Shown: one piece after another, positions 1-64,000 of the stretch
Layout of the letters: the number at the start of each line of letters is the position of its first letter
How positions within the stretch are numbered: the first letter of the stretch is position 1
From: Flavobacterium enshiense DK69
GTDB taxonomy: Bacteria; Bacteroidota; Bacteroidia; Flavobacteriales; Flavobacteriaceae
Assembly (NCBI RefSeq): GCF_000498495.1
Contig: NZ_AVCS01000015.1
Coordinates: 248,001 to 312,000, forward strand
Direction of reading: 5' to 3'
DNA length: 64,000 nucleotides
Made by a program: the position numbers and the translations under genes
The notes under the pieces: generated by a model
What the model saw: only the letters and a program-made list of their open reading frames with translations
Database searches by the model: none
What the model was told of the DNA's origin: nothing

Positions 1-110
1 TGGACATTGCCTTCGATAATTCGCAACTGGTTCTGATGAAAAATATTAAAAAAGTCTTCGACCCGAATAATATTCTGAATCCTGGGAAAATTTTTCCGGA
101 TACTATTTGA
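1..110 (+). CDS. FAD-linked oxidase, C-terminal end (partial)
   Basis: This is the last 35 codons of a gene entering from the left edge, read in the frame starting at base 3 and stopping at TGA 108-110. The peptide has the closing motif of the FAD-linked oxidase C-terminal domain (glycolate oxidase GlcD / D-lactate dehydrogenase type), with 'LMKNIKKVFDPNNILNPGKI' just before the end. Proteins of this family oxidise 2-hydroxyacids with FAD. Substrate and full domain layout cannot be judged from this fragment. A strong terminator follows 19 bases later, so the gene ends its transcription unit. Confidence 0.8.
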   Translation, partial: DIAFDNSQLVLMKNIKKVFDPNNILNPGKIFPDTI

Positions 111-128
111 AAATAAGAGGATAAACAC

Positions 129-164
129 AAAAAGGACATGCATTATAGTATGTCCTTTTTTTTT
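129..164 (+). terminator. Rho-independent terminator after the oxidase
   Basis: An 11-bp stem (AAAAAGGACAT with ATGTCCTTTTT) with a short loop is followed by a run of T. Confidence 0.8.
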
Positions 165-269
165 CTTACATCTTTAAATTTTCTTCAATTTTCAATTTTA
201 CTATTTCACGGTTTTCTTTTTTGAGTTTTAATTCCTGTTTGCTCGAAAAATTCATCCCTTTTTTGCCGT

Positions 270-311
270 AATTTTGAATTCCTCATTCGTAATTCTTCAT
301 TAATAATTTCA
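270..311. repeat. Heptamer tandem array (AATTnnT type)
   Basis: Six consecutive 7-nt units (for example AATTTTG, AATTCCT, then CATTCGT, AATTCTT) lie about 80 bases upstream of the first SBBP gene. It belongs with the short 7-nt arrays seen elsewhere in this window. Confidence 0.5.
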
Positions 312-335
312 AAAGTAAAAGACTTTATTTACTGA

Positions 336-366
336 TTGTTAGGTGTTTAGATATTTTTTAACTTTA
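336..366 (+). promoter_or_regulatory. Bacteroidetes-type promoter of the first SBBP gene
   Basis: TTG (336-338), a 20-nt spacer and TAACTTTA (359-366) match the TTG/TAnnTTTG consensus except for the last base. The start codon follows 24 bases downstream. Confidence 0.5.
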
Positions 367-390
367 TAGTGAAGTTAAAATAATTATCTT

Positions 391-3300
391 ATGAGGACCT
401 ATTACTTGTTATTAGTGAGCGTTTTGAGTATAGTGAGCACTTATACTTCGAATGCACAGGGCAACCCGCAGTTACAGTGGGTTTTTAATGCGGTAAATAC
501 AGCGGTATGGGGAGGTGGCAGCTATGGGAGCAGTATAGCAGTCGATGCCTTAGGTAACCGTTATGTTGCGGGGAGTTTTCAGGGAACCGCCGATTTTGAT
601 CCTTCTGATGCTACGGCTAATCTGACTTCGGTCGGGAGTACCGATGCATTTATTGCCAAATATGACAGCAACGGCAACTACCTTTGGGCGAAAGCTTTTG
701 GGGGTGCTTCGGGTGAATCCGTTAATTCAATAGCCTTAAGCAGTATTGGGGAGCTTTATGTCACGGGGTATTTTTACGATACTGCCGATTTTGATCCTTC
801 GGTCGCCAAGGCTAAATTAACTTCAGTAGGAGATGGCGATATTTTCATTGCGAAATACGACAGCAGTGGCAATTATCTTTGGGCAAAAGCGATGGGGGGA
901 CCAGGTTATGATCAAGGTGATTCTGTTGCGGTTAATAGTAGCGGTGAGGCATATATCACGGGGTATTTTGTGGATACAGTCGATTTTGACCCTTCAGCTG
1001 CCACGGCCAATTTGATTTCGGCAGGACAGGCTGATATTTTCATTGCGAAATACAGCAGCAGTGGTAGTTACATTTGGGCGAAACGTATAGGGGGTACAGA
1101 AAATGATGTAGGTAATTCGATAGCCTTAAACAGCAGTGGTCAGGTACTTATCACAGGGTATTTTCAAAATACAGTCGATTTTGACCCTTCGTCTGCCACG
1201 GCCAATCTGACCTCGGCAGGAAGTGGAGATATTTTTATTGCGAAATACGACGGTAACGGCAACTACCTTTGGGCGAATGCGGTAAGGGGAACAGGTTATG
1301 AACAAGGTGATGCTATTGCTGTAAATAGCATCGGGGAGATATATGTCACAGGTCTTTTTCAAAATACAGTCGATTTTAATCCTTCTGCTGCTACAGCCAA
1401 TCTGACCTCGGCCGGAATGGAAGATATCTTTATTGCAAAATACGATAGTAATGGCAGCTACCTTTGGGCGAAAGCTATGGGAGGGCCTGGAAGTGACAGG
1501 GGAGAATCTCTAGCGTTAAACGGTAGTGGGGAGGTTCATGTTACCGGATCTTTTCAAGGTACTGTTGATTTTGATCCTTCGGCTGCGGTGGCTAATTTTA
1601 CTTCTGTAGATAGCAGTCGTGATATTTTTATTGCGAAATACGGAACCAATGGCACCTACCTCTGGGCGGGAGCAATGGGAGGGATGTATGACGAAGGAGG
1701 TTCTTCTCTGGTAGTAGACAATAGTGGTCGGGTGAGTGCCACGGGTTATTTTGTCGGAACTGTCGATTTTGACCCCTCACCGGGAACGGCTAATTTAACA
1801 TCCGGTCAAGGAGATTGTTTTGTTTTGGCTTATACATCATCCGGCAGTTATAATAATGCATTGGCTATAGGAGGGTATTCGGTCTATAATTTTCACGGAG
1901 AAGGGAAAAGTGTGGCCACGGATGCTTTTGGGAATGTTTATGTTGCAGGTACTTTTCAGGGTACGGTCGATTTTGATCCATCAGCAAGTACTGCCTATTG
2001 GACTTCAGCAGGAATTGACGATATCTTCATTGCTAAATATGACAGCAGTGGAAACTATCTTTGGTCGAAAGCCATTGGCGGGACAAGCCATGAAAATGTT
2101 GCTTCTCTAGTGGTAAACAGCAGTGGGGAGGTGTACATTACGGGGTATTTTAGCCCGATTGTCGATTTTGACCCTTCGCCCGCCGTAGCCAATTTGAATT
2201 CGTCGGGAGGTATGGATATTTTTATTGCGAAATACGACAGCAACGGGAACTATATTTGGGCGAAAGCAATAGGAGGACCTGATGGTGATACAGGTGTCTA
2301 TTCTATGGCCATCAATAACAGTGGTGAGTTGTATATCACCGGAATTTTTATTGGAAATATAGATTTTGATCCTTCAGGGGCTGTAGTCTTTCTGCCAGCC
2401 CATTCGGTTAGCGATACCTTTATTGCCAAATACGACAGTAACGGCAATTACCTTTGGGTAAAAGGCATTGGAGGGCCGGAGGGTGATATTGTGGCATCCA
2501 TTACGTTAAACAGTAGTGGTCAGGTATACATCACGGGATATTTTGCAGATACTTCCGATTTTGATCCTTCTCCCAACGTTGCCAATTTGACTTCGGCCGG
2601 GAATTTTGATATTTTCCTAGCCAAATACGACAGCAATGGTAATTACCTTTGGGCGAAAGCGATGGGGGGAACAGGTTATGATATATGTGATGCTGTTGTT
2701 GTAAATAGCAGTGGGGAGGCATATATCACAGGGACTTTTTCTGCTACAGCCGATTTTAACCCTTCGACAGCCACAGCTACTTTGACCCCAGTAGGAGGAG
2801 GTGGGAATTTGTTTATTGCGAAGTACGATAACAATGGTAATTACATCTGGGCGAAAGCCATAGAAGTTATAAAAAATGCATTCTTCGAGACCCCCAGTTC
2901 CCTTGCGTTAAACAATAATGGTGATATGTATATTGCCGGTATGTTTCAAGGGACTGGTGATTTTGATCCTTCAGCTGCGACGGTCAATTTCACCTCTGTA
3001 GGTAGAAGCAGGGATATTTTCATTGCGAAATACAGTAATAGTGGTAACTTCCTTTTGGGGAAGAGTATAGGAGGAGCAGGTTATGATAATGTTAAATCCC
3101 TTGTGATGAGAAACAACGATCAGATGTATGTCACAGGGAGTTTTCAAAATACATGCGATTTTGAACCTTCAAATGCAAGCGGCAGCTTGACTACGTTAAA
3201 CAGTGGAGACATGTTCCTGGCTAAGTATCTTGAATGTAATGCTGTTACAACACCAACAATAACACTAATAGGTACTACCTTAACCGCAAATGGGCAAGCA

Positions 3301-3708
3301 GGTAATTACCAATGGGTTGATTGTAGTAATGGGAATGAACCTGTACCAGGGGCAATAGGTCCGTCTTTTACCCCTGCTGTACCCGGAAATTATGCCGTAA
3401 TTTTAACGGTTGGAGGTTGTGCAAGTATTTCGGCTTGTCAAACGGTATTGAGCATTCATGAAGAGGAAATGGCGTCAATAGTGTTATATCCAAACCCAAC
3501 AACAGGTAACTTTACTGTCAGCTGGGCTGATGCGTTGGAATCGGCAGAGATTGTCGTTACCGATATCATGGGTAAAACTATCAAAACAATGCTGTGCCAA
3601 GGACAGCAGGAAGCAAGGCTTTCTCTGGATGGCGCTGCAAAAGGCATCTACTTCGTTCGTTTACAGAGCGGGCAGAAAACCAAACAGTTTAAACTGGTTA
3701 AAAAATAG
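391..3708 (+). CDS. Secreted SBBP-repeat beta-propeller protein with T9SS sorting domain (copy 1)
   Basis: The 1105-residue protein has a signal peptide (about 1-22, ending SNA|Q). It then has about fourteen repeats of roughly 65 residues carrying 'TVDFDPSAATANLTS', 'DIFIAKYDSNGNYLWAKA' and 'SSGEVYITGYF'. These match SBBP (seven-bladed beta-propeller) repeats. A Cys-containing Ig-like stretch follows near 950-1025, then a type A T9SS C-terminal domain starting at 'LYPNPTTGNF' and ending 'KQFKLVKK'. The protein is expected to cross the outer membrane by T9SS and be released or anchored at the surface; ligand and role are unknown. The next gene is a close full-length paralog, so this is a tandem duplication. 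The acidic DFDP motif in each repeat could bind calcium, but that is inference. Confidence 0.85.
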   Translation: MRTYYLLLVSVLSIVSTYTSNAQGNPQLQWVFNAVNTAVWGGGSYGSSIAVDALGNRYVAGSFQGTADFDPSDATANLTSVGSTDAFIAKYDSNGNYLWAKAFGGASGESVNSIALSSIGELYVTGYFYDTADFDPSVAKAKLTSVGDGDIFIAKYDSSGNYLWAKAMGGPGYDQGDSVAVNSSGEAYITGYFVDTVDFDPSAATANLISAGQADIFIAKYSSSGSYIWAKRIGGTENDVGNSIALNSSGQVLITGYFQNTVDFDPSSATANLTSAGSGDIFIAKYDGNGNYLWANAVRGTGYEQGDAIAVNSIGEIYVTGLFQNTVDFNPSAATANLTSAGMEDIFIAKYDSNGSYLWAKAMGGPGSDRGESLALNGSGEVHVTGSFQGTVDFDPSAAVANFTSVDSSRDIFIAKYGTNGTYLWAGAMGGMYDEGGSSLVVDNSGRVSATGYFVGTVDFDPSPGTANLTSGQGDCFVLAYTSSGSYNNALAIGGYSVYNFHGEGKSVATDAFGNVYVAGTFQGTVDFDPSASTAYWTSAGIDDIFIAKYDSSGNYLWSKAIGGTSHENVASLVVNSSGEVYITGYFSPIVDFDPSPAVANLNSSGGMDIFIAKYDSNGNYIWAKAIGGPDGDTGVYSMAINNSGELYITGIFIGNIDFDPSGAVVFLPAHSVSDTFIAKYDSNGNYLWVKGIGGPEGDIVASITLNSSGQVYITGYFADTSDFDPSPNVANLTSAGNFDIFLAKYDSNGNYLWAKAMGGTGYDICDAVVVNSSGEAYITGTFSATADFNPSTATATLTPVGGGGNLFIAKYDNNGNYIWAKAIEVIKNAFFETPSSLALNNNGDMYIAGMFQGTGDFDPSAATVNFTSVGRSRDIFIAKYSNSGNFLLGKSIGGAGYDNVKSLVMRNNDQMYVTGSFQNTCDFEPSNASGSLTTLNSGDMFLAKYLECNAVTTPTITLIGTTLTANGQAGNYQWVDCSNGNEPVPGAIGPSFTPAVPGNYAVILTVGGCASISACQTVLSIHEEEMASIVLYPNPTTGNFTVSWADALESAEIVVTDIMGKTIKTMLCQGQQEARLSLDGAAKGIYFVRLQSGQKTKQFKLVKK

Positions 3709-3733
3709 TATTGTTTTTCATGTTTTTTAAAAG

Positions 3734-3765
3734 AAGGTCTTTCCATATTGGGAAGGCCTTTTTTG
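3734..3765 (+). terminator. Rho-independent terminator after SBBP copy 1
   Basis: An 11-bp stem with G-U pairs (AAGGTCTTTCC with GGGAAGGCCTT), loop ATATT, then a T run. The rest of 3709-4017 holds only AT-rich DNA, a small inverted repeat near 3819-3838 and the promoter below. Confidence 0.75.
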
Positions 3766-3985
3766 ATTTTAAGAAATAGATAAGTAGCTTCGGGAACCTC
3801 AGTCACCCGCTGTTCGACCCTTTAACAGGTTCAGGGTACTAGTCAGGCATTGCTTTTCACATTTTTACCCTTCAACTTCCAATTCCCAAACCGTAGCACA
3901 TAACTTATAATTTGTAATCCTCATTCGTGTTTTATATCTATAATCTTTAATTGATTGATTTTAAAGGTTTTACATTGTTAATTCA

Positions 3986-3993
3986 TAACTTTG
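3986..3993 (+). promoter_or_regulatory. -7 element of SBBP copy 2
   Basis: TAACTTTG is an exact TAnnTTTG match 24 bases before the start codon, the same spacing as in copy 1. No TTG lies at the usual 19-20 nt spacing. Confidence 0.45.
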
Positions 3994-4017
3994 TATGAGA
4001 CCTAAAATGATTATGAG

Positions 4018-7000
4018 ATGAAGAAGTATTACTTGTTATTGGTATGTGTTTTGGGCTTGGGAAACTTTTTCCCTTCAAATGCACAGGTCAACCCACAGTT
4101 ACAGTGGGTTTTTAATGCGGCAAATACGGCTATATGGGGAGGTACGAACTTTGGAAGATGTATTGCTGTCGATGCCTCGGGTAATCGTTATGTAGCTGGA
4201 TATTTTCAGGGAACTGCCGATTTTGACCCTTCGGTAGGCACAGCCAACCTGACTGCGGTAGGTTGGGGAGATATTTTCATTGCGAAATACGACAGTAATG
4301 GTAAATATCTTTGGGCGAAAGCTTTTGGTGGGGGGTTGGATGATTCTGCTATTTCAATAGCCTTAAACAACAATGGGGAGGTGTATGTTACTGGTTTTTT
4401 TTCGGCAACTGCCGACTTTGATCCTTCAGCTGCCACGGCCAATTTAACTTCAACTGGAAATGAAGATATTTTCATAGCAAAATACGACAGTAACGGCAAC
4501 TATATTTGGGCGAAGGCTTTTGGGGGGACCAATAGTGATTATGTTAATTCGATTGTCGTAAACACCGATGGGGAGGTGTACCTCACAGGGTCTTTTTGGG
4601 ATACTGCCGATTTTGATCCTTCAGTTGCCACGGCCAATCTAACTTCGGCTGGATATGACGATATTTTCATCGCAAAATACAGTAGCAGCGGTAGTTACAT
4701 TTGGGTCAAAGGTATAGGAGGGACAGGATTTGATGCTAGTAATGACATAACCTTGAACAGCAGTGGAGAGGTACATATTACGGGATATTTTTCAAATACG
4801 GTTGATTTTGATCCTTCTGCCTCTACGGCCAATTTAACTTCAGCTGAGTATAGTGATATTTTTATTGCGAAATACACCAACAACGGCAGTTACCTTTGGG
4901 CAAAAGCTATGGGGGGGGCTGCCAGTGATTCGGCGCGTTCTCTTGTTGTAAACAGCATTGGTGAGGTATATATTACGGGAGATTTTTCAAATACAGTTGA
5001 TTTTGATCCTTCTGCCGCTACGGCCAATTTAACTTCAGCTGGGTATAATGATATTTTTATTGCGAAATACACCAATAACGGCAGTTACCTTTGGGCGAAA
5101 GCTATGGGCGGGTTCGAAAGTGATTTGGGCTTTTCCCTTGCCGTAAACAGCAGTGGGGAAGTAATCATTACGGGAACTTTTTCATGGACAGTTGATTTTG
5201 ACCCTTCGGCTGCCACCTCTACTCTGACCTCAGTGAATCAAAGCAGAGATATTTTTATTGCGAAATACAACAGTAACGGCGGTTACCTTTGGGCGGCAGG
5301 TATGGGAGGGGAATGTGACGAAAGCGGTTTTTCTGTGGTAGTAGACAATAACGGTCGGATTAGTGCCACGGGGGATTTTTGCGGGACTGCGGATTTTGAT
5401 CCTTCAGCGGGAACGGCCAATTTAACAACTGGAGGTGGTTTGAATTGTTTTGTTTCAACCTATACTACATCGGGCAGTTACATAAATGCATTTGCTATAG
5501 GAGGATATTCAAGTAATAGTTTTAGAGGACAAGGAAATTGTATGGCCAAAGATGCTTTTGGGAATGTTTATGTTGCCGGTATTTTCTATGGTACGGTTGA
5601 TTTTGATCCATCAGCAAATACGGCCTATTGGACTTCTGCCGGATCTCGAGATATTTTCATTGCGAAATATGACAGCAACGGAAACTATCTTTGGTCGAAA
5701 GCTGTTGCAGGACCGGGTTTTGACAATGTTGGGTCGCTCGTGGTAAATAGTGGTGGGGAGGTGTATATAACGGGTTATTTTGATCAGATTGCCGATTTTG
5801 ATCCTTCGGCCGCCGTGGCCAATTTGAACTCATCAGGAAGGAGCGATATTTTCATTGCAAAATACGACAGTAACGGGAACTATCTGTGGGCGAAAGCCAT
5901 TGGAGGGCCCGATGCTGACCTAGGTGTCCATTCTATGGCTGCCAACAGCAGTGGGGAGCTATATCTCACAGGAGTTGGTGGTTCTATTGGGAATATAGAT
6001 TTTGATCCTTCGGGAGCTACAGCGTATCTTTCTCAAACTTTTTCTTTTTCTGATATATTTATTGCGAAATATGATAGTAACGGCAACTATCTTTGGGTAA
6101 AATCCATTGTAGGATCAAGGTATGATCGTGTGGCGAACCTCGCGGTAAACAGTAGTGGTCAAGTATACATTACGGGATCTTTTGAGGAAACTGCTGATTT
6201 TGATCCTTCGGCAAATGTTGCCAATTTAACTTCTGTTGGAGTTTTCGATATTTTCATTGCCAAATACGACAGCAGTGGTAATTACCTTTGGGCAAAAGCA
6301 GTGGGCGGAACAGGTAATGATATGGTCAATTTCATTGCTGTGAACGGCAGTGGAGACTTGTATGTAACGGGGTATTTTGCCAGTACAGTCGATTTTGATC
6401 CTTCGGCTGCCACAGCTAATTTGACATCAGAAGGAGTGTCAAATGTATTTCTTGCGAAATACAATAGTAGCGGTAATTATATTTGGGCAAAAGCTCTGGG
6501 AGTGATAGATCATGAGTTTGATTTAGATTATACCCGCAATTCCCTTGCACTAAACAGTGGAGGGGAGGTGTATATGGCCGGGATGTTTCGAGGGACCGAC
6601 GATTTTGATCCGTCTGCAGCAGTGGCCAATTTCACTTCGGTTGGGAGTGACGATATTTTCATAGCGAAATACAGCAGTAGTGGTAATTACCTTTGGGCGA
6701 AAGCTGTTGGGGGAGGAGGTCAAGATGGTGCTACTGCCCTTGTGGTGAACGATAAGCAGGTGTATGTTACGGGGGAATTTGAAGGTACATGCGATTTTGA
6801 ACCTTCAAATACAAGCGGTAGTCTGACTACGTTGGGTTCTGGGGACATGTTCCTGGCTAAGTATCTTGAGTGCACTACCACTACGATACCTACAATAACG
6901 CTAACAGGTACTACCTTGACTTCAAACAGTACTGCAGATGTATATCAGTGGATTGATTGTAATAACGGAAATACACCGGTTCCAAACGCAACAAGCCAGT

Positions 7001-7344
7001 CGTTCACTCCTGTGGTGAGCGGAAATTATGCCGTGGTGTTAACAATGGGAGGCTGCCAAAGCACTTCGGCCTGTCAAACGGTATTGGGCGTCAGGGAGGA
7101 AGAAATGGCATCAGTGAAGCTATATCCTAATCCGACAACGGGTAATCTTACCATCAGCTGGGCTGATTCAATGGAGGATGTAGCGATTGTGGTTACAGAC
7201 ATATTGGGCAAAACCATAAAATCAATGCAGTACAAAGGACAGCAGGAAGCAAGATTTTCTCTGGACGGAGTTGCCAGCGGCATTTACTTTGTTCGTTTAC
7301 AAAACGGAGAGAAAACCAAACAGTTCAAATTGATCAAAAAATAG
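4018..7344 (+). CDS. Secreted SBBP-repeat beta-propeller protein with T9SS sorting domain (copy 2)
   Basis: The 1108-residue paralog of the preceding gene has the same layout. It has a signal peptide ending 'FPSNAQ', about fourteen SBBP repeats with 'DFDPSAATANLTS' and 'DIFIAKYDSNGNYLWAKA', a short Cys-containing Ig-like region, and a T9SS type A sorting domain starting 'LYPNPTTGNLTISW'. The two proteins align end to end without large gaps, and both start near 'NPQLQWVFNA'. The duplication is therefore of whole genes rather than individual blades. Some adjacent repeats are nearly identical at DNA level (around 4800-5090), which points to recent repeat exchange. Expected location is the cell surface or medium; function is unknown. 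Confidence 0.85.
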   Translation: MKKYYLLLVCVLGLGNFFPSNAQVNPQLQWVFNAANTAIWGGTNFGRCIAVDASGNRYVAGYFQGTADFDPSVGTANLTAVGWGDIFIAKYDSNGKYLWAKAFGGGLDDSAISIALNNNGEVYVTGFFSATADFDPSAATANLTSTGNEDIFIAKYDSNGNYIWAKAFGGTNSDYVNSIVVNTDGEVYLTGSFWDTADFDPSVATANLTSAGYDDIFIAKYSSSGSYIWVKGIGGTGFDASNDITLNSSGEVHITGYFSNTVDFDPSASTANLTSAEYSDIFIAKYTNNGSYLWAKAMGGAASDSARSLVVNSIGEVYITGDFSNTVDFDPSAATANLTSAGYNDIFIAKYTNNGSYLWAKAMGGFESDLGFSLAVNSSGEVIITGTFSWTVDFDPSAATSTLTSVNQSRDIFIAKYNSNGGYLWAAGMGGECDESGFSVVVDNNGRISATGDFCGTADFDPSAGTANLTTGGGLNCFVSTYTTSGSYINAFAIGGYSSNSFRGQGNCMAKDAFGNVYVAGIFYGTVDFDPSANTAYWTSAGSRDIFIAKYDSNGNYLWSKAVAGPGFDNVGSLVVNSGGEVYITGYFDQIADFDPSAAVANLNSSGRSDIFIAKYDSNGNYLWAKAIGGPDADLGVHSMAANSSGELYLTGVGGSIGNIDFDPSGATAYLSQTFSFSDIFIAKYDSNGNYLWVKSIVGSRYDRVANLAVNSSGQVYITGSFEETADFDPSANVANLTSVGVFDIFIAKYDSSGNYLWAKAVGGTGNDMVNFIAVNGSGDLYVTGYFASTVDFDPSAATANLTSEGVSNVFLAKYNSSGNYIWAKALGVIDHEFDLDYTRNSLALNSGGEVYMAGMFRGTDDFDPSAAVANFTSVGSDDIFIAKYSSSGNYLWAKAVGGGGQDGATALVVNDKQVYVTGEFEGTCDFEPSNTSGSLTTLGSGDMFLAKYLECTTTTIPTITLTGTTLTSNSTADVYQWIDCNNGNTPVPNATSQSFTPVVSGNYAVVLTMGGCQSTSACQTVLGVREEEMASVKLYPNPTTGNLTISWADSMEDVAIVVTDILGKTIKSMQYKGQQEARFSLDGVASGIYFVRLQNGEKTKQFKLIKK

Positions 7345-7370
7345 TGATGCTTTCATATGTTGAAATAAAA

Positions 7371-7402
7371 AAAAGAGGCTGTTTCAAAAGACAGCCTCTT
7401 TC
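7371..7402. terminator. Bidirectional terminator between convergent genes
   Basis: Stem AAAGAGGCTGT with ACAGCCTCTTT is flanked by A-rich and T-rich runs. It serves the SBBP gene on the plus strand and the gene ending at 7406 on the minus strand. Confidence 0.8.
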
Positions 7403-7405
7403 TTT

Positions 7406-7807
7406 TTAATTATTGCTTCTGAATTCCTCCAAAACTGCATCCGGATGCTTAAAAGTGGGCGGATGTTCTGTAATGTTGGCAATTCGCTTTTTGTTTAGTT
7501 TCATTGTAATGTCGGCTTCGGTCGTAAAAAGTAAAACCCACATGAACGGATTGTTGATGTAGGGTATCAGCTCGGATTCCATTGCGTCCAGTTCCACAAT
7601 CTTTTCGATTTCCTGCAAACCTTCCTTATAGATTTTGTGGATCACGGATAATTTTAAAACGCCGTTTTCTACCGCAGTTCTCACATAAATGTTTTGCAGT
7701 TCGGGACGGCCAATGGTTTTGGTCAATGTCAGTTTTGCAAAAGTCCCATCCTGAATGCTGGCTTTTACGCTGTCGAAAAATTCGGTATAGGTCGGATTGC
7801 TTATCAT
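7406..7807 (-). CDS. Stand-alone N-terminal-like domain of a Bacteroidetes SAM methyltransferase family
   Basis: A 133-residue soluble protein without signal peptide or membrane segment. 'FFDSVKASIQDGTFAKLTLTK', split here only by the reading, plus 'ELQNIYVRT', 'LLFTTEADI' and 'PPTFKHPD' resemble, from memory, the N-terminal region of Flavobacteriaceae class I methyltransferases of about 380 residues. The SAM-binding Rossmann part is absent: the frame ends at a normal stop beside a good terminator. It is either a domain-only relative or a truncated gene. The family link is recalled, not searched, and no function is asserted. Confidence 0.5.
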   Translation of the reverse strand: MISNPTYTEFFDSVKASIQDGTFAKLTLTKTIGRPELQNIYVRTAVENGVLKLSVIHKIYKEGLQEIEKIVELDAMESELIPYINNPFMWVLLFTTEADITMKLNKKRIANITEHPPTFKHPDAVLEEFRSNN

Positions 7808-7925
7808 TTTTTACTTTCTGTATGGATTTGTAATGGTAATTGTATTGCAAAAATAACTTTTTTGATCTTGGTCAAAGTGGTTTTGTTTCTTTTTAAATAG
7901 ATTACCATGTTGAATTTATAGAAAT

Positions 7926-7939
7926 CTGATAAAAATCAG
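7926..7939. promoter_or_regulatory. Inverted repeat upstream of the CNGKC gene
   Basis: CTGAT-aaaa-ATCAG lies 35 bases before the proposed start at 7974 and could be an operator. A TATCTTTA (-7-like) follows at about 7960-7967, so the mRNA leader would be very short. Confidence 0.3.
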
Positions 7940-7973
7940 TTTTATAAAAAGAATTATGAACTATCTTTACTTC

Positions 7974-8342
7974 ATGAAAAAAGTAATTGTAATAGTTGTA
8001 TTCCTTTTCTTCCTTAAACCGATCCTTCCGGTTTTGGAATACGTTTTCAATTACGATTATATTGTTAAAGAACTTTGTGAGAACAAAGCTAAGCCGGAAA
8101 TGAAATGTAACGGTAAATGCCACTTGATGAAGGAATTGGCAAAAGCTTCCGATACGGATAATCCGGTTTCTCAGGATAAAAAAACGTCACATGCCGAATT
8201 TGAAATCCTCTTTTTAGAAAAATCGCCTTCATTTGAAATCGCAAATCTGAATTTTCCTGTTCAGAAAGAAATCAACATGAAATACTCCGATTTGTACTTT
8301 TACGAAAACACCATTGTTGTTTTTCATCCGCCAGCCGTTTAA
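7974..8342 (+). CDS. Small exported protein with CNGKC motif (putative metal-handling)
   Basis: About 122 residues from ATG 7974. An upstream in-frame ATG at 7956 exists, but the -7-like TATCTTTA lies between them, so 7974 is preferred. An N-terminal hydrophobic helix ('VIVIVVFLFFLKPILPVLEY') acts as signal or anchor. Then comes 'ELCENKAKPEMKCNGKCHLM', with three Cys, one His and several Met, followed by a polar tail. Small proteins with this CNGKC pattern sit beside TonB-dependent receptors in Flavobacteria, and the residue set suits soft-metal (copper) binding or redox chemistry. This is inference from motif and neighbours; no named family was recognised. The receptor gene follows in the same direction after a structured leader. 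Confidence 0.6.
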   Translation: MKKVIVIVVFLFFLKPILPVLEYVFNYDYIVKELCENKAKPEMKCNGKCHLMKELAKASDTDNPVSQDKKTSHAEFEILFLEKSPSFEIANLNFPVQKEINMKYSDLYFYENTIVVFHPPAV

Positions 8343-8388
8343 TTATTGCTTTACCCTTTAATGTTTATCTGCGTTAGGTCTGTCTTTT

Positions 8389-8535
8389 CAGTCACAGCTT
8401 TACGAATTAATATCTGTTTCAGATAGATTTAGCTCTGACTGTATTTGGTTCAGATACCCCGATAATCATTTAACCTTTTTAATTCCGTTGTTGTAGCCAG
8501 GAAACTGTTTCCTCTGGTTAAAACCGATGGGGTAC
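8389..8535 (+). promoter_or_regulatory. Highly structured leader of the receptor gene (candidate cis-regulatory RNA)
   Basis: The gap 8343-8559 folds into two nested units by eye. Unit 1: an 11-nt stem 8389-8399/8431-8441 with one mismatch encloses the hairpin TATCTG (8411-8416)/CAGATA (8420-8425). Unit 2: TACCCC (8455-8460) pairs with GGGGTA (8529-8534). It encloses TTTAACC (8469-8475)/GGTTAAA (8516-8522) and then the hairpin AGGAAA/TTTCCT (8499-8504/8508-8513). No T run follows, so it is not a terminator. It ends 25 bases before the receptor start. It does not match the cobalamin or TPP riboswitch consensus as I remember them. Confidence 0.45.
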
Positions 8536-8559
8536 ATTACGTAATAATTATACAGAAAA

Positions 8560-10728
8560 ATGAAAAAGATCCTCTTTGCCGTATTGGTTTTGGGACAAAT
8601 ACTGTACGGTCAAAATCCGGTTAATAAAGATTCGTTAAATGCAAAACAACTTGATAATGTTGTGATTACGGCTAACAGAGGCGCTAGTCTGAAAAGAGAA
8701 GTGCCTGTAGCGATTTCGAAAGTAACACAAAAAACAATAAATGAAACCAAAGCCACTGCAGTTTATGAAATCGTGAACAAAGTGCCGGGTGTTTTAATGG
8801 TTAACCTGGGGAATGAACAGCATTCGATGGCTATTCGTCAGCCGATGACCACCAATCCTTATTATTTGTATCTGGAAGACGGTTTGTCGATTCGTCCGAT
8901 GGGGGTTTTCAATCACAATGCGCTTTTAGAGATTAATCAGTTCAACCTGCAGAACATCGAAGTGGTCAGAGGACCTGTTTCATCTCTTTACGGCCCGGAA
9001 GCAGTCGGCGGTGCAGTGAATTTGATTTCGCTAAAACCATCACTGCAGCCGGAAATGAAAGTGGGGATTCAGGCTGATCAATGGGGGTATATAAGGTTAC
9101 AGGCTGCTGCAGGAGCGACCGTTGGAAAGGTCGGAGTGTACGTTGCCGGTTTGACCAGTGCACAACGCGATTCCTGGATGACATACTCTGATTACAACAA
9201 AGACAACATCAACGCGAGAATTGACTACAACATTAATAAAAGCACCCGTTTAATCTGGACTTTGTTCTCAGGTAGATATTATTCAGATATGAGCAGCCCT
9301 CTTAATGAAGCCGATTTTTACAACAGAACCTATAAAAGCACTACCGATTTCACCTATAGAAAATCGGATGCTTTGCGAAGCAAAGTAACTTTTGAAAAGG
9401 AATGGAATCCTAATGCACAATCATCGCTAACGGTTTTCACGAGAGACAATGAATTAGGGCAAAGCCCGGCATATACTGGAGGCATTAAATGGACGCCGGG
9501 GCAGACCACTGCCAAAGGGGAAATCAACTCCAATAATTTTAAGAGTTATGGCGTATTGGCTCAGCACAATCAGAAGTTTGATTTTCTTGACGGTTCCTTG
9601 GTTGCAGGCGGTTTGTACGACAATTCCCCAGTGGATTATAATGCCCATCAGTTGGATTTGAAAGCCAATTTAAATCCGGGAGGGCAAACAGTAAGCAGTT
9701 ATGAAATTATTGCAGAACGTCCTGATATTAAGTTGGCAGACTATAATGCCAGAATTTACAATACAGCCGGTTTCGCGCAGTTGACTTTCCGCCCAGTAAG
9801 TAACCTGATTATTACTGGTGGTGCACGCTACGATAATATGAGTTTCGACTACAACAATAATATTGACCATTCTACAGGAAGTAAAGTATACGACCAATTT
9901 ACGTTTAAGGGAGGAGTTAATTACAATCCATTCAGTTGTGCAGGGTTTTATGCCAATTATTCGCAGGGATTTGCGCCTCCGGGACTGACTTCCATTTTCA
10001 GGGCTAAACCGGGAACTGGTGGGAGTACAGGTACTCCAGCAGAATTTTATTATAATTTAAAGCCGGCAGAATTTGATAATTATGAAGTTGGAGGATGGAT
10101 AGGCTGTCTTGAGAAAAAGATGAATATTGAGTATTCAGTTTACTATATGGAGGGAAAAAACGAACTGCTGAATGTTCGCCTTCCTGACAATTCAACTGAT
10201 TATCGTTCTGTCGGAGAAACGCTTCACAAAGGAGTTGAGCTGGCTGTTAATTATATTCCGAATTCCCAATTTAAAATCAGAGCAGGTGGAACCTATGCGA
10301 TACATGAGTTTGTCGATTTTAAATTGTCCGACAAGCCAACTGATCCGATTCAGAATTTAGATGGAAAGGAAATGCCATCGGCTCCCCATTGGGTAGCGAA
10401 TTCGGAAGTAACTTATTATCCGAAATGGTTGCCAAATTTAAGAGCAGGAGTAGAATGGCAATTGGTTTCCAGTTGGTATCAGGACCAGATCAATACCGTA
10501 AAATATGATGGATATAATGTGTTTAACGGACGTATCGGTTATCAGTATAAGGGGTTTGAATTTTATACTAATGTGATGAATTTCACCGATAAATTGTATG
10601 CTTATAATGTGACCAGAGGCAATACGCCTACATCCACACCTAGTTATAGCCCTGCAGCACCACGCACTTTCGTTTTTGGTTTGCAGTATCATTTACAACT
10701 TAACAAGAAAAAAAATGATGAAAAATAA
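8560..10728 (+). CDS. TonB-dependent outer membrane receptor (putative metal receptor)
   Basis: A 722-residue outer membrane transporter. It has a signal peptide (1-18), then directly a plug domain (about 33-160) with 'LDNVVITANR', 'VRGPVSSLYGPEAVGGAVN', then a 22-strand-type barrel ending in 'PRTFVFGLQYHLQL'. There is no N-terminal carboxypeptidase-regulatory domain, unlike the siderophore-type receptor at 42460. The substrate is not defined. The upstream CNGKC protein and downstream Cys-motif BNR protein, together with a Met/His/Gln-containing plug loop ('EQHSMAIRQPMTT'), suggest copper or another soft metal, but that is inference. The stop codon overlaps the next gene's start, so the two are translationally coupled. 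The 5' leader is unusually structured. Confidence 0.85.
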   Translation: MKKILFAVLVLGQILYGQNPVNKDSLNAKQLDNVVITANRGASLKREVPVAISKVTQKTINETKATAVYEIVNKVPGVLMVNLGNEQHSMAIRQPMTTNPYYLYLEDGLSIRPMGVFNHNALLEINQFNLQNIEVVRGPVSSLYGPEAVGGAVNLISLKPSLQPEMKVGIQADQWGYIRLQAAAGATVGKVGVYVAGLTSAQRDSWMTYSDYNKDNINARIDYNINKSTRLIWTLFSGRYYSDMSSPLNEADFYNRTYKSTTDFTYRKSDALRSKVTFEKEWNPNAQSSLTVFTRDNELGQSPAYTGGIKWTPGQTTAKGEINSNNFKSYGVLAQHNQKFDFLDGSLVAGGLYDNSPVDYNAHQLDLKANLNPGGQTVSSYEIIAERPDIKLADYNARIYNTAGFAQLTFRPVSNLIITGGARYDNMSFDYNNNIDHSTGSKVYDQFTFKGGVNYNPFSCAGFYANYSQGFAPPGLTSIFRAKPGTGGSTGTPAEFYYNLKPAEFDNYEVGGWIGCLEKKMNIEYSVYYMEGKNELLNVRLPDNSTDYRSVGETLHKGVELAVNYIPNSQFKIRAGGTYAIHEFVDFKLSDKPTDPIQNLDGKEMPSAPHWVANSEVTYYPKWLPNLRAGVEWQLVSSWYQDQINTVKYDGYNVFNGRIGYQYKGFEFYTNVMNFTDKLYAYNVTRGNTPTSTPSYSPAAPRTFVFGLQYHLQLNKKKNDEK

Positions 10729-11989
10729 ACTTCTTTTGGTATTTGCAATGGCATTGTTTGCTGTGCAAAACAGTAATTCCCAAATCAAAGAAACCGAAAC
10801 AAAATATATTTCTTCAGAAAATGGGTCTACAACAAGCTGTCCTTTTTTCACTTCTGACAGAAAAGGACGGACTGTGATGACCTACGGAAAAGAAACTACA
10901 GGAAAGGATGCTGTTCTTAACTATGCGGTTTTCAATGCTAAAACAAAAAGTTTCGGTGCCCCAATTGAAATCCCATCTAGTAAAGGAGTGGAACTTCATG
11001 GGGAGAATATGCCGAAGATGGTATTCAAACCCAATGGTGAAATCATTGCAGTTTGGGGAATCGATAACCCGACACCTAAGAAAAAATACGGCGGTTTGAT
11101 TCAGTATTCCCAGTCGTTTGATGGCGGAAAAAACTGGACACCGGCAAAACGGTTAGTGAATGATCAAAACGGAATCGATCAGCGCTATTTTGATATTGAC
11201 CTGCTTCCTAGTGGAGAAGTGGCTATTATCTGGTTGGATAACCGCACTAAAACGGATTTGGATGGTTCTACATTGTATTATGCGGTTACCAAAGGGAAGA
11301 AAGGTTTTCAAAATGAAAAAGTCATAGGGGAAACTACATGCCAGTGCTGTCGTACGGATTTATTTGTGGGGAAAAACGGTGTTATTTATGCGGCTTACAG
11401 GGATATTATCAACGAAGAAATCCGCGATATGGTACTCAGTTATTCTTCGGATAACGGAAAAACATTTTCAAAGCCAAAAAGAATAAGCGCAGATGATTGG
11501 AAAATAAACGGCTGTCCTCATACGGGTCCGACCATGACGCATAACGAAAACGGATTGCACTTTGCCTGGTTTACCATGGGAGGAGGAGCAGGGGTGTTTT
11601 ATGCCAATTCATCCGATAACGGAAAGAGCTTTTCGAAAAGGGATAATGTCAGCGCAAATGCCTCTGCAAAACATCCGCAAATTTCTGCTTTAAAAAATAG
11701 TAATGTTGTTATCGTATGGGACGAAAGTGCTGAAATTAACGGTAATTATTTCAACAGAATCGGTCTGCAGCACAGAGCTAAAAATGGTAAAGTTATGGAA
11801 ACCGAATTCGTAACTTCATCTGCCGAAGGTATGTCTACATTTCCCATCGTGAAAGCTTTGAGCGAAACTGAAGTTTTGATAGCATGGAGCCAGGGCGGGA
11901 AAGAAGCGAAAGTGGGTTATAAGACAGTTCGTATTGGGAATCAGAAAAGCAGTAAATCAGTAAAAAATAAAAGTGTAGTGGAAAGATAA
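10715..11989 (+). CDS. Exported BNR/sialidase-fold protein with CQCC motif
   Basis: The start is ATG 10715 (or 10718) inside the receptor's last codons, giving 424 residues; a longer frame from 10676 lies wholly within the receptor gene. A signal peptide ends near 'NSNSQ'. Asp-box repeats (S-x-D-x-G-x-x-W/F) are seen in 'SFDGGKNWTPAK', 'SSDNGKTFSKPK' and 'SSDNGKSFSKRD', which gives a sialidase-like propeller. The sialidase catalytic Arg triad was not recognised. Instead there are conserved-looking Cys/His motifs: 'TSCPFF', 'TTCQCCRTD' and 'NGCPHTGPTM'. Overlap with the receptor indicates a partner protein, plausibly a periplasmic or surface metal-binding component. Automatic labels such as exo-alpha-sialidase would probably mislead. 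Confidence 0.7.
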   Translation: MMKNKLLLVFAMALFAVQNSNSQIKETETKYISSENGSTTSCPFFTSDRKGRTVMTYGKETTGKDAVLNYAVFNAKTKSFGAPIEIPSSKGVELHGENMPKMVFKPNGEIIAVWGIDNPTPKKKYGGLIQYSQSFDGGKNWTPAKRLVNDQNGIDQRYFDIDLLPSGEVAIIWLDNRTKTDLDGSTLYYAVTKGKKGFQNEKVIGETTCQCCRTDLFVGKNGVIYAAYRDIINEEIRDMVLSYSSDNGKTFSKPKRISADDWKINGCPHTGPTMTHNENGLHFAWFTMGGGAGVFYANSSDNGKSFSKRDNVSANASAKHPQISALKNSNVVIVWDESAEINGNYFNRIGLQHRAKNGKVMETEFVTSSAEGMSTFPIVKALSETEVLIAWSQGGKEAKVGYKTVRIGNQKSSKSVKNKSVVER

Positions 11990-12003
11990 TATATAGTCGC
12001 TAT

Positions 12004-12043
12004 AAAAAATCCCCAATTACGTTTGTAGTTGGGGATTTTTTTT
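12004..12043. terminator. Bidirectional terminator, TCCCCAA type
   Basis: A long stem (AAAAAATCCCCAATTAC with GTAGTTGGGGATTTTTT) sits between convergent genes ending at 11989 and 12081. Confidence 0.85.
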
Positions 12044-12080
12044 GGATTGAATGATTTAACTTGTCAAAATCTGAACCCAT

Positions 12081-12659
12081 TTATAAACCTAATTGTTTGC
12101 GTACTTTTTCAGTAATAACAGCGTCAAGTAATTCCTTGTAATTAGGGTCGAAGCTTACGAATTTCCATCTGCCTTCAGTAAAATCATCAGAAATGGCAAC
12201 CAACTTGTCTATTTTAATGATGTTAAAGGCATTGATTTCTTTTGAAAAGCGGATGGTCGAATTCGGAAAGTTTTTATGCAACGTTTCCATAATCCTTTTT
12301 AATGTGGCTTCATTGTTTATGGGTTGCTTATAGGTCATAACCATTGAATTTTCATAACTTATGACACAATATAGACCATTTTCCCTCATTTGAATGTTAG
12401 AATATGAAAAATGAGGTGTGGTATACAGGTATTGAATACTGTAAGTGTCGTTATCGAAAGAACTGTCTAAGGCTGCATACATATCTGCTCTCTCCACAAA
12501 TCTAAAAACAAGCGGGTAGGTAAAATCGAGCATTGTGTCAAATGACATGTTATAGGTAGCTTCATAAAGCGCTTCGTTGTCACGTTTTAAATCTTCTATT
12601 GATTGTGCGAAAATACCCGTGACAATAAATAGCGTTAAGAATGTAATTTTTAATTTCAT
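12081..12659 (-). CDS. Exported protein of unknown function
   Basis: 192 residues with a signal peptide (about 1-18, ending 'GIFAQ'). The rest is a mixed alpha/beta soluble domain with 'YNMSFDTMLDFTYPLVFRF' near the N-terminus and 'WKFVSFDPNYKELLDAV' near the C-terminus. No Cys ligand set, membrane segment or sorting domain is visible. Expected in the periplasm or at the surface. It is separated from secA by secA's own terminator, so it is transcribed alone. I do not recognise the family. Confidence 0.7.
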   Translation of the reverse strand: MKLKITFLTLFIVTGIFAQSIEDLKRDNEALYEATYNMSFDTMLDFTYPLVFRFVERADMYAALDSSFDNDTYSIQYLYTTPHFSYSNIQMRENGLYCVISYENSMVMTYKQPINNEATLKRIMETLHKNFPNSTIRFSKEINAFNIIKIDKLVAISDDFTEGRWKFVSFDPNYKELLDAVITEKVRKQLGL

Positions 12660-12682
12660 TGGGGGAAATTTTGGATAAATAT

Positions 12683-12717
12683 AAAAAAAATCCCCAACTA
12701 CATTGTAATTGGGGATT
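12683..12717 (-). terminator. secA terminator
   Basis: On the minus strand a stem of AATCCCCAATTAC with GTAGTTGGGGATT is followed by a T run. The stem core nearly repeats that of the terminator at 12004. Confidence 0.8.
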
Positions 12718-12737
12718 AATATTTTTTAAGATTTTAC

Positions 12738-16103
<3,366 letters not shown>

Positions 16104-16137
16104 AATCTGGTTTGGTTTATATTCTGATAATAGTGTG

Positions 16138-16145
16138 CAAATTTA
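16138..16145 (-). promoter_or_regulatory. secA -7 element
   Basis: Minus-strand TAAATTTG matches TAnnTTTG and lies 34 bases before the start codon. No clear TTG lies at 19-20 nt. Confidence 0.45.
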
Positions 16146-16152
16146 CACAAAA

Positions 16153-16176
16153 AAAAAGCCTCGTGAGAGACTTTTT
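16153..16176 (-). terminator. Terminator of the DUF2795 gene
   Basis: AAAAAG-c-CTC pairs with GAG-a-CTTTTT (loop GTGA), with a T run on the minus strand. It separates DUF2795 from secA. Confidence 0.6.
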
Positions 16177-16192
16177 CGCTGTGCTTTATTTT

Positions 16193-16414
16193 TTAATATT
16201 CATCCTCGTTCCAAAGGTAATCTTCGTCGGTCGGATAATCTGGCCATATCTCTTCCATTGATTCGTAGATTTCACCTTCGTCTTCTATCGACTGTAAGTT
16301 TTCCACTACTTCAAGAGGAGCTCCAGTTCGGATAGCATAGTCGATAAGTTCATCCTTTGTGGCTGGCCACGGGGCATCGCTTAAATATGATGCCAATTCT
16401 AATGTCCAATACAT
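16193..16414 (-). CDS. DUF2795 protein
   Basis: 73 residues from the ATG at 16414 ('MYWTLELASYL'). An in-frame ATG 27 bases upstream gives a tail not typical of the family. The protein is small, acidic and soluble, with 'DAPWPATKDELIDYAIRTG', 'PLEVVENLQ', and a very acidic end ('PTDEDYLWNEDEY'). It matches the DUF2795 family, common in Flavobacteriia and of unknown function. It is monocistronic between its own terminator and a 139-bp AT-rich gap. Confidence 0.85.
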   Translation of the reverse strand: MYWTLELASYLSDAPWPATKDELIDYAIRTGAPLEVVENLQSIEDEGEIYESMEEIWPDYPTDEDYLWNEDEY

Positions 16415-16550
16415 CTTTGATTGATTTATAGTTTTATGCAAAAATAAATTTTATACTGAAAAAATCAAGTAAAATTTCTTTTATTTTAAAAAAAGTTAAG
16501 AACGTCATTTTTTTTGTTCAGTTTTCAGTAATGGTTGGCATTTTCTTACA

Positions 16551-16597
16551 CTGTGTGTTCCAGCTGAATACTGCGACTGATTACTGTTTTCTGGGAA
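16551..16597. repeat. Heptamer tandem array (CTGnnnn) overlapping a gene's 3' end
   Basis: CTG recurs about every 7 bases (CTGTGTG, then CTGAATA, a 6-mer, CTGATTA, CTGTTTT, CTGGGAA). The last four codons and stop of the adenosyltransferase gene lie inside it. Confidence 0.6.
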
Positions 16598-17153
16598 TCC
16601 ATTTCACTTCGTCAGCGTTCAGGTCATTGGACAACTTTCGTGCCAATACAAAAAGGTAGTCAGAAAGTCGGTTTAAATAGGTAAGAACCTGCATATCTGT
16701 CGGCTCTAATTCGTGAAGATGTGTGGCTAAACGCTCGGCGCGGCGGCAAACGCAGCGGGCTATATGACAATATGACACAGTTGTGTGACCACCCGGAAGC
16801 ACAAAATGTGTCATTTGTGGCAATGAACTGTCCATAGTATCTATTTCGTTTTCAAGAAAATTCACATCTTCTTCTGAAATACGGTTGATGTTCAGGCGCT
16901 GTTGCCCGTTTTTGAGTACTTCTTTTTCCGGCGGCGTGGCTAAAATCGCTCCAACGGTAAAAAGTCGGTCCTGTATTTCGATCAATACATTTTTGTAAAG
17001 AGGGTTGATGTCCTGATCACGGATAAGTCCGATGTAGGAGTTTAATTCGTCTACGGTTCCGTAACTTTCGATGCGGATATGGTGTTTGGGAACGCGTGTT
17101 CCGCCAAAAAGTGCCGTGGTTCCTTTATCTCCGGTTTTGGTATATACTTTCAT
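16581..17153 (-). CDS. Cob(I)yrinic acid a,c-diamide adenosyltransferase (PduO type)
   Basis: 190 residues. The enzyme transfers the adenosyl group of ATP to cob(I)alamin, giving adenosylcobalamin. Family motifs are at the N-terminus ('YTKTGDKGTTALFGG', 'ESYGTVDELNSYIGL') and the C-terminus ('CRRAERLATHLHE', 'YLNRLSDYLFVLARKL'). Length is normal for the PduO/MMAB family. The only other possible B12-linked gene in the window is the radical SAM protein at 54833. The final residues (RKQ and stop) are encoded by a heptamer array, so the 3' end may have been rewritten by repeat DNA. Confidence 0.95.
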   Translation of the reverse strand: MKVYTKTGDKGTTALFGGTRVPKHHIRIESYGTVDELNSYIGLIRDQDINPLYKNVLIEIQDRLFTVGAILATPPEKEVLKNGQQRLNINRISEEDVNFLENEIDTMDSSLPQMTHFVLPGGHTTVSYCHIARCVCRRAERLATHLHELEPTDMQVLTYLNRLSDYLFVLARKLSNDLNADEVKWIPRKQ

Positions 17154-17211
17154 CTCATTATGGTTTATTAGTTATTGGTATTCGATGGAACTCGCCGAAA
17201 GCTCGTTTCAT

Positions 17212-17251
17212 CTTTAGAGTTTCTGAGTTAGTGAGTCGCTAAGTTACTGAG
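17212..17251. repeat. Octamer tandem array (TTnCTGAG)
   Basis: Five consecutive 8-nt units, for example TTTCTGAG, TTAGTGAG; then TCGCTAAG, TTACTGAG. The reverse complement resembles the octamer array at 36512-36543. Confidence 0.55.
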
Positions 17252-17291
17252 GTTTTTTCAGAAGTTTACAAAAATTAAATACAATTCCTGA

Positions 17292-17421
17292 CTAGCCCCG
17301 ATTACTTCACTAAACTTTTGTTTTTCATAGGAGCTCAGTGAATGCTTTGCATTTGGGATGGCACGAAGTAAAGTGGAAAGCGGGAATGAGGACTGTTAAT
17401 AAAGCTAGAGCCATTCGCTCC
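17292..17421 (-). repeat. Dispersed hairpin element, copy C
   Basis: Read on the minus strand it runs from GGAGCGAATGGCT, through TTCCCGCTTTCC, to ATCGGGGCTAG. It shares the start, middle and end blocks of copies A (40106) and B (63169). TTACTTC at 17302-17308 pairs with GAAGTAA at 17365-17371. It fills most of the 410-bp gap between the adenosyltransferase and ABC genes; the rest is short tandem repeats. Confidence 0.45.
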
Positions 17422-17476
17422 AAAAAAATGTAGCTATGTGGGCTATTATTGATTTTTATTTAGAATTTTCTTTTGA

Positions 17477-17574
17477 CTGACCACTGAATACTGCAATCTG
17501 TTTACTGCTAAGTGACCACTGTTAACTGCTTTCTGCAATCTGATCACCGAATACTGTCTCCTGCTACCTGTTCG
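17477..17574. repeat. Heptamer tandem array, 14 units of CTGnnnn
   Basis: Fourteen 7-nt units run without any length change (CTGACCA, CTGAATA; then CTGCAAT, CTGTTTA and so on); 12 of 14 begin CTG and the others GTG or CCG. The array covers the stop codon and final codons of the ABC gene that ends at 17564. Confidence 0.75.
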
Positions 17575-18253
17575 GATTATCGCTTTCAATCATACCGTCT
17601 TTCAAACGGATGATACGGTGGGCGTGTTTGGCGATATCTTCCTCGTGTGTAACCAGAATTACAGTATTTCCGTTGGCATGAATTTCGTCAAAAAGGTTCA
17701 TGATTTCCACGGAAGTTTTACTGTCTAAGTTACCTGTAGGCTCATCCGCAAGGATGATTGAAGGATGGTTTACTAAAGCTCTTGCAACAGCTACACGTTG
17801 GCGTTGTCCTCCGGAAAGCTGGTTGGGTTTGTGGTCCATGCGATCTGACAGCCCGACTTGCGACAAAACAGTAGTGGCTCGTTTATTTCGGCTGTTTTTG
17901 TCGTACCCGGCATAAATCATGGGTAGTGCGACATTGTCCAAAGCAGTCGTACGCGGCATGAGATTAAAGGTTTGAAAAACGAACCCGATTTCCTTGTTTC
18001 GGATTTCGGCCAGTTCGTCGTCTTTCATTTTACTTACGTCTTTTCCGTTTAAAACATACGAACCTGCTGTAGGCGTGTCCAAACACCCCAAGAGGTTCAT
18101 CAGTGTTGATTTTCCTGAACCAGATGGTCCCATTAAGGCAACATACTCGCCTTTATTGATGTGTAAATCGATACCTTTCAACACGTAAACGGTTTCATTT
18201 CCAAGTGGGAAGTCTCGTGTAATACCTTTTATTTCAATGATAGGTTTTGACAT
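17564..18253 (-). CDS. ABC transporter ATP-binding protein, LolD/MacB type
   Basis: 229 residues. The cytoplasmic ATPase subunit has Walker A 'GPSGSGKST', Q-loop '[19 protein letters not shown]', signature '[15 protein letters not shown]', Walker B '[12 protein letters not shown]' and H-loop 'VTHEEDI'. The '[16 protein letters not shown]' context is typical of the LolD/MacB/FtsE class, which works in lipoprotein release or peptide efflux. No permease gene is adjacent, so the partner must be encoded elsewhere. The C-terminal residues (about DNPNR) overlap the heptamer array. Confidence 0.9.
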
Positions 18254-18340
18254 TTTCGTAGTTTTTCGGTTTTAGAAGTCCAAAAACGAATTGGATAGGA
18301 TATAAGTAGTTAAATGCAGAATATTGTTACAATAAAACAT

Positions 18341-18374
18341 AAAAAAACTCCCCATTGTTAAGATGAGGAGTTCC
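18341..18374 (-). terminator. Terminator of the carbonic anhydrase region
   Basis: Minus-strand hairpin AACTCC...GGAGTT with internal CAT/ATG pairing, then a T run. Confidence 0.6.
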
Positions 18375-18500
18375 AAAAAAGTATGATTGCAGTTAATCAT
18401 CTGCAGATGTGATTTTAACGCGATACAAATATATTGATTTTTAGACAGTTACGATTTCCATTAGTGTTATTTGTTTGTTAAAATTCTGATTTTTAAATAG

Positions 18501-19130
18501 TTATGGCGAAACCTTGTAAATTTCCTTTATTACTTCAAGGATTCTTGGAAAATCAATTTTTAAATCGATGAGTTTTCCGGTATGAATGTCGAATATCCAC
18601 CCGTGTACTTTTAGGCCTCTTTCGTAGTTTGCTTTCTGAACGTCGGCGGTTTTGATGATGTTAATGCACTGTTCCTGAACGTTTAGTTCGGTCAGCCTGC
18701 GATATCGACTTTCTTCGTTTTTTATAGCGTTAAGTTCTTTTTTGTGGATTCGGTATACGTCGCGAATGTTTCGTAACCAGGGATTCAAAATTCCTAAATC
18801 CAATTGTTGCATGGCCGCTTTTATACCTCCACAACCGTAATGGCCACAAACGATTATATGATTGACCTTCAGGTGCTCTACGGCGTAATTGATGACGGAC
18901 ATCGAATTCAAATCGGTATTCGGAACCATATTGGCAATGTTGCGGTGAACGAAGACCTGACCAGGTGCCGCGCCCATTAATTCTTCAGTTGAAACACGAC
19001 TGTCGGAACATCCGATGTAAAGAAATTCGGGTGCTTGTCCTTCGGACAATTTTTCAAAATAGTGTTCGTCGTTTTGTAATTGTTTGGCAATCCAGGAGCG
19101 GTTGTTTTCGAAAATCTGATTGATGTCCAT
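18501..19130 (-). CDS. Beta-carbonic anhydrase
   Basis: 209 residues from ATG 19130 ('MDINQIFENNRSW'). A longer frame to 19238 runs into the upstream gene, and a -7 element at 19149-19156 lies between. It interconverts CO2 and bicarbonate with zinc. Ligand motifs are 'CSDSRVSTEEL' and 'HYGCGGI'; 'VFVHRNIAN' is also typical. No signal peptide, so cytoplasmic. The C-terminal 'VHGWIFDIHTGKL' is characteristic of the bacterial Can type. It has its own promoter and terminator. Confidence 0.95.
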   Translation of the reverse strand: MDINQIFENNRSWIAKQLQNDEHYFEKLSEGQAPEFLYIGCSDSRVSTEELMGAAPGQVFVHRNIANMVPNTDLNSMSVINYAVEHLKVNHIIVCGHYGCGGIKAAMQQLDLGILNPWLRNIRDVYRIHKKELNAIKNEESRYRRLTELNVQEQCINIIKTADVQKANYERGLKVHGWIFDIHTGKLIDLKIDFPRILEVIKEIYKVSP

Positions 19131-19148
19131 GTGCGTAGTTTTGAACAT

Positions 19149-19156
19149 CAAAATTA
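19149..19156 (-). promoter_or_regulatory. Carbonic anhydrase -7 element
   Basis: Minus-strand TAATTTTG lies 18 bases before ATG 19130 and only 2 bases before the alternative in-frame ATG at 19148, so it supports the 19130 start. Confidence 0.5.
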
Positions 19157-19164
19157 CTAAAAAC

Positions 19165-19941
19165 TTAGATTCGGATAATAAAATCTTCCCTTTCCTGTTC
19201 GTAGCGGAAGAATACCAGTCCCCATTGGAAAGTATCAATAGTTACTTTTACTTTAGGATGATTTTTGATGGCTTCCCAGGCTTCGTCCATTTCGGCTGAC
19301 CAATGTATGTCGTCGAAAATCCAAACCGTATCGTTAGTTATGGTTGGTAAAAGCAATTCGAAATACTCCAAAGTGGCATTTTTGGAATGATTACCGTCGA
19401 AGTAGATGAGTTTCCAACTGTTGTTTTCAGGAGAGGTTTTTGAGAAATGGTCTTTAAATTCGGTTACAACGCTTTCTATATTGTTGAAGTTGAATTTTTT
19501 GAATTGCCCTTGTGCAACACCCGAAGTTTCCGGACAGCCTTCCAAAGTTGTGATTTTTGCTTTCGGATTTCCTAAAGAAAGGGCAGAAGTGGCCAATCCT
19601 AAAGAAGTTCCGATTTCTAAAATGCTTTCAGGCTGGAAGTAATTTACGATTCGGTATAATAATTCGGCTCGTTTTTCAGTAATTCCGGCTGTTTGTGCAA
19701 TTTTGGAAATCTGACGGTTATTTGACTTGAAAACACGGGATCCGGCTCCGAAATCGGTTACTTCAATTGTGTTTTTGTTTTGAAGCAGATCGTTTCGGTA
19801 TTGTTTCAGTATTTTATATTCCGCTTTCGGTTTTTTATCATAAAAGCACTTGGTTACCAAAGAATATACAAACGGCGAATGTACACCATGCTGATTTTTG
19901 GAGTGCCAAAGGAATTTCAGATAAGCTTTTAGTATAGTCAC
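19165..19941 (-). CDS. Class I SAM-dependent methyltransferase
   Basis: 258 residues starting at GTG 19941 ('MTILKAYLKFLWHS'). SAM-binding motif I is 'ILEIGTSLGLATSALSLG', followed by 'ITTLEGCPE'. Motif 'WKLIYFDGNHSKNATLEYF' and 'WIFDDIHWSAEMDEAWEAI' match the O-methyltransferase-like group of Bacteroidetes that begins with 'HGVHSPFVYSLV'. The substrate is unknown. The GTG start and upstream sequence lie in a heptamer-like repeat (CAGTTTA units at 19941-19967), so the gene's 5' end borders repeat DNA. The stop is 35 bases from the carbonic anhydrase start. Confidence 0.8.
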   Translation of the reverse strand: MTILKAYLKFLWHSKNQHGVHSPFVYSLVTKCFYDKKPKAEYKILKQYRNDLLQNKNTIEVTDFGAGSRVFKSNNRQISKIAQTAGITEKRAELLYRIVNYFQPESILEIGTSLGLATSALSLGNPKAKITTLEGCPETSGVAQGQFKKFNFNNIESVVTEFKDHFSKTSPENNSWKLIYFDGNHSKNATLEYFELLLPTITNDTVWIFDDIHWSAEMDEAWEAIKNHPKVKVTIDTFQWGLVFFRYEQEREDFIIRI

Positions 19942-19967
19942 AGTTTACGGTCTCAGTTTACAGTTTT
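19941..19967. repeat. Short heptamer-like array (CAGTTTA)
   Basis: CAGTTTA, a 6-mer, CAGTTTA, then CAGTTTT. The same CTGnnnn theme appears on the minus strand (TAAACTG). It begins at the GTG start of the methyltransferase gene. Confidence 0.45.
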
Positions 19968-20022
19968 CTTGTTGTCTCCGTTTACAGTCCGGTGAATTCC
20001 GATTAAAGATTCTTCTAATTTA

Positions 20023-20412
20023 CTAATCTAGTTTATAATCATCGAATTCGTATTCGCTTGTAATGCTTTTAAAGTGAACTACCAATCCTTCTTTTATGCT
20101 ATACTTATAGGATTCAAAAGTTTCACTGTCCTCCTGTTGTTCGTAAAATGTATCCCCTTTTGTCCACCATTTTCCTTTTTCTGTAAAAGTTTCAATTTCA
20201 CAGTTTTCCTTGGTAGTAAACATAATTGTATATGTTCCGTTGCTGAATCTTTGAACAATCCAATGTTTTTCAATTCCCTTAATCTGTTTTTCGATTTCAA
20301 AACCTTTCCAAATTCCTACCAGTTTTTTGTCGTTTGCTGAAATTTTATTCGTCGTAGCTGAAGTTGTGAGAATCAGCACTATAACAGCTGCAAATATTTT
20401 AATTGCTTTCAT
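20023..20412 (-). CDS. Small exported lipocalin-like protein
   Basis: 129 residues with a signal peptide (about 1-26, 'IFAAVIVLILTTSATTNKISA'-type hydrophobic core). The mature part begins 'KKLVGIWKGFEIEKQ' and has repeated short beta-strand segments ('GTYTIMFTT', 'KGKWWTKGDTFY', 'EGLVVHFKSI'). This resembles the small lipocalin-like domains of Bacteroidetes, but no exact family is claimed. The gene starts 6 bases after the stop of the gene at 20419, so the two are co-transcribed. Confidence 0.7.
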   Translation of the reverse strand: MKAIKIFAAVIVLILTTSATTNKISANDKKLVGIWKGFEIEKQIKGIEKHWIVQRFSNGTYTIMFTTKENCEIETFTEKGKWWTKGDTFYEQQEDSETFESYKYSIKEGLVVHFKSITSEYEFDDYKLD

Positions 20413-20418
20413 GATTTA

Positions 20419-21189
20419 TTAATTAGGGATATCTATTGTTTTTATATTGTCAGTAGTGAAAATAAAAATGAAATTCTCTGCAGATTTTAAGCGCTCCATT
20501 TCTTTTTCCTTCTCATAAAGATACTTATTCTGTTTTTTTCTTTTTTTCTCTTCTTTTTCCAAATCTTTAAACTCAGACTGAAGATATGTGTCTGATTCTT
20601 TAACTAGATTGATGGTTTCCTCAAGCATTTTTTTGTATTCTTCGGTTTGCTTGAATTTTTCGAAATGCTTGAATTTTAATTGGGTAAACTCTTCTGCAGT
20701 AACCTTAACTTCTTTAATGAAATTTCCTTGACTGATTTCAATTAAATGGTAATTCTCGTAAGTGGAACTGTATCCCATGTGGACATAGTTGATTAATTTT
20801 CCATAAGGGCAAATCAAAACCCCATTGTAGAAATTGCATTCAAAATCTTTGATTTCTCCAAAAATATCATTGTAAATTGAAATTAACTTTCTTTGAGTAC
20901 TGCCTTTTTCATCTTCTATATATTCTTCTTTATACAGATCATGAACCACTAACTTGTTGTTTTCTATTTTGAAATAGGCAATATATCCTCTCCAATTACC
21001 TGTGCTAAAAGAAGTTATTAAACCGTCTTTTATTGGGTTCTTTTTAAAATAAGGTTCTAAGGGATTGGCATGGATGGCCAGGGTGTCTTTCCCCTGAATT
21101 AAATAATCAGGGACTTGTCCTGTGGCGCTAACTTTCAGCGTTGACAGTAGAAAAAAAAGAAAAAAGCAAAGTTGGTTTATACAATTCAT
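20419..21189 (-). CDS. Exported protein of unknown function
   Basis: 256 residues with a signal peptide (1-22, ending 'LKVSATG'). The mature part begins 'QVPDYLIQGKDTLAIHANPL', a pattern seen in Flavobacteria surface proteins, continues with 'IYNDIFGEIKDFECNFYNG' and ends with a Lys/Glu-rich coiled-coil-like stretch ('FKDLEKEEKKRKKQNKYLYE'). No known fold is recognised. It is the first gene of a two-gene unit with 20412-20023. Confidence 0.7.
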   Translation of the reverse strand: MNCINQLCFFLFFLLSTLKVSATGQVPDYLIQGKDTLAIHANPLEPYFKKNPIKDGLITSFSTGNWRGYIAYFKIENNKLVVHDLYKEEYIEDEKGSTQRKLISIYNDIFGEIKDFECNFYNGVLICPYGKLINYVHMGYSSTYENYHLIEISQGNFIKEVKVTAEEFTQLKFKHFEKFKQTEEYKKMLEETINLVKESDTYLQSEFKDLEKEEKKRKKQNKYLYEKEKEMERLKSAENFIFIFTTDNIKTIDIPN

Positions 21190-21215
21190 TTTGTAGCGTT
21201 TTTTGCAATAAAAAC

Positions 21216-21255
21216 GACAGCCTCCTTATTAAATTGTGTTTGATACACGGCTGTC
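21216..21255 (-). terminator. Terminator of the ABC-F gene
   Basis: Minus-strand stem GACAGCC/GGCTGTC followed by GTTTTTATTG. Confidence 0.65.
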
Positions 21256-21269
21256 TGCTTCGACTAAGA

Positions 21270-23129
21270 TTATTCTTCCATCTTAGCCGACAGTTCAAAC
21301 CAGCGTTCTTCTTTCTCTTCTATTTTTTTGATAACGTTCTGCAATTCGTTGGCTTTTTTCTCAATGTCAGCATCGGCTACTTTCCCGTCCGAAAACAATT
21401 GCTCGATTTCCTTTTTCTTGAATTCCAGATCTTTGATTTCACGTTCAATTTTTTGGAATTCTTTCTGCTCATTAAACGATAAACCTGAAGAAGCTGTGTT
21501 GTTCTGTTTCCAGTTGACTTTTTCCTTCGGTTCTTCTTTTACAGGTTCTATGCTGTCTTCATACGCTCTGAAATCTGAGTAATTTCCAGGGAAGTTTTCA
21601 ATCTCCCCCTGACCTCTGAAAACAAACAAATGATCTACAATTTTATCCATGAAGTAGCGGTCGTGACTTACCACCAATAAACAGCCCGGATAATCCAAAA
21701 GGAAGCTTTCCAGAACGTTGAGTGTTACGATATCCAAATCGTTCGTAGGCTCATCGAGAATCAAAAAGTTCGGGTTTTGAATTAAAACGGTACACAAGTA
21801 CAAACGTTTCAGTTCGCCACCGCTTAGTTTTTCAACATAATCGTATTGTTTTTTAGCATCGAATAAAAATCGTTCCAACAATTGCGAAGCCGAAATAATC
21901 CTTCCTTTTGCCAACGGTATATATTCTCCGTATTCTTTAATGATATCAATGACACGTTGTCCCGGTTTCGGGTTGATACCGCTTTGAGTGTAGTAGCCTA
22001 TTTTAATTGTATCACCCACAACGACTTTTCCACTATCGGCAGGAATCGTTCCGGTTAACAAATTCAGGAAAGTCGATTTTCCGGTTCCGTTTTTCCCGAT
22101 GATTCCGATTCGGGCTCCACGTTGAAAATCAAAAGTAAAATCATTTAAAATTACCTTATCGCCGAATTTTTTAGAGATTTTGTGAAGCTCGATAATCTTG
22201 CTTCCCATACGTTCCATGTTGATTTCCAGTTCGACCACGTTTTCTTTTCTGCGGCTTTCGGCTACTTCTTTAATTTTGTAAAAATCATCCTGGCGCGATT
22301 TCGATTTGGTCGTACGCGCTTTTGGTTGGCGGCGCATCCAGGCCAATTCCTTCACGAAAAGGTTCTGCGCCTTGTCGATAGTGGCATTTTCCGAAGCGAT
22401 ACGCTCTTCTTTTTTCTCCAGATAATAGGAATAATTTCCTTTGTATTGGTATAATTTTCCGTTGTCCAATTCGATGATTTCGTTACAAACGCGCTCCAAA
22501 AAGAAACGGTCGTGCGTCACCATAAACAACGTGATGTTTTCTTTTGCAAAATAACTTTCAAGCCATTCGATCATCTCCAGATCCAAGTGATTCGTAGGCT
22601 CGTCCAAAATCAATAAATCCGGGCGGTTAATTAGGATAATGGCCAATGACAGGCGTTTTTTCTGTCCTCCCGAAAGGTTTTTTACCTTCAGTTTGAAATC
22701 TTCCAGCTTCAGTTTGAAGAGAATCTGCTTGAATTGCGTCTCAAAATCCCAGGCATTATGACGATCCATATTATCGAATGCCTTTTGATAGGCTTCTTCG
22801 TCTTCCGGATGTTCCAATGCTTTTTCATATTGCTCAATCACCTTCAGAATCTCGTTGTCCGAAGCGAAAATACTTTCCTCAATCGTAAGTTCATCCTGCA
22901 GATTATGATCCTGCGACAAAAATGCCATTTTAATGTCTTTGCGCACCACAACCTGCCCCGTATCTGGTTCATCCTCACCATTGATAATCTTCATGATGCA
23001 GGTTTTTCCTGAACCGTTTTTGGCAATAAAAGCTATTTTCTGGTCTTTGTTAATCCCAAATGAAATGTTTTCAAACAGCGTACGCTCTCCGAATGACTTT
23101 GATATATTTTCGACTGATAGATAATTCAC
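21270..23129 (-). CDS. ABC-F family ATPase (Uup-like)
   Basis: 619 residues with two ABC domains and no membrane segment. Domain 1 has 'AKNGSGKTCIM', 'LSGGQKKRLSLA' and 'LLILDEPTNHLD'. Domain 2 has 'GKNGTGKSTFLN', 'LSGGELKRLYL' and 'FLILDEPTNDLD'. A basic linker ('RRQPKARTTKSKSRQ') lies between them. The C-terminus is a charged coiled coil (about 540-619), as in Uup. ABC-F proteins act on the ribosome or on DNA junctions rather than in transport. Uup-like is preferred over EttA because of the C-terminal coil. It has its own promoter (23179) and terminator. Confidence 0.92.
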   Translation of the reverse strand: MNYLSVENISKSFGERTLFENISFGINKDQKIAFIAKNGSGKTCIMKIINGEDEPDTGQVVVRKDIKMAFLSQDHNLQDELTIEESIFASDNEILKVIEQYEKALEHPEDEEAYQKAFDNMDRHNAWDFETQFKQILFKLKLEDFKLKVKNLSGGQKKRLSLAIILINRPDLLILDEPTNHLDLEMIEWLESYFAKENITLFMVTHDRFFLERVCNEIIELDNGKLYQYKGNYSYYLEKKEERIASENATIDKAQNLFVKELAWMRRQPKARTTKSKSRQDDFYKIKEVAESRRKENVVELEINMERMGSKIIELHKISKKFGDKVILNDFTFDFQRGARIGIIGKNGTGKSTFLNLLTGTIPADSGKVVVGDTIKIGYYTQSGINPKPGQRVIDIIKEYGEYIPLAKGRIISASQLLERFLFDAKKQYDYVEKLSGGELKRLYLCTVLIQNPNFLILDEPTNDLDIVTLNVLESFLLDYPGCLLVVSHDRYFMDKIVDHLFVFRGQGEIENFPGNYSDFRAYEDSIEPVKEEPKEKVNWKQNNTASSGLSFNEQKEFQKIEREIKDLEFKKKEIEQLFSDGKVADADIEKKANELQNVIKKIEEKEERWFELSAKMEE

Positions 23130-23178
23130 GTGGTATATTTTTTACTTCGTACAATTCGACCTAAAAGGGTCTTGGGTG

Positions 23179-23186
23179 CAAAAGTA
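23179..23186 (-). promoter_or_regulatory. ABC-F gene -7 element
   Basis: Minus-strand TACTTTTG matches TAnnTTTG 49 bases before the start codon. Confidence 0.4.
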
Positions 23187-23300
23187 ATCAAATAACAGCT
23201 ATTAAGAAGTGTTTATGTTTCTATAGGCAAATTACGATTGCGGTTACAGATAATTTTGATTTGGGTTATTAAGTGTTTACGTACAGTTCAATAAATAGCT

Positions 23301-23308
23301 TAAATTTG
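23301..23308 (+). promoter_or_regulatory. -7 element of the barrel protein gene
   Basis: TAAATTTG is an exact TAnnTTTG match 28 bases before the start at 23337. Confidence 0.45.
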
Positions 23309-23336
23309 TAATAACGCTGTTGTAAAAAAAGAAAAG

Positions 23337-24524
23337 ATGAATCATTTATTTGTTGCGATACTGGCGATATTTCTTTTTTCTACGGATATTGGTTATTCGC
23401 AAAGCGATTCAATTAAGTATAACAGTAAAGATATTCGGGATATTTACAAAAAGATTTTTGTAAAAAGCGACTCGATTAACAAGTTTAAAGATAAAAGAAT
23501 TGCATTTTCCTTGTTTCCTTCTCCGGCAGGATCAGATGCTGGCGGTGGATTTGTAATTTCATTTTTGACAACCTTTTACCTCGGTGAAGACACCAAAAAT
23601 ACCAGGATGTCTGAGGTGATTTTCACTCCTTATTTCAGTTTGGATGGCCAATATGTTTTTCCGATTACAACTTATTTATATACCAATAAAAACATTTACA
23701 ATTTTACCGGTGACTACCGTTATATGATCTATCCTCAACCTACGTATGGTTTAGGAAATAATAATTCGGAAACGGAAATATCAAGATTAGAGTACAAACA
23801 GTGGCGTTTTTATCAGTTTGCTACCCGAAAAGTTGCCGGGAATTTCAGGATGGGGCTCGGGGTTTTATTTGATAGTTATGAAGGTATTTCAGAGGAATCG
23901 TTTATTGAGGAAGAAACCGATTACGTTAAATACATGAAAGGGGATTTCTCTAATGTGAGTTCTTTTGGCATTGCGCTTCAGCTTTTATACGATTCAAGAA
24001 TCAATGTAATCAATCCGGAGCAAGGGTTTTATGCAGAGCTCGATTATCGTAATAATTTTAATGGTGGTTTGGATAATCAGGAGTGGAAATCCATATATGT
24101 TGACTTGAGAAAGTATTATTCATTGCATAAAAAACTTCATAGAGTATTGGCAGGCAGGTTCTTTTACTGGTCTACCTTTTGGGGTGATCCGCATTATCTG
24201 GATTTGCCGAGTATCGGTTGGGACCGTTTTGGGAAAACTGGTAGAGGTTTTACACGAAACAGATTCAGAAGTAATGGTTTGTTGTATTTTGAGAGTGAAT
24301 ACAGGACAGATATTACCAGAGATGGTTTTTTTGGAGCCGTTTTTTTTGCGAATGTTTCTTCAGTTTCAAAATTGTATACTTCTGAATTTACCAAATGGCA
24401 CCCTGCCGTGGGGACGGGATTGCGTGTGAAATGGAATAAGAAAAACAATAACAATGTGACCCTGGATTTTGGGGTGAGTAAAAACGACTGGTCATTGCGT
24501 GTGAGTCTGGCTGAGAATTTCTAA
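23337..24524 (+). CDS. BamA/TamA-like outer membrane beta-barrel protein
   Basis: 395 residues with a signal peptide (about 1-21, ending 'GYSQ'). After a short N-terminal segment the sequence is a string of amphipathic beta strands: 'IAFSLFPSPAGSDAGGGFVI', 'FRMGLGVLFDSYEG', 'LHRVLAGRFFYWSTFWGDP'. It also has 'GRGFTRNRFRSNGLLYFESE', like the surface-antigen barrel of Omp85 proteins, and ends on a barrel-type strand ('LRVSLAENF'). POTRA domains are not visible. This suggests a barrel-only Omp85 relative. Its role is unknown. Confidence 0.75.
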   Translation: MNHLFVAILAIFLFSTDIGYSQSDSIKYNSKDIRDIYKKIFVKSDSINKFKDKRIAFSLFPSPAGSDAGGGFVISFLTTFYLGEDTKNTRMSEVIFTPYFSLDGQYVFPITTYLYTNKNIYNFTGDYRYMIYPQPTYGLGNNNSETEISRLEYKQWRFYQFATRKVAGNFRMGLGVLFDSYEGISEESFIEEETDYVKYMKGDFSNVSSFGIALQLLYDSRINVINPEQGFYAELDYRNNFNGGLDNQEWKSIYVDLRKYYSLHKKLHRVLAGRFFYWSTFWGDPHYLDLPSIGWDRFGKTGRGFTRNRFRSNGLLYFESEYRTDITRDGFFGAVFFANVSSVSKLYTSEFTKWHPAVGTGLRVKWNKKNNNNVTLDFGVSKNDWSLRVSLAENF

Positions 24525-24549
24525 TTTTCAGAATCGACGAATTTCGCAT

Positions 24550-24557
24550 TATATTTG
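24550..24557 (+). promoter_or_regulatory. -7 element 4 bases before the GT2 start codon
   Basis: TATATTTG is an exact TAnnTTTG match at 24550-24557. The family-supported ATG is at 24562, so a transcript from here would be leaderless or nearly so. Confidence 0.4.
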
Positions 24558-24561
24558 TCCG

Positions 24562-25743
24562 ATGCAACTATCGGTAATCATACTTAATTACAACGTCCGC
24601 TATTTTCTCGAGCAATGTGTTTTGAGTGTTCAGAAAGCACTTGTGGGTATTGAAGGCGAAATTATCGTCGTGGATAATTTTTCTGCGGATAGCAGCTGCG
24701 ACATGATGAAGCTGCGATTCCCCAATGTAAGACTGATCGAAAACAAAGCCAATCTCGGTTTTCCAAAAGGAAATAATATAGGCGTGGACGAAGCAAAAGG
24801 GAAATATATCTGCATTTTAAATCCGGATACCGTCGTAGCTGAAGATACATTTCAAAAAGTTCTGGCCTTCGCCGAATCAAAATCCGATTTGGGGATTGTA
24901 GGATGCAAACTTATTGACGGTACGGGAAATTTTCTTCCGGAATGCAAACGCGGAACCCCAACACCTTGGGTGGCTTTTACCAAAATTTTCGGATTGTATA
25001 AACTCTTTCCAAAATCAGGTTTTTTCAATAAATATTATGCCCAGCATTTATCCGAAAACCAAACCGGGAAAGTAGATATACTCGTCGGAGCTTTCATGGT
25101 GATGAAGCGCGATTTGTACCTTGAAGTCGGAGGGTTTGACGAAAACTGTTTTATGTATTCGGATGATATCGATTTGAGTTATACGGTTTTAAAATCCGGA
25201 AAATCGAATTATTATTTCCACGAAACTTCGGTAATACATTATAAAGGAGAAAGCACAGTGCGCGACGGAACCTACATGAAGCGTTTCCGCGAAGCCATGC
25301 ACTTTTTCTATAAAAAGCATTTCGGAGGTTCTTTTGTTTTTGACGTTTTCATGCGAATCGGGGCTTTCCTGTTTGCGATATTAAAAAAACAGCAACAGCA
25401 ACAAATCGTTTCCAAACCAGATGAATACATGTTGTTTTCTTTCAATGAAAGTATGAAGGGTAAATTGGAAAAACAGTTGCAAAAAAAGGTGTCTCAGGCT
25501 GCTGATATTAATGAAAATGCCTTATTTTCGCAGGAAAATTCGAAAGGAGACCGAAGGGAAATAGTATTGGATAACAGTAGTTTTTCGTTTAAGGAAATCA
25601 TCGGCTTTCTGGAGAAAAATAAAAACAAAGGGTTTACCTTTAAAATCATTCCTGATAAGGCTCGTTTTATGATTGGAAGCAACAGCAGCAACGACAGGGG
25701 AGAGATTATTGTGTTGCAAAATTCGGATTTAAAAGATTCGTAA
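24562..25743 (+). CDS. Glycosyltransferase family 2
   Basis: 393 residues. The GT-A fold enzyme has 'LSVIILNYNVRYFLEQCV' at the N-terminus, nucleotide-sugar motif 'IIVVDNFSADSS', 'NPDTVVAED' and 'CFMYSDDIDLSYTVLKSGK'. It resembles the rhamnosyltransferase/WbbL-type group of cell-surface polysaccharide enzymes. A hydrophobic segment near 265-275 and a charged C-terminal tail follow. The last 90 residues ('EYMLFSFNESMKGKLEK' onward) are not part of the GT2 core and are unassigned. It is a single gene, not in a polysaccharide cluster. Confidence 0.9.
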   Translation: MQLSVIILNYNVRYFLEQCVLSVQKALVGIEGEIIVVDNFSADSSCDMMKLRFPNVRLIENKANLGFPKGNNIGVDEAKGKYICILNPDTVVAEDTFQKVLAFAESKSDLGIVGCKLIDGTGNFLPECKRGTPTPWVAFTKIFGLYKLFPKSGFFNKYYAQHLSENQTGKVDILVGAFMVMKRDLYLEVGGFDENCFMYSDDIDLSYTVLKSGKSNYYFHETSVIHYKGESTVRDGTYMKRFREAMHFFYKKHFGGSFVFDVFMRIGAFLFAILKKQQQQQIVSKPDEYMLFSFNESMKGKLEKQLQKKVSQAADINENALFSQENSKGDRREIVLDNSSFSFKEIIGFLEKNKNKGFTFKIIPDKARFMIGSNSSNDRGEIIVLQNSDLKDS

Positions 25744-25808
25744 TTCTGAAAAATATAAAAAAATCGCGCAAATTTGTTTAATTCGTCGCTAAGGCTCAAA
25801 ATATTTAT

Positions 25809-25816
25809 TAATTTTG
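25809..25816 (+). promoter_or_regulatory. -7 element of the E2 gene
   Basis: TAATTTTG is an exact TAnnTTTG match 37 bases before the ATG. Confidence 0.45.
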
Positions 25817-25853
25817 CAAACCAAAGACGAAAACACAACTTTAGTTTAAAGAT

Positions 25854-27149
25854 ATGGCAAAGTTTGAATTGAAATTACCCAAAATGGGAGAAAGTGTTGC
25901 TGAAGCAACCGTTACCAACTGGTTAAAAAAGGTTGGAGATAAAATTGAAATGGACGAAGCAGTACTTGAAATTGCTACCGATAAAGTAGACAGTGAAGTG
26001 CCTTCTGAAGTGGCGGGAACACTTGTTGAAATTCTTTTCAACACAGATGATGTGGTACAAGTAGGACAAACCATTGCTATCATCGAAACTGAAGGTGGTG
26101 CCGTGGAAGCTCCAAAAGCAGAAGCTGTAGCGGCTCCTGTTGCAGAAGTAGCTAAAACGGTTGAGGCAGCGAAAGAAGCTGCAGCTCCTGCAGATTTTTC
26201 AGGTTCTGATAAATTCTTCTCTCCACTAGTGAAAAACATTGCTAAAGAAGAAGGAATTTCATTAGCTGAATTAGAATCGATTCAAGGGACCGGAAAAGAC
26301 GGTCGTGTAAATAAAGAAGATATCTTAAATTACGTTAAAAATAGAGGAAGCCAACCGGCTCCGGTTACAGCTCCTACGGCTCCAAAAGTTGCAGCTCCTG
26401 CAGTTGAGGTTTCAAAAGCAGCTCCTGTTTCTGTTAACGGTGGTGACGAAATCGTGGAAATGGACAGAATGCGTAAGCTGATTTCCAAATACATGGTTGA
26501 ATCGATACAAACTTCGGCTCACGTTCAGTCGTTCATTGAAGTGGATGTTACCAACATCGTAAAATGGAGAGATAAAGTGAAAAATGCTTTCGAAAAGAGA
26601 GAAGGAGAAAAATTAACGTTTACGCCAATCTTCATGGAAGCTGTTGCCAAAGCGTTAAAAGATTTCCCTGGAATGAATATTTCTGTTGATGGTGATTACA
26701 TCATCAAGCGTAAAAATATCAATTTAGGTATGGCTGCCGCGTTACCAAACGGAAACTTAATCGTTCCGGTAATCAAAAATGCAGACCAGTTAAACCTTGT
26801 AGGTATGGCTAAAGCGGTAAACGATTTAGGAAACCGTGCTAAAGCTGGTAAATTGAAACCAGACGATACGCAAGGCGGAACATATACGGTTACTAACGTT
26901 GGGACTTTCGGTTCTGTTTTCGGAACCCCTATCATCAACCAGCCACAAGTAGGTATTTTGGCTTTAGGTGCCATCAGAAAAGTACCGGCGGTTATTGAGA
27001 CTCCGGATGGTGATTTCATCGGAATCCGTCAGAAAATGTTCTTGTCGCACTCTTACGATCACAGAGTTGTGGACGGTGCATTAGGAGGAAGTTTTGTGAA
27101 ACGTGTCGCAGAATATTTGGAAGCTTGGGATATCAATAGAGATTTCTAA
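25854..27149 (+). CDS. 2-oxoacid dehydrogenase E2 (dihydrolipoyl acyltransferase)
   Basis: 431 residues. The E2 core of a 2-oxoacid dehydrogenase complex moves acyl groups from lipoyl to CoA. The lipoyl domain (1-77) has its modified lysine at K44 in 'ATDKVDSEV'. An Ala/Pro/Glu-rich linker is followed by the E1/E3-binding domain (about 125-160, 'GTGKDGRVNKEDIL'), a second linker, and the catalytic domain (200-431) with 'SYDHRVVDGALGG'. The DKVDSEV lipoyl motif is more like branched-chain or generic E2 than the pyruvate type. No E1 or E3 gene is adjacent, so the substrate is undecided. Confidence 0.92.
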   Translation: MAKFELKLPKMGESVAEATVTNWLKKVGDKIEMDEAVLEIATDKVDSEVPSEVAGTLVEILFNTDDVVQVGQTIAIIETEGGAVEAPKAEAVAAPVAEVAKTVEAAKEAAAPADFSGSDKFFSPLVKNIAKEEGISLAELESIQGTGKDGRVNKEDILNYVKNRGSQPAPVTAPTAPKVAAPAVEVSKAAPVSVNGGDEIVEMDRMRKLISKYMVESIQTSAHVQSFIEVDVTNIVKWRDKVKNAFEKREGEKLTFTPIFMEAVAKALKDFPGMNISVDGDYIIKRKNINLGMAAALPNGNLIVPVIKNADQLNLVGMAKAVNDLGNRAKAGKLKPDDTQGGTYTVTNVGTFGSVFGTPIINQPQVGILALGAIRKVPAVIETPDGDFIGIRQKMFLSHSYDHRVVDGALGGSFVKRVAEYLEAWDINRDF

Positions 27150-27170
27150 AATAAATTGTTAATAAATTAT

Positions 27171-27206
27171 AAAAACCCGGTTAGATACTTCTAATCGGGT
27201 TTTTTT
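27171..27206 (+). terminator. Terminator of the E2 gene
   Basis: AAAAACCCGGTTAGA pairs with TCTAATCGGGTTTTT, followed by more T. Confidence 0.85.
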
Positions 27207-27388
27207 TATATTTGGAACGTGAAAGAAATATTTTGTTAAATTATTTTCTATTTCTTTCTCCAGTGAATCTGTATAGAAATGAAATATGGCCGGGATAGAC
27301 AAAGCCTGATAACAGGTTGTTATTGTGCAAAAGTTTAAGAAATAAATAGAATATCAAGAGAGTATAATCCTAAACTGTAAAAATAAGT

Positions 27389-28585
27389 ATGAAAAATTTT
27401 AAAGCATTTTTTTCTTTATGCTGTGCCTTAGTTGTGCTGGTATCTTGTAGTAAAGATGATCCGGAAACAAATACAAATACACCACCCGATTTTAATTCGA
27501 TAACCATAACCACTAAGCAGCCAGTCTTAAGCAGTGATTATTTGAGTTTCACTACAGGAGGGAAGTCTTCTGCAACTATTTCAAATTCTGAATACTCTGT
27601 TGGAGTGTGTTATGATACAAATACTAATCCGACTATAGCAGGTGGTTCAATGCAATCCTACGATATAACCGGTAGTGAATTTAGAAATCAAGTAAGTAAT
27701 TTGGTATTCGGGCAAACTTATTATGTTAGGGCTTACATGCAAAAACATACAACTGGTGAAGTTAAATATGGCAACCAGGTTTCTGTAAATATTCCAATGT
27801 CGTTGTCTACCGGTATCGTGAAAAATATCTCCCCGACAGGGTTTTCGGTAGATGTTAATGTTGGAAGTTCGTTGTCTTCCAACGACAATAGAGGGGTTTG
27901 TTACAGTACAAGTCAAAACCCAACTACAGACAATGAAGTGATTCATGATCCTACATCAGGTTCTGGGAATTTTTCTGTTTCGGTAGATGGTATTAATACA
28001 TTTTATCCTGATTACTACGTTTCTCCTAATACAACTTATTACTTGAGAAGTTTTGTTGTTATAAACGGATTTACTTATTATGGAAATCAGGTTTCGTTTA
28101 AAACTGCCGGATACGTTGGCGGTTCAGGAGGTTATGTGTTTTTCGATAAGGGTGAAACCACAAACGGCTGGAGATATTTGGAAGCAGCGCCATCCAGATT
28201 AGAAACAACAAATTACAGCTTGTTTAGATGGACTAATTCTACCTGTGGTTATTCATTTGTTTCCGGGTTAGGAAATGCCATTGGCGATGGTTATAACAAC
28301 TCTAATCTGATTCTTACAAGTTGTAATTATACTAATGTAGGGGCTACAATGTGCAGAGTAACGTCTTTAAACGGATTTACGGATTGGTTTTTACCTTCAA
28401 TTGATGAGTTGAAACAATTGTATAAATTGGATGCAATAGGTCTTGTAAATATGGATTCAAGTTATTTGTTGAGTTCTTCCCAATCCTCCAATTCACTGTG
28501 TTTTGTTTTGAATGCAGCTAATGGTACGGTTAGTACTACCGATAAATATTACTCAAATGTGGCTTGGCAGGTAAGGAGATTTTAA
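27389..28585 (+). CDS. Lipoprotein with DUF1566 (Lcl-like) C-terminal domain
   Basis: 398 residues. A lipoprotein signal ends at 'VLVSC' (Cys about 21), so the protein is membrane-anchored, probably surface exposed. Two fibronectin-like segments with 'GVCYDTNTNPTI' and 'GVCYSTSQNPTTDNE' follow, separated by 'YYVRAYMQKHTTGEV' and 'YYLRSFVVINGFTYYG'. The C-terminus (about 250-398) has 'GWRYLEAAPSR', 'WFLPSIDELKQLYK', 'YLLSSSQSS' and 'WQVRRF', the DUF1566 pattern found in collagen-binding-like and other adhesins. The ligand is not predictable. It stands alone, with a terminator about 55 bases downstream. Confidence 0.85.
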   Translation: MKNFKAFFSLCCALVVLVSCSKDDPETNTNTPPDFNSITITTKQPVLSSDYLSFTTGGKSSATISNSEYSVGVCYDTNTNPTIAGGSMQSYDITGSEFRNQVSNLVFGQTYYVRAYMQKHTTGEVKYGNQVSVNIPMSLSTGIVKNISPTGFSVDVNVGSSLSSNDNRGVCYSTSQNPTTDNEVIHDPTSGSGNFSVSVDGINTFYPDYYVSPNTTYYLRSFVVINGFTYYGNQVSFKTAGYVGGSGGYVFFDKGETTNGWRYLEAAPSRLETTNYSLFRWTNSTCGYSFVSGLGNAIGDGYNNSNLILTSCNYTNVGATMCRVTSLNGFTDWFLPSIDELKQLYKLDAIGLVNMDSSYLLSSSQSSNSLCFVLNAANGTVSTTDKYYSNVAWQVRRF

Positions 28586-28638
28586 GTAAATGATAATTCA
28601 TGAACGCTTTTTAATGGAGCAAGAAAGTAATAGCTTTA

Positions 28639-28669
28639 TAAAGGCCTCAATTTTGAGGTCTTTTTTTTT
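28639..28669 (+). terminator. Terminator of the DUF1566 lipoprotein gene
   Basis: Stem AAGGCCTCAA with TTGAGGTCTT and a T run. It lies in a segment duplicated near 30440 with the next gene's promoter region. Confidence 0.75.
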
Positions 28670-28710
28670 ACCTGAAGCGAATTTAGAGAGGGTTTTATTT
28701 TTGTAACTTT

Positions 28711-30342
28711 ATGGTAGTCAAAAAGTTATTAATCATGGGTAGAATTACTTTATGTTTGCTTGTCAACCTTTTTTTTAATCCTTTTTGGTTGTTTAGCCAA
28801 AATGAATTTCTTGACCCAACTTTCGGTACAAATGGAATCATTTGGCAGGGGGGAAACTATACAGGTTCGATTGATTTAGGTGTGGAGTCTGGCTTTACAT
28901 CAATTGTTTTGCAGCCAGATGGTATGTTTATTACGGCTACAAATTTTCATCATCACGGTGCAGATAACAGATATGCATTAATCCGGTACAATAAAGATGG
29001 AATTTTAGATCCGACATTTGGAGAATACGGTTTTGTTATCAGTGCTGTGAATACTAGTGTTGGTGCTATCGAACTGCAATCGGGCGGAAAGATTATTGGT
29101 TTAGCCACGGAAGGAATTTATCCCCCTATAACTCCTTATTTATTCCGTTACAATGCCGATGGTTCGCCTGATAACTCTTTCGGAACTAATGGAATCGTAA
29201 CAGATACGTTAAACCCTCTGCGGTTATTAACAATTCAGTCAGACGATAAAATTTTGGTTGGTAAAACCATTGGATATGACTGGGTTTACCCGAGTTTTAC
29301 AGTCGAAAGATGCAAACCGGACGGAACGCCGGATACTGATTTCGGAAATAATGGAGCAATTGATTTTTCACTGCCTCAGGCGAATGTGTCGTTGTTGGGT
29401 ATTGTAAGCCAGGCGGATAGAAAAATCTTGCTAAATGTTCTTGTTAAAGCTGCCAGTCCGGATGACTATCGAACTGACATTCTTTTTGTGAGATTAAATG
29501 AGGATGGCAGTTTCGATGCAACTTTCGGTGAAGAAGGGTTGAGGGGTTTTAATTTTGACGATGCTGATTATGCTTCAAAAGTTTTGGTTAACTCCGATGG
29601 AAAAATGGTGTTTTTAACTTTGAGTTATGGGTTACCGTCAGACAGTAGTGAACGTGTAATAAGACTAATACGTCTTAATGCGGATGGAGATTTAGATAGT
29701 ACTTTCGGTACAGACGGAATTAGAATAATGGAATATCCCCCTTTATTTTCGTCGTTTGAAGAACTTGAAAACGGAAAACTAATGACTATCGGAACTTATC
29801 AGACAATTGAAAATCCGACTCCGGAAAATACTCAGGAACCGGATGGCATAGTAATCTCACGCTATAATTGGAATGGAGATTTGGATACGACTTTTGGTCA
29901 AAATGGTCACATAACCACCACGTTGATCAATAGCAGGGCCTTACGCGGCCAATTAGTTATTCAGCGTGATGATAAAATTCTTGTCGGGGCTACTTTTTGC
30001 GAAGCCTGGATGTCCTGTCATCCGTATACTGTGGTTTTAAGATATGATTCGGGAGAAAGACTTGCAGCTACAGAATTTGATAAAAAGAATGCTTTTCTGG
30101 TTTACCCAAACCCTTTCAAAGAGTCAGTAACAATAGATTTTACTCTTGATCAGCCTGAAGTACTTTCGATGGATTTGTACAGCAATGATGGAAGAAAAGT
30201 AGCCAATTTAATGGAGAACAGGGATTTTCAGGCTGGATTCAATTCGCAGCAACTGGATTTTCCGAGAACTCTGGCGGATGGCGTTTATTTTTTGAAGGTT
30301 TTCAACGGAAATGACGCTGTTACGATTAAAATTGTGAAGTAG
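28711..30342 (+). CDS. Delta-60 repeat secreted protein with T9SS domain (1)
   Basis: Up to 543 residues. It has a signal peptide ending near 'WLFSQ', then delta-60 repeats of about 55 residues ('FLDPTFGTNGIIW', 'RYNKDGILDPTFGEYGFV', 'LFRYNADGSPDNSFGTNGIV'), and a T9SS type A sorting domain starting 'FLVYPNPFKESVTIDF' and ending 'VTIKIVK'. The true start may be ATG 28735 ('MGRITLCLL'), because TAACTTTA of the presumed promoter (28703-28710) touches the first ATG. Its promoter region, including the terminator upstream, is a near copy of that of the next gene, so this is a block duplication. Expected at the cell surface; function unknown. Confidence 0.8.
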   Translation: MVVKKLLIMGRITLCLLVNLFFNPFWLFSQNEFLDPTFGTNGIIWQGGNYTGSIDLGVESGFTSIVLQPDGMFITATNFHHHGADNRYALIRYNKDGILDPTFGEYGFVISAVNTSVGAIELQSGGKIIGLATEGIYPPITPYLFRYNADGSPDNSFGTNGIVTDTLNPLRLLTIQSDDKILVGKTIGYDWVYPSFTVERCKPDGTPDTDFGNNGAIDFSLPQANVSLLGIVSQADRKILLNVLVKAASPDDYRTDILFVRLNEDGSFDATFGEEGLRGFNFDDADYASKVLVNSDGKMVFLTLSYGLPSDSSERVIRLIRLNADGDLDSTFGTDGIRIMEYPPLFSSFEELENGKLMTIGTYQTIENPTPENTQEPDGIVISRYNWNGDLDTTFGQNGHITTTLINSRALRGQLVIQRDDKILVGATFCEAWMSCHPYTVVLRYDSGERLAATEFDKKNAFLVYPNPFKESVTIDFTLDQPEVLSMDLYSNDGRKVANLMENRDFQAGFNSQQLDFPRTLADGVYFLKVFNGNDAVTIKIVK

Positions 30343-30446
30343 GACGAAAGTAATGTTTATTTAAGGTACTTTTTAGGATTCTGCAGAATTTGACATCTCA
30401 AATATTAGTTACTATCCAAATCCCATGATGACATTAATAGCTTTGT

Positions 30447-30476
30447 AAAAGACCTCATTATTGAGGTCTTTTTTTT
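30447..30476 (+). terminator. Terminator of delta-60 protein 1
   Basis: AAAAGACCTCA pairs with TGAGGTCTTTT, then a T run; duplicate of the terminator at 28639. Confidence 0.8.
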
Positions 30477-30519
30477 AACACCAAAACGAATTTAGGGAGG
30501 GTTTTATTTTTGTAACTTT

Positions 30520-32115
30520 ATGGCAATCAAAAAGTTAGGAATCATGAGTGAAATTACTTTCCTTTTTTTCGGGGTTCTGATTTTAGCTTTTTCGGTTTCC
30601 TATTCCCAAGATGGCGTACTTGATACAACATTTGATGAAGACGGAAAACTGTACCTTCACTTTAATGGCTATTCCGAATCGAAAATGGGTACAGTACTTG
30701 TCCAGCCGGACGATAAAATCGTGGCAGCAGGAGTGCTTCATAACCATGGTATCGATCAGCAGATTTTCATAGTGCGCTATAAAGGCGATGGTACACCGGA
30801 CGGCAGTTTTGGTGCGAACGGTAAGGTTGAAACTAACTTTACGGGTACACCTTTCCTAAGAACTATGATTTTACAGCCGGATAATAAGATAATTGTTGCG
30901 GGTTATATTTCTTTTAATACACCAAATTATGATACTCAATCCTTTTTAGCAAGGTATAATGCCGACGGAACGCCTGATGCTGATTTTGGGGAAGACGGCT
31001 TGGTGCTTAATGATGATTTCAGGACTAGCACTGCTTGTTTGCAAGCTGACGGAAAAATAGTTGTAGCGCGTTATCAATTGACTAATGCTTTTAATAACAG
31101 TGGATTAATACGGTACAAGACCGATGGGAAAGTCGACACGGGCTTTGGCTCAAATGGAGTTGTTAGTACCGAGCCAGTTGTATCCGGCTTACTGGTAACT
31201 GGTGTTAAGTCAGATTCAAATGGGAGGTTAACAATCATTGGCCAATTTGGAACCGATGATGCAAAAGATGTAGCTATTGCAAGATTTGGAAGCAATGGGG
31301 TGTTGGATACTAGTTTTGGAAATTATGGTTTTCGGCTGTTTGACGAGGATATTACCGATGATTGTTCTTTATTGAAGATTCTCAGTAATGGCAGGATTTT
31401 ATTTTACGTAACATCTTACCATTATGAGAATTCTTTGCCTATTGTGCATAGAAAATTGATAATGCTTCTTTCCAATGGTGAATATGATGCAGATTTTGGC
31501 GTTAACGGGCGATTAGATCAGGAAGAGACCATTGATGCCCTGGAATTGCAGTCCGACGGGAAGATTCTTGCTGGTGTGCAATACGATTCGGGAATTTCTC
31601 ATAATCCTGTTTACGTAGGGATTACTCGATATTATACCGATGGGAGCTTGGACACTGCTTTTGGGGTTAACGGGACTGCTGCCACTTCAGCAGGGGACGG
31701 CACGGTAGCGTATACTAATAGTATTGCATTGCAATCTGATGGAAAAATCATTGCAGGAGCCACATTTACGTCAGCAGGTGGTGCATCTTATCCAGCTACC
31801 TTATTGTTAAGATATAATTCACGGCTTTTGGGGCAATCTGAATTTGGCTTGGCTAAAAAAGAGTTTGTTGTTTATCCTAATCCGGTGAAGGAAAAAGTAA
31901 ATATAGATTTCGAACTCGGACAATCCGAAGTGTTGTCAATCGATTTGTACAGTAATGATGGTAGAAAAGTGGCCAATATAATGAAGGATAAGGATTTTCA
32001 GGCTGGATTCAATTCTCAGCAACTGGATTTTCCGGAAACGGTGGCTGCCGGGATTTATTTCTTAAAGGTTTCCGGTGAGAACGAAACTAAAAATTTCAGG
32101 ATTGTAAAAAAATAA
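30520..32115 (+). CDS. Delta-60 repeat secreted protein with T9SS domain (2)
   Basis: 531 residues and a paralog of the preceding gene. It has a signal peptide ending 'VSYSQ', delta-60 repeats ('VLDTTFDEDGKLYLHF', 'RYNADGTPDADFGEDGLV', 'RFGSNGVLDTSFGNYGFR'), and a T9SS domain beginning 'FVVYPNPVKEKVNIDF' and ending 'NFRIVKK'. The in-frame ATG at 30544 ('MSEITFLFF') is an alternative start for the same reason as in copy 1. The C-terminal domains of copies 1 and 2 are more alike than their repeat domains, which suggests duplication followed by repeat divergence. Confidence 0.82.
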   Translation: MAIKKLGIMSEITFLFFGVLILAFSVSYSQDGVLDTTFDEDGKLYLHFNGYSESKMGTVLVQPDDKIVAAGVLHNHGIDQQIFIVRYKGDGTPDGSFGANGKVETNFTGTPFLRTMILQPDNKIIVAGYISFNTPNYDTQSFLARYNADGTPDADFGEDGLVLNDDFRTSTACLQADGKIVVARYQLTNAFNNSGLIRYKTDGKVDTGFGSNGVVSTEPVVSGLLVTGVKSDSNGRLTIIGQFGTDDAKDVAIARFGSNGVLDTSFGNYGFRLFDEDITDDCSLLKILSNGRILFYVTSYHYENSLPIVHRKLIMLLSNGEYDADFGVNGRLDQEETIDALELQSDGKILAGVQYDSGISHNPVYVGITRYYTDGSLDTAFGVNGTAATSAGDGTVAYTNSIALQSDGKIIAGATFTSAGGASYPATLLLRYNSRLLGQSEFGLAKKEFVVYPNPVKEKVNIDFELGQSEVLSIDLYSNDGRKVANIMKDKDFQAGFNSQQLDFPETVAAGIYFLKVSGENETKNFRIVKK

Positions 32116-32121
32116 GCATAG

Positions 32122-32377
32122 AGAAATGAAGCTATAAATTACCTTTCATCTTATATTGAAAATGGATTTAATACTCCTTATAACGGATTCGATAACGAAC
32201 CATTCTTAGGGATTTTGCCCTCAATAGAGTTGTTTATGATAAAGGATTCAACTCATATCTTTCAAACAAGCCCCCAATCACGGTGATGTAACTGTACATC
32301 GTAACGATAGTGATCCCCCAAATTCAGAGTGTTTTCTTTTGAAACTAAGCGGTGTAATTGAGACTGTTTTTGATTAG
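32122..32377 (+). pseudogene. Frameshifted gene remnant without start
   Basis: Two overlapping frames give protein-like sequence. 32122-32286 encodes a peptide with 'INYLSSYIENGFNTPYNGFD' and 'LGILPSIELFMIKDSTHIF'. The +1 frame 32279-32377 continues with 'HGDVTVHRNDSDPPNSECF' and 'LLKLSGVIETVFD' up to TAG. No ATG precedes the first part, and a stop closes it on the left. It looks like a decayed gene with a single frameshift near 32280. No family was recognised. The rest of the 507-bp gap (32378-32622) holds nothing I can name. Confidence 0.35.
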
Positions 32378-32622
32378 TTATTAATGGTTTTCAAGTGAGT
32401 GTTTTGGTTCAGATGTAAATAGGATGAGTATTGAAAATTGCGATAATTCGGATACTTTATTACAAGAGATAGGTTAATTAATGCCTGATGCTTTTTGAAC
32501 ATAAATCCTTTTTTGAACCTGTGAACGGAAATAATATTTGAAGTAGTTTATTAATTATTACCTACAGATGCAGGTTATCACAGCATAACATAAATCGATC
32601 GGTAAATTAAATTGTAAGAAAG

Positions 32623-33903
32623 ATGAAATATTGTTTTTTTTTACTGCTGTTTCTGGTAACAGAAATAATGGTCGCGCAGGGTGGGACTCTTGATGCTACT
32701 TTTAATGGTAACGGAAGGGTTTTGGCTACGTTTAATGTATTTGATTCTGCAGTACATTCCATGCTTCTACAGCCGGATGGAAAGATAATTGCAGGAGGAA
32801 CCGTATCAAATCATGGTCTTTTTTCCCAATTCGGATTAGCCAGATTCTTTAGCGACGGCACTCCCGATCCAACATTTGGAACCGGGGGGTTAGTGATCGG
32901 AAATTTTTCAACCGCTCAGATTTCATTGAGCTCCGCATTATTACAGTCAAGCGGGAAGATAGTAACCGGTGGGATTGTATATAATGATTATCTGGATTCA
33001 CAATTTGTCTTAACTCGTTTTAACAACGACGGTAGTTTTGATAACTCTTTTGGAACAGCTGGGCTTGTTTTGCGAAATTTTCTGAATATAAAATCGATAA
33101 TTGCACAGCCGGACGAGAAAATTCTGGTAGCCGGCTTTTCGATTGCCACACCGGACAGGGATTTTGTATTGCTTCGATTCAATCCCAACGGAAGCGTTGA
33201 CAACAGTTTTGGGACTAACGGCGTGGTGACCACATCAATAGGGGCAAAAGATTTTGCGCATGACATTACATTACAAGCTGATGGAAAAATAGTGTTGGCC
33301 GGAGCGGTTAAAAATAGTGATGGAGAATATCACAGTGATTTTGCTATTGTCCGATATTTTGGCGACGGAAATCTGGATACTTCTTTTGGAACCAACGGAA
33401 TCAAGATAATAAATATTGATGAAATGGATGAAGCACAATCTGTAAAAGTGCAGTCTGACGGTAAAATAGTATTCAGCGGATGGTCTTCTTCCATTTCGGG
33501 ACAAACGACTTCCTTTCAGGTAATTCGGCTTTTTCCAAATGGCGATATCGATACTGCTTTCGGTGAATCAGGGGTGTTCAGTTCGCCAATTATATTTAAT
33601 TCACATGAACAACTTATTCAGATTCAGAGCGATGCTAAAATACTGGTTGTGGGTGCAGTAGCAACAACTAGCGCTTATGATGTTGCAATAATTCGTTTGC
33701 TGCCCAATGGCAGCCCGGACACCACATTTGGGACTAACGGTGTTGTAGTCACTACTGATGGCCCGGAAACCAGCAGTCAGGCTAATTGTGTTCTGATACA
33801 GCCGGACGGGAAGATTTTAATTGGAGGTGAGTCCGGGGAAGGGCTCATGTCATACCACCCTCATTTTGTGATACAGCGATATGACTCAGGATCAGGAAGA
33901 TAG
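32623..33903 (+). CDS. Delta-60 repeat exported protein lacking a sorting domain (3)
   Basis: 426 residues with a signal peptide ('FFLLLFLVTEIMVAQ') and about seven delta-60 repeats ('TLDATFNGNGRVLATF', 'RFFSDGTPDPTFGTGGLV', 'RLLPNGSPDTTFGTNGVV'). It ends 'IQRYDSGSGR', exactly at the point where paralogs 1 and 2 continue ('RYDSGERL...') into the T9SS C-terminal domain. No remnant of the sorting domain was found before the next gene. The product would stop in the periplasm, or the gene may be degenerating. Codon use and repeat quality look intact. Confidence 0.78.
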   Translation: MKYCFFLLLFLVTEIMVAQGGTLDATFNGNGRVLATFNVFDSAVHSMLLQPDGKIIAGGTVSNHGLFSQFGLARFFSDGTPDPTFGTGGLVIGNFSTAQISLSSALLQSSGKIVTGGIVYNDYLDSQFVLTRFNNDGSFDNSFGTAGLVLRNFLNIKSIIAQPDEKILVAGFSIATPDRDFVLLRFNPNGSVDNSFGTNGVVTTSIGAKDFAHDITLQADGKIVLAGAVKNSDGEYHSDFAIVRYFGDGNLDTSFGTNGIKIINIDEMDEAQSVKVQSDGKIVFSGWSSSISGQTTSFQVIRLFPNGDIDTAFGESGVFSSPIIFNSHEQLIQIQSDAKILVVGAVATTSAYDVAIIRLLPNGSPDTTFGTNGVVVTTDGPETSSQANCVLIQPDGKILIGGESGEGLMSYHPHFVIQRYDSGSGR

Positions 33904-33975
33904 TAGCAAAAAAATCATGAAGTTTTTCAGAATGTAATGATGATATGCTAAAAAGTAGAATTAAACGATTTAGAA

Positions 33976-35619
33976 ATGAGAAATACAACCATATTTAAGA
34001 GATATTTCAAAGGAGTTGTTCTGGCCTTGCTACATTTGCCCTTTGTGGGAATTGCTCAAACAACAGCTACGGTAAATTATACTTCGTCTTTGGCGGTTAT
34101 TGCTAATCCGGAAAGAGGGTTTTATAAACATACTGAGGTGCATTCTCCTAGTTATACAGGTTTAAGTGAATCAACATTAAATGGTTACAGAGCTAATAAC
34201 ATCACTTTGATATTGCGGGTTTTTTACCTGGAAAATTTTGTAAATGGGCCCATATCGGATTCTTATTTAAGTAATATGCAGGCCGATTTTAATAAAATCA
34301 GAAATGCAGGGTTGAAATGCATTATCCGTTTTGCTTATTCCGACGAAAAGGTAGGGGTTTTAGATGCTCCCAAAGCCATTGTTTTGCAGCATATTTCCCA
34401 ATTGAAAAACGTATTAACTTCAAATGAGGATGTTATTTGTGCGATGCAAGCTGGTTTTATAGGTTCGTGGGGCGAATGGTATTATACAGATCACTTTGGA
34501 ATGCCGCCTTCTTCTGCAGATTATGCCAATCGAAGAGAGGTAGTTGATGCAATATTGGCTTCGTTGCCTAGTACAAAAATGGTTCAGATCAGGACTCCTA
34601 AGTTAAAACAGAGAGTTTATAATACCTCTACTCCTTTGTCTCAGGATCAGGCTTATAATGGGACGACTTTGGCAAGAGTTGGCCATCATAATGATTGTTT
34701 TTTAGCTAGTGCCTCAGATTATGGGACGTATGAAAATACATCTACCGAATATCCTTATCTGGAACAGGAAACCAAATATTTGGCAATGGGAGGAGAAACC
34801 TGTGCTGTATACGAACCAAGAACGAAATGTCCCACAGCATTGGCTGAAATGGAGAAATTTCACTGGGCCTATTTGAATATTGATTACAATCGTTCAGTAC
34901 TCAGTGGTTTTCAGTCTGGAGGATGTTTTCCCGATGTAGAAAAAAGGTTGGGATACCGTTATGAATTGGTTAGTGGTACTTATCCGCAAACGGCCCGCGC
35001 CAACGCTCCAATGACTATTGCTTTTAGAGTGAAAAATTCAGGTTTTTCCTCATTATATAATTCGAGAACGGTGTTTTTGGTTTTAAGGAATACTTCCAAT
35101 AGTCAGGAGTATCGTATTCCGTTGAATACCGACCCTAGATTTTGGTCGAGTAAAACGGAACAGGTCATTAATGAAGCGGTAGTGCTACCATCCAATATGG
35201 TCGCCGGGAATTATAAAATGTACCTGTATCTTCCTGATAAAAAAGGGAGTTTAGCACTGCGTCCCGAATATTCAGTACGTCTTTCCAACGAGTCTATTTG
35301 GGAGAATACTACCGGATACAATAATTTGTTACACACCGTTGGGGTTCAGTCTTCCTTGGGGACTTACGGAAACGTGGCCTCAAACATCAAACTGTATCCT
35401 GTACCTGCCAATGATAAACTAATTGTAGAATTGGAAGGAATTAACCAGTATGAGGTTTCAATGTATAATTCCCTAGGGCAAAAAATGAATATCCGTTATT
35501 CTTCCGTAACCAATAATATGCTGGTCATGGATACTCAAGATTTTAATACCGGGGTTTATTTTATTCAATTTCAAAATGAAGGGAAAAGAGAGGTTCGGTG
35601 TATCACCGTGAACAGATAG
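33976..35619 (+). CDS. DUF4874/DUF4832 secreted protein with T9SS domain
   Basis: 547 residues. A signal peptide ends at 'VGIAQ'. The N-terminal half matches the DUF4874 pattern ('ANPERGFYKHTEV', 'ITLILRVFYLENF', 'LKCIIRFAYSDE', 'GSWGEWYYTDHFG'), which resembles a glycoside-hydrolase-like TIM barrel. The next part (about 290-450) matches DUF4832 ('YLNIDYNRSVLSGFQSGGCF' and beta-sandwich strands). The C-terminus is a T9SS type A sorting domain ('IKLYPVPANDKLIVELEG'). These DUF pairs occur in secreted proteins presumed to act on carbohydrates, but no substrate is known. The gene follows the delta-60 cluster after 72 bases. Confidence 0.8.
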   Translation: MRNTTIFKRYFKGVVLALLHLPFVGIAQTTATVNYTSSLAVIANPERGFYKHTEVHSPSYTGLSESTLNGYRANNITLILRVFYLENFVNGPISDSYLSNMQADFNKIRNAGLKCIIRFAYSDEKVGVLDAPKAIVLQHISQLKNVLTSNEDVICAMQAGFIGSWGEWYYTDHFGMPPSSADYANRREVVDAILASLPSTKMVQIRTPKLKQRVYNTSTPLSQDQAYNGTTLARVGHHNDCFLASASDYGTYENTSTEYPYLEQETKYLAMGGETCAVYEPRTKCPTALAEMEKFHWAYLNIDYNRSVLSGFQSGGCFPDVEKRLGYRYELVSGTYPQTARANAPMTIAFRVKNSGFSSLYNSRTVFLVLRNTSNSQEYRIPLNTDPRFWSSKTEQVINEAVVLPSNMVAGNYKMYLYLPDKKGSLALRPEYSVRLSNESIWENTTGYNNLLHTVGVQSSLGTYGNVASNIKLYPVPANDKLIVELEGINQYEVSMYNSLGQKMNIRYSSVTNNMLVMDTQDFNTGVYFIQFQNEGKREVRCITVNR

Positions 35620-35635
35620 CAAATTAAAGGAAATG

Positions 35636-35670
35636 AGAGGCGGTTTTACAAATACCGCCTTTCTTTTTTT
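35636..35670 (+). terminator. Terminator of the DUF4832 protein gene
   Basis: AGGCGGT pairs with ACCGCCT, followed by TTCTTTTTTT. Confidence 0.8.
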
Positions 35671-35705
35671 ACAGAAATAAATTAGTAATATTTGGGTTTA
35701 AAAAT

Positions 35706-35713
35706 TACATTTG
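35706..35713 (+). promoter_or_regulatory. -7 element of the exonuclease gene
   Basis: TACATTTG is an exact TAnnTTTG match. It lies between the first in-frame ATG (35692) and ATG 35734, so it favours the latter start. Confidence 0.45.
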
Positions 35714-35733
35714 TACCGATTCAAAATGTAAAA

Positions 35734-36507
35734 ATGGAACTCAAATTAAACAGACCGATTTGTTTTTTCGATTTGGAAACCACTGGTATTGATGTGGGTA
35801 AGGATCGAATAGTTGAAATTGCAATCGTAAAAATATATCCCAACGGAAATAAAGAAAGTAAGACTTGGTTGGTAAACCCTACAATTCCTATTCCGGCGCA
35901 TGCCACGGCAGTTCACGGGATTACCAACGAAAAGGTAGCCAATGAACCTACTTTTAAGGAGTTGGCTTCTCAGATCCACAATATGATTAAGGATTCGGAT
36001 TTGGCCGGTTTCAATTCGGATCGTTTTGATATTCCGCTTTTGGCAGAAGAATTACTTCGTGCTGAGGTTGATTTTGATATGAAAAACCGTGTTTCGGTGG
36101 ATGTGCAGACCATTTTCCATAAGATGGAAGAGCGTACCTTAAGTGCTGCCTATAAATTTTACTGTGGTGAGAGCCTAAACAATGCCCATAGCGCGGAAGC
36201 TGATACTATGGCTACTTACGAAATTCTTAAAGCCCAATTAGAGCGATATCCGGAACTGGAAAACGATATGAAAACCTTGTCGGAATTTACGACCAGAAAA
36301 AAATCTGTTGATTTTGCCGGCTTTATCGCTTTGAATAATGAAGGAAAGGAAATTTTTACTTTCGGAAAGCACAAAGGTGCTTTGGTAGATGAAGTATTGG
36401 AAAAAGAACCCGGTTATTTTGGATGGATTCAAAACGCTGATTTCCCATTATATACCAAAAAGGTGTTAACCGCAATCAAGCTTCGAAAACTTAATACAAA
36501 ACTGTAG
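35734..36507 (+). CDS. DnaQ-like 3'-5' exonuclease with DUF3820-type C-terminus
   Basis: 257 residues from ATG 35734. It is a DEDDh exonuclease of the DNA polymerase III epsilon / RNase T superfamily. Exo I is 'CFFDLETTGID', Exo II is 'DLAGFNSDRFDIPLL' and Exo III is 'NAHSAEADTMATYEIL'; 'ATAVHGITNEKV' is also typical. The C-terminus ('IFTFGKHKGALVDEVLEKEP' to 'YFGWIQNADFP') matches the DUF3820 module often fused to such exonucleases. It probably acts in DNA repair or nucleic-acid trimming. It ends 46 bases before the FAH-family gene, with an octamer repeat array between. Confidence 0.88.
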   Translation: MELKLNRPICFFDLETTGIDVGKDRIVEIAIVKIYPNGNKESKTWLVNPTIPIPAHATAVHGITNEKVANEPTFKELASQIHNMIKDSDLAGFNSDRFDIPLLAEELLRAEVDFDMKNRVSVDVQTIFHKMEERTLSAAYKFYCGESLNNAHSAEADTMATYEILKAQLERYPELENDMKTLSEFTTRKKSVDFAGFIALNNEGKEIFTFGKHKGALVDEVLEKEPGYFGWIQNADFPLYTKKVLTAIKLRKLNTKL

Positions 36508-36511
36508 AAAA

Positions 36512-36543
36512 CTTAGTAACTCAGCGACCGAGTAACTTAGCCA
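36512..36543. repeat. Octamer tandem array (CTyAGyrA)
   Basis: Four exact 8-nt steps: CTTAGTAA, CTCAGCGA; CCGAGTAA, CTTAGCCA. It begins 5 bases after the exonuclease stop and ends 10 bases before the next start. Confidence 0.55.
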
Positions 36544-36553
36544 CTAAAAAAAA

Positions 36554-37165
36554 ATGAAAATAATCTGCATAGGGAGGAATTACGCCGACCACATTTCCGA
36601 ATTGCAAAACGAACGCCCGAGCGAACCGGTAATCTTCATGAAACCGGATACTGCTGTTTTGCCGAAACAAACACCATTTGTGATTCCTGAGTTTAGTAAT
36701 GATGTGCATCACGAAGTTGAGATTTTGGTAAAAATCAATAAGGTGGGGAAGTATATCGATCCGAAATTTGCTCATAAATACTATGATCAAATCGGATTGG
36801 GTATCGATTTTACCGCTCGTGATTTACAGGCTGAGTTAAAAAGCAAAGGACTTCCGTGGGAAAAAGCGAAGGCATTCGACCATTCAGCGATAATAAGTGA
36901 CTTTTTATCGAAAAAAAATTTCAGTTCACTCGAAAATATTAACTTTGAATTAACAAATAACGGTAAGGTCGTTCAGAGTGGAAATACCAGTCAGATGTTG
37001 TGGAAAATAGACGAATTGATTGCCTACGCCTCACAATATTTTACCTTGAAAACTGGAGATGTTATTTTTACAGGGACACCTGCCGGAGTAGCGAAAGTGC
37101 AGCCGGATGACGTTTTGGAAGGTTTTATAGAAGGAAAACAACTTTTTAAAATTCAGGTAAAGTAA
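36554..37165 (+). CDS. Fumarylacetoacetate hydrolase (FAH) family protein
   Basis: 203 residues in the FAH-superfamily catalytic fold without an extra N-terminal domain. Visible motifs are 'CIGRNYADHISEL', 'PVIFMKPDTAV', metal-binding 'VHHEVEILVKI', 'GLGIDFTARDLQ', 'KGLPWEKAKAFDHSAIIS' and 'FTGTPAGVAKVQPDD'. Family members hydrolyse or decarboxylate 1,3-diketo-type acids (YcgM/FAHD1-like, acylpyruvase or oxaloacetate decarboxylase). The exact reaction is not fixed by sequence. It is cytoplasmic and starts a tight three-gene run (gaps 5 and 11 nt) with an Hpt protein and a small membrane protein. Confidence 0.9.
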   Translation: MKIICIGRNYADHISELQNERPSEPVIFMKPDTAVLPKQTPFVIPEFSNDVHHEVEILVKINKVGKYIDPKFAHKYYDQIGLGIDFTARDLQAELKSKGLPWEKAKAFDHSAIISDFLSKKNFSSLENINFELTNNGKVVQSGNTSQMLWKIDELIAYASQYFTLKTGDVIFTGTPAGVAKVQPDDVLEGFIEGKQLFKIQVK

Positions 37166-37170
37166 AGCAG

Positions 37171-37515
37171 ATGCCATTACATTATAACTTATCAAAAGTC
37201 TACGAAATTTCGGATAATGATACCGAATTCGCTCAACAAATCATAAATCTTTTTGTTGAAGAAGTGCCTGTGGAATTAAAATCCATCAAAGAAGGTATTG
37301 AAGAAAAAGATTATGCAAAAACATATGCCTCTTCCCATAAAATCAAACCTACCCTGGATTTATTGGGAATGGATGCTGCCTATGAAGAAAACCTACAGGT
37401 TATGGAATGGACAAAATCCGAAGGCAAGAAAAAAGAAATAAAAGAAGTTTTTAAAAGCTTAAAAGAACACATTGAAAACGCCCTGAAAGAAGTTAAGAAA
37501 GAGTACAATATTTAA
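37171..37515 (+). CDS. Hpt-domain phosphotransfer protein
   Basis: 114 residues, single-domain histidine phosphotransfer protein. The active histidine is in 'YASSHKIKPTLDLLGM', near H54, within a four-helix bundle. It carries phosphate between a hybrid sensor kinase and response regulators, but neither partner is encoded nearby. The start is 5 bases after the FAH-family stop, so it is probably co-transcribed with the housekeeping gene in front. Confidence 0.85.
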   Translation: MPLHYNLSKVYEISDNDTEFAQQIINLFVEEVPVELKSIKEGIEEKDYAKTYASSHKIKPTLDLLGMDAAYEENLQVMEWTKSEGKKKEIKEVFKSLKEHIENALKEVKKEYNI

Positions 37516-37526
37516 CTTTCAGAGAA

Positions 37527-37877
37527 ATGCCTAAAACCATTAGAGTAAAATTAGGAAAACATTTTAAAGTAGCGGTTCAATACAAAGACGTTGTTTCATT
37601 CGAGAACGAATTGAACAATAAAGGATTGGATTTTTATTTAAATTGTAAGGACGAGTCTTCACAATGTTCTTTAGTGTCTTATTATTTGTTCGAAAAAGAC
37701 AGATCCGCAGTTGATGATTTGCTTCAGGAAAACGAGATTGTCGCCAATTATGAAACACTCCAATTTGCTAATTTGAGCGAACAGAAAAATTTTATGGGGC
37801 TTTATATTAAATTGGTTGGTGTATTTATCGTTTTGCTTGTAATGCTTAAAGTGGTAGACGCTATCGTAAAACCTTAG
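37527..37877 (+). CDS. Small protein with C-terminal membrane anchor
   Basis: 116 residues. A soluble domain ('IRVKLGKHFKVAVQYKDVVS', 'LVSYYLFEKDRSAVDDLLQE') is followed by one transmembrane helix near the C-terminus ('LVGVFIVLLVMLKVVDAIV'). It has a single Cys pair region ('NCKDESSQCS'). No function known; possibly a DUF2007-like signal-transduction or tail-anchored protein, but this is a weak guess. Third gene of the FAH-family-Hpt unit. Confidence 0.7.
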   Translation: MPKTIRVKLGKHFKVAVQYKDVVSFENELNNKGLDFYLNCKDESSQCSLVSYYLFEKDRSAVDDLLQENEIVANYETLQFANLSEQKNFMGLYIKLVGVFIVLLVMLKVVDAIVKP

Positions 37878-37886
37878 TTTTTTCAA

Positions 37887-37968
37887 TGCATTATCATGCG
37901 AAAATCCAAAATTATTGGTGATTCCTAATATAATGTTAATGATTGTTTTTTCCATGCATTATTGTGCG
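37887..37968 (+). promoter_or_regulatory. Paired operator-like sites upstream of cinA
   Basis: TGCATTATCATGCG (37887-37900) and TGCATTATTGTGCG (37955-37968) are 14-mers with two differences and imperfect GCAT-ATGC dyads. The second includes the TTG that may serve as the -33 of the promoter at 37979. Confidence 0.35.
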
Positions 37969-37978
37969 TAAAGCATAG

Positions 37979-37986
37979 TATATTTG
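37979..37986 (+). promoter_or_regulatory. -7 element of cinA
   Basis: TATATTTG is an exact TAnnTTTG match 22 bases before ATG 38009. Confidence 0.5.
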
Positions 37987-38008
37987 TTGCTTATCTGCTA
38001 AAGACAAA

Positions 38009-39256
38009 ATGAAAGCAACTATTGTGACTATAGGCGATGAAATACTCATCGGACAAATAATCGATACTAATTCGGGGTTTATTGCCAAGGCCTTAGATAA
38101 AATTGGTATCGGTGTTTATGAAATGCTGTCCATAACAGATGATAAGCAGCATATTCTGGATACGTTTTCCAAACTTCAAAACCATTCGGATGTTGTTATC
38201 ATGACGGGTGGATTGGGCCCTACCAAAGACGATATTACCAAAAAAACATTTTGTGACTATTTTCGGGACGAGTTGGTTACCGATGAAACGGTTTTGGCGC
38301 ACGTTACCAATCTGATTGAAAATTATTTTAAACGTCCCATAACCCAAATCAATAAAGATCAGGCGTTGGTTCCTTCGAAATGTACGGTGTTGTTTAACCC
38401 TGTCGGAACAGCCCCCGGCATGTGGATGGAGAACGAAAATACTGTTTTTATTTCCTTGCCTGGCGTACCGTTTGAAATGAAGCATCTTGTTGAAAACGAG
38501 GTGATTCCAAGGCTTGTGGAAAAGTTTAAACGCCCTTATATTGTCCATAAAACCATTCGTACTTACGGGATTGGGGAAAGCCTTTTGGCTGAAAAAATTG
38601 AATCCTGGGAGGGTAATCTGCCGGAATTTATCAAATTAGCCTATCTGCCACATGCGGGGCAGGTGCGTTTGCGTCTTACTGCCCGTGGAACAGATGAAGC
38701 AATGTTGCATAAGGCGATTTCGGATGAGGTGGCGAAATTAGATATGATTATCGGCGAGGCTATCATTGGTTATGACGACGATGAAAGCATCGAAGTGGTT
38801 TTAGGGAAATTGTTTACAGAAAAAGGACTTACGATTTCTACGGCAGAAAGTTGTACCGGTGGGAAAATAGCTGCAACATTGACATCTGTTTCAGGTTCGT
38901 CGAATTATTTTAAAGGCAGTGTGGTAAGTTATGCAACCGAAACTAAGGTAAATGTACTTGGAATCTCTCAAAAAACGATTGACGATTATTCGGTGGTGAG
39001 TAAGGAAGTGGCCGAAGCAATGGCGCTGAATATTCAGAAAATTATGAAAACCGACTATGCAATTGCTACAACCGGAAATGCCGGTCCAAACAAAGGTGAT
39101 GCCGATGCGGAAGTAGGTACGGTTATCGTCTCAGTAGCGACTCCTAAAGGCGTGGAGACCGAAGAATATAACTTTGGGCAGCCTCGTGAAAAAGTTATTG
39201 ATAGGGCAGTTAGTAAGGCTTTGGAAAAAATTTATCAACAAATTTTAAAAAACTAG
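38009..39256 (+). CDS. cinA: CinA family protein (NMN deamidase-related)
   Basis: 415 residues. The N-terminal MoaB/MogA-like domain (1-170, '[20 protein letters not shown]', '[13 protein letters not shown]') is followed by a linker and a C-terminal CinA domain (about 255-415) with '[20 protein letters not shown]', '[16 protein letters not shown]', '[12 protein letters not shown]' and '[11 protein letters not shown]'. CinA C-terminal domains hydrolyse nicotinamide mononucleotide to nicotinic acid mononucleotide, and the family is linked to NAD salvage and competence. Length is normal. It is cytoplasmic and directly upstream of the rpmB operon in the same direction. Confidence 0.95.
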
Positions 39257-39266
39257 TCGAAATAGT

Positions 39267-39297
39267 TTGTGTAATAGGTTTCTTTTTTGTTTCTTTG
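39267..39297 (+). promoter_or_regulatory. Promoter of the rpmB operon
   Basis: TTG (39267-39269), 20-nt spacer and TTTCTTTG (39290-39297) followed by C. The -7 has T instead of A in position 2. The start codon is 40 bases downstream. Confidence 0.4.
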
Positions 39298-39336
39298 CAC
39301 CCTGATTTTGAATAACGAAATATAAAGATAAGTACA

Positions 39337-39573
39337 ATGTCAAGAGTTTGTGAACTTACAGGTAAGAGAGCAATGGTTGGAAACAATGTTTCTCACGCTA
39401 TGAACAAAACTAAAAGAAAGTTTAGTGTAAACTTAGTTAAGAAACGTTTCTACATTCCTGAGGAGGACAGATGGGTAACTTTAAGAATATCTACATCTGC
39501 TTTAAAAACGATTAATAAAAATGGTATCGCTGCGGTTTTGAGAGAAGCTAAAGCTAACGGATTAGTTAAATAA
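39337..39573 (+). CDS. rpmB: Ribosomal protein bL28
   Basis: 78 residues, a component of the large ribosomal subunit. 'SRVCELTGKRAMVGNNVSHA', 'NKTKRKFSVNLVKKRFY' and 'RISTSALKTINKNG' are the family pattern. First gene of the rpmB-rpmG-DUF4295 operon (gaps of 27 and 9 nt). Confidence 0.97.
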   Translation: MSRVCELTGKRAMVGNNVSHAMNKTKRKFSVNLVKKRFYIPEEDRWVTLRISTSALKTINKNGIAAVLREAKANGLVK

Positions 39574-39600
39574 TTCCGGAACCTTTAAATATATATCACA

Positions 39601-39783
39601 ATGGCAAAGAAAGGTAATAGAATTCAAGTTATTTTAGAGTGTACTGAGCACAAAACTTCTGGCGTACCAGGAACATCTCGTTACATCACAACTAAAAACA
39701 AAAAGAATACTCCGGACAGATTAGAGATTAAAAAATTCAATCCAATCTTAAAGAGAGTAACTGTTCATAAAGAAATTAAATAA
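39601..39783 (+). CDS. rpmG: Ribosomal protein bL33
   Basis: 60 residues, a component of the large ribosomal subunit. '[18 protein letters not shown]', '[18 protein letters not shown]' and '[11 protein letters not shown]' fit bL33. The zinc-type Cys pairs are absent (one Cys), so this is the zinc-free form. Second gene of the operon. Confidence 0.97.
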
Positions 39784-39792
39784 TAGTAAGTC

Positions 39793-39945
39793 ATGGCAAA
39801 GAAAACCGTTGCAACATTACAGACAGCTTCAAAGAGATTGACTAAAGCTATCAAAATGGTAAAATCACCAAAAACTGGTGCTTATACGTTCGTTGAGGCA
39901 GTAATGTCTCCAGAAGAAGTGGATGAGTTCTTAAAAAAGAAATAA
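39793..39945 (+). CDS. DUF4295 small basic protein, ribosome-associated
   Basis: 50 residues from ATG 39793 to TAA 39945: 'MAKKTVATLQTASKRLTKAI' followed by 'KMVKSPKTGAY' and ending 'EEVDEFLKKK'. It matches the Bacteroidetes-specific DUF4295 family always found just after rpmG. From memory, a Bacteroidetes-specific large-subunit protein of this kind (named bL38) was reported in the Flavobacterium johnsoniae ribosome; I cannot verify that here. Third and last gene of the operon, before a terminator. Confidence 0.92.
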   Translation: MAKKTVATLQTASKRLTKAIKMVKSPKTGAYTFVEAVMSPEEVDEFLKKK

Positions 39946-39965
39946 TTCCGTTATACAATATATAG

Positions 39966-39998
39966 AAAAGCTACTTTCATCCGGAAGTGGCTTTTTTA
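39966..39998 (+). terminator. Terminator of the rpmB operon
   Basis: AAAGCTACTTTC pairs with GGAAGTGGCTTT (two G-U pairs), then a T run. Confidence 0.75.
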
Positions 39999-40105
39999 TT
40001 TTAGATTATTTCCTTGGCATTATTTAACCTAAGGAAGAAAAGAACCTCGTGAAAAATTTATATTTTTGAGGGAAAATCGGAATTTATTTCGGTTTGTTGA
40101 AAATT

Positions 40106-40228
40106 AGGAGCCAATCGCTTGGGCATTTTTTATGCGTAGTTCCTGCTGTCCGCTGTATCTTTTTAGATTATCATTTCGAGAGCCTCAATGATCATCAAAA
40201 AAGGATGCCGCTCCCATCAGGGCTAAAG
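40106..40228 (+). repeat. Dispersed hairpin element, copy A
   Basis: It starts TTAGGAGCCAATCGCTTGGG, passes GTTCCTGCTGTCCGCTGTATC and ends AAAAGGATGCCGCT then CAGGGCTAAA. The middle forms a long hairpin: CTTTTT/AAAAAG and ATCATT (40170-40175)/AATGAT (40187-40192). It occupies the gap between the rpmB operon and ftsY. Copies B (63169) and C (17292) share the conserved blocks but have different hairpin arms. Confidence 0.6.
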
Positions 40229-40258
40229 AAAGTTTTCGGCTTCTATTGAACGCATTTT

Positions 40259-40279
40259 ATAACTTCTAATTCATAATTT
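40259..40279. repeat. Short heptamer array before ftsY
   Basis: Three 7-nt units (ATAACTT, CTAATTC, ATAATTT) just upstream of the ftsY start. Confidence 0.35.
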
Positions 40280-40284
40280 AAAAA

Positions 40285-41238
40285 ATGAATTTTTTTAAAA
40301 AAATATTTTCATCCGAAAAGAAAGAAACCTTAGACAAAGGTCTTGAAAAGTCAAAAACTTCTTTTTTCTCCAAATTGACCAAAGCCGTTGCCGGAAAATC
40401 TAAAGTAGATGATGAGGTATTGGATAACCTGGAAGAAATTCTAGTCGCTTCAGATGTAGGGGTAAACACAACCCTGAAAATCATTGAGCGCATCGAAGAA
40501 CGTGTTTCCAAAGATAAGTATTTAGGTACCGATGAGTTAAACGGAATCCTTCGTGAGGAAATTGCCGGTCTATTGTCAGAAACCAATTCCGGTGAAGCTT
40601 CCGAGTTTGAAATCCCTGCCAACAAAAAACCATATGTTATTATGGTGGTAGGTGTAAATGGTGTTGGTAAAACCACAACCATTGGAAAATTAGCATACCA
40701 ATTCAAAAAAGCCGGACACAGCGTAGTGCTTGGTGCCGCTGATACCTTCCGTGCCGCCGCCATTGACCAGCTGCAAATTTGGGCAGACAGAGTAGGTGTG
40801 CCTATCGTTCGTCAGCAGATGGGAAGTGATCCTGCTTCTGTAGCTTTCGATACGTTGCAATCTGCTGTTGCACAAAATGCTGATGTGGTAATCATTGATA
40901 CTGCCGGGCGTTTGCACAATAAAGTAGGTTTGATGAACGAGCTTACCAAGGTAAAACGAGTAATGCAAAAAGTAGTAGAAGATGCTCCTCATGATGTGTT
41001 ATTGGTTTTGGACGGATCTACAGGGCAAAATGCATTCGAACAGGCAAAACAATTTACGGCTGCAACAGAAGTAAGCTGTTTGGCGGTTACAAAATTAGAC
41101 GGTACGGCTAAAGGCGGAGTTGTAATCGGAATCTCAGATCAGTTCCAGGTTCCTGTAAAATATATCGGAGTAGGAGAAGGAATTGAAGATTTGCAGGTGT
41201 TTAATAAATACGAATTTGTAGATTCATTCTTTAAATAA
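40285..41238 (+). CDS. ftsY: Signal recognition particle receptor FtsY
   Basis: 317 residues. The GTPase pairs with Ffh to bring ribosomes to SecYEG. The N domain (about 25-95) is followed by the G domain with 'GVNGVGKTTTIGKLA' (G1), 'ADTFRAAAIDQLQ', 'IIDTAGRLHNK' (G3), 'VTKLDGTAKGG' (G4) and a closing 'GVGEGIEDLQVF'. The acidic A domain is very short, usual for Bacteroidetes. It is located at the inner membrane and followed after 8 bases by a small membrane protein. Confidence 0.97.
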   Translation: MNFFKKIFSSEKKETLDKGLEKSKTSFFSKLTKAVAGKSKVDDEVLDNLEEILVASDVGVNTTLKIIERIEERVSKDKYLGTDELNGILREEIAGLLSETNSGEASEFEIPANKKPYVIMVVGVNGVGKTTTIGKLAYQFKKAGHSVVLGAADTFRAAAIDQLQIWADRVGVPIVRQQMGSDPASVAFDTLQSAVAQNADVVIIDTAGRLHNKVGLMNELTKVKRVMQKVVEDAPHDVLLVLDGSTGQNAFEQAKQFTAATEVSCLAVTKLDGTAKGGVVIGISDQFQVPVKYIGVGEGIEDLQVFNKYEFVDSFFK

Positions 41239-41246
41239 AAATCGGC

Positions 41247-41429
41247 ATGAATAAAGTAATTGATTTTTTTAAAAGCGCATCGCCAATTAAAATTATTTTG
41301 ATTACTTTTTTAATCGGTTTTGTTTCAATGTTTCTTGAAAAACCATTTCCAAATGGTTTTTTGGCATTACGGCTAATCAGCTTTATGTTGGTTGTATATG
41401 CAATAATAAAATTCTTCAGTAAAAAATAA
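41247..41429 (+). CDS. Small two-helix membrane protein
   Basis: 60 residues with two hydrophobic segments ('IIILITFLIGFVSMFL'-like near 15-30 and 'LISFMLVVYAIIKFF' near 43-57) and basic ends. It is 8 bases after ftsY and before a terminator, so it shares the ftsY transcript. No family recognised; a membrane partner of the SRP receptor is possible but unsupported. Confidence 0.65.
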   Translation: MNKVIDFFKSASPIKIILITFLIGFVSMFLEKPFPNGFLALRLISFMLVVYAIIKFFSKK

Positions 41430-41433
41430 AAGT

Positions 41434-41464
41434 AAAGGCGTTATTTATATGACGCCTTTTTTTT
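41434..41464 (+). terminator. Terminator after the ftsY unit
   Basis: AAAGGCGT pairs with ACGCCTTT, then a T run. Confidence 0.8.
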
Positions 41465-41608
41465 GCAATATAACATCATCAAATCTGAAAGTACCACACT
41501 TCTCGTAATACCGATATAATATTTTTTGTCATTTTTTTGGTTTTAAGTCGGACTCTAAAATCAGGAAATAGTTTAATGGTTTTGTCTTTTCTGAATGGTT
41601 TTAAAAAT

Positions 41609-41616
41609 TAACTTTG
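41609..41616 (+). promoter_or_regulatory. -7 element of the lipoprotein gene
   Basis: TAACTTTG is an exact TAnnTTTG match followed by C, 16 bases before ATG 41633. Confidence 0.5.
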
Positions 41617-41632
41617 CAAAAAGTAAAATTCG

Positions 41633-42052
41633 ATGAGAAATTTTTTTATTGCTGTTGTTGCACTAGTACTGTTGGTAAGTTGTAAACAGGATATTACTGA
41701 AAAAGATCTGGCTAAAATAAACGGGTATTGGGAAATTGAAAAAGCAGAATTACCCGATGGCAGCAAGAAAGAATATAAGATTAATTCAACAATTGATTTT
41801 TTTGAAATTAAGGGGAAGAAAGGTTTCAGAAAGAAAGTTATGCCCCAGCTTGACGGGAAGTATCTGATGAATGACTTATCCGAAACCATAGTGGTAGACA
41901 TTGCAGATGGTGATGTAATATTCAACTATGCCACACCTTATGCTAAATGGAAAGAAACCATTGTTTCAATTTCAGATGATAAACTGGTTGTTAAAAACGA
42001 TCAGGATATAGAATACTATTACAAAAAAGCAAAACCTTTTTCGGTAAAATAA
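41633..42052 (+). CDS. Lipocalin-like lipoprotein
   Basis: 139 residues. A lipoprotein signal ends at 'LLVSC' (Cys about 17). The mature domain begins 'KINGYWEIEKAELPDGSKK' and has alternating beta strands ('TIDFFEIKGKKGF', 'VIFNYATPYAKWKETI'), like the lipocalin-type domains of Bacteroidetes. It is expected to be tethered to the outer or inner membrane and possibly binds a small molecule. The stop TAA overlaps the next ATG (TAATG), so it is translationally coupled to the DciA-like gene. Confidence 0.75.
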   Translation: MRNFFIAVVALVLLVSCKQDITEKDLAKINGYWEIEKAELPDGSKKEYKINSTIDFFEIKGKKGFRKKVMPQLDGKYLMNDLSETIVVDIADGDVIFNYATPYAKWKETIVSISDDKLVVKNDQDIEYYYKKAKPFSVK

Positions 42053-42348
42053 TGGCAAAGCGTTTTAGTGAAGAGAACTCAATAGGAGACGTTTTAAAGC
42101 TTTTTATTCAGGAGAATAAATTGCAGGCCGGTATGGATAAAATTGACGTAAGGGACGCTTGGAAAAATCTTATGGGCAATGGTGTGAACAACTACACAAC
42201 TGAAATACTTTTAAAAGGGAACACGCTTTATGTGGCTCTTTCTTCAGCTGTTTTGAGGGAAGAATTGAGCTATGGTAAGCAAAAAATCATTAAAATGATA
42301 AATGAGGAGCTTCGAAAAGAGATAGTTAAAGAGTTGGTTTTTAGGTAA
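42052..42348 (+). CDS. DUF721 (DciA-like) protein
   Basis: 98 residues, cytoplasmic. 'RFSEENSIGDVLKLFIQ', 'VRDAWKNLMGNGVNNYT' and 'LYVALSSAVLREELSYGKQK' match DUF721, the family of DciA, which helps load the replicative helicase in bacteria lacking DnaC. The role in Bacteroidetes is inferred from the family. It overlaps the lipoprotein gene by one base. Confidence 0.88.
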   Translation: MAKRFSEENSIGDVLKLFIQENKLQAGMDKIDVRDAWKNLMGNGVNNYTTEILLKGNTLYVALSSAVLREELSYGKQKIIKMINEELRKEIVKELVFR

Positions 42349-42358
42349 TCGTGAATAA

Positions 42359-42394
42359 AAGATAAAATTATCTTAATTTGATGATATAAATCAT
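42359..42394 (+). promoter_or_regulatory. Two inverted repeats upstream of the siderophore receptor
   Basis: AAGATAA-aa-TTATCTT (42359-42374) and ATGAT-ataa-ATCAT (42381-42394) lie just before the promoter at 42398. They could bind an iron-responsive repressor; the regulator is not identified. Confidence 0.35.
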
Positions 42395-42397
42395 GTT

Positions 42398-42424
42398 TTG
42401 TCATCTCCGGCTTATTTAGTTTTG
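42398..42424 (+). promoter_or_regulatory. Promoter of the siderophore receptor gene
   Basis: TTG (42398-42400), 16-nt spacer and TAGTTTTG (42417-42424), an exact TAnnTTTG. The start is 35 bases downstream. Confidence 0.45.
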
Positions 42425-42459
42425 CATTAAGTTTAATCAATCTAAATAAGCTTAATAAA

Positions 42460-44853
42460 ATGAAAAGCCCTATTCAATTTTTGTTCGCAATTATATTTTT
42501 CACCTTACAACTCAATGCTCAAAACAACGGAACGATTAAAGGCGAAGTCGTTACTTCTAAAAATTTACCACTTGAGAAGGTAACGATAACCACTAAAAAT
42601 GGTGATTTTAGTGTGATGACAAATGCCGAAGGTAATTTCAGTATCTCAAATGTAAAACCCGGAAAATACACGCTGATCTTTTCTCATGTTGGATTTATAT
42701 CAGCAAACGCCCAGGTTAGTGTGAAAGCGGGAGGAATTTCACAAGTGCCTCAAATCGTTTTAGTCGAGGCTTCGAATACATTATCGGAAGTAATCGTGTC
42801 GGGAAGCGTAATTAATCGAACGCTGGCCAACGGTAAAGCAGGTATCAAAACCATCGACCTGCCGCAAAGTGTTCAGGTTATCGGCCGTAAAACGCTGGAA
42901 CAGCAGCAAGTTACAAGACTAAGTGATGTCATCAAAAATATAAACGGTGTTTATGTTGGTTCGGCACGCGGAGGTGCTCAGGAATCTTTGTGGTCCAGAG
43001 GATATGACATGACGGCGAATAATATGTTTAAAAACGGTTTTCGTTACAATGGCGGATCGATGCCGGAAGTAGCTTCTCTGGAACAGGTAGAAGCCTTGAT
43101 GGGAAGCTCAGCTCTGTTATTCGGAAATGTTGCACCCGGCGGGATTCTCAATATGGTAACGAAAACACCTAACTTCACAAGGGGCGGATCGGTTTCGTTT
43201 CAGGCGGGAAGTTACGCATATTACAAACCGACGGTTGATTTTTATGGCCCCTTAAATTCAACAATTGCTTACCGATTTATTGGTTCTTATGAAAATGCCG
43301 AAAGTTTCAGGGATGTTGTTACAAGAGAGCGTTTCTATGTAAATCCGTCGCTTCTTTTTAAAGCCGGTAAGAGAACGTACTTTTTATTACAGGGTGATTA
43401 TCTGAGGGATAACTGGACTCCTGATTTTGGAACGGGCGCCATCGGCAGAGAAGTAGTCGATTTACCTCGCAATACCTATTTGGGTGCAAGGTGGTCCAAT
43501 GGTTTAACCACGCAGGCATCTTTCACAGGGCAAATCAGTCATAAGTTTCATAAGAATTGGAAATTCAGCTCCAACACTTCGTTTCAGGATTACGGAAGAT
43601 CATCAGAAGGAACCGAACGTATTCAACCGGCTGCTGACGGTACGCTGAACCGTCCACTGGGAAAAAATAAAAATTTAGAAAGTATAGCGGCTCAGCAATT
43701 CAATCTGCAGGGAACTTTTAACTCGGGATCCATAAAGCACCAATTGTCGACCGGCGTTGATACTGATTATTCCTTCACCCAAGGTTATACATATGTTTTC
43801 AGTCCGGCCAACTACGATACGGTAAATATTTATGATCCGTCAACCTACGAAACTGATCACGGAATTCCTGAAGCTACGAATACTAAAATAGTGAAAACAG
43901 AAGCTAATCGGGTTGGGGTTTACGCGCAGGATTTGGTTTCTTTTACCGAAAAAATTAAGTTATTAGCCGGTATTCGCTGGTCTTGGCAGCAGTCGGAGGC
44001 AACCACTTATAATTATAAAGCAAATGAATATGCGCCTGAGGACGACCCAAATCCCAAAACAGATCCAAAACGCATTGACGCGGCCTTTTCACCAAAAGTA
44101 GGCTTGGTATACCAGCCGGTTAAGAATACTTCAATTTTTGCCAGCTATGCCAATTCATTTACACCCAATACAGGAGTTGATATTTACAATCAGCCGCTGG
44201 AGGCATCCATTATTGACCAATTTGAAGCAGGTGTTAAAAAAGATTTCTGGAGAGGTATTTTAACAGCTAACGTGACTTTATATCAGATAGTGAATAATAA
44301 TTTAGCGCAGACAGCTGAATTCAAGGCGGATGGAACAAATAACACCGATCCGAACGTTAAAACGCTGTCCGGACAAACAACGAGCAAAGGAATTGAAGTT
44401 GGGGCGACAGTAAGACCAATCGAAGGTATGGACATTGTTGCAGGTTACAGTTATAATGATATGCGCTACACGAAAACCAGCGGCTTGACCGGAAGTTACA
44501 TTGAAGGAGACCGTTTGGTGAGAACGCCTTCGAATACGGCTAATATGAGCTTTTTCTATACATTCCCTGAAGGGAAATTCAGAGGGCTTTCAGTAGGAAC
44601 TTTGGCTAATTACATAGGGGAAAGAATCGGCGGTTGGAATAATACTAACGGACAGACAATTCCTGACAGGACCATTCCGCTTGACGGTTATACCACAATT
44701 GATATTTCTGCAGGTTACAAATGGAGACAGTTTTCCATCCTTTGCAGGCTATCCAATATCACAAACGAGCTGAATTACACGGTTCATGAGAACTATAGTG
44801 TGAATCCGATAGCGCCGCGTCAGGTGATGACGACATTAAAATATCAATTTTAA
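42460..44853 (+). CDS. TonB-dependent siderophore-type receptor
   Basis: 797 residues. The signal peptide (1-20, ending 'LQLNAQ') is followed by a carboxypeptidase-regulatory-like domain (about 23-110, 'GTIKGEVVTSKNLPLEKVTI', 'GKYTLIFSHVGF'). The plug (120-240) has 'KTIDLPQSVQVIGRKTLEQQ', 'LSDVIKNINGVYVGSARGG' and 'LFGNVAPGGILNMVTKTP'. The barrel ends 'APRQVMTTLKYQF'. The layout is the ferric-siderophore receptor type. It is followed after 2 bases by a PepSY-type membrane protein, a common iron-uptake pairing. Confidence 0.9.
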   Translation: MKSPIQFLFAIIFFTLQLNAQNNGTIKGEVVTSKNLPLEKVTITTKNGDFSVMTNAEGNFSISNVKPGKYTLIFSHVGFISANAQVSVKAGGISQVPQIVLVEASNTLSEVIVSGSVINRTLANGKAGIKTIDLPQSVQVIGRKTLEQQQVTRLSDVIKNINGVYVGSARGGAQESLWSRGYDMTANNMFKNGFRYNGGSMPEVASLEQVEALMGSSALLFGNVAPGGILNMVTKTPNFTRGGSVSFQAGSYAYYKPTVDFYGPLNSTIAYRFIGSYENAESFRDVVTRERFYVNPSLLFKAGKRTYFLLQGDYLRDNWTPDFGTGAIGREVVDLPRNTYLGARWSNGLTTQASFTGQISHKFHKNWKFSSNTSFQDYGRSSEGTERIQPAADGTLNRPLGKNKNLESIAAQQFNLQGTFNSGSIKHQLSTGVDTDYSFTQGYTYVFSPANYDTVNIYDPSTYETDHGIPEATNTKIVKTEANRVGVYAQDLVSFTEKIKLLAGIRWSWQQSEATTYNYKANEYAPEDDPNPKTDPKRIDAAFSPKVGLVYQPVKNTSIFASYANSFTPNTGVDIYNQPLEASIIDQFEAGVKKDFWRGILTANVTLYQIVNNNLAQTAEFKADGTNNTDPNVKTLSGQTTSKGIEVGATVRPIEGMDIVAGYSYNDMRYTKTSGLTGSYIEGDRLVRTPSNTANMSFFYTFPEGKFRGLSVGTLANYIGERIGGWNNTNGQTIPDRTIPLDGYTTIDISAGYKWRQFSILCRLSNITNELNYTVHENYSVNPIAPRQVMTTLKYQF

Positions 44854-44855
44854 AT

Positions 44856-45407
44856 ATGAAGAAGCAAAAAAACATCAGGGCAATCCACCGCGATTTTGGG
44901 TATTTTTATTTAGGACTGATAATTTCATTTGCAGCATCCGGGGTTCTGATGAATCATAGGGACAGTTGGCATCCTGAAAAGTATACGGTTGAAACCAAAG
45001 CGATTCAAACCGAACTTTTACCGGAAGAACAGATTACCGAAAAATATGCCGAGAATCTGGCGAAGGAAATGGGAGTCGATGATAAATTCAGAAGATCAAA
45101 CGTAAAAAAAGGAATGCTGAAGATTTCTTTTGAAAACACTGATGTGGAAATCGATATCGAATCCGGAAAAGGAGAAATCGTCTCATTTAAAAAGACACCA
45201 CTAATAAGCCAGGCCATGAAGTTGCATAAAAACACATCGAATTGGTGGATTTACTATTCGGATATTTTCGGACTGTCTTTAATTACAATTGCGGTTACAG
45301 GGGCTCTAATGATTTCTGCCGGAAAGCATACTTTTAAGCGCAGAGGATGGAAGTTGGCACTCGCGGGAATTGTATTTCCAATATTGTTCCTTTTGCTTTT
45401 GGCATAA
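44856..45407 (+). CDS. PepSY-associated membrane protein
   Basis: 183 residues. TM helix 1 is near 12-32 ('HRDFGYFYLGLIISFAASG'), followed by 'MNHRDSWHPE', a periplasmic PepSY-like stretch ('VEIDIESGKGEIVSFKKTP'), 'KLHKNTSNWWIYYSDIFGLS' and two more helices ending 'IVFPILFLLLLA'. It matches the PepSY_TM family linked to siderophore receptors and thought to take part in iron reduction or release in the periplasm. Conserved His residues (about 11, 34, 117) could bind heme. It forms a unit with the receptor. Confidence 0.85.
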   Translation: MKKQKNIRAIHRDFGYFYLGLIISFAASGVLMNHRDSWHPEKYTVETKAIQTELLPEEQITEKYAENLAKEMGVDDKFRRSNVKKGMLKISFENTDVEIDIESGKGEIVSFKKTPLISQAMKLHKNTSNWWIYYSDIFGLSLITIAVTGALMISAGKHTFKRRGWKLALAGIVFPILFLLLLA

Positions 45408-45422
45408 GAATAGAACCAAATA

Positions 45423-45456
45423 AAAATCCCGATTCATAAGAACCGGGATTTTTTTA
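45423..45456. terminator. Bidirectional terminator
   Basis: AAATCCCGaTTC pairs with GAAcCGGGATTT with T/A runs; between the PepSY gene and convergent ndk. Confidence 0.85.
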
Positions 45457-45478
45457 TCTAAAAAAGGTAATTCGAATA

Positions 45479-45898
45479 TTAGAATTGCTCTCTTCCTGCA
45501 AAGTGGAAATCTGATTCGATAGCAGCATTGTCATCGCTGTCAGAACCGTGAACAGCATTCTCTCCGATAGAAGTAGCATATTTTTTACGGATAGTACCTT
45601 CTGCAGCTTCAGCAGGGTTAGTAGCTCCGATTAAAGTTCTGAAATCTTCTACAGCATTGTCTTTTTCCAAGATCGCAGCAACAATAGGACCTCTGCTCAT
45701 GAATTCAACCAATTCTCCGTAGAATGGTCTTTCGCTGTGTACAGCATAAAATTTCTGAGCATCAGCTACAGTCAACTGAGTTAATTTCATAGAAACGATT
45801 CTGAAACCACCTTCAGTAATCATATTTAAAATTCCACCGATGTGTCCTTTTTCAACCGCATCAGGCTTAATCATTGTAAATGTTCTGTTAGTTGCCAT
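45479..45898 (-). CDS. ndk: Nucleoside diphosphate kinase
   Basis: 139 residues. It transfers the gamma phosphate from ATP to NDPs through a phospho-His. The catalytic His is in '[15 protein letters not shown]'; '[16 protein letters not shown]', '[18 protein letters not shown]' and '[18 protein letters not shown]' are conserved. Length is normal. It has the best promoter in the window and shares a terminator with the upstream-facing unit. Confidence 0.97.
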
Positions 45899-45926
45899 TT
45901 TTGTTTGTTTTTTTTTAATTTGGGTG

Positions 45927-45956
45927 CAAAATTACTGTTTTATTACTGAAAAACAA
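45927..45956 (-). promoter_or_regulatory. ndk promoter
   Basis: Minus strand: TTG (45954-45956), an exact 19-nt spacer and TAATTTTG (45927-45934) followed by C. This fits the Bacteroidetes sigma consensus fully. Confidence 0.75.
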
Positions 45957-46144
45957 TTCAGTTAACAGAAAATTATTTGGTAATTATTCTTATGATTCCC
46001 AAATCAAAGAACTCGTTTGTACTGAATGGATTCCAATTTAGCTTACAATATTGAATAACTTGTTTCCGGACAATATTCGAGGTACGGTTGTCATCTGAAA
46101 TAAAACATAGTAAGTGCAAATTTTAATAAAAAAATAAAACGTGC

Positions 46145-47734
46145 TTATAGGGTGATTACTTGGAATGTATTTGAAAGCGGGTCCAGGTTTTCCAAGAGCT
46201 CTGAGACAAGTTTTGGTCCAATTTCAAGATAAAATTCCGAAAAATTAGCTTTTCGCTCTTGTAAACTTTGATTTGGGAAAAGCTCGTTTTGCAGGGTTGA
46301 AATTCGTACTAATTCTTCGCTGTGCTTTCTTTTCTCAGCCTTTAGCAACCTTTTCTCTAAACTGTCCAACCCTTTTAGCTGCTTTGTTTCCTGTGCTTTT
46401 ACCGCTCCTAAAAACGATTTGTCAGTTTGGGATGCAATATCAGTCAGTTTTTCAAACTGTTGTTTTAAAAATGCTTTCTGTTCTGAAAAATCCAGATTGA
46501 AATTTGAAAACTCAGCGGTTTTTTGGTTAAGCAAATCATGCTGCTTTGAGAACAAATCGCTCCAATTCAGGTTTAATTTATCGGCTTTAGCAGCCTGTTT
46601 TTCCGTGGCCAGTAAAACCGAATTGCGTAACAGGAGTATAGGAAACAGAATGTTGTTCACTTCAAACATGGATTTCAGTTCCATCCAATACGCTAATTCC
46701 CCGCCACCGCCAATGTAGCAGATGTTTGGCAAAATCACTTCCTGGTATAAAGGACGTAAAATTACGTTAGGGCTGAATTTTTCTGGGTTGTTTTCCAATT
46801 CGGAAAGCAGTTCGCTTTCTGAAAAAGTTAGCTTGGAGTTATTGATTTTGTAGATGCCCTCTTCAAAAAGAATGCGTTCCCTTAAATTATCCTCAATATA
46901 GAAAAGGTTGATTTCTCTGGGGTTTACCTGAACTGTATAGTTTTTGAACTCTTTAATTGTTTCGGAAACTTTCGTAAAAGAAGTTTGTTCAAGCAGTTCC
47001 TGTTTGGCATAAGGAACGAATAATCTTTTTAATGCTACATCATCTCCGTCTATAATTACCAATCCGTGATCTTTGAAAAGCTCGTTTGCCAGATAACGTG
47101 TAGCATCTGTTAGATTGGCATGTGAAAGATATGCGTTTTCGAACAATTCCCTTAAAGACGATGAATTGTCTCCGATGCCCAATTCTTTTGAAAAAGCTTC
47201 AAAAACGTTTTTCAGCCCGTCAGTGGAAAGCCTTCCGACAGGGCCTGCACTTTCACGGCTCCATTGGATTTTTTTGTCTTTAAAATTAAAGTAATTGATT
47301 TCCTCAAAATCGTGATCTTCCGTGGCCATCCAATAAACCGGCACGAAATTGAATTCGGGATAAGCCGCTTTTAATTGTTTGGCTAAATTGATGGCCGAAA
47401 TAATCTTATAAAGAAAATAAAGCGGACCGGTAAACAGGTTTAGTTGATGCCCTGTGGTTATGGTAAGCGTTTTATTGTCTTTTAATAATGCAATATTTGC
47501 TTTCGAAGCCTGTGAAATCTCAAAACCGGAATATTGTTTTACCAGTGCGTTTGCCAGTACATTTCGGTTGTTTTCTGAAAAGTGGTTTGCTTTTTCTTCC
47601 GCCTGAAGTCTGAAGTTTTCCAGCGTAGGGAAACGATGGTACAATGACTGTACTTCAGGTTCCTGATTCAAATAATCGACGATAAGTTTTGAAAAATATC
47701 CTGAATTCTGATAACTGATGGGGTCGGTCGGCAT
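46145..47734 (-). CDS. bshC: Putative cysteine ligase BshC (bacillithiol synthesis)
   Basis: 529 residues. The enzyme is thought to join cysteine to GlcN-malate, the last step of bacillithiol synthesis. 'VLANALVKQYSGFEISQASK', 'TLTITTGHQLNLFTGPLYFL', 'VYWMATEDHDFEEINYF' and 'NICYIGGGGELAYWMELK' are typical of the family. A C-terminal coiled coil of about 60 residues ('LKGLDSLEKRLLKAEKRKHS') is also typical. Cytoplasmic. Flavobacteria use bacillithiol, so the context fits. Confidence 0.93.
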   Translation of the reverse strand: MPTDPISYQNSGYFSKLIVDYLNQEPEVQSLYHRFPTLENFRLQAEEKANHFSENNRNVLANALVKQYSGFEISQASKANIALLKDNKTLTITTGHQLNLFTGPLYFLYKIISAINLAKQLKAAYPEFNFVPVYWMATEDHDFEEINYFNFKDKKIQWSRESAGPVGRLSTDGLKNVFEAFSKELGIGDNSSSLRELFENAYLSHANLTDATRYLANELFKDHGLVIIDGDDVALKRLFVPYAKQELLEQTSFTKVSETIKEFKNYTVQVNPREINLFYIEDNLRERILFEEGIYKINNSKLTFSESELLSELENNPEKFSPNVILRPLYQEVILPNICYIGGGGELAYWMELKSMFEVNNILFPILLLRNSVLLATEKQAAKADKLNLNWSDLFSKQHDLLNQKTAEFSNFNLDFSEQKAFLKQQFEKLTDIASQTDKSFLGAVKAQETKQLKGLDSLEKRLLKAEKRKHSEELVRISTLQNELFPNQSLQERKANFSEFYLEIGPKLVSELLENLDPLSNTFQVITL

Positions 47735-47812
47735 GGTCTCATTTTTATTTCTGCTAAAGTAAAAAAAATAAATGTAGGGGAAATCGGTTTAACACCGCAT
47801 TGGGAAATAGCC

Positions 47813-50800
47813 TTAACGCTTTAAACTGAAATGCCCTCTGTATTCTTTGCCATTTTGTCGCTTCACCACAAACCAATAATCGCTTGACGGAACCGGGTTT
47901 CCTGAAAAAGTACCATCCCATCCTTGAGAATCGGCTCCTAGCTCTTTTATAAGTTTTCCGAATCGGTCAAAAATCATGATTTTCATTTTTGGTTCTTTTT
48001 CCGATAATACGATTTTCCAGTAATCGTTGTAGCCGTCACCGTTCGGAGTGAAGAATTTCGGATACATCAGCAAATAAAAGTCCTCCGATTTTATGCCACA
48101 ACCATTTTTGTCCTTAACGTAAACAATATACTCTCCGCTTTCCAATCCCGTAAATGTGTTGCTTGATTGATAATGAGTTCCATCAAGTGAATACACGTAA
48201 TCGCCCATGCTGTTTCCGGAGAGTAAAACCGTGATTGTATTTTGATTGTAGGTCCAGTCGGAAGTAATGATTTCGGAAATCGTGGCTGCATTGGAATTAA
48301 CCACCGTAAAGTTCTTAACCGAAGTACAAGTTACAGTGCCGTGATTTTCAGTAACTGTAACCGAATAACTACCGGGCGTTGTTATTGTTATTGAAGAACT
48401 GATTTCGGATGTTGACCATAAATATGAATCATATCCTATTCCGGCGTTTACCGTAATCGAACTGCCTTCGCAAATCGGCATAATATCGGTAATCGGGATA
48501 ACGGGCTTGCTGACTAATGTAAAATTTAATTCCACTACCTGATGGCAGCCATTGTTGGAATCGATTCTAACGAAAATTAAGTTGTTTCCGATAGACAGAT
48601 TATAATTAGCAAAATCGGTAATCGTCTCAGCAATGATTTGGTTTTCTGCACCATTTTGAGAATGATAGTACGTAAAGGTGTTACCGCTCGTAGTTGCAAT
48701 TAAATCGGAATTGTAATCGGATAAATTTACGGTTTCGGTTCCGTTATTTAAGTCATCGCAAAGTGTTTCAGCGTAGTTGTTGGCATTTAATGTATTGATT
48801 AGCGTTACCGTTACTGCCAATCGGGTAGGGCTTTCACAACCGTTTACCGTTTGCGTGGCATAATAGGTAGTGTTATTTGCTAATAAAGTTGTGGAAGGCA
48901 AAATTGTAGTCCCCAATGCGCTGTCATACCAGGTAAGATTACTTCCCGAAACAGCAATATCATTCAAAGTCGCATTCTGTGAACTGCAGAAACTCTGAGT
49001 CGCATTCCCGGTTGGAGCAGGGGTATTTTGTATGCTAACTGTCACCGGAACTCGTGCGCTTTCACAACCGTTAATCGTTTGGGAAGCGTAATAGGTTACC
49101 CCATTTTGTAAAAGAGTTGAAGATGCCAATAAATTTCCGCCAGTTGCAGCATCATACCATTTTATGTTTTGACCGGTGATTGTGATGTCATTTATAGTGG
49201 CATTTTGTTGAATGCAGAACAATTGCGAGGTGCTTGCGGTAGGTAAAGCAGTAGCCGAAATCACAACCGTTTGGTTTTGAGAGTTGTTATTTCCATTACC
49301 GTCATTATAATTCCAAACAATTGTATACGTTCCGGGAGTTGAATAATTTAAAGGACTCGTTGTTATAGCCGTAATGTTTCCTGCACAGTTATCCGTTGCG
49401 GTTGGGATTGTTGTGATTACAGTGTTGCAATCGCCATTGATGGTTGTTAATGTTGCAACATTTGGAATTGGAGCAGTGGTGTCACCAACTAGTACATTTA
49501 TTGAAGCCGTACTGTCACAAGCGGTACCTGTAATAGTGCAGGTGTATAGTCCATTATGTGTAGCGTTTGCATTTGGAATTACAGGGTTTTGTTGGGTGGA
49601 TGCAAAACCGTTTGGTCCTGTCCAGGAATAACTGGTCCCTAAAGGAACTGTTAAATTTATATTACTACCCATACAAGAAGACAGGTTTCCAATTGTTGTT
49701 GTTGAAGAGGCACAATCTGTAAATTTGGCAATAAAAGCATCATTGCCTTCCACATTTACTTTATGAGTGCCTGAAGTTGCAATATTATCAGAACTATTTG
49801 TTATTCCGGCAACATAAACAACATTGTTTTTAACCGCAACGTTATTACACCAATCAATAAATGATCCTCCATAATAACTCCCCCACACTAAATGACCATT
49901 GGTGTCGAACTTAGTTAAGAAACCGTCTCTATATGCGTTTTTGGTAGGCTGAAATCCGTCTGGAGTCGCTATATTACTGAAACTCGTGGTTTCTCCCGTA
50001 ATGTAAGAATCTCCATTATCGCTAACACTAATATCATAGCTCTTTTCGGGAATTGAATAATTGTCTCCATAAAAAGTACCCCATTGTCTTACTCCTTGTG
50101 GATTAAATTTTACTAAAAATACATCAACGTCTAAAGCTCCGATAGGATCTGCATGAGTTTCTTTGTACGCTCCCGGGGTAGTAATGCCATTTGTACTCCC
50201 AGTATATCCTGTTACGTATATATTGTTACTTGAATCAACATCTATTCCGGTTATTAAATCACTATAGCCGCTAACACTGGTGTTTGGTGCTGTCCCTCCA
50301 TAGTAAGTGCACCATAATCTATTACCAGCTGAGTCAAATTTGGCGATATAAGCATCTTCATAAATAGTTTGTGTTTGGTGTGCTCCGGGAGTTGAAACAT
50401 CAGGGTAGTTATTGCCTATTTGATATTGACCAGAAAAAATGACGTTATTATTCAAATCAATTGCACTTTCATTAACTTCTCTAGGAAAATAACTTGAGTA
50501 TATTTGACTGCCCGATGAAGAAAATTTAGAAAAAAAACCTATTTGATTGTTATTGTTAGTTGTTTGAAATGTATTAGGGGAACTTATTCCTGTAGTGCTG
50601 TTGGTTTCACCTCCAATGAAAATATTGTCCTGACTGTCAATGCTAATCGTTTTTATTTTATCATCCCTTTCACCTCCAAAATACGTTCCCCATATTCTTT
50701 GACCATTATTATTCAATTTAAGGATATAGCTGTCATATGTATTCAGTGTTCCTGTTTCCTTATGCGAACCGGGCGTTGAAAGATGATTTGAGGATGTAAT

Positions 50801-51892
50801 GTAAATATAACCAACTAGGAGAACTTCATTTAAAGAGTTTAATTTCATGCCATTAACTCCACTGTTTCCATTACTATTAGGGATTATGAATGTTCCCCAA
50901 ATTCTGTTTCCATTTGGATTGATTTTAACTGCAAAACCACAAAAAGGGGCGTTAGCAAAATTACTGCTCTGAAATACTCCACTTGTTCCAATATTATCTT
51001 GGCTTAAGGTATTTCCAGAAACGTATATGTTTCCGTTATTATCGATATCAATAGATGTTGTTGAATCTTCATGTCCCATACCCCCATAATAAGTCCCCCA
51101 AAGTCTAACCGGCACCGGATCAATCACAACAGTCTTATCCGAAGCATTCACATCCCCCTCAAAACCATAAACATTCTTCTTAATCTTTTTGTAGCCAATC
51201 GCAATCTCTTTTCGGGAATTGCCTTGTTCAACCCAACTCAACGGAAGCGTTTCTTCCATCTGCCCGAAACGAACATTCATCCTGATTTTGTTGTCAGCCA
51301 ATTCGGTTTTTGCACCGCTAAATTTCAGCTGAATGTCCGAAACTTTTCCTCCCGGTTTTACAATGAAATTATACTCCACAACTTTAGTGGTGTCTTTCGG
51401 AATAAAGAAAACCGCATCAATGTTATTGTAAATGTTCTGATATGTAACTTTCTGATATTTATGCACATTGGTAATCCCTTCCGGCGCATGGGCTACATTA
51501 TAGTAGTTGTCGTAATCGGATGATTTTTCTTCGGCAACTAATTTTACCGTGGCATTGGAGTTTAAAAAATCAATATCTATACGGTGGTAATTGTATTCCA
51601 ATGAGTAATCCGGAGTTTCCTTTCCTTCTTTAAGACTTGTAGCATTGAAACTTTTGTCTTTTTTAGATAACGGAATTTTCTTCGTCTCATAAATGTCATA
51701 CGAAAACCCATTGTTTCGCAACTGAACATTCAACCCTGAAGTATTTAAAAGATAATGAACTGCCTTGTTCGCTTTTCCTTTCTGGTCAACAATTTGCCCC
51801 TTGTTCTCGATGAAGCCCAATGTTTTGAAATTCTTTTGTGAAAAGGATAAAAAGGAAGTCAGAACAAAAAAGTAAGCTAGGAAAACTCTCAT
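47813..51892 (-). CDS. Large T9SS type B secreted protein with SBBP and Ig-like domains
   Basis: 1359 residues. It has a signal peptide (1-19), then a DUF7948-type N-terminal domain (about 24-255, 'LGFIENKGQIVDQKGKANKA', 'YNFIVKPGGKVSDIQLKFSG') and SBBP beta-propeller repeats (265-735, 'DAYIAKFDSAGNRLWCTYYG'). Then come an Ig-like domain with paired Cys, a HYR-like domain ('TATDNCAGNITAITTSP') and two near-identical Ig-like units ('NGCESARVPVTVSI' type). The end is a gliding-motility-associated type B sorting domain starting 'FFTPNGDGYNDYWKI'. It is predicted to be T9SS-exported and kept at the surface; gene position does not indicate a substrate. Its own promoter lies at 51913. Confidence 0.88.
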   Translation of the reverse strand: MRVFLAYFFVLTSFLSFSQKNFKTLGFIENKGQIVDQKGKANKAVHYLLNTSGLNVQLRNNGFSYDIYETKKIPLSKKDKSFNATSLKEGKETPDYSLEYNYHRIDIDFLNSNATVKLVAEEKSSDYDNYYNVAHAPEGITNVHKYQKVTYQNIYNNIDAVFFIPKDTTKVVEYNFIVKPGGKVSDIQLKFSGAKTELADNKIRMNVRFGQMEETLPLSWVEQGNSRKEIAIGYKKIKKNVYGFEGDVNASDKTVVIDPVPVRLWGTYYGGMGHEDSTTSIDIDNNGNIYVSGNTLSQDNIGTSGVFQSSNFANAPFCGFAVKINPNGNRIWGTFIIPNSNGNSGVNGMKLNSLNEVLLVGYIYITSSNHLSTPGSHKETGTLNTYDSYILKLNNNGQRIWGTYFGGERDDKIKTISIDSQDNIFIGGETNSTTGISSPNTFQTTNNNNQIGFFSKFSSSGSQIYSSYFPREVNESAIDLNNNVIFSGQYQIGNNYPDVSTPGAHQTQTIYEDAYIAKFDSAGNRLWCTYYGGTAPNTSVSGYSDLITGIDVDSSNNIYVTGYTGSTNGITTPGAYKETHADPIGALDVDVFLVKFNPQGVRQWGTFYGDNYSIPEKSYDISVSDNGDSYITGETTSFSNIATPDGFQPTKNAYRDGFLTKFDTNGHLVWGSYYGGSFIDWCNNVAVKNNVVYVAGITNSSDNIATSGTHKVNVEGNDAFIAKFTDCASSTTTIGNLSSCMGSNINLTVPLGTSYSWTGPNGFASTQQNPVIPNANATHNGLYTCTITGTACDSTASINVLVGDTTAPIPNVATLTTINGDCNTVITTIPTATDNCAGNITAITTSPLNYSTPGTYTIVWNYNDGNGNNNSQNQTVVISATALPTASTSQLFCIQQNATINDITITGQNIKWYDAATGGNLLASSTLLQNGVTYYASQTINGCESARVPVTVSIQNTPAPTGNATQSFCSSQNATLNDIAVSGSNLTWYDSALGTTILPSTTLLANNTTYYATQTVNGCESPTRLAVTVTLINTLNANNYAETLCDDLNNGTETVNLSDYNSDLIATTSGNTFTYYHSQNGAENQIIAETITDFANYNLSIGNNLIFVRIDSNNGCHQVVELNFTLVSKPVIPITDIMPICEGSSITVNAGIGYDSYLWSTSEISSSITITTPGSYSVTVTENHGTVTCTSVKNFTVVNSNAATISEIITSDWTYNQNTITVLLSGNSMGDYVYSLDGTHYQSSNTFTGLESGEYIVYVKDKNGCGIKSEDFYLLMYPKFFTPNGDGYNDYWKIVLSEKEPKMKIMIFDRFGKLIKELGADSQGWDGTFSGNPVPSSDYWFVVKRQNGKEYRGHFSLKR

Positions 51893-51912
51893 GTTTTTTG
51901 TGAAATTTTTTG

Positions 51913-51920
51913 CAAATATA
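51913..51920 (-). promoter_or_regulatory. -7 element of the T9SS type B gene
   Basis: Minus-strand TATATTTG is an exact TAnnTTTG match 20 bases before the start codon. Confidence 0.5.
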
Positions 51921-52030
51921 AATCTTTCCTGTTAAGAACAGAGTGAGATAATATTATGAAGGCAGATTAAAACTTAAATTTTACCACTGAAAAAATAATC
52001 CCTTGAATAACATTCTGTTACTCACGCCAT

Positions 52031-52062
52031 CGGCTAGCGCGAGCATCTTGCTCGTGTCTTCA
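52031..52062. repeat. REP-like hairpin (GCGCGAGCA type)
   Basis: CGAGCA-tct-TGCTCG in 'GGCTAGCGCGAGCATCTTGC', followed by TCGTGTCTTCAATTT. The same flank (CTCGTGTCTTCAATTTAATT) recurs near 53990, and a relative lies at 59844. The remaining gap 51893-52382 holds AT-rich DNA, the inverted repeat below and a promoter region. Confidence 0.55.
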
Positions 52063-52275
52063 ATTTTATTCTCCCAGCTAACGGAGGAGAGGATACCTTT
52101 CAACGGGTATTGAGGCTATTGATAGGAAAAAAAGCAATGTTGTTAATTATTCTCGTAATTTTAATCTCTTTTTGTAAATAACTGATTTTCAACACTTAAA
52201 ACAAGAAAATATCAAAAGACTTCCGGCGAAAAGATTCTTTTTTGTCCCGAAAATCAGAAATCTTTCATCCCTGAA

Positions 52276-52301
52276 AAAATTTAGTATTCCCCCTAAATTT
52301 T
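52276..52301 (+). promoter_or_regulatory. Inverted repeat upstream of the haloperoxidase-like gene
   Basis: Perfect 9-bp arms AAAATTTAG and CTAAATTTT around TATTCCCC, 82 bases before the start. No T run follows, so an operator or leader hairpin is more likely than a terminator. Confidence 0.35.
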
Positions 52302-52382
52302 AGACATCAAATTTTGGAAAAATAAATTTATTACTAATTAAAAAAGGGTTCATTAAAAATTTACAACTTAAAACTTATTAAA

Positions 52383-53789
52383 ATGAAAAAGTCATTTACT
52401 TCCTTAAAATTGTTATTATTCGTAGGATTAATAACATTATTTTCCTGCCGGCAAGAGGAAATACCCACCACTTCATTATCTGAAGAAGTAAACAGCGAAA
52501 AGTTTCAAAACAAAAATACAAGTCCGGAAATGGTATTGCGTTGGAATGAAGCTGCCACCTATGTAGTGTTGCAAACCCAGGTAGCAGTCCCCAACCCACC
52601 CATTCCGCCATTTATTGAAAGCCGCTATTATGCCATGGTAAATGTGGCCATGCATGATGCACTGAACAATATTGTGCCTAAATACAAGACATTGGCCCTG
52701 AAAAATTCAAGAGATAAAGATGCAGACCCCAATGCGGCAGTGGCCCAAGCAGCACATGATGTAATCGCCTATTTCTTTGGTAAATTAAACCCGCCTGCTA
52801 TGGTTACTCCACAGCCGGTGCAGGATTATATCAATAACCTACTCATCCAATCTTTGAATTCCATTGCAGACGGTGAAGCAAAAACAAAAGGCATTGCATT
52901 GGGAGCAGCAGCAGCACAAGCTATTATTCAAAACCGAAGCAATGATGGCTCAGCCAATGTTATGTTTCCTGTAACTGAAGGAACACAACCGGGTCAATAT
53001 CGTTTTTATTTCCCGTTTACCATTCCCCCATTTGAGCTTCCTCCACCGTTCCAGGGTTTTTATGATTCTCCGGGCTGGGGCGACATCAGCACTTTTGGCA
53101 TTCAGAACAGTACACAGTTTTCTGTACCTGCACCATACACTGTAAACAGTGCTAATTACACTGCCGATTATAATGAAGTAAAAAGATTGGGCTGTGCAAA
53201 CTGCACGGGTATAAACGGGCGTACATCCGACCAGGAAGATATTGCCCGGTTCTGGGTGGAAAGCTCCCCTTACGGATGGAATAAAATTGCAAGAACAATC
53301 ATTGCTCAAAAAAATATGAATGCTTGGAAAGTGGCAAGAGTACTGGCTTTGTTACAAATGACAGAAGCCGATGCGTATACCGCCTGCCTGAAAGCAAAAA
53401 TGATTCACTTTTTCTGGAGGCCGGTAACCGCTATAAACCTTGGAAACAATGATGGCAATCCAAACACAGTTGGTGATCCCGATTGGCAGGTACTGGTGTT
53501 TCCCACACCGCCGGTTGCCGATCATCCATCGGCACATGCAACCGCCGGCGGCGCTGCTGCAGAATTATTGAAACAGGTTTTTGAGAAGGATAATTTTAGT
53601 TTTGCAGCGCAAAGCACTACGCTGCCCAATAAAACCCGAAATTTTGGCAGTTTATCACAGGCAGCAAGAGAAAATTCTTTATCGAGGATTTATGTGGGGT
53701 ATCATTTCCGCAAAGCTTGTATGGATGGTGAGGCTTTAGGCAATAGCATTGGCAAGTGGATTGCGACCCATTCATTGGCAGAAAATTAA
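52383..53789 (+). CDS. Vanadium-dependent haloperoxidase-like lipoprotein (PAP2 superfamily)
   Basis: 468 residues. A lipoprotein signal ends at 'ITLFSC' (Cys about 23). An all-alpha domain follows with the conserved phosphate/vanadate-binding motifs 'KAKMIHFFWRPVTAINLG', 'VADHPSAHATAGGAAAELL' and 'SLSRIYVGYHFRKACMDGEA'. PSAH replaces the more usual PSGH. The family includes chloroperoxidases and acid phosphatases; the reaction (halide oxidation or phosphatase) cannot be decided by eye. 'CANCTG' near 270 suggests a disulfide or metal pair. It has no operon partner and lies between REP-like repeats, so recent acquisition is possible. Confidence 0.8.
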   Translation: MKKSFTSLKLLLFVGLITLFSCRQEEIPTTSLSEEVNSEKFQNKNTSPEMVLRWNEAATYVVLQTQVAVPNPPIPPFIESRYYAMVNVAMHDALNNIVPKYKTLALKNSRDKDADPNAAVAQAAHDVIAYFFGKLNPPAMVTPQPVQDYINNLLIQSLNSIADGEAKTKGIALGAAAAQAIIQNRSNDGSANVMFPVTEGTQPGQYRFYFPFTIPPFELPPPFQGFYDSPGWGDISTFGIQNSTQFSVPAPYTVNSANYTADYNEVKRLGCANCTGINGRTSDQEDIARFWVESSPYGWNKIARTIIAQKNMNAWKVARVLALLQMTEADAYTACLKAKMIHFFWRPVTAINLGNNDGNPNTVGDPDWQVLVFPTPPVADHPSAHATAGGAAAELLKQVFEKDNFSFAAQSTTLPNKTRNFGSLSQAARENSLSRIYVGYHFRKACMDGEALGNSIGKWIATHSLAEN

Positions 53790-53925
53790 ATTCAGCACCA
53801 TCAATCCCGGAGAAAAAAGTTTCCCCGATAGCCCGGATTTACTTCGTCAGTTCGGCTAAAGCCTCGGGTGCACTAAAGCGTAGCGACAGCAGTATGAATC
53901 TGTGCCCACAAAAGGAGAAAACAAT

Positions 53926-53957
53926 AAATCCTAACTGTAAAAAGTTAGGATTTTCTT
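53926..53957 (+). terminator. Terminator-like hairpin downstream of the haloperoxidase
   Basis: AAATCCTAACT pairs with AGTTAGGATTT, then TTCTTT. It sits inside a degenerate REP-like segment (53860-54020) with CAGTATGAATCTGTGCCC and CTCGCTCGTGTCTTCAATTT. Confidence 0.6.
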
Positions 53958-54089
53958 TATCTGGTAATCCCCGCTTGCATGAGAATCTCGCTCGTGTCTT
54001 CAATTTAATTCCCGATTATGCCCCTCAATCTAATTCAAATCTATTTCTGCGACTGTACCTGCTCGTGTTATTTTGAAATTTTAGTAGTG

Positions 54090-54404
54090 TATTTTCATTT
54101 CTAGAAAGTTTGTATCTACATCTAGCGAGTTTGTTTTGGTATCTAGGGACTTTGTTTTTGGTTCGAGGGATTTTGTTTTTAGTTCGATGGACTTTATTTT
54201 GGTATCTAGCGACTTTATTTTTAGTTCGAGGGACTTTATTTCGGTATCTAACGACTTTATTTTTGGTTGAAGCGACTTTGTTTTTATTTCTAACGACTTT
54301 GTTTCTGTATCTAATGACTGTGTTTCTGCATCTAACGACTGTGTTTTGGTATCTAACGACTTTATTTTTATTAAAAGCGACTTTCTTTTTACATCTAAAG
54401 AGTT
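54090..54404. repeat. Tandem array of fifteen 21-nt units
   Basis: Fifteen degenerate units of exactly 21 bases with no indels, for example 54132-54152 (TGTTTTGGTATCTAGGGACT + T) and 54342-54362 (TGTTTTGGTATCTAACGACT + T). Each has a T tract, a TCTAnnGA or TCGAGGGA core and a GACTT end. Period 21 leaves frames open: the minus strand is open for 119 codons (54081-54437) as heptads such as KSLDTKT, but it has no ATG start. The array ends 60 bases before the XRE gene. No spacers, so it is not a CRISPR. Confidence 0.8.
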
Positions 54405-54464
54405 TTGTATAAATTTACCTACAAATAATTCAGCTAATCAAATAATCAATATACAGGAACAAAC

Positions 54465-54809
54465 ATGCTATTCTTCAATTTCGCCCGAATCTTTAAACTT
54501 AAAGGCATCAATCGACCTTTCTCTTATTTAACATCCACAGGCTATTCCGCCAATTATGCCACAAAGCTCACCAAAAACAGGGTAATGGAAATCAACCTCG
54601 AACGATTAGAGAAATTCTGCCGCGATTTTAACTGCACGCCCAATGATATCCTCGATTTCCGTCCCTATCAAAACGATACGATTCCCAACGATCACGTCTT
54701 GCACACATTAACCAAAAAAGAAATTTCAAACGAGATTACGTCCAAAATAAATGCGCTTCCCCTCGAGAAAATTCAGCAAATCCATGACATCATTAAAAAT
54801 ATGGAGTAA
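54465..54809 (+). CDS. XRE-family HTH regulator
   Basis: 114 residues. A Cro/C1-type helix-turn-helix occupies about 25-68 ('GYSANYATKLTKNRVMEINL', 'LEKFCRDFNCTPNDILDFRP'), close to the HTH_26 subfamily. A helical C-terminal tail ('EKIQQIHDIIKNME') may dimerise. There is no sensor domain. It lies between the 21-nt array and the radical SAM gene. Its stop codon overlaps the radical SAM -7 element, so it could control its neighbour or itself. Target sites are unproven. Confidence 0.85.
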   Translation: MLFFNFARIFKLKGINRPFSYLTSTGYSANYATKLTKNRVMEINLERLEKFCRDFNCTPNDILDFRPYQNDTIPNDHVLHTLTKKEISNEITSKINALPLEKIQQIHDIIKNME

Positions 54810-54814
54810 TTTTG
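54807..54814 (+). promoter_or_regulatory. -7 element of the radical SAM gene
   Basis: TAATTTTG followed by C overlaps the XRE stop codon (54807-54809) and lies 18 bases before ATG 54833. No TTG lies at the usual distance. Confidence 0.45.
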
Positions 54815-54832
54815 CCGGGTTAATACGAGCAA

Positions 54833-57022
54833 ATGAACAACATTCTCTTAATCACGCCCCCTTTTACCCAGCTGAATACGCCATATCCGGCAACGGCTTA
54901 TTTGAAAGGCTTTCTCAATACCAAAAATATCCCGTCGTTTCAGATGGATTTGGGTATAGAAGTGATTCTTGAATTGTTTTCAAAAGAAGGATTGACGGGT
55001 ATTTTCGGTTATGCCGAAGCCAATCAAAGAGAGTTCTCCGATAATTCGCAGCGTATTTTCAGTCTGCAGCACGAGTACATCAAAACCATCAATTCGGTTA
55101 TTGCTTTTCTGCAGGGGCAGAATCCAACATTAGCCAGACAAATTTGTTTGGATGGTTTCCTTCCCGAAGCATCCCGTTTCTCTCAGTTAGAAGATATGGA
55201 CTGGGCATTCGGAACCATGGGAATGCAGGACAAAGCGAAACACCTGGCAACATTATACCTCGAAGATTTATCCGATTTTATCGTGGAATGTGTCGATGAA
55301 AACTTCGGATTCAGTCGTTATGCCGAGCGTTTAGGGAGAAGTGCCAATTCATTTGATGAATTATACGATTATTTACAAACCGAGCCGACTTATATAGACC
55401 AAATCACTTTAAAGATTATTACCGAAAGAATCCGGCAGGTAAATCCAAAGTTGGTTTGTTTTTCGGTCCCTTTCCCCGGAAATCTGTACAGCGGATTTCG
55501 TTGTGCTAAACATATAAAAGAAAATTTTCCGGAGATTAAAGTGGCCATGGGCGGCGGTTTTCCCAACACCGAATTACGCGAACTGAAAGATATCCGCGTT
55601 TTCGAATTCTTTGATTTTATTACTTTGGATGATGGCGAACTCCCTGTCGAACTTTTATATAATACGATTTGTAATTCCGGTCAACCCGAGTTCAAAAGAA
55701 CGTTTTTGTTAGAAGACAATCAGGTGGTGTATAAAAGCAACACGCTTCGTCATGACTACAAACAGTCGGATGTTGGGACACCCGATTACACCGATCTGCT
55801 TTTAGATAAATACATTTCCGTTATCGAAATTGCCAATCCAATGCACAGTCTTTGGAGCGACGGCCGCTGGAACAAACTCACCATGGCACACGGATGCTAT
55901 TGGGGTAAGTGCACGTTCTGCGATATTTCACTCGATTACATCAAAATATACGAACCCATCGCCGCCAAAACGCTGGTGGACCGAATGGAAGAACTCATCA
56001 TTCAAACCAAACACAACGGATTTCATTTCGTGGATGAAGCGGCCCCGCCGGCTTTAATGCGCGAAGTGGCACTGGAGATTCTCCGCAGAAATCTTACAGT
56101 AACCTGGTGGACAAACATCCGTTTCGAAAAAAGCTTTACTGCCGATTTATGTGTACTGTTGAAAGCTTCCGGTTGCATTGCCGTTTCAGGTGGATTGGAA
56201 GTAGCATCCGACCGACTTTTAGCACTTATCAAAAAAGGCGTAACAGTGGAACAGGTGGCAAAGGTAACCCGAAATTTCACCGAAGCAGGGATCATGGTTC
56301 ATGCTTATTTAATGTACGGTTATCCAACGCAAACGGTTCAGGAAACGGTTGACAGCCTTGAAATGGTGCGTCAGTTGTTTGAAGTAGGCGTGCTGCAGTC
56401 GGGGTTCTGGCACCAGTTTGCGATGACAGCGCATAGTCCCGTGGGAATGTTCCCGGAGGAATTCGGCGTAATACCGGACATTAACGACATTACTTTTGCC
56501 AATAACGACATACAGTTTCAGGATAAAACCGGAATCGACCACGACAAGTTTAGTTTCGGACTGAAAAAATCGCTGTTCAATTACATGCACGGCATCTGTT
56601 TCGATTATCCGCTACAGGATTGGTTCGATTTCAAGATTCCCAGAACAACCATAAAACCGGATTTTATAGCTGATTGTCTGGAAAAGGAAACCAACTTCAA
56701 TATCAAGCCGAACTCAAAAATCGTCTGGATAGGAGGGAAGCCTATAGTAGACATATTTACAAAAAGCAAAAAAGGAAATTCGTGGGAAATGATGAAAATG
56801 ACGTTTCACGATAAACGAGAAGTCTTTGAAATCACGGTCGAAAAAGATAAAGGCGACTGGCTGCAGTCAATGATTGGGAAAATTTCAGTCACCAATGACA
56901 AAAAGATGACTTTTAGCGAAGTCAAATCCGATTATGAAACTTCCGGCCTGGAAGATTTTGAAATGTTCTGGTACTCGAAGCCCTTAACAAGCCTGCGTTA
57001 CGTTGCTTGGGCAACGGTTTAA
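54833..57022 (+). CDS. B12-binding-domain radical SAM protein with CX4CX2C motif
   Basis: 729 residues. The N-terminal half (about 1-290) has B12-binding features: 'LVCFSVPFPGNLYSGFRCA', then 'VAMGGGFPNTELREL' and 'EFFDFITLDDGELPVELL'. The radical SAM core begins near 345 with 'MAHGCYWGKCTFCD', whose cluster cysteines are C355, C360 and C363. This is CX4CX2C instead of CX3CX2C. 'GFHFVDEAAPPALM' and 'SGCIAVSGGLEVASDRLLAL' support a Fe-S/B12 enzyme, and the C-terminal 130 residues are unassigned. Substrate unknown: possibly methylation or rearrangement of a lipid or peptide. It follows the XRE gene with its own promoter. Confidence 0.85.
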   Translation: MNNILLITPPFTQLNTPYPATAYLKGFLNTKNIPSFQMDLGIEVILELFSKEGLTGIFGYAEANQREFSDNSQRIFSLQHEYIKTINSVIAFLQGQNPTLARQICLDGFLPEASRFSQLEDMDWAFGTMGMQDKAKHLATLYLEDLSDFIVECVDENFGFSRYAERLGRSANSFDELYDYLQTEPTYIDQITLKIITERIRQVNPKLVCFSVPFPGNLYSGFRCAKHIKENFPEIKVAMGGGFPNTELRELKDIRVFEFFDFITLDDGELPVELLYNTICNSGQPEFKRTFLLEDNQVVYKSNTLRHDYKQSDVGTPDYTDLLLDKYISVIEIANPMHSLWSDGRWNKLTMAHGCYWGKCTFCDISLDYIKIYEPIAAKTLVDRMEELIIQTKHNGFHFVDEAAPPALMREVALEILRRNLTVTWWTNIRFEKSFTADLCVLLKASGCIAVSGGLEVASDRLLALIKKGVTVEQVAKVTRNFTEAGIMVHAYLMYGYPTQTVQETVDSLEMVRQLFEVGVLQSGFWHQFAMTAHSPVGMFPEEFGVIPDINDITFANNDIQFQDKTGIDHDKFSFGLKKSLFNYMHGICFDYPLQDWFDFKIPRTTIKPDFIADCLEKETNFNIKPNSKIVWIGGKPIVDIFTKSKKGNSWEMMKMTFHDKREVFEITVEKDKGDWLQSMIGKISVTNDKKMTFSEVKSDYETSGLEDFEMFWYSKPLTSLRYVAWATV

Positions 57023-57037
57023 TTTTTTACTTAAAAA

Positions 57038-57065
57038 GAAAAAATGCCCCTTTAAGAGCATTTTT
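57038..57065. terminator. Bidirectional terminator
   Basis: AAAATGC pairs with GCATTTT around a short interior, with A and T runs; between the radical SAM and DUF808 genes. Confidence 0.65.
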
Positions 57066-57086
57066 CATAGTAGATATTTACGAACC

Positions 57087-57959
57087 TTAATTAGGTTTTA
57101 CAAGCGATATTGTTTTTTTGCCGATAGTCATAACTACGGTAGCAGCAATACCTGCTAAAAGGCCGATAGCTGCTTCTTTTACGATAGATGGCAGCTGCGG
57201 AAACAAATGGTGCAGTTGATCAATATTATGCACAAAAATACCTCCCGCCACCAAAATAAGAGCCAGAGTACCGATCACAGCAAGTGCTTTTATAACAATG
57301 GGTAATGCCTTTACCAATAAATTACCAACGACGGCTAAAAAACCTTTGTCGTTCGAGCGTTTGATCAAGCCGAATCCTGCATCGTCCATACGTACAATAA
57401 GCGCTACGATTCCGTATACACCTACGGTAGCCAGAAACCCTACAACAAACACAGTTAAAATTTGTGTAAGCAAAGGCTTGTCTAAAACACTGCCCAAAGC
57501 AATGATAACAATCTCTACAGAAAGGATAAAGTCGGTAGTTATTGCTGATTTAACCTTAGCTTTTTCTTCAGCAGCAGCATCTTCCTGTTTAGCCTCTTCA
57601 ATCACTTCATGTCCCGTTTTTGGACGATGGAAAAAATACTCAATGATTTTCTCCACACCTTCATAAGCCAGATATAATCCACCTAAAACCAAAGCCCATT
57701 TTATCGCAATTGGAAAAAAGTAATTTAATAACAAAGCAATCGGAATTATAATAAGCTTATTGATGAACGAGCCTTTAGTAATCGCCCAAAGCACCGGCAA
57801 TTCACGAGATGATAAAAATCCGGTTGCCTTTTCGGCATTTACCGCCAGGTCATCGCCAAGGATGCCCGCTGTTTTTTGTGTTGCTACTTTACTCGTTACT
57901 GCGATGTCGTCCATCAAAGCTGCGATATCATCCAGAATCGCAAAAAATCCTCCTGCCAT
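57087..57959 (-). CDS. DUF808 membrane protein (YedI-like)
   Basis: 291 residues from ATG 57959 ('MAGGFFAILDDIAALMDDIA'). The in-frame ATG at 57983 is inside the -7 element, so it is too early. Conserved N-terminal 'KTAGILGDDLAVNAEKATGF' is the DUF808 signature, followed by multiple transmembrane helices ('LIIIPIALLLNYFFPIAI', 'IVIIALGSVLDKPLLTQIL', 'LALILVAGGIFVHNI', 'AIGLLAGIAATVVMTI'). It is an inner membrane protein; function unknown. Monocistronic. Confidence 0.9.
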   Translation of the reverse strand: MAGGFFAILDDIAALMDDIAVTSKVATQKTAGILGDDLAVNAEKATGFLSSRELPVLWAITKGSFINKLIIIPIALLLNYFFPIAIKWALVLGGLYLAYEGVEKIIEYFFHRPKTGHEVIEEAKQEDAAAEEKAKVKSAITTDFILSVEIVIIALGSVLDKPLLTQILTVFVVGFLATVGVYGIVALIVRMDDAGFGLIKRSNDKGFLAVVGNLLVKALPIVIKALAVIGTLALILVAGGIFVHNIDQLHHLFPQLPSIVKEAAIGLLAGIAATVVMTIGKKTISLVKPN

Positions 57960-57980
57960 ATCTATTTTGGTTATGAGCCG

Positions 57981-57988
57981 CAAAAATA
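57981..57988 (-). promoter_or_regulatory. -7 element of the DUF808 gene
   Basis: Minus-strand TATTTTTG overlaps the upstream in-frame ATG (57983) and lies 21 bases before ATG 57959. The gap 57984-58312 otherwise holds no recognised feature. Confidence 0.5.
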
Positions 57989-58312
57989 GAACCTTTTCAA
58001 AGTATTTGAAAACACCCTCTTAGTTTTTGTATGAATCAATTCGCTTTTTGTTGACGATTTGCATCCCGATAGTGAGGTTATGTTACCATGCTATCCTTTA
58101 GATATCTATTATTTTATTCAGAAGTATTTTTGGAAAAGTTAAAATAATTATTATCTATTTGATTTTCAGAATTTTTAAAATTAATTTTGTTTGCTCAAAT
58201 GACAAAATAAACAATCTCAAAACGACAAATTTATTATATTATTTTAATGGTTTTGTTGTACATATTTTTGAGTTAGCAGAAAATTTTTCACATCGCAATA
58301 AAAACATTTCTT

Positions 58313-58894
58313 ATGATAAAATTATTAGCTTTAACTATCATTGGACTTTCAATATGTTCTTGTAACAATGATATTAAAATCATTACAAATAAAGATAACA
58401 AAGAATGTAGAAGATTAGCAACTTGTTTTATCTATGATGAATATTCTAATAATTTAGTTGGTCGAGAAACAAATTCTACTGATGGGGATGTGATTATTGC
58501 TTCACCAAATATTGATAAAGAACGTGAGTTATACTATGATTTGGCAGAACAAATGAAAATTTCAAATAAAGATAATATTGAATTCTTATCTAAAACCAAA
58601 ACATTGAGTATTAAAAACTTTTCTGAAAATAAAGTCTACAATGTTAGGATTAAGAAAACGTACCTTGGAAAAGTTACATACAAAGATTATAAAATTGAAC
58701 CAACAGAAGAAATTTGTATAGGTTGTGATACAGATTTTGATCTTGATTTAGAATTCATAGAAAAACAAATTCAAAATCCATATCCAGATAGTGGTTATTA
58801 TAAAGAATATTATCTTCCATTTGAAGGTAAAATAAAAAAAGCTAACAAAATAGAATATTCAATTCACAAGATTGATTTAATTTCTGAATATTAA
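58313..58894 (+). CDS. Lipoprotein of unknown function
   Basis: 193 residues with a lipoprotein-like signal ('LLALTIIGLSICSCNND', Cys about 17). The mature part has several short charged strands and a 'EEICIGCDTDFDLDLEFIE' segment with two Cys. No family is recognised. Base composition is more AT-rich than neighbours, and it lies in the repeat-rich accessory stretch, which suggests recent acquisition. Start is the first ATG of a hydrophobic signal. Confidence 0.65.
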   Translation: MIKLLALTIIGLSICSCNNDIKIITNKDNKECRRLATCFIYDEYSNNLVGRETNSTDGDVIIASPNIDKERELYYDLAEQMKISNKDNIEFLSKTKTLSIKNFSENKVYNVRIKKTYLGKVTYKDYKIEPTEEICIGCDTDFDLDLEFIEKQIQNPYPDSGYYKEYYLPFEGKIKKANKIEYSIHKIDLISEY

Positions 58895-58899
58895 ACCCG

Positions 58900-58975
58900 A
58901 TACCGCACAAATCCTTTCGTGTAGCAACGACGATAGCGCGGATTTGTAATCCGTGACCACAAAGAGAATAAGACA
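58900..58975. repeat. REP-like doublet upstream of the transposase remnant
   Basis: A 'TACCGCACAAATCCTTTCGTG' unit is followed by CGCGGATT-tgt-AATCCGTG (58937-58955) and ACCACAAAGAGAATAAGACA. The first unit is almost the same as that at 59949; the second pairs with the ending CAAATCCGCGCTACC at 59221. Confidence 0.65.
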
Positions 58976-59047
58976 TCCTAAAAAAATTAAGTTGAAAGGG
59001 ATAGTACAGAAAACATTTCTGCGCTATCATTTTTAGTGTAAAAAGTA

Positions 59048-59055
59048 TAGTTTTG
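59048..59055 (+). promoter_or_regulatory. -7 element of the transposase remnant
   Basis: TAGTTTTG is an exact TAnnTTTG match 18 bases before ATG 59074. Confidence 0.45.
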
Positions 59056-59073
59056 TAATATAAATTATAAGCC

Positions 59074-59244
59074 ATGTCAACAAAATACAAAGCCACAACA
59101 ACAGAAGAAGTTTACTTTATAACTGTATTTGCAGTAGGATGGATTGACGTCTTTACGCGTTTAAATCAAAAGCAAAATCTAATAAAATCTTTGGAATATT
59201 GTCAAAAAAATAAAGGATTGCAAATCCGCGCTACCGGGGATTAA
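59074..59244 (+). pseudogene. Truncated REP-associated tyrosine transposase (RAYT, IS200-like)
   Basis: 56 codons from ATG 59074 to TAA 59244. The start 'MSTKYKATTTEEVYFITVF', then 'WIDVFTRLNQKQNLIKSLEY' and 'CQKNKGLQI', is the N-terminal part of the Bacteroidetes RAYT family as I know it. The catalytic HxH and Tyr parts are missing. After 'KGLQI' the frame runs straight into a REP end (CAAATCCGCGCTACCGGGG). The deletion junction thus coincides with REP sequence, consistent with REP-mediated loss. Non-functional. Confidence 0.7.
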
Positions 59245-59265
59245 ATATAATACCTAACTTGATTT

Positions 59266-59700
59266 ATGAAAGATAATATACTGCCAAACTCAATTATTGA
59301 GATAAAGAAAAACAACTTTACGTCGTATGTTTCTGATTTACAAATAGTTAAAGAGCATCGTAATTTATGTAAAAAAGCAGTTGAAGAATATTTTGATAAA
59401 TATAATTACAATTTAACAACTCAAAAAGAATGGCTGATTAAGCACGTAGATTTAGGTTTGTTTTTTGAAGATATATTTGATTTAGGCTTTTTTTTCAACA
59501 ATGAAGAGTCAAGCAATAAAGATGATTTACTTTTGCTTGACGATTCAGTTTATGGTTTCAAAATTAAAGCTTCAAGAGATGATTTTGAATATGAAATCAA
59601 ATTCAAAAAAATATTCCAACAATTATTTTTTGATAAAAAATTATACCAAGAAAAACTTGATGAATATAAAAACGATTTAGATTCTGAATTCCCATTTTAA
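59266..59700 (+). CDS. Small acidic protein of unknown function
   Basis: 144 residues, no signal peptide. It is rich in Asp/Glu/Lys and Phe ('HVDLGLFFEDIFDLGFFFNN', 'DDFEYEIKFKKIFQQLFFDK', 'YKNDLDSEFPF'), with helical C-terminal character. It begins 21 bases after the RAYT remnant and is very AT-rich. No family recognised; it may have come with the repeats. Confidence 0.55.
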   Translation: MKDNILPNSIIEIKKNNFTSYVSDLQIVKEHRNLCKKAVEEYFDKYNYNLTTQKEWLIKHVDLGLFFEDIFDLGFFFNNEESSNKDDLLLLDDSVYGFKIKASRDDFEYEIKFKKIFQQLFFDKKLYQEKLDEYKNDLDSEFPF

Positions 59701-59790
59701 AGAAAAGGCGAACAGCTAACAAGGGTTTTATGCAAGTGGGGTTGTAGGATTTATTGGTAAAGGTCAGTGTTTGCATTTTCTTCCCCCGCC

Positions 59791-59814
59791 CCGCAAAGTC
59801 TCCTGACTTTGCGG
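59791..59814. repeat. REP hairpin, CCGCAAAGTC type
   Basis: CCGCAAAGTC (59791-59800) pairs perfectly with GACTTTGCGG (59805-59814) around TCCT. Followed by CATACAGTGAAGATAG. Confidence 0.7.
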
Positions 59815-59843
59815 CATACAGTGAAGATAGAACAGATTTCTAC

Positions 59844-59872
59844 CACTAGCGCGAGCATCATACTCGTGTCCA
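59844..59872. repeat. REP-like hairpin (GCGCGAGCATC type)
   Basis: CACTAGCGCGAGCATCATAC, with CGAG/CTCG pairing, then TCGTGTCCAC. Relative of the unit at 52031. Confidence 0.55.
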
Positions 59873-59948
59873 CAAGTAAAATAAAGCTACATCCAATACG
59901 ATGTAGATTTTTGTTTTAAAGCAGAATCCAAAAAACACTTGCCCCCGC

Positions 59949-59973
59949 TACCGCACGAATCCTTTCGTGTGGT
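59949..59973. repeat. REP hairpin (ACCGCACGAA type)
   Basis: TACCGCACGAA pairs with TTCGTGTGGTA around TCC. Same family as 58909. The 410-bp gap 59701-60110 is mainly such repeats plus a small hairpin (CTACATC-CAATAC-GATGTAG). Confidence 0.6.
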
Positions 59974-60067
59974 AATTCTCGATGTGAGTTTCTAAATGTT
60001 TTGATTTAAATTATTGATTTTCAATAAGTTGAAAATTAAAATTACTAATTCCAACGATATTTTTTAA

Positions 60068-60075
60068 TAACTTTA
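60068..60075 (+). promoter_or_regulatory. -7 element of the hydrolase-fold gene
   Basis: TAACTTTA, 36 bases before ATG 60111, matches TAnnTTTG apart from the last base. Confidence 0.35.
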
Positions 60076-60110
60076 GGTAGCAATTTGATTACTAACTAAA
60101 ATCGGATATC

Positions 60111-60962
60111 ATGAAACATAGTGTACCAATTACGAAGCTGTTTTTGGTCTTGTTTTTATTCCTTGCAGGTAACAGTTGTGCGCAGTCAGGTTCAAGATCA
60201 AAATACGGGAACAATAAAAAAGCAGGCCATTTTATTGAACTGAATGGCGTAAAACTGTATTATGAAGACTACGGGAAAGGAAAGCCGATTATTGTACTTC
60301 ATGGAAACGGCGGGAATATCAGCGCCATGTCCCCACAAATTGACTATTTCTCCAAAAACAACAGGGTCATCGTAATGGACTGCAGGGGAAGGGGTAAAAG
60401 CGAATTGGGAAAAGATTCGCTGACCTATATCCAGATGACAAAAGACCTTAACGGCCTTCTGAACCATTTAAAGCTCGATTCGACTTACATCATCGGAAGA
60501 GGTGACGGAGCTATTATCGGTCTTCTGCTTGCAGTCAACTATCCCGATAAAGCGAAAAAAATCGCCGCTTTTGAGATAAATATAACTCCCGGCACCGATG
60601 AATTGTATGATGTAGAAAGCATAACCGCCGCCCGAAAACACGCTGAACAAATGCTGGCAGAAAATGATACTTCGGACAACTGGTTTTTAATTCGGCAACT
60701 TTACCGCCTTGTCGAATTTCAGCGGGTTATACCGCCCGATGATTTAAAGAAAATCCAATGTCCGGTATTAATTCTCTCATGCGACAGGGATACGGCAAAA
60801 GACGAACGTTCCTTTTCAGTGTATCGGAATATCAGAAAATCCAATCTGTGTATCTTTAACGGACAAACCAGCGGGATGACTAACTCCGCCCCAGCACTTT
60901 TCAATGTAACTGTAGAGAATTTCTTTTCGGAACGAATCAGATCGGAGGAAATTGGGGAATAG
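60111..60962 (+). CDS. Exported alpha/beta-hydrolase-fold protein lacking Ser and His
   Basis: 283 residues. The N-terminus has a signal peptide with a lipoprotein-like Cys near 23 ('FLAGNSCAQS'). The fold is alpha/beta hydrolase: 'VKLYYEDYGKGKPIIVLHGN' (oxyanion 'HGNGG'), 'VIVMDCRGRGKSE', 'IQMTKDLNGLLNHL', 'PVLILSCDRD'. The nucleophile elbow reads 'IGRGDGAIIG'; relatives have 'GWSDGG' there, so G131 replaces Ser. In the C-terminal loop 'FNGQTSGMTNS', S254 is where His is expected. The acid (CDRD) remains. It looks like a pseudoenzyme rather than a decayed gene, because the frame and motifs are otherwise intact. Confidence 0.8.
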   Translation: MKHSVPITKLFLVLFLFLAGNSCAQSGSRSKYGNNKKAGHFIELNGVKLYYEDYGKGKPIIVLHGNGGNISAMSPQIDYFSKNNRVIVMDCRGRGKSELGKDSLTYIQMTKDLNGLLNHLKLDSTYIIGRGDGAIIGLLLAVNYPDKAKKIAAFEINITPGTDELYDVESITAARKHAEQMLAENDTSDNWFLIRQLYRLVEFQRVIPPDDLKKIQCPVLILSCDRDTAKDERSFSVYRNIRKSNLCIFNGQTSGMTNSAPALFNVTVENFFSERIRSEEIGE

Positions 60963-61015
60963 TATTTTAACTGAAAAACGAAACGTTATTCTTAAGTTGG
61001 TTAAATGATGATAAT

Positions 61016-61042
61016 AAAAATCCCCTACTTGACGGGGATTTT
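61016..61042. terminator. Bidirectional terminator
   Basis: AAAATCCCC pairs with GGGGATTTT; between convergent genes ending at 60962 and 61085. Confidence 0.8.
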
Positions 61043-61084
61043 CTTTGCGTAAAATTAACCAAGTGATGTATGAAAAATAGCTTT

Positions 61085-61627
61085 TTACGCGTTCTGAACA
61101 ATTATTTTTTTAGACGAACTTAAAAGTTCGATCATGCATTTTAAATCGTCTATGTTTAAATCATATTGGTCACAGTCCAGCAGATAGTACTGATAATCCA
61201 GTATTTTACGATATTTTGATAGTGGGAATCGGCTATGTGAGTTTAAGTAGGTCTCTTTATATTCCGGCCACAGATTCATTGTGTGTACCATGAACCTCAT
61301 ATAGTGAAAATGGGTGTCGTGCTGGGCATCAAATCCTTCAAATTTTATTTTTTCAAGATCCAGTGAGTACTTTTCTTCTTCAGAGAGTTTTTCGGTTGCG
61401 TCTGCAATTCGGCGGAACATATGTAGGATTTGAGTGGTTTCCTCGCAGATTTCTATAGGAATTTCTTCGGCAGCGACATCAAAAACTTCGAAATATTGTT
61501 CGGTAAATCCATTTTCCAGAATCTCAATTTTGGTTTCGTAATTGTTGTGATCTCCTATTATTGACAGAATTTTAAACTGGTTGGCTAAAATTTGTCTTTC
61601 AGCTATGGTTAAGGTTTCCGGTATCAT
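61085..61627 (-). CDS. Soluble helical protein of unknown function
   Basis: 180 residues, no signal or membrane segment. 'MIPETLTIAERQILANQFKI' begins it; the middle has 'EICEETTQILHMFRRIADAT', 'AQHDTHFHYMRFMVHTMNLW' (several His) and 'LDYQYYLLDCDQYDLNIDD'. It is mainly helical and resembles YfbU-like proteins ('LTIAERQILANQFKIL...', 'FEGFDAQHDT...'). YfbU is the best guess, moderate confidence. Function unknown. It is convergent with the hydrolase-fold gene. Confidence 0.65.
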   Translation of the reverse strand: MIPETLTIAERQILANQFKILSIIGDHNNYETKIEILENGFTEQYFEVFDVAAEEIPIEICEETTQILHMFRRIADATEKLSEEEKYSLDLEKIKFEGFDAQHDTHFHYMRFMVHTMNLWPEYKETYLNSHSRFPLSKYRKILDYQYYLLDCDQYDLNIDDLKCMIELLSSSKKIIVQNA

Positions 61628-61734
61628 AATTTGAGTGATTAGTAGTTTTATGCAATACTAAAAACTTACCAAAATGTGATGTTGCGGTTTTTCCTCAGCT
61701 AATGTTAAAATGAGTCGGAGGGTGGGGGTGAGAT

Positions 61735-61772
61735 GAAAAAAATCCCCAACAAACAGAGTTGATGGGGATTTA
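61735..61772 (-). terminator. rimO terminator
   Basis: Minus strand AAATCCCCATCAAC pairs with GTTGGGGATTT, then a T run. Confidence 0.75.
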
Positions 61773-61792
61773 CTATATAAATTAAAAGGAAT

Positions 61793-63112
61793 TTATTGTT
61801 GTACCGGTTCGCCGTAAAGGTCGAATTCCGTAGCGTCCGTAATTTTGATGTTTACGAATTCACCTGTTTTTACATAGTGTTTGGTCGCGTCAATCAATAC
61901 TTCATTATCTACGTCCGGGCTGTCGAATTCTGTTCTTCCCACAAAATGACCACCCTCTTTTCTGTCAATGATGCATCGGAAAACCTGACCCACTTTCTCC
62001 TGATTCAGATCCCATGAAATCTGTGATTGAAGCTCCATAATTTCATTGGCCCGGGCTTGTTTCACTTCGTCCGGAACGTTGTCTTCCAATAAATAAGCAT
62101 GCGTGTTTTCCTCATGAGAATAAGCAAAACAACCCAAACGGTCAAACTTCATTTCCTGTACAAAGTCTTTCAGAATGTTGAAATCTTCTTCAGTTTCCCC
62201 AGGGTATCCAACAATTAAAGTTGTACGGATTGCCATCCCAGGAACCGCTTCACGGAATTCTTTCAACAATTTCGTGGTTTTTGCCTGAGTTGTACCGCGG
62301 CGCATTGATTTCAGGATATTGTCTGAAATATGCTGCAGCGGAATATCAATATAATTACAGATTTTTGGTTCGCGTTTCATCAATTCCAATACATCCATCG
62401 GGAAACCGGTAGGGAAGGCGTAGTGCAAACGAATCCACTCAATACCTTCTACTTTTGCAAGGTTTTCCAATAATTCGGCAAGGTTACGTTTTTTGTACAA
62501 ATCCAAACCGTAATACGTTAAATCCTGAGCAATAAGGATTAATTCTTTCACGCCGTTTTTCGCTAGGCCTTGCGCTTCTTTAACCAATTTTTCAATCGGC
62601 TGAGAAACGTGTCCGCCACGCATCAACGGAATCGCACAGAAACTGCACGGACGGTCACACCCTTCGGCAATTTTTAAATACGCGTAGTTTTTCGGAGTCG
62701 TCGTTAAACGCTCTCCTAATAATTCGTGTTTATAATCGGCACCCAAAGCTTTCAATAATTGCGGTAATTCTGTCGTACCGAAATATTGGTCCACATTCGG
62801 GATTTCTTTTTCTAAATCGGGTCTGTAACGTTCAGATAAACATCCGGTTACGAAAACTTTGTCAACCAAACCTCTTTCTTTCTTGTCGGCATATTCCAAA
62901 ATCATGTTTACCGATTCTGCTTTCGCATTATCAATAAACCCGCAAGTATTGATAACAATGATGTTACCTTCTTTTTCTGCAGGTGCCTCGTGCTCAACAT
63001 CTTTACCGCTGGCTTTTAACTGGCCCATCAGTACTTCGCTGTCATACACGTTTTTTGAACACCCAAGGGTGATTACATTGATTTTGTTTTTCTTTAATGA
63101 CTTGGTTCTCAT
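61793..63112 (-). CDS. rimO: Ribosomal protein S12 methylthiotransferase RimO
   Basis: 439 residues. RimO adds a methylthio group to Asp of ribosomal protein uS12. The MTTase N-terminal domain has 'VITLGCSKNVYDSEVLMGQL' and 'INTCGFIDNAKAESV'. The radical SAM core has 'EGCDRPCSFCAIPLMRGG' (CX3CX2C), and 'YIDIPLQHISDNILKSMRRG', 'RTTLIVGYPGETEEDF' and a C-terminal TRAM domain follow. Length is normal. It has its own promoter and terminator. Confidence 0.96.
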   Translation of the reverse strand: MRTKSLKKNKINVITLGCSKNVYDSEVLMGQLKASGKDVEHEAPAEKEGNIIVINTCGFIDNAKAESVNMILEYADKKERGLVDKVFVTGCLSERYRPDLEKEIPNVDQYFGTTELPQLLKALGADYKHELLGERLTTTPKNYAYLKIAEGCDRPCSFCAIPLMRGGHVSQPIEKLVKEAQGLAKNGVKELILIAQDLTYYGLDLYKKRNLAELLENLAKVEGIEWIRLHYAFPTGFPMDVLELMKREPKICNYIDIPLQHISDNILKSMRRGTTQAKTTKLLKEFREAVPGMAIRTTLIVGYPGETEEDFNILKDFVQEMKFDRLGCFAYSHEENTHAYLLEDNVPDEVKQARANEIMELQSQISWDLNQEKVGQVFRCIIDRKEGGHFVGRTEFDSPDVDNEVLIDATKHYVKTGEFVNIKITDATEFDLYGEPVQQ

Positions 63113-63148
63113 GTAATTATGATGTTTATTTTATTTAAATAAAGTGCG

Positions 63149-63156
63149 CAAAATTA
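63149..63156 (-). promoter_or_regulatory. rimO -7 element
   Basis: Minus-strand TAATTTTG followed by C is an exact match 36 bases before the start codon. Confidence 0.45.
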
Positions 63157-63168
63157 CGCTTTTTATAT

Positions 63169-63280
63169 TTAGGAGCACCATCGTTTGGGAATTTTTTAAG
63201 GGTTTGGTTCCGCCATCCGCTATATCTTTCACTTTTTAAAGAAAAAAGTAAAAGGATGCCGCTGCTGTCGGGGCTAAAAT
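63169..63280 (+). repeat. Dispersed hairpin element, copy B
   Basis: It begins TTAGGAGCACCATCGTTTGGG, passes GGTTCCGCCATCCGCTATATC and ends AAAAGGATGCCGCT then TCGGGGCTAAA. CATCC...GGATG and CTTT-c-ACTTTTT...AAAAAGT-a-AAAG form the hairpin. It fills the gap between rimO and the FadL-type gene. Confidence 0.6.
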
Positions 63281-63291
63281 CAAAGGTCGGG

Positions 63292-63319
63292 AAATAAAAA
63301 ACCACTCCCGAAAGAGTGG
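63292..63319 (-). terminator. Terminator of the FadL-type gene
   Basis: CCACTC and GAGTGG (63302-63319) form a stem; on the minus strand a T run follows. Confidence 0.7.
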
Positions 63320-63344
63320 CCTACGTATTATTATGTCTGCTTTC

Positions 63345-64000
63345 TTAGAAGTTAAAGGTGTAGGTTAGGAAAAAATTGTTGGTTTTTGTTGTAACCGTAG
63401 CGGCATCCGTAAAGCTTGATAGCAGATATACCTGCATGTCTCTTTGCGAGTAGGCGTAGGCAAAATCAAGTCGGGAAAACCCAAAATCATAACCAATTCC
63501 TGTGGAGAACCCATGTAAGTCACCAATAGTTTTCCCATTGTCATACGGACTTTGTTCAAAGCGGTATCCTCCTCTAAGGCTAACTTGTTTCATTCGGTGT
63601 TCAAATCCTGCCCTAACTTCCGAAGCCGCTCTCAATGAGCTATTCATTAAAGAGTTGACAGAACTGTAAAATATTTCGTTTTCCGGTTTGTATTTCGTAG
63701 TGGAATAATCTTTATAGGTATAATCCACACTGATTAATCCTTTTTTGCCAAACAAAAAAGTTCCACTAACGTTGAATTTTTGGGGAGTATTTAATTTATA
63801 GCTCGGATAAATATTAATTACCGGCGGATATTTAGACGCTGATGATGCTAAATTGTTAGGGTCGCTGTATCTTGATGAAATATCTTGTGAAAGTTCGTCT
63901 GTAAGATTGTACCAGGTAGGTGATTCATAAGCAAACCCAACCCTGAATTCTTTGCTTAATTTAGCTATGGCGCCAACACTTAAAGAAAAACCGCTTCCGT
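63345..64000 (-). CDS. OmpP1/FadL-type outer membrane protein (partial)
   Basis: The C-terminal 217 residues of a gene that continues beyond the right edge. The frame is open to base 64000; the 'M' at 63755 is an internal TTG, not the start. 'LSKEFRVGFAYESPTWYNLT', 'KYPPVINIYPSYKLNTPQKF', 'GLISVDYTYKDYSTTKYKPE', 'RAGFEHRMKQVSLRGGYRF' and the final 'TKTNNFFLTYTFNF' fit the FadL/TodX barrel. This family moves hydrophobic compounds such as long-chain fatty acids across the outer membrane. Its own terminator is at 63292. Confidence 0.8.
   Translation of the reverse strand, partial: GSGFSLSVGAIAKLSKEFRVGFAYESPTWYNLTDELSQDISSRYSDPNNLASSASKYPPVINIYPSYKLNTPQKFNVSGTFLFGKKGLISVDYTYKDYSTTKYKPENEIFYSSVNSLMNSSLRAASEVRAGFEHRMKQVSLRGGYRFEQSPYDNGKTIGDLHGFSTGIGYDFGFSRLDFAYAYSQRDMQVYLLSSFTDAATVTTKTNNFFLTYTFNF

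Follow-up and report, generated by a model that had tools for sequence, protein, structure and literature searches.

Upstream of a gene for an XRE regulator in Flavobacterium enshiense DK69, a short sequence is repeated in tandem, and its units vary in their bases while keeping a length of 21 nt. This raises the question of what holds the period constant and to which of the neighbouring genes the array belongs. The initial annotation, made from the letters of the window (the whole stretch of 64,000 nt that was analysed), offered several readings: a multi-operator array for the XRE protein, a curved nucleoid-type site or the remnant of a coiled-coil gene on the minus strand.

The array and its neighbouring genes

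The array consists of about 15 imperfect units (Table 1), which agrees with the 15 units of 21 nt each that had been annotated at 54090–54404. When read in the register GANTTTRTTT plus 11 nt, 16 loose units are found, beginning at position 54085, and 13 contiguous units from position 54127 hold at least seven of the eight core bases. The distance between the cores of successive units is 21 throughout; one additional core match falls within a unit (6+15), and all other core spacings in the array are 21. TRF reports a period of 21, and also of 63, in gapped alignments with 5 and 3% indels. As the spacing of the unit cores does not bear these indels out, we discounted them, and the claim that the array contains no indel holds despite the gapped alignment. 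The best 150 bp reach an identity of 0.75 at lag 21, whereas the runner-up lag has 0.43. Not one of 200 Markov resamples matches the value of 0.75 at any of 29 lags; the array is thus beyond chance.

Table 1. Coordinates of the array and the adjoining genes in the window.
Feature	Start	End	Strand	Remarks
21 bp tandem array, about 15 units	54093	54409	+	Delimited by autocorrelation; consensus near TATCTAGCGACTTTGTTTTTG; in-register core units 54127–54399
Gap between array and XRE start, 55 bp	54410	54464	+	Leader, putative promoter
XRE regulator, 114 aa	54465	54809	+	HTH_26 (Pfam PF13443), E 3.8e-9, residues 25–66; C-terminal extension with two predicted helices (84–96, 100–113)
Radical SAM protein, 729 aa	54833	57022	+	Starts 23 bp after the XRE gene; adjoins it in the closest orthologues only

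Measured to the ATG at 54465, the array had been placed 60 bp upstream of the XRE gene; from the autocorrelation we obtained 55 bp. This gap resembles that of the F. limnosediminis orthologue. The XRE protein belongs to HTH_26, which is its sole Pfam match (37.1 bits, with a gathering cutoff of 22). In a structure model with a mean pLDDT of 70.2, the HTH part comprises helices at residues 6–12, 18–24, 29–36, 45–54 and 59–62, and a low-confidence linker (residues 65–82) precedes the two C-terminal helices. A Foldseek search with this model gave no match at E<=0.001. SinR, DdrO and SaPI2 Stl resemble the protein by weak fold or profile matches; the match to the SaPI2 Stl structures is confined to the HTH part.

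The downstream gene had been described as a B12-binding radical SAM gene whose promoter overlaps the XRE stop. We find its radical SAM assignment supported, whereas the B12 part has only NCBIfam matches to B12-radical SAM families, all of them below the cutoff. The overlapping promoter is unsupported: the short gap between the two genes looks like that of an operon, and the radical SAM gene is probably co-transcribed with XRE.

Two further features of the window should be mentioned. A vanadium-chloroperoxidase-like gene (52383–53789; VCPO_N just above the cutoff) precedes the array and is absent at the orthologous site of F. limnosediminis. In addition, TRF detects tandem repeats of 195 bp at 591–5207, which are perhaps coding, as their period is a multiple of three.

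Arrays upstream of XRE genes in other genomes

In F. limnosediminis JC2902, the XRE and radical SAM proteins are 96 and 92% identical to those of the window, and a 13-unit array lies in the same place; its spacing is always 21 and its unit types are partly different from those of the window. The XRE gene of F. amniphilum KYPY10 (63% identity) is also found behind a 21 bp array with a quite different unit. This array, being unlike the window type, escaped the unit-based searches. The XRE–radical SAM locus of F. amniphilum occurs in two copies, on contigs C2 and C54 (L128 and L146), with identical scores; this duplicate is possibly assembly redundancy, and 6% contamination is listed. Tandem repeats of 7 bp occur by two XRE loci: ATAACTC (6.9 copies) abuts the array at L128 1118–1165, and ACTGAAC (8.7 copies) lies on the opposite side of the XRE gene from the array at L139 148–208.

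We gathered XRE loci in Flavobacterium and other Bacteroidota by protein profile alone, with no repeat criterion. Of 398 Flavobacterium genomes, 20 gave homologues with a three-protein XRE profile (E<=1e-18). A profile of 20 sequences, applied to 395 genomes from across the phylum, picked up seven with homologues (E<=1e-17), of which two were already known. Among 16 further genomes behind repeat loci, which had been chosen for their repeats, XRE was found in two (E<=1e-8). The other 14 had no XRE at this threshold; many of these genomes are incomplete MAGs, and some of the repeats are coding or unrelated. This search was entered by 17 of 25 repeat loci, the others coming from genomes already covered. 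In one genome (G013) there are three further XRE paralogues, and every one of them has an array of its own upstream. The survey thus comprises the homologues above the thresholds plus three weaker ones from one genome. Since dispersed copies lie away from XRE genes, the arrays could be taken for a scattered family with no tie to XRE, a view that the XRE-centred search overturned.

Of the 32 distinct loci, 31 have lag 21 as the top one among lags 12–40 in the 450 bp upstream of XRE. In 28 loci it also exceeds all 200 randomised maxima, with the lag test and the array finder tuned on these same data. The set of 32 leaves out L146, whose upstream result is the same as that of L128; the start codons of L122 and L123 are uncertain, and the start of L134 was placed by extrapolation. 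Four loci did not exceed every resample (L136, L134, L147 and L150). L136 has an intact XRE gene with about 80 bp of intergenic DNA and no array. L147 is weak, with periods of 42 and 84 instead of 21, and L150 is weak as well.

The controls gave a different picture. Among 57 upstream regions of other ORFs, lag 21 is on top in four; a single one reached 0.5, which is the F. limnosediminis array seen from its other flank, and the remaining three are at 0.43 or below. Downstream of XRE, 21 is the top lag in one of 25 regions, with a maximum of 0.42. For viral HTH_26 loci, 21 is on top in two of 18 (identical results, 0.42, z about 3); these controls are mostly short proteins without the C-terminal extension, four (190–199 aa) are of another HTH kind and two begin inside the match.

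The expectation that such arrays always neighbour HTH and radical SAM genes is therefore borne out for the HTH gene (31/32 loci) and not for the radical SAM gene. The latter lies just downstream in 10 of the 22 loci of the Flavobacterium XRE search, all of them closest orthologues, as judged from up to about 1.5 kb downstream of each (L139 ends soon after XRE); L128 and L146, both among the 22, yield identical results here. On comparative grounds, the array goes with the XRE gene and not with the XRE–radical SAM pair. Drift of the unit length among relatives, which would have spoken against a meaningful period, is not the rule: lag 21 is kept on top at the same 31 loci. The conserved position upstream of XRE lends strong comparative support to the candidate multi-operator array for the XRE protein.

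XRE-linked arrays have a median length of 10.8 units (range 4.2–21.2; 30 arrays, excluding L134 and L136, as in the frame analysis and the Mantel test below). They end close to the gene: the median distance to the start codon is 27.5 bp, with 22 of the 30 loci within 60 bp and 14 within 20 bp. An exact TAnnTTTG, which we take to be the Bacteroidetes -7 box, occurs within 80 bp of the start in nine of these loci compared to 6% of shuffles, which is suggestive and not general.

Unit sequence, protein sequence and register

The unit sequences differ widely between loci, from TCCAGTTTTAACAACATCATT to AGTGTCCGTCCATAGGGCAAT. Nevertheless, unit similarity correlates with XRE identity (Mantel rho 0.485, 0/5000 permutations; 25 loci, 300 pairs), and for the 295 pairs under 60% XRE identity rho is 0.37. 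The correlation is found on the XRE strand alone, with a rho of 0.03 for the reverse complement. Furthermore, circular alignment of 29 unit profiles (L120 left out) yields a weak shared motif near TAnnTnTTACnACTTTATTT, at 0.246 compared to 0.169 (sd 0.006) in 25 shuffled sets. From the covariation on one strand and the weak motif, the arrays appear to have been inherited along with the proteins, their orientation being kept. The unit correlates no better with the recognition-helix region than with the C-terminus (partial r 0.26 vs 0.31), which suggests that part of the correlation comes from gene and array having descended together.

We then considered the register of the units. In a phase test of 290 units in 28 arrays, 11 units favour another phase by more than 3 bits. 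All of them are one-unit offsets; seven lie at array ends (one in L134), and four are inner units, in L131, L132 and L172, after which the array returns to phase. Two loci contain a damaged XRE gene. In L134, the gene has three stops and the array is short with a one-base register shift. In L173, the gene has one in-frame stop and the array is still register-true, which weakens the argument from L134 that the spacing lasts only while the protein lives. A long 21 bp array in a Cyclobacteriaceae MAG (L071 2257–2600) has a unit whose sequence changes gradually from one end to the other and alternates with a period of 42, like a frozen record of drift in which the spacing stayed constant.

Within the unit, we found no 7 bp or 10 bp substructure, as the profile autocorrelation is near zero at every shift. 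A palindromic operator was considered and rejected: the units lack dyad symmetry, with a similarity to their own reverse complement of 0.371 compared to 0.382 for column-shuffled units (z -0.6). The proposed curved nucleoid-type site found no support either, since the A/T content of 26 unit profiles has no 10.5 bp harmonic (z 0.0). A 3.5 bp harmonic in the A/T content is present in these XRE-linked profiles (z 3.3).

Dispersed arrays

The dispersed copies are the least explained part of our observations. The genome studied here contains two more arrays, on C9 and C21, with no XRE homologue in the surrounding 12 kb. Among 27 XRE-array profiles, their units are closest to the window array (0.85 and 0.75), and the two arrays may be further binding sites or titration sinks. 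F. amniphilum has three dispersed arrays that are like the window type and unlike its own XRE array (0.30–0.35). The dispersed arrays in L070 and L071 do not match the local XRE array (0.19 and 0.21). Arrays with the same core were also found in seven other Bacteroidota genomes; XRE was undetected in five of these, and in the other two it lies behind its own, different 21 bp array. The sample of dispersed arrays is biased, as it was searched with the window-type unit pattern only.

The five dispersed arrays of Flavobacterium lie between genes, three of them between convergent genes and two between genes on the same strand. At the site orthologous to C21, F. limnosediminis has no array, but the neighbouring genes are duplicated there, which makes the boundary hard to place. 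The C9 site of F. limnosediminis is interrupted by about 6 kb of other DNA. The C21 array (L003 1440–1820) is flanked by two near-identical terminator-like hairpins, and the F. limnosediminis site has one hairpin and no array. Furthermore, the Tannerella MAG Im510_bin93 contains three arrays (L069, L076 and L082) with a common unit near GAGTTTGTTTCAAACACACGT, with no XRE homologue detected.

A putative operator and its alternatives

Taking the comparison together, we consider it probable that the array is a multi-seat, autoregulatory operator of the adjoining XRE gene, on which the protein would assemble cooperatively and head-to-tail. This reading builds on the conserved placement upstream of XRE, the fixed period, the orientation on one strand, the covariation of unit and protein and the weak shared motif. 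From these features, we infer binding of the units by XRE, in a cooperative manner and with a repressive effect. Each 21 bp unit, equal to two helical turns, would form one asymmetric docking site. Protomers or dimers of XRE, linked via their C-terminal helices, would bind side by side, all facing the same way, over a stretch of about 300 bp that reaches the promoter. The XRE gene would thereby be autoregulated cooperatively, and so would the downstream radical SAM gene in this clade. Under this model the letters of the unit may drift together with the protein, whereas selection would keep the spacing, since adjacent protein units have to make contact along a single face of the helix. Since the units are asymmetric, share one orientation and end a median of 27.5 bp before the start codon, head-to-tail assembly of XRE is the simplest model. 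Several observations count against the operator reading: the units lack palindromy, while most XRE operators are palindromic; L136 has an intact XRE gene and no array, and L147 and L150 are weak; the array of L173 keeps its register behind a damaged gene; the dispersed arrays of F. amniphilum, L070 and L071 do not match the local XRE array; 14 of the 16 genomes chosen for repeats gave no XRE; and the unit does not correlate best with the recognition helix.

The alternatives differ in how they account for the period. If the array were a coiled-coil gene on the minus strand, or its remnant, then 21 nt would encode one heptad. The annotated open frame of 119 codons on the minus strand, with no start codon listed, is real, and the frame that reads KSLDTKT has only four stops in seven window-type arrays, 90 units in all. 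In addition, when the phylum was scanned with the Flavobacterium unit profile, the single other genome with a match, a weak one, had it in a heptad-coding gene (G685). Column shuffles, however, lead one to expect 4.5 stops, so that the openness of the KSLDTKT frame follows from composition. In a different frame, open in the window, 13 units of one F. amniphilum array contain 11 stops. Some frame is open throughout in nine of the 30 XRE-linked arrays, whereas the other 21 are closed in all six frames. The coiled-coil reading is thus refuted as a general explanation, and we regard its chances as close to nil. The array could also be an ordinary minisatellite that arose by neutral slippage or unequal exchange and lies beside the gene by chance. 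The number of units does vary between orthologues (16 loose units vs 13), and the higher-order periods of 42 and 63 point to turnover by block duplication. Neutral copying would leave unexplained, however, why the period of 21 is found at 31 of 32 XRE loci of diverse sequence and why the units covary with the XRE protein on one strand. A minisatellite of this kind is therefore very improbable.

Two further readings assign a function to the repeat. It might act as RNA, either as the 5' leader of XRE or as small RNAs of 21 nt units. Where the array ends at most 20 bp from the start codon (14/30 loci), part of it may be transcribed, and its orientation to the gene is constant. The window array, the only one that was folded, is nevertheless less stable as RNA than its shuffles (z +2.4 and +2.6 on the two strands), which led us to reject a structured RNA for this array. 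Rfam gave no match above the gathering score, with only a chance snoRNA match far below it, and the unit profiles have no internal symmetry. We thus consider an RNA function quite unlikely. XRE and the arrays could instead serve the organisation, segregation or titration of DNA, as an iteron- or centromere-like element in which the array is a nucleation strip and its position at a promoter is secondary. This would fit the length of the arrays, as well as the occurrence of the same unit in dispersed arrays that follow gene ends or separate convergent genes. According to the ORF listings, the neighbours of XRE differ between lineages, and the module thus seems to stand alone. On the other hand, the sporadic presence of XRE (20/398 Flavobacterium genomes) speaks against a housekeeping role on the chromosome, and neither the array nor the XRE had a match in the plasmid and phage collections; the array lies in a 429 kb contig of a draft assembly. 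Such an element is, in our view, unlikely.

The autoregulatory operator can be extended, more speculatively, to a stand-alone module that is found across the phylum. It would consist of a small HTH_26 protein, extended at its C-terminus by helices, and a drifting 21 bp array, on which the protein might polymerise over almost any letters as long as the pitch is two turns. Fast co-evolution would then give each lineage a private code, and the dispersed arrays could be seeded sinks or boundaries between convergent genes. We regard this extension as possible and somewhat doubtful.

A defined protein family together with a cis array, in which the spacing is conserved and the sequence is free, makes the co-evolution of protein and operator testable across many natural pairs, to which the three paralogous XRE–array pairs in one genome add. 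Furthermore, such natural multi-site operators could show how the number of repeats tunes expression, and they would offer a reason based on function for why some bacterial minisatellites keep a fixed period.

Comparison with known systems

A regulator with a direct-repeat operator is known; the length of the array, its strict period and its linkage to the gene across the phylum are apparently undescribed in the open-licence literature. In that literature, from which subscription papers and preprints largely fall out, we found no account of 21 bp arrays tied to an HTH gene. The window XRE shares its kind of DNA-binding domain (HTH_26, PF13443) with Cro/CI-type XRE repressors. The known repressors of this type have one or a few operators, which are usually palindromic.

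Plasmid iterons and the heptad arrays of omega-type parS are tandem direct repeats upstream of the gene for the protein that binds them; repeat and protein co-evolve, and extra copies titrate the protein. Similarly, the arrays described here are direct repeats upstream of the XRE gene, with XRE as the predicted binder. Iterons and omega-type parS are systems of plasmid replication or partition, whereas the window array is located in a 429 kb contig and has no plasmid or phage match.

BldC of Streptomyces is a small HTH regulator that oligomerises asymmetrically, head to tail, on direct, non-palindromic repeats; these vary in number, and its sites differ in length (PMC5859096). The repeats found here are likewise tandem, direct and variable in number and lie upstream of a gene, and XRE would bind to them. 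BldC differs in its MerR-like winged helix and in its 9 bp sites, for which the assays of that study give two to four subunits, whereas here an XRE/HTH_26 protein is combined with 4–21 units of 21 bp. A conserved long array before its own gene, as for XRE, does not appear in the parts of the BldC study drawn on here (PMC5859096).

A survey of prokaryote satellites reports that scattered non-coding satellite families are rare, and none is tied to a regulator gene in the portion of the survey that we draw on (PMC6749651). The arrays described here resemble those satellites in that several arrays of one unit are scattered in one genome. They differ from the satellites in that portion in two respects: different lineages have the period in common and not the sequence, and the array is linked to a gene.
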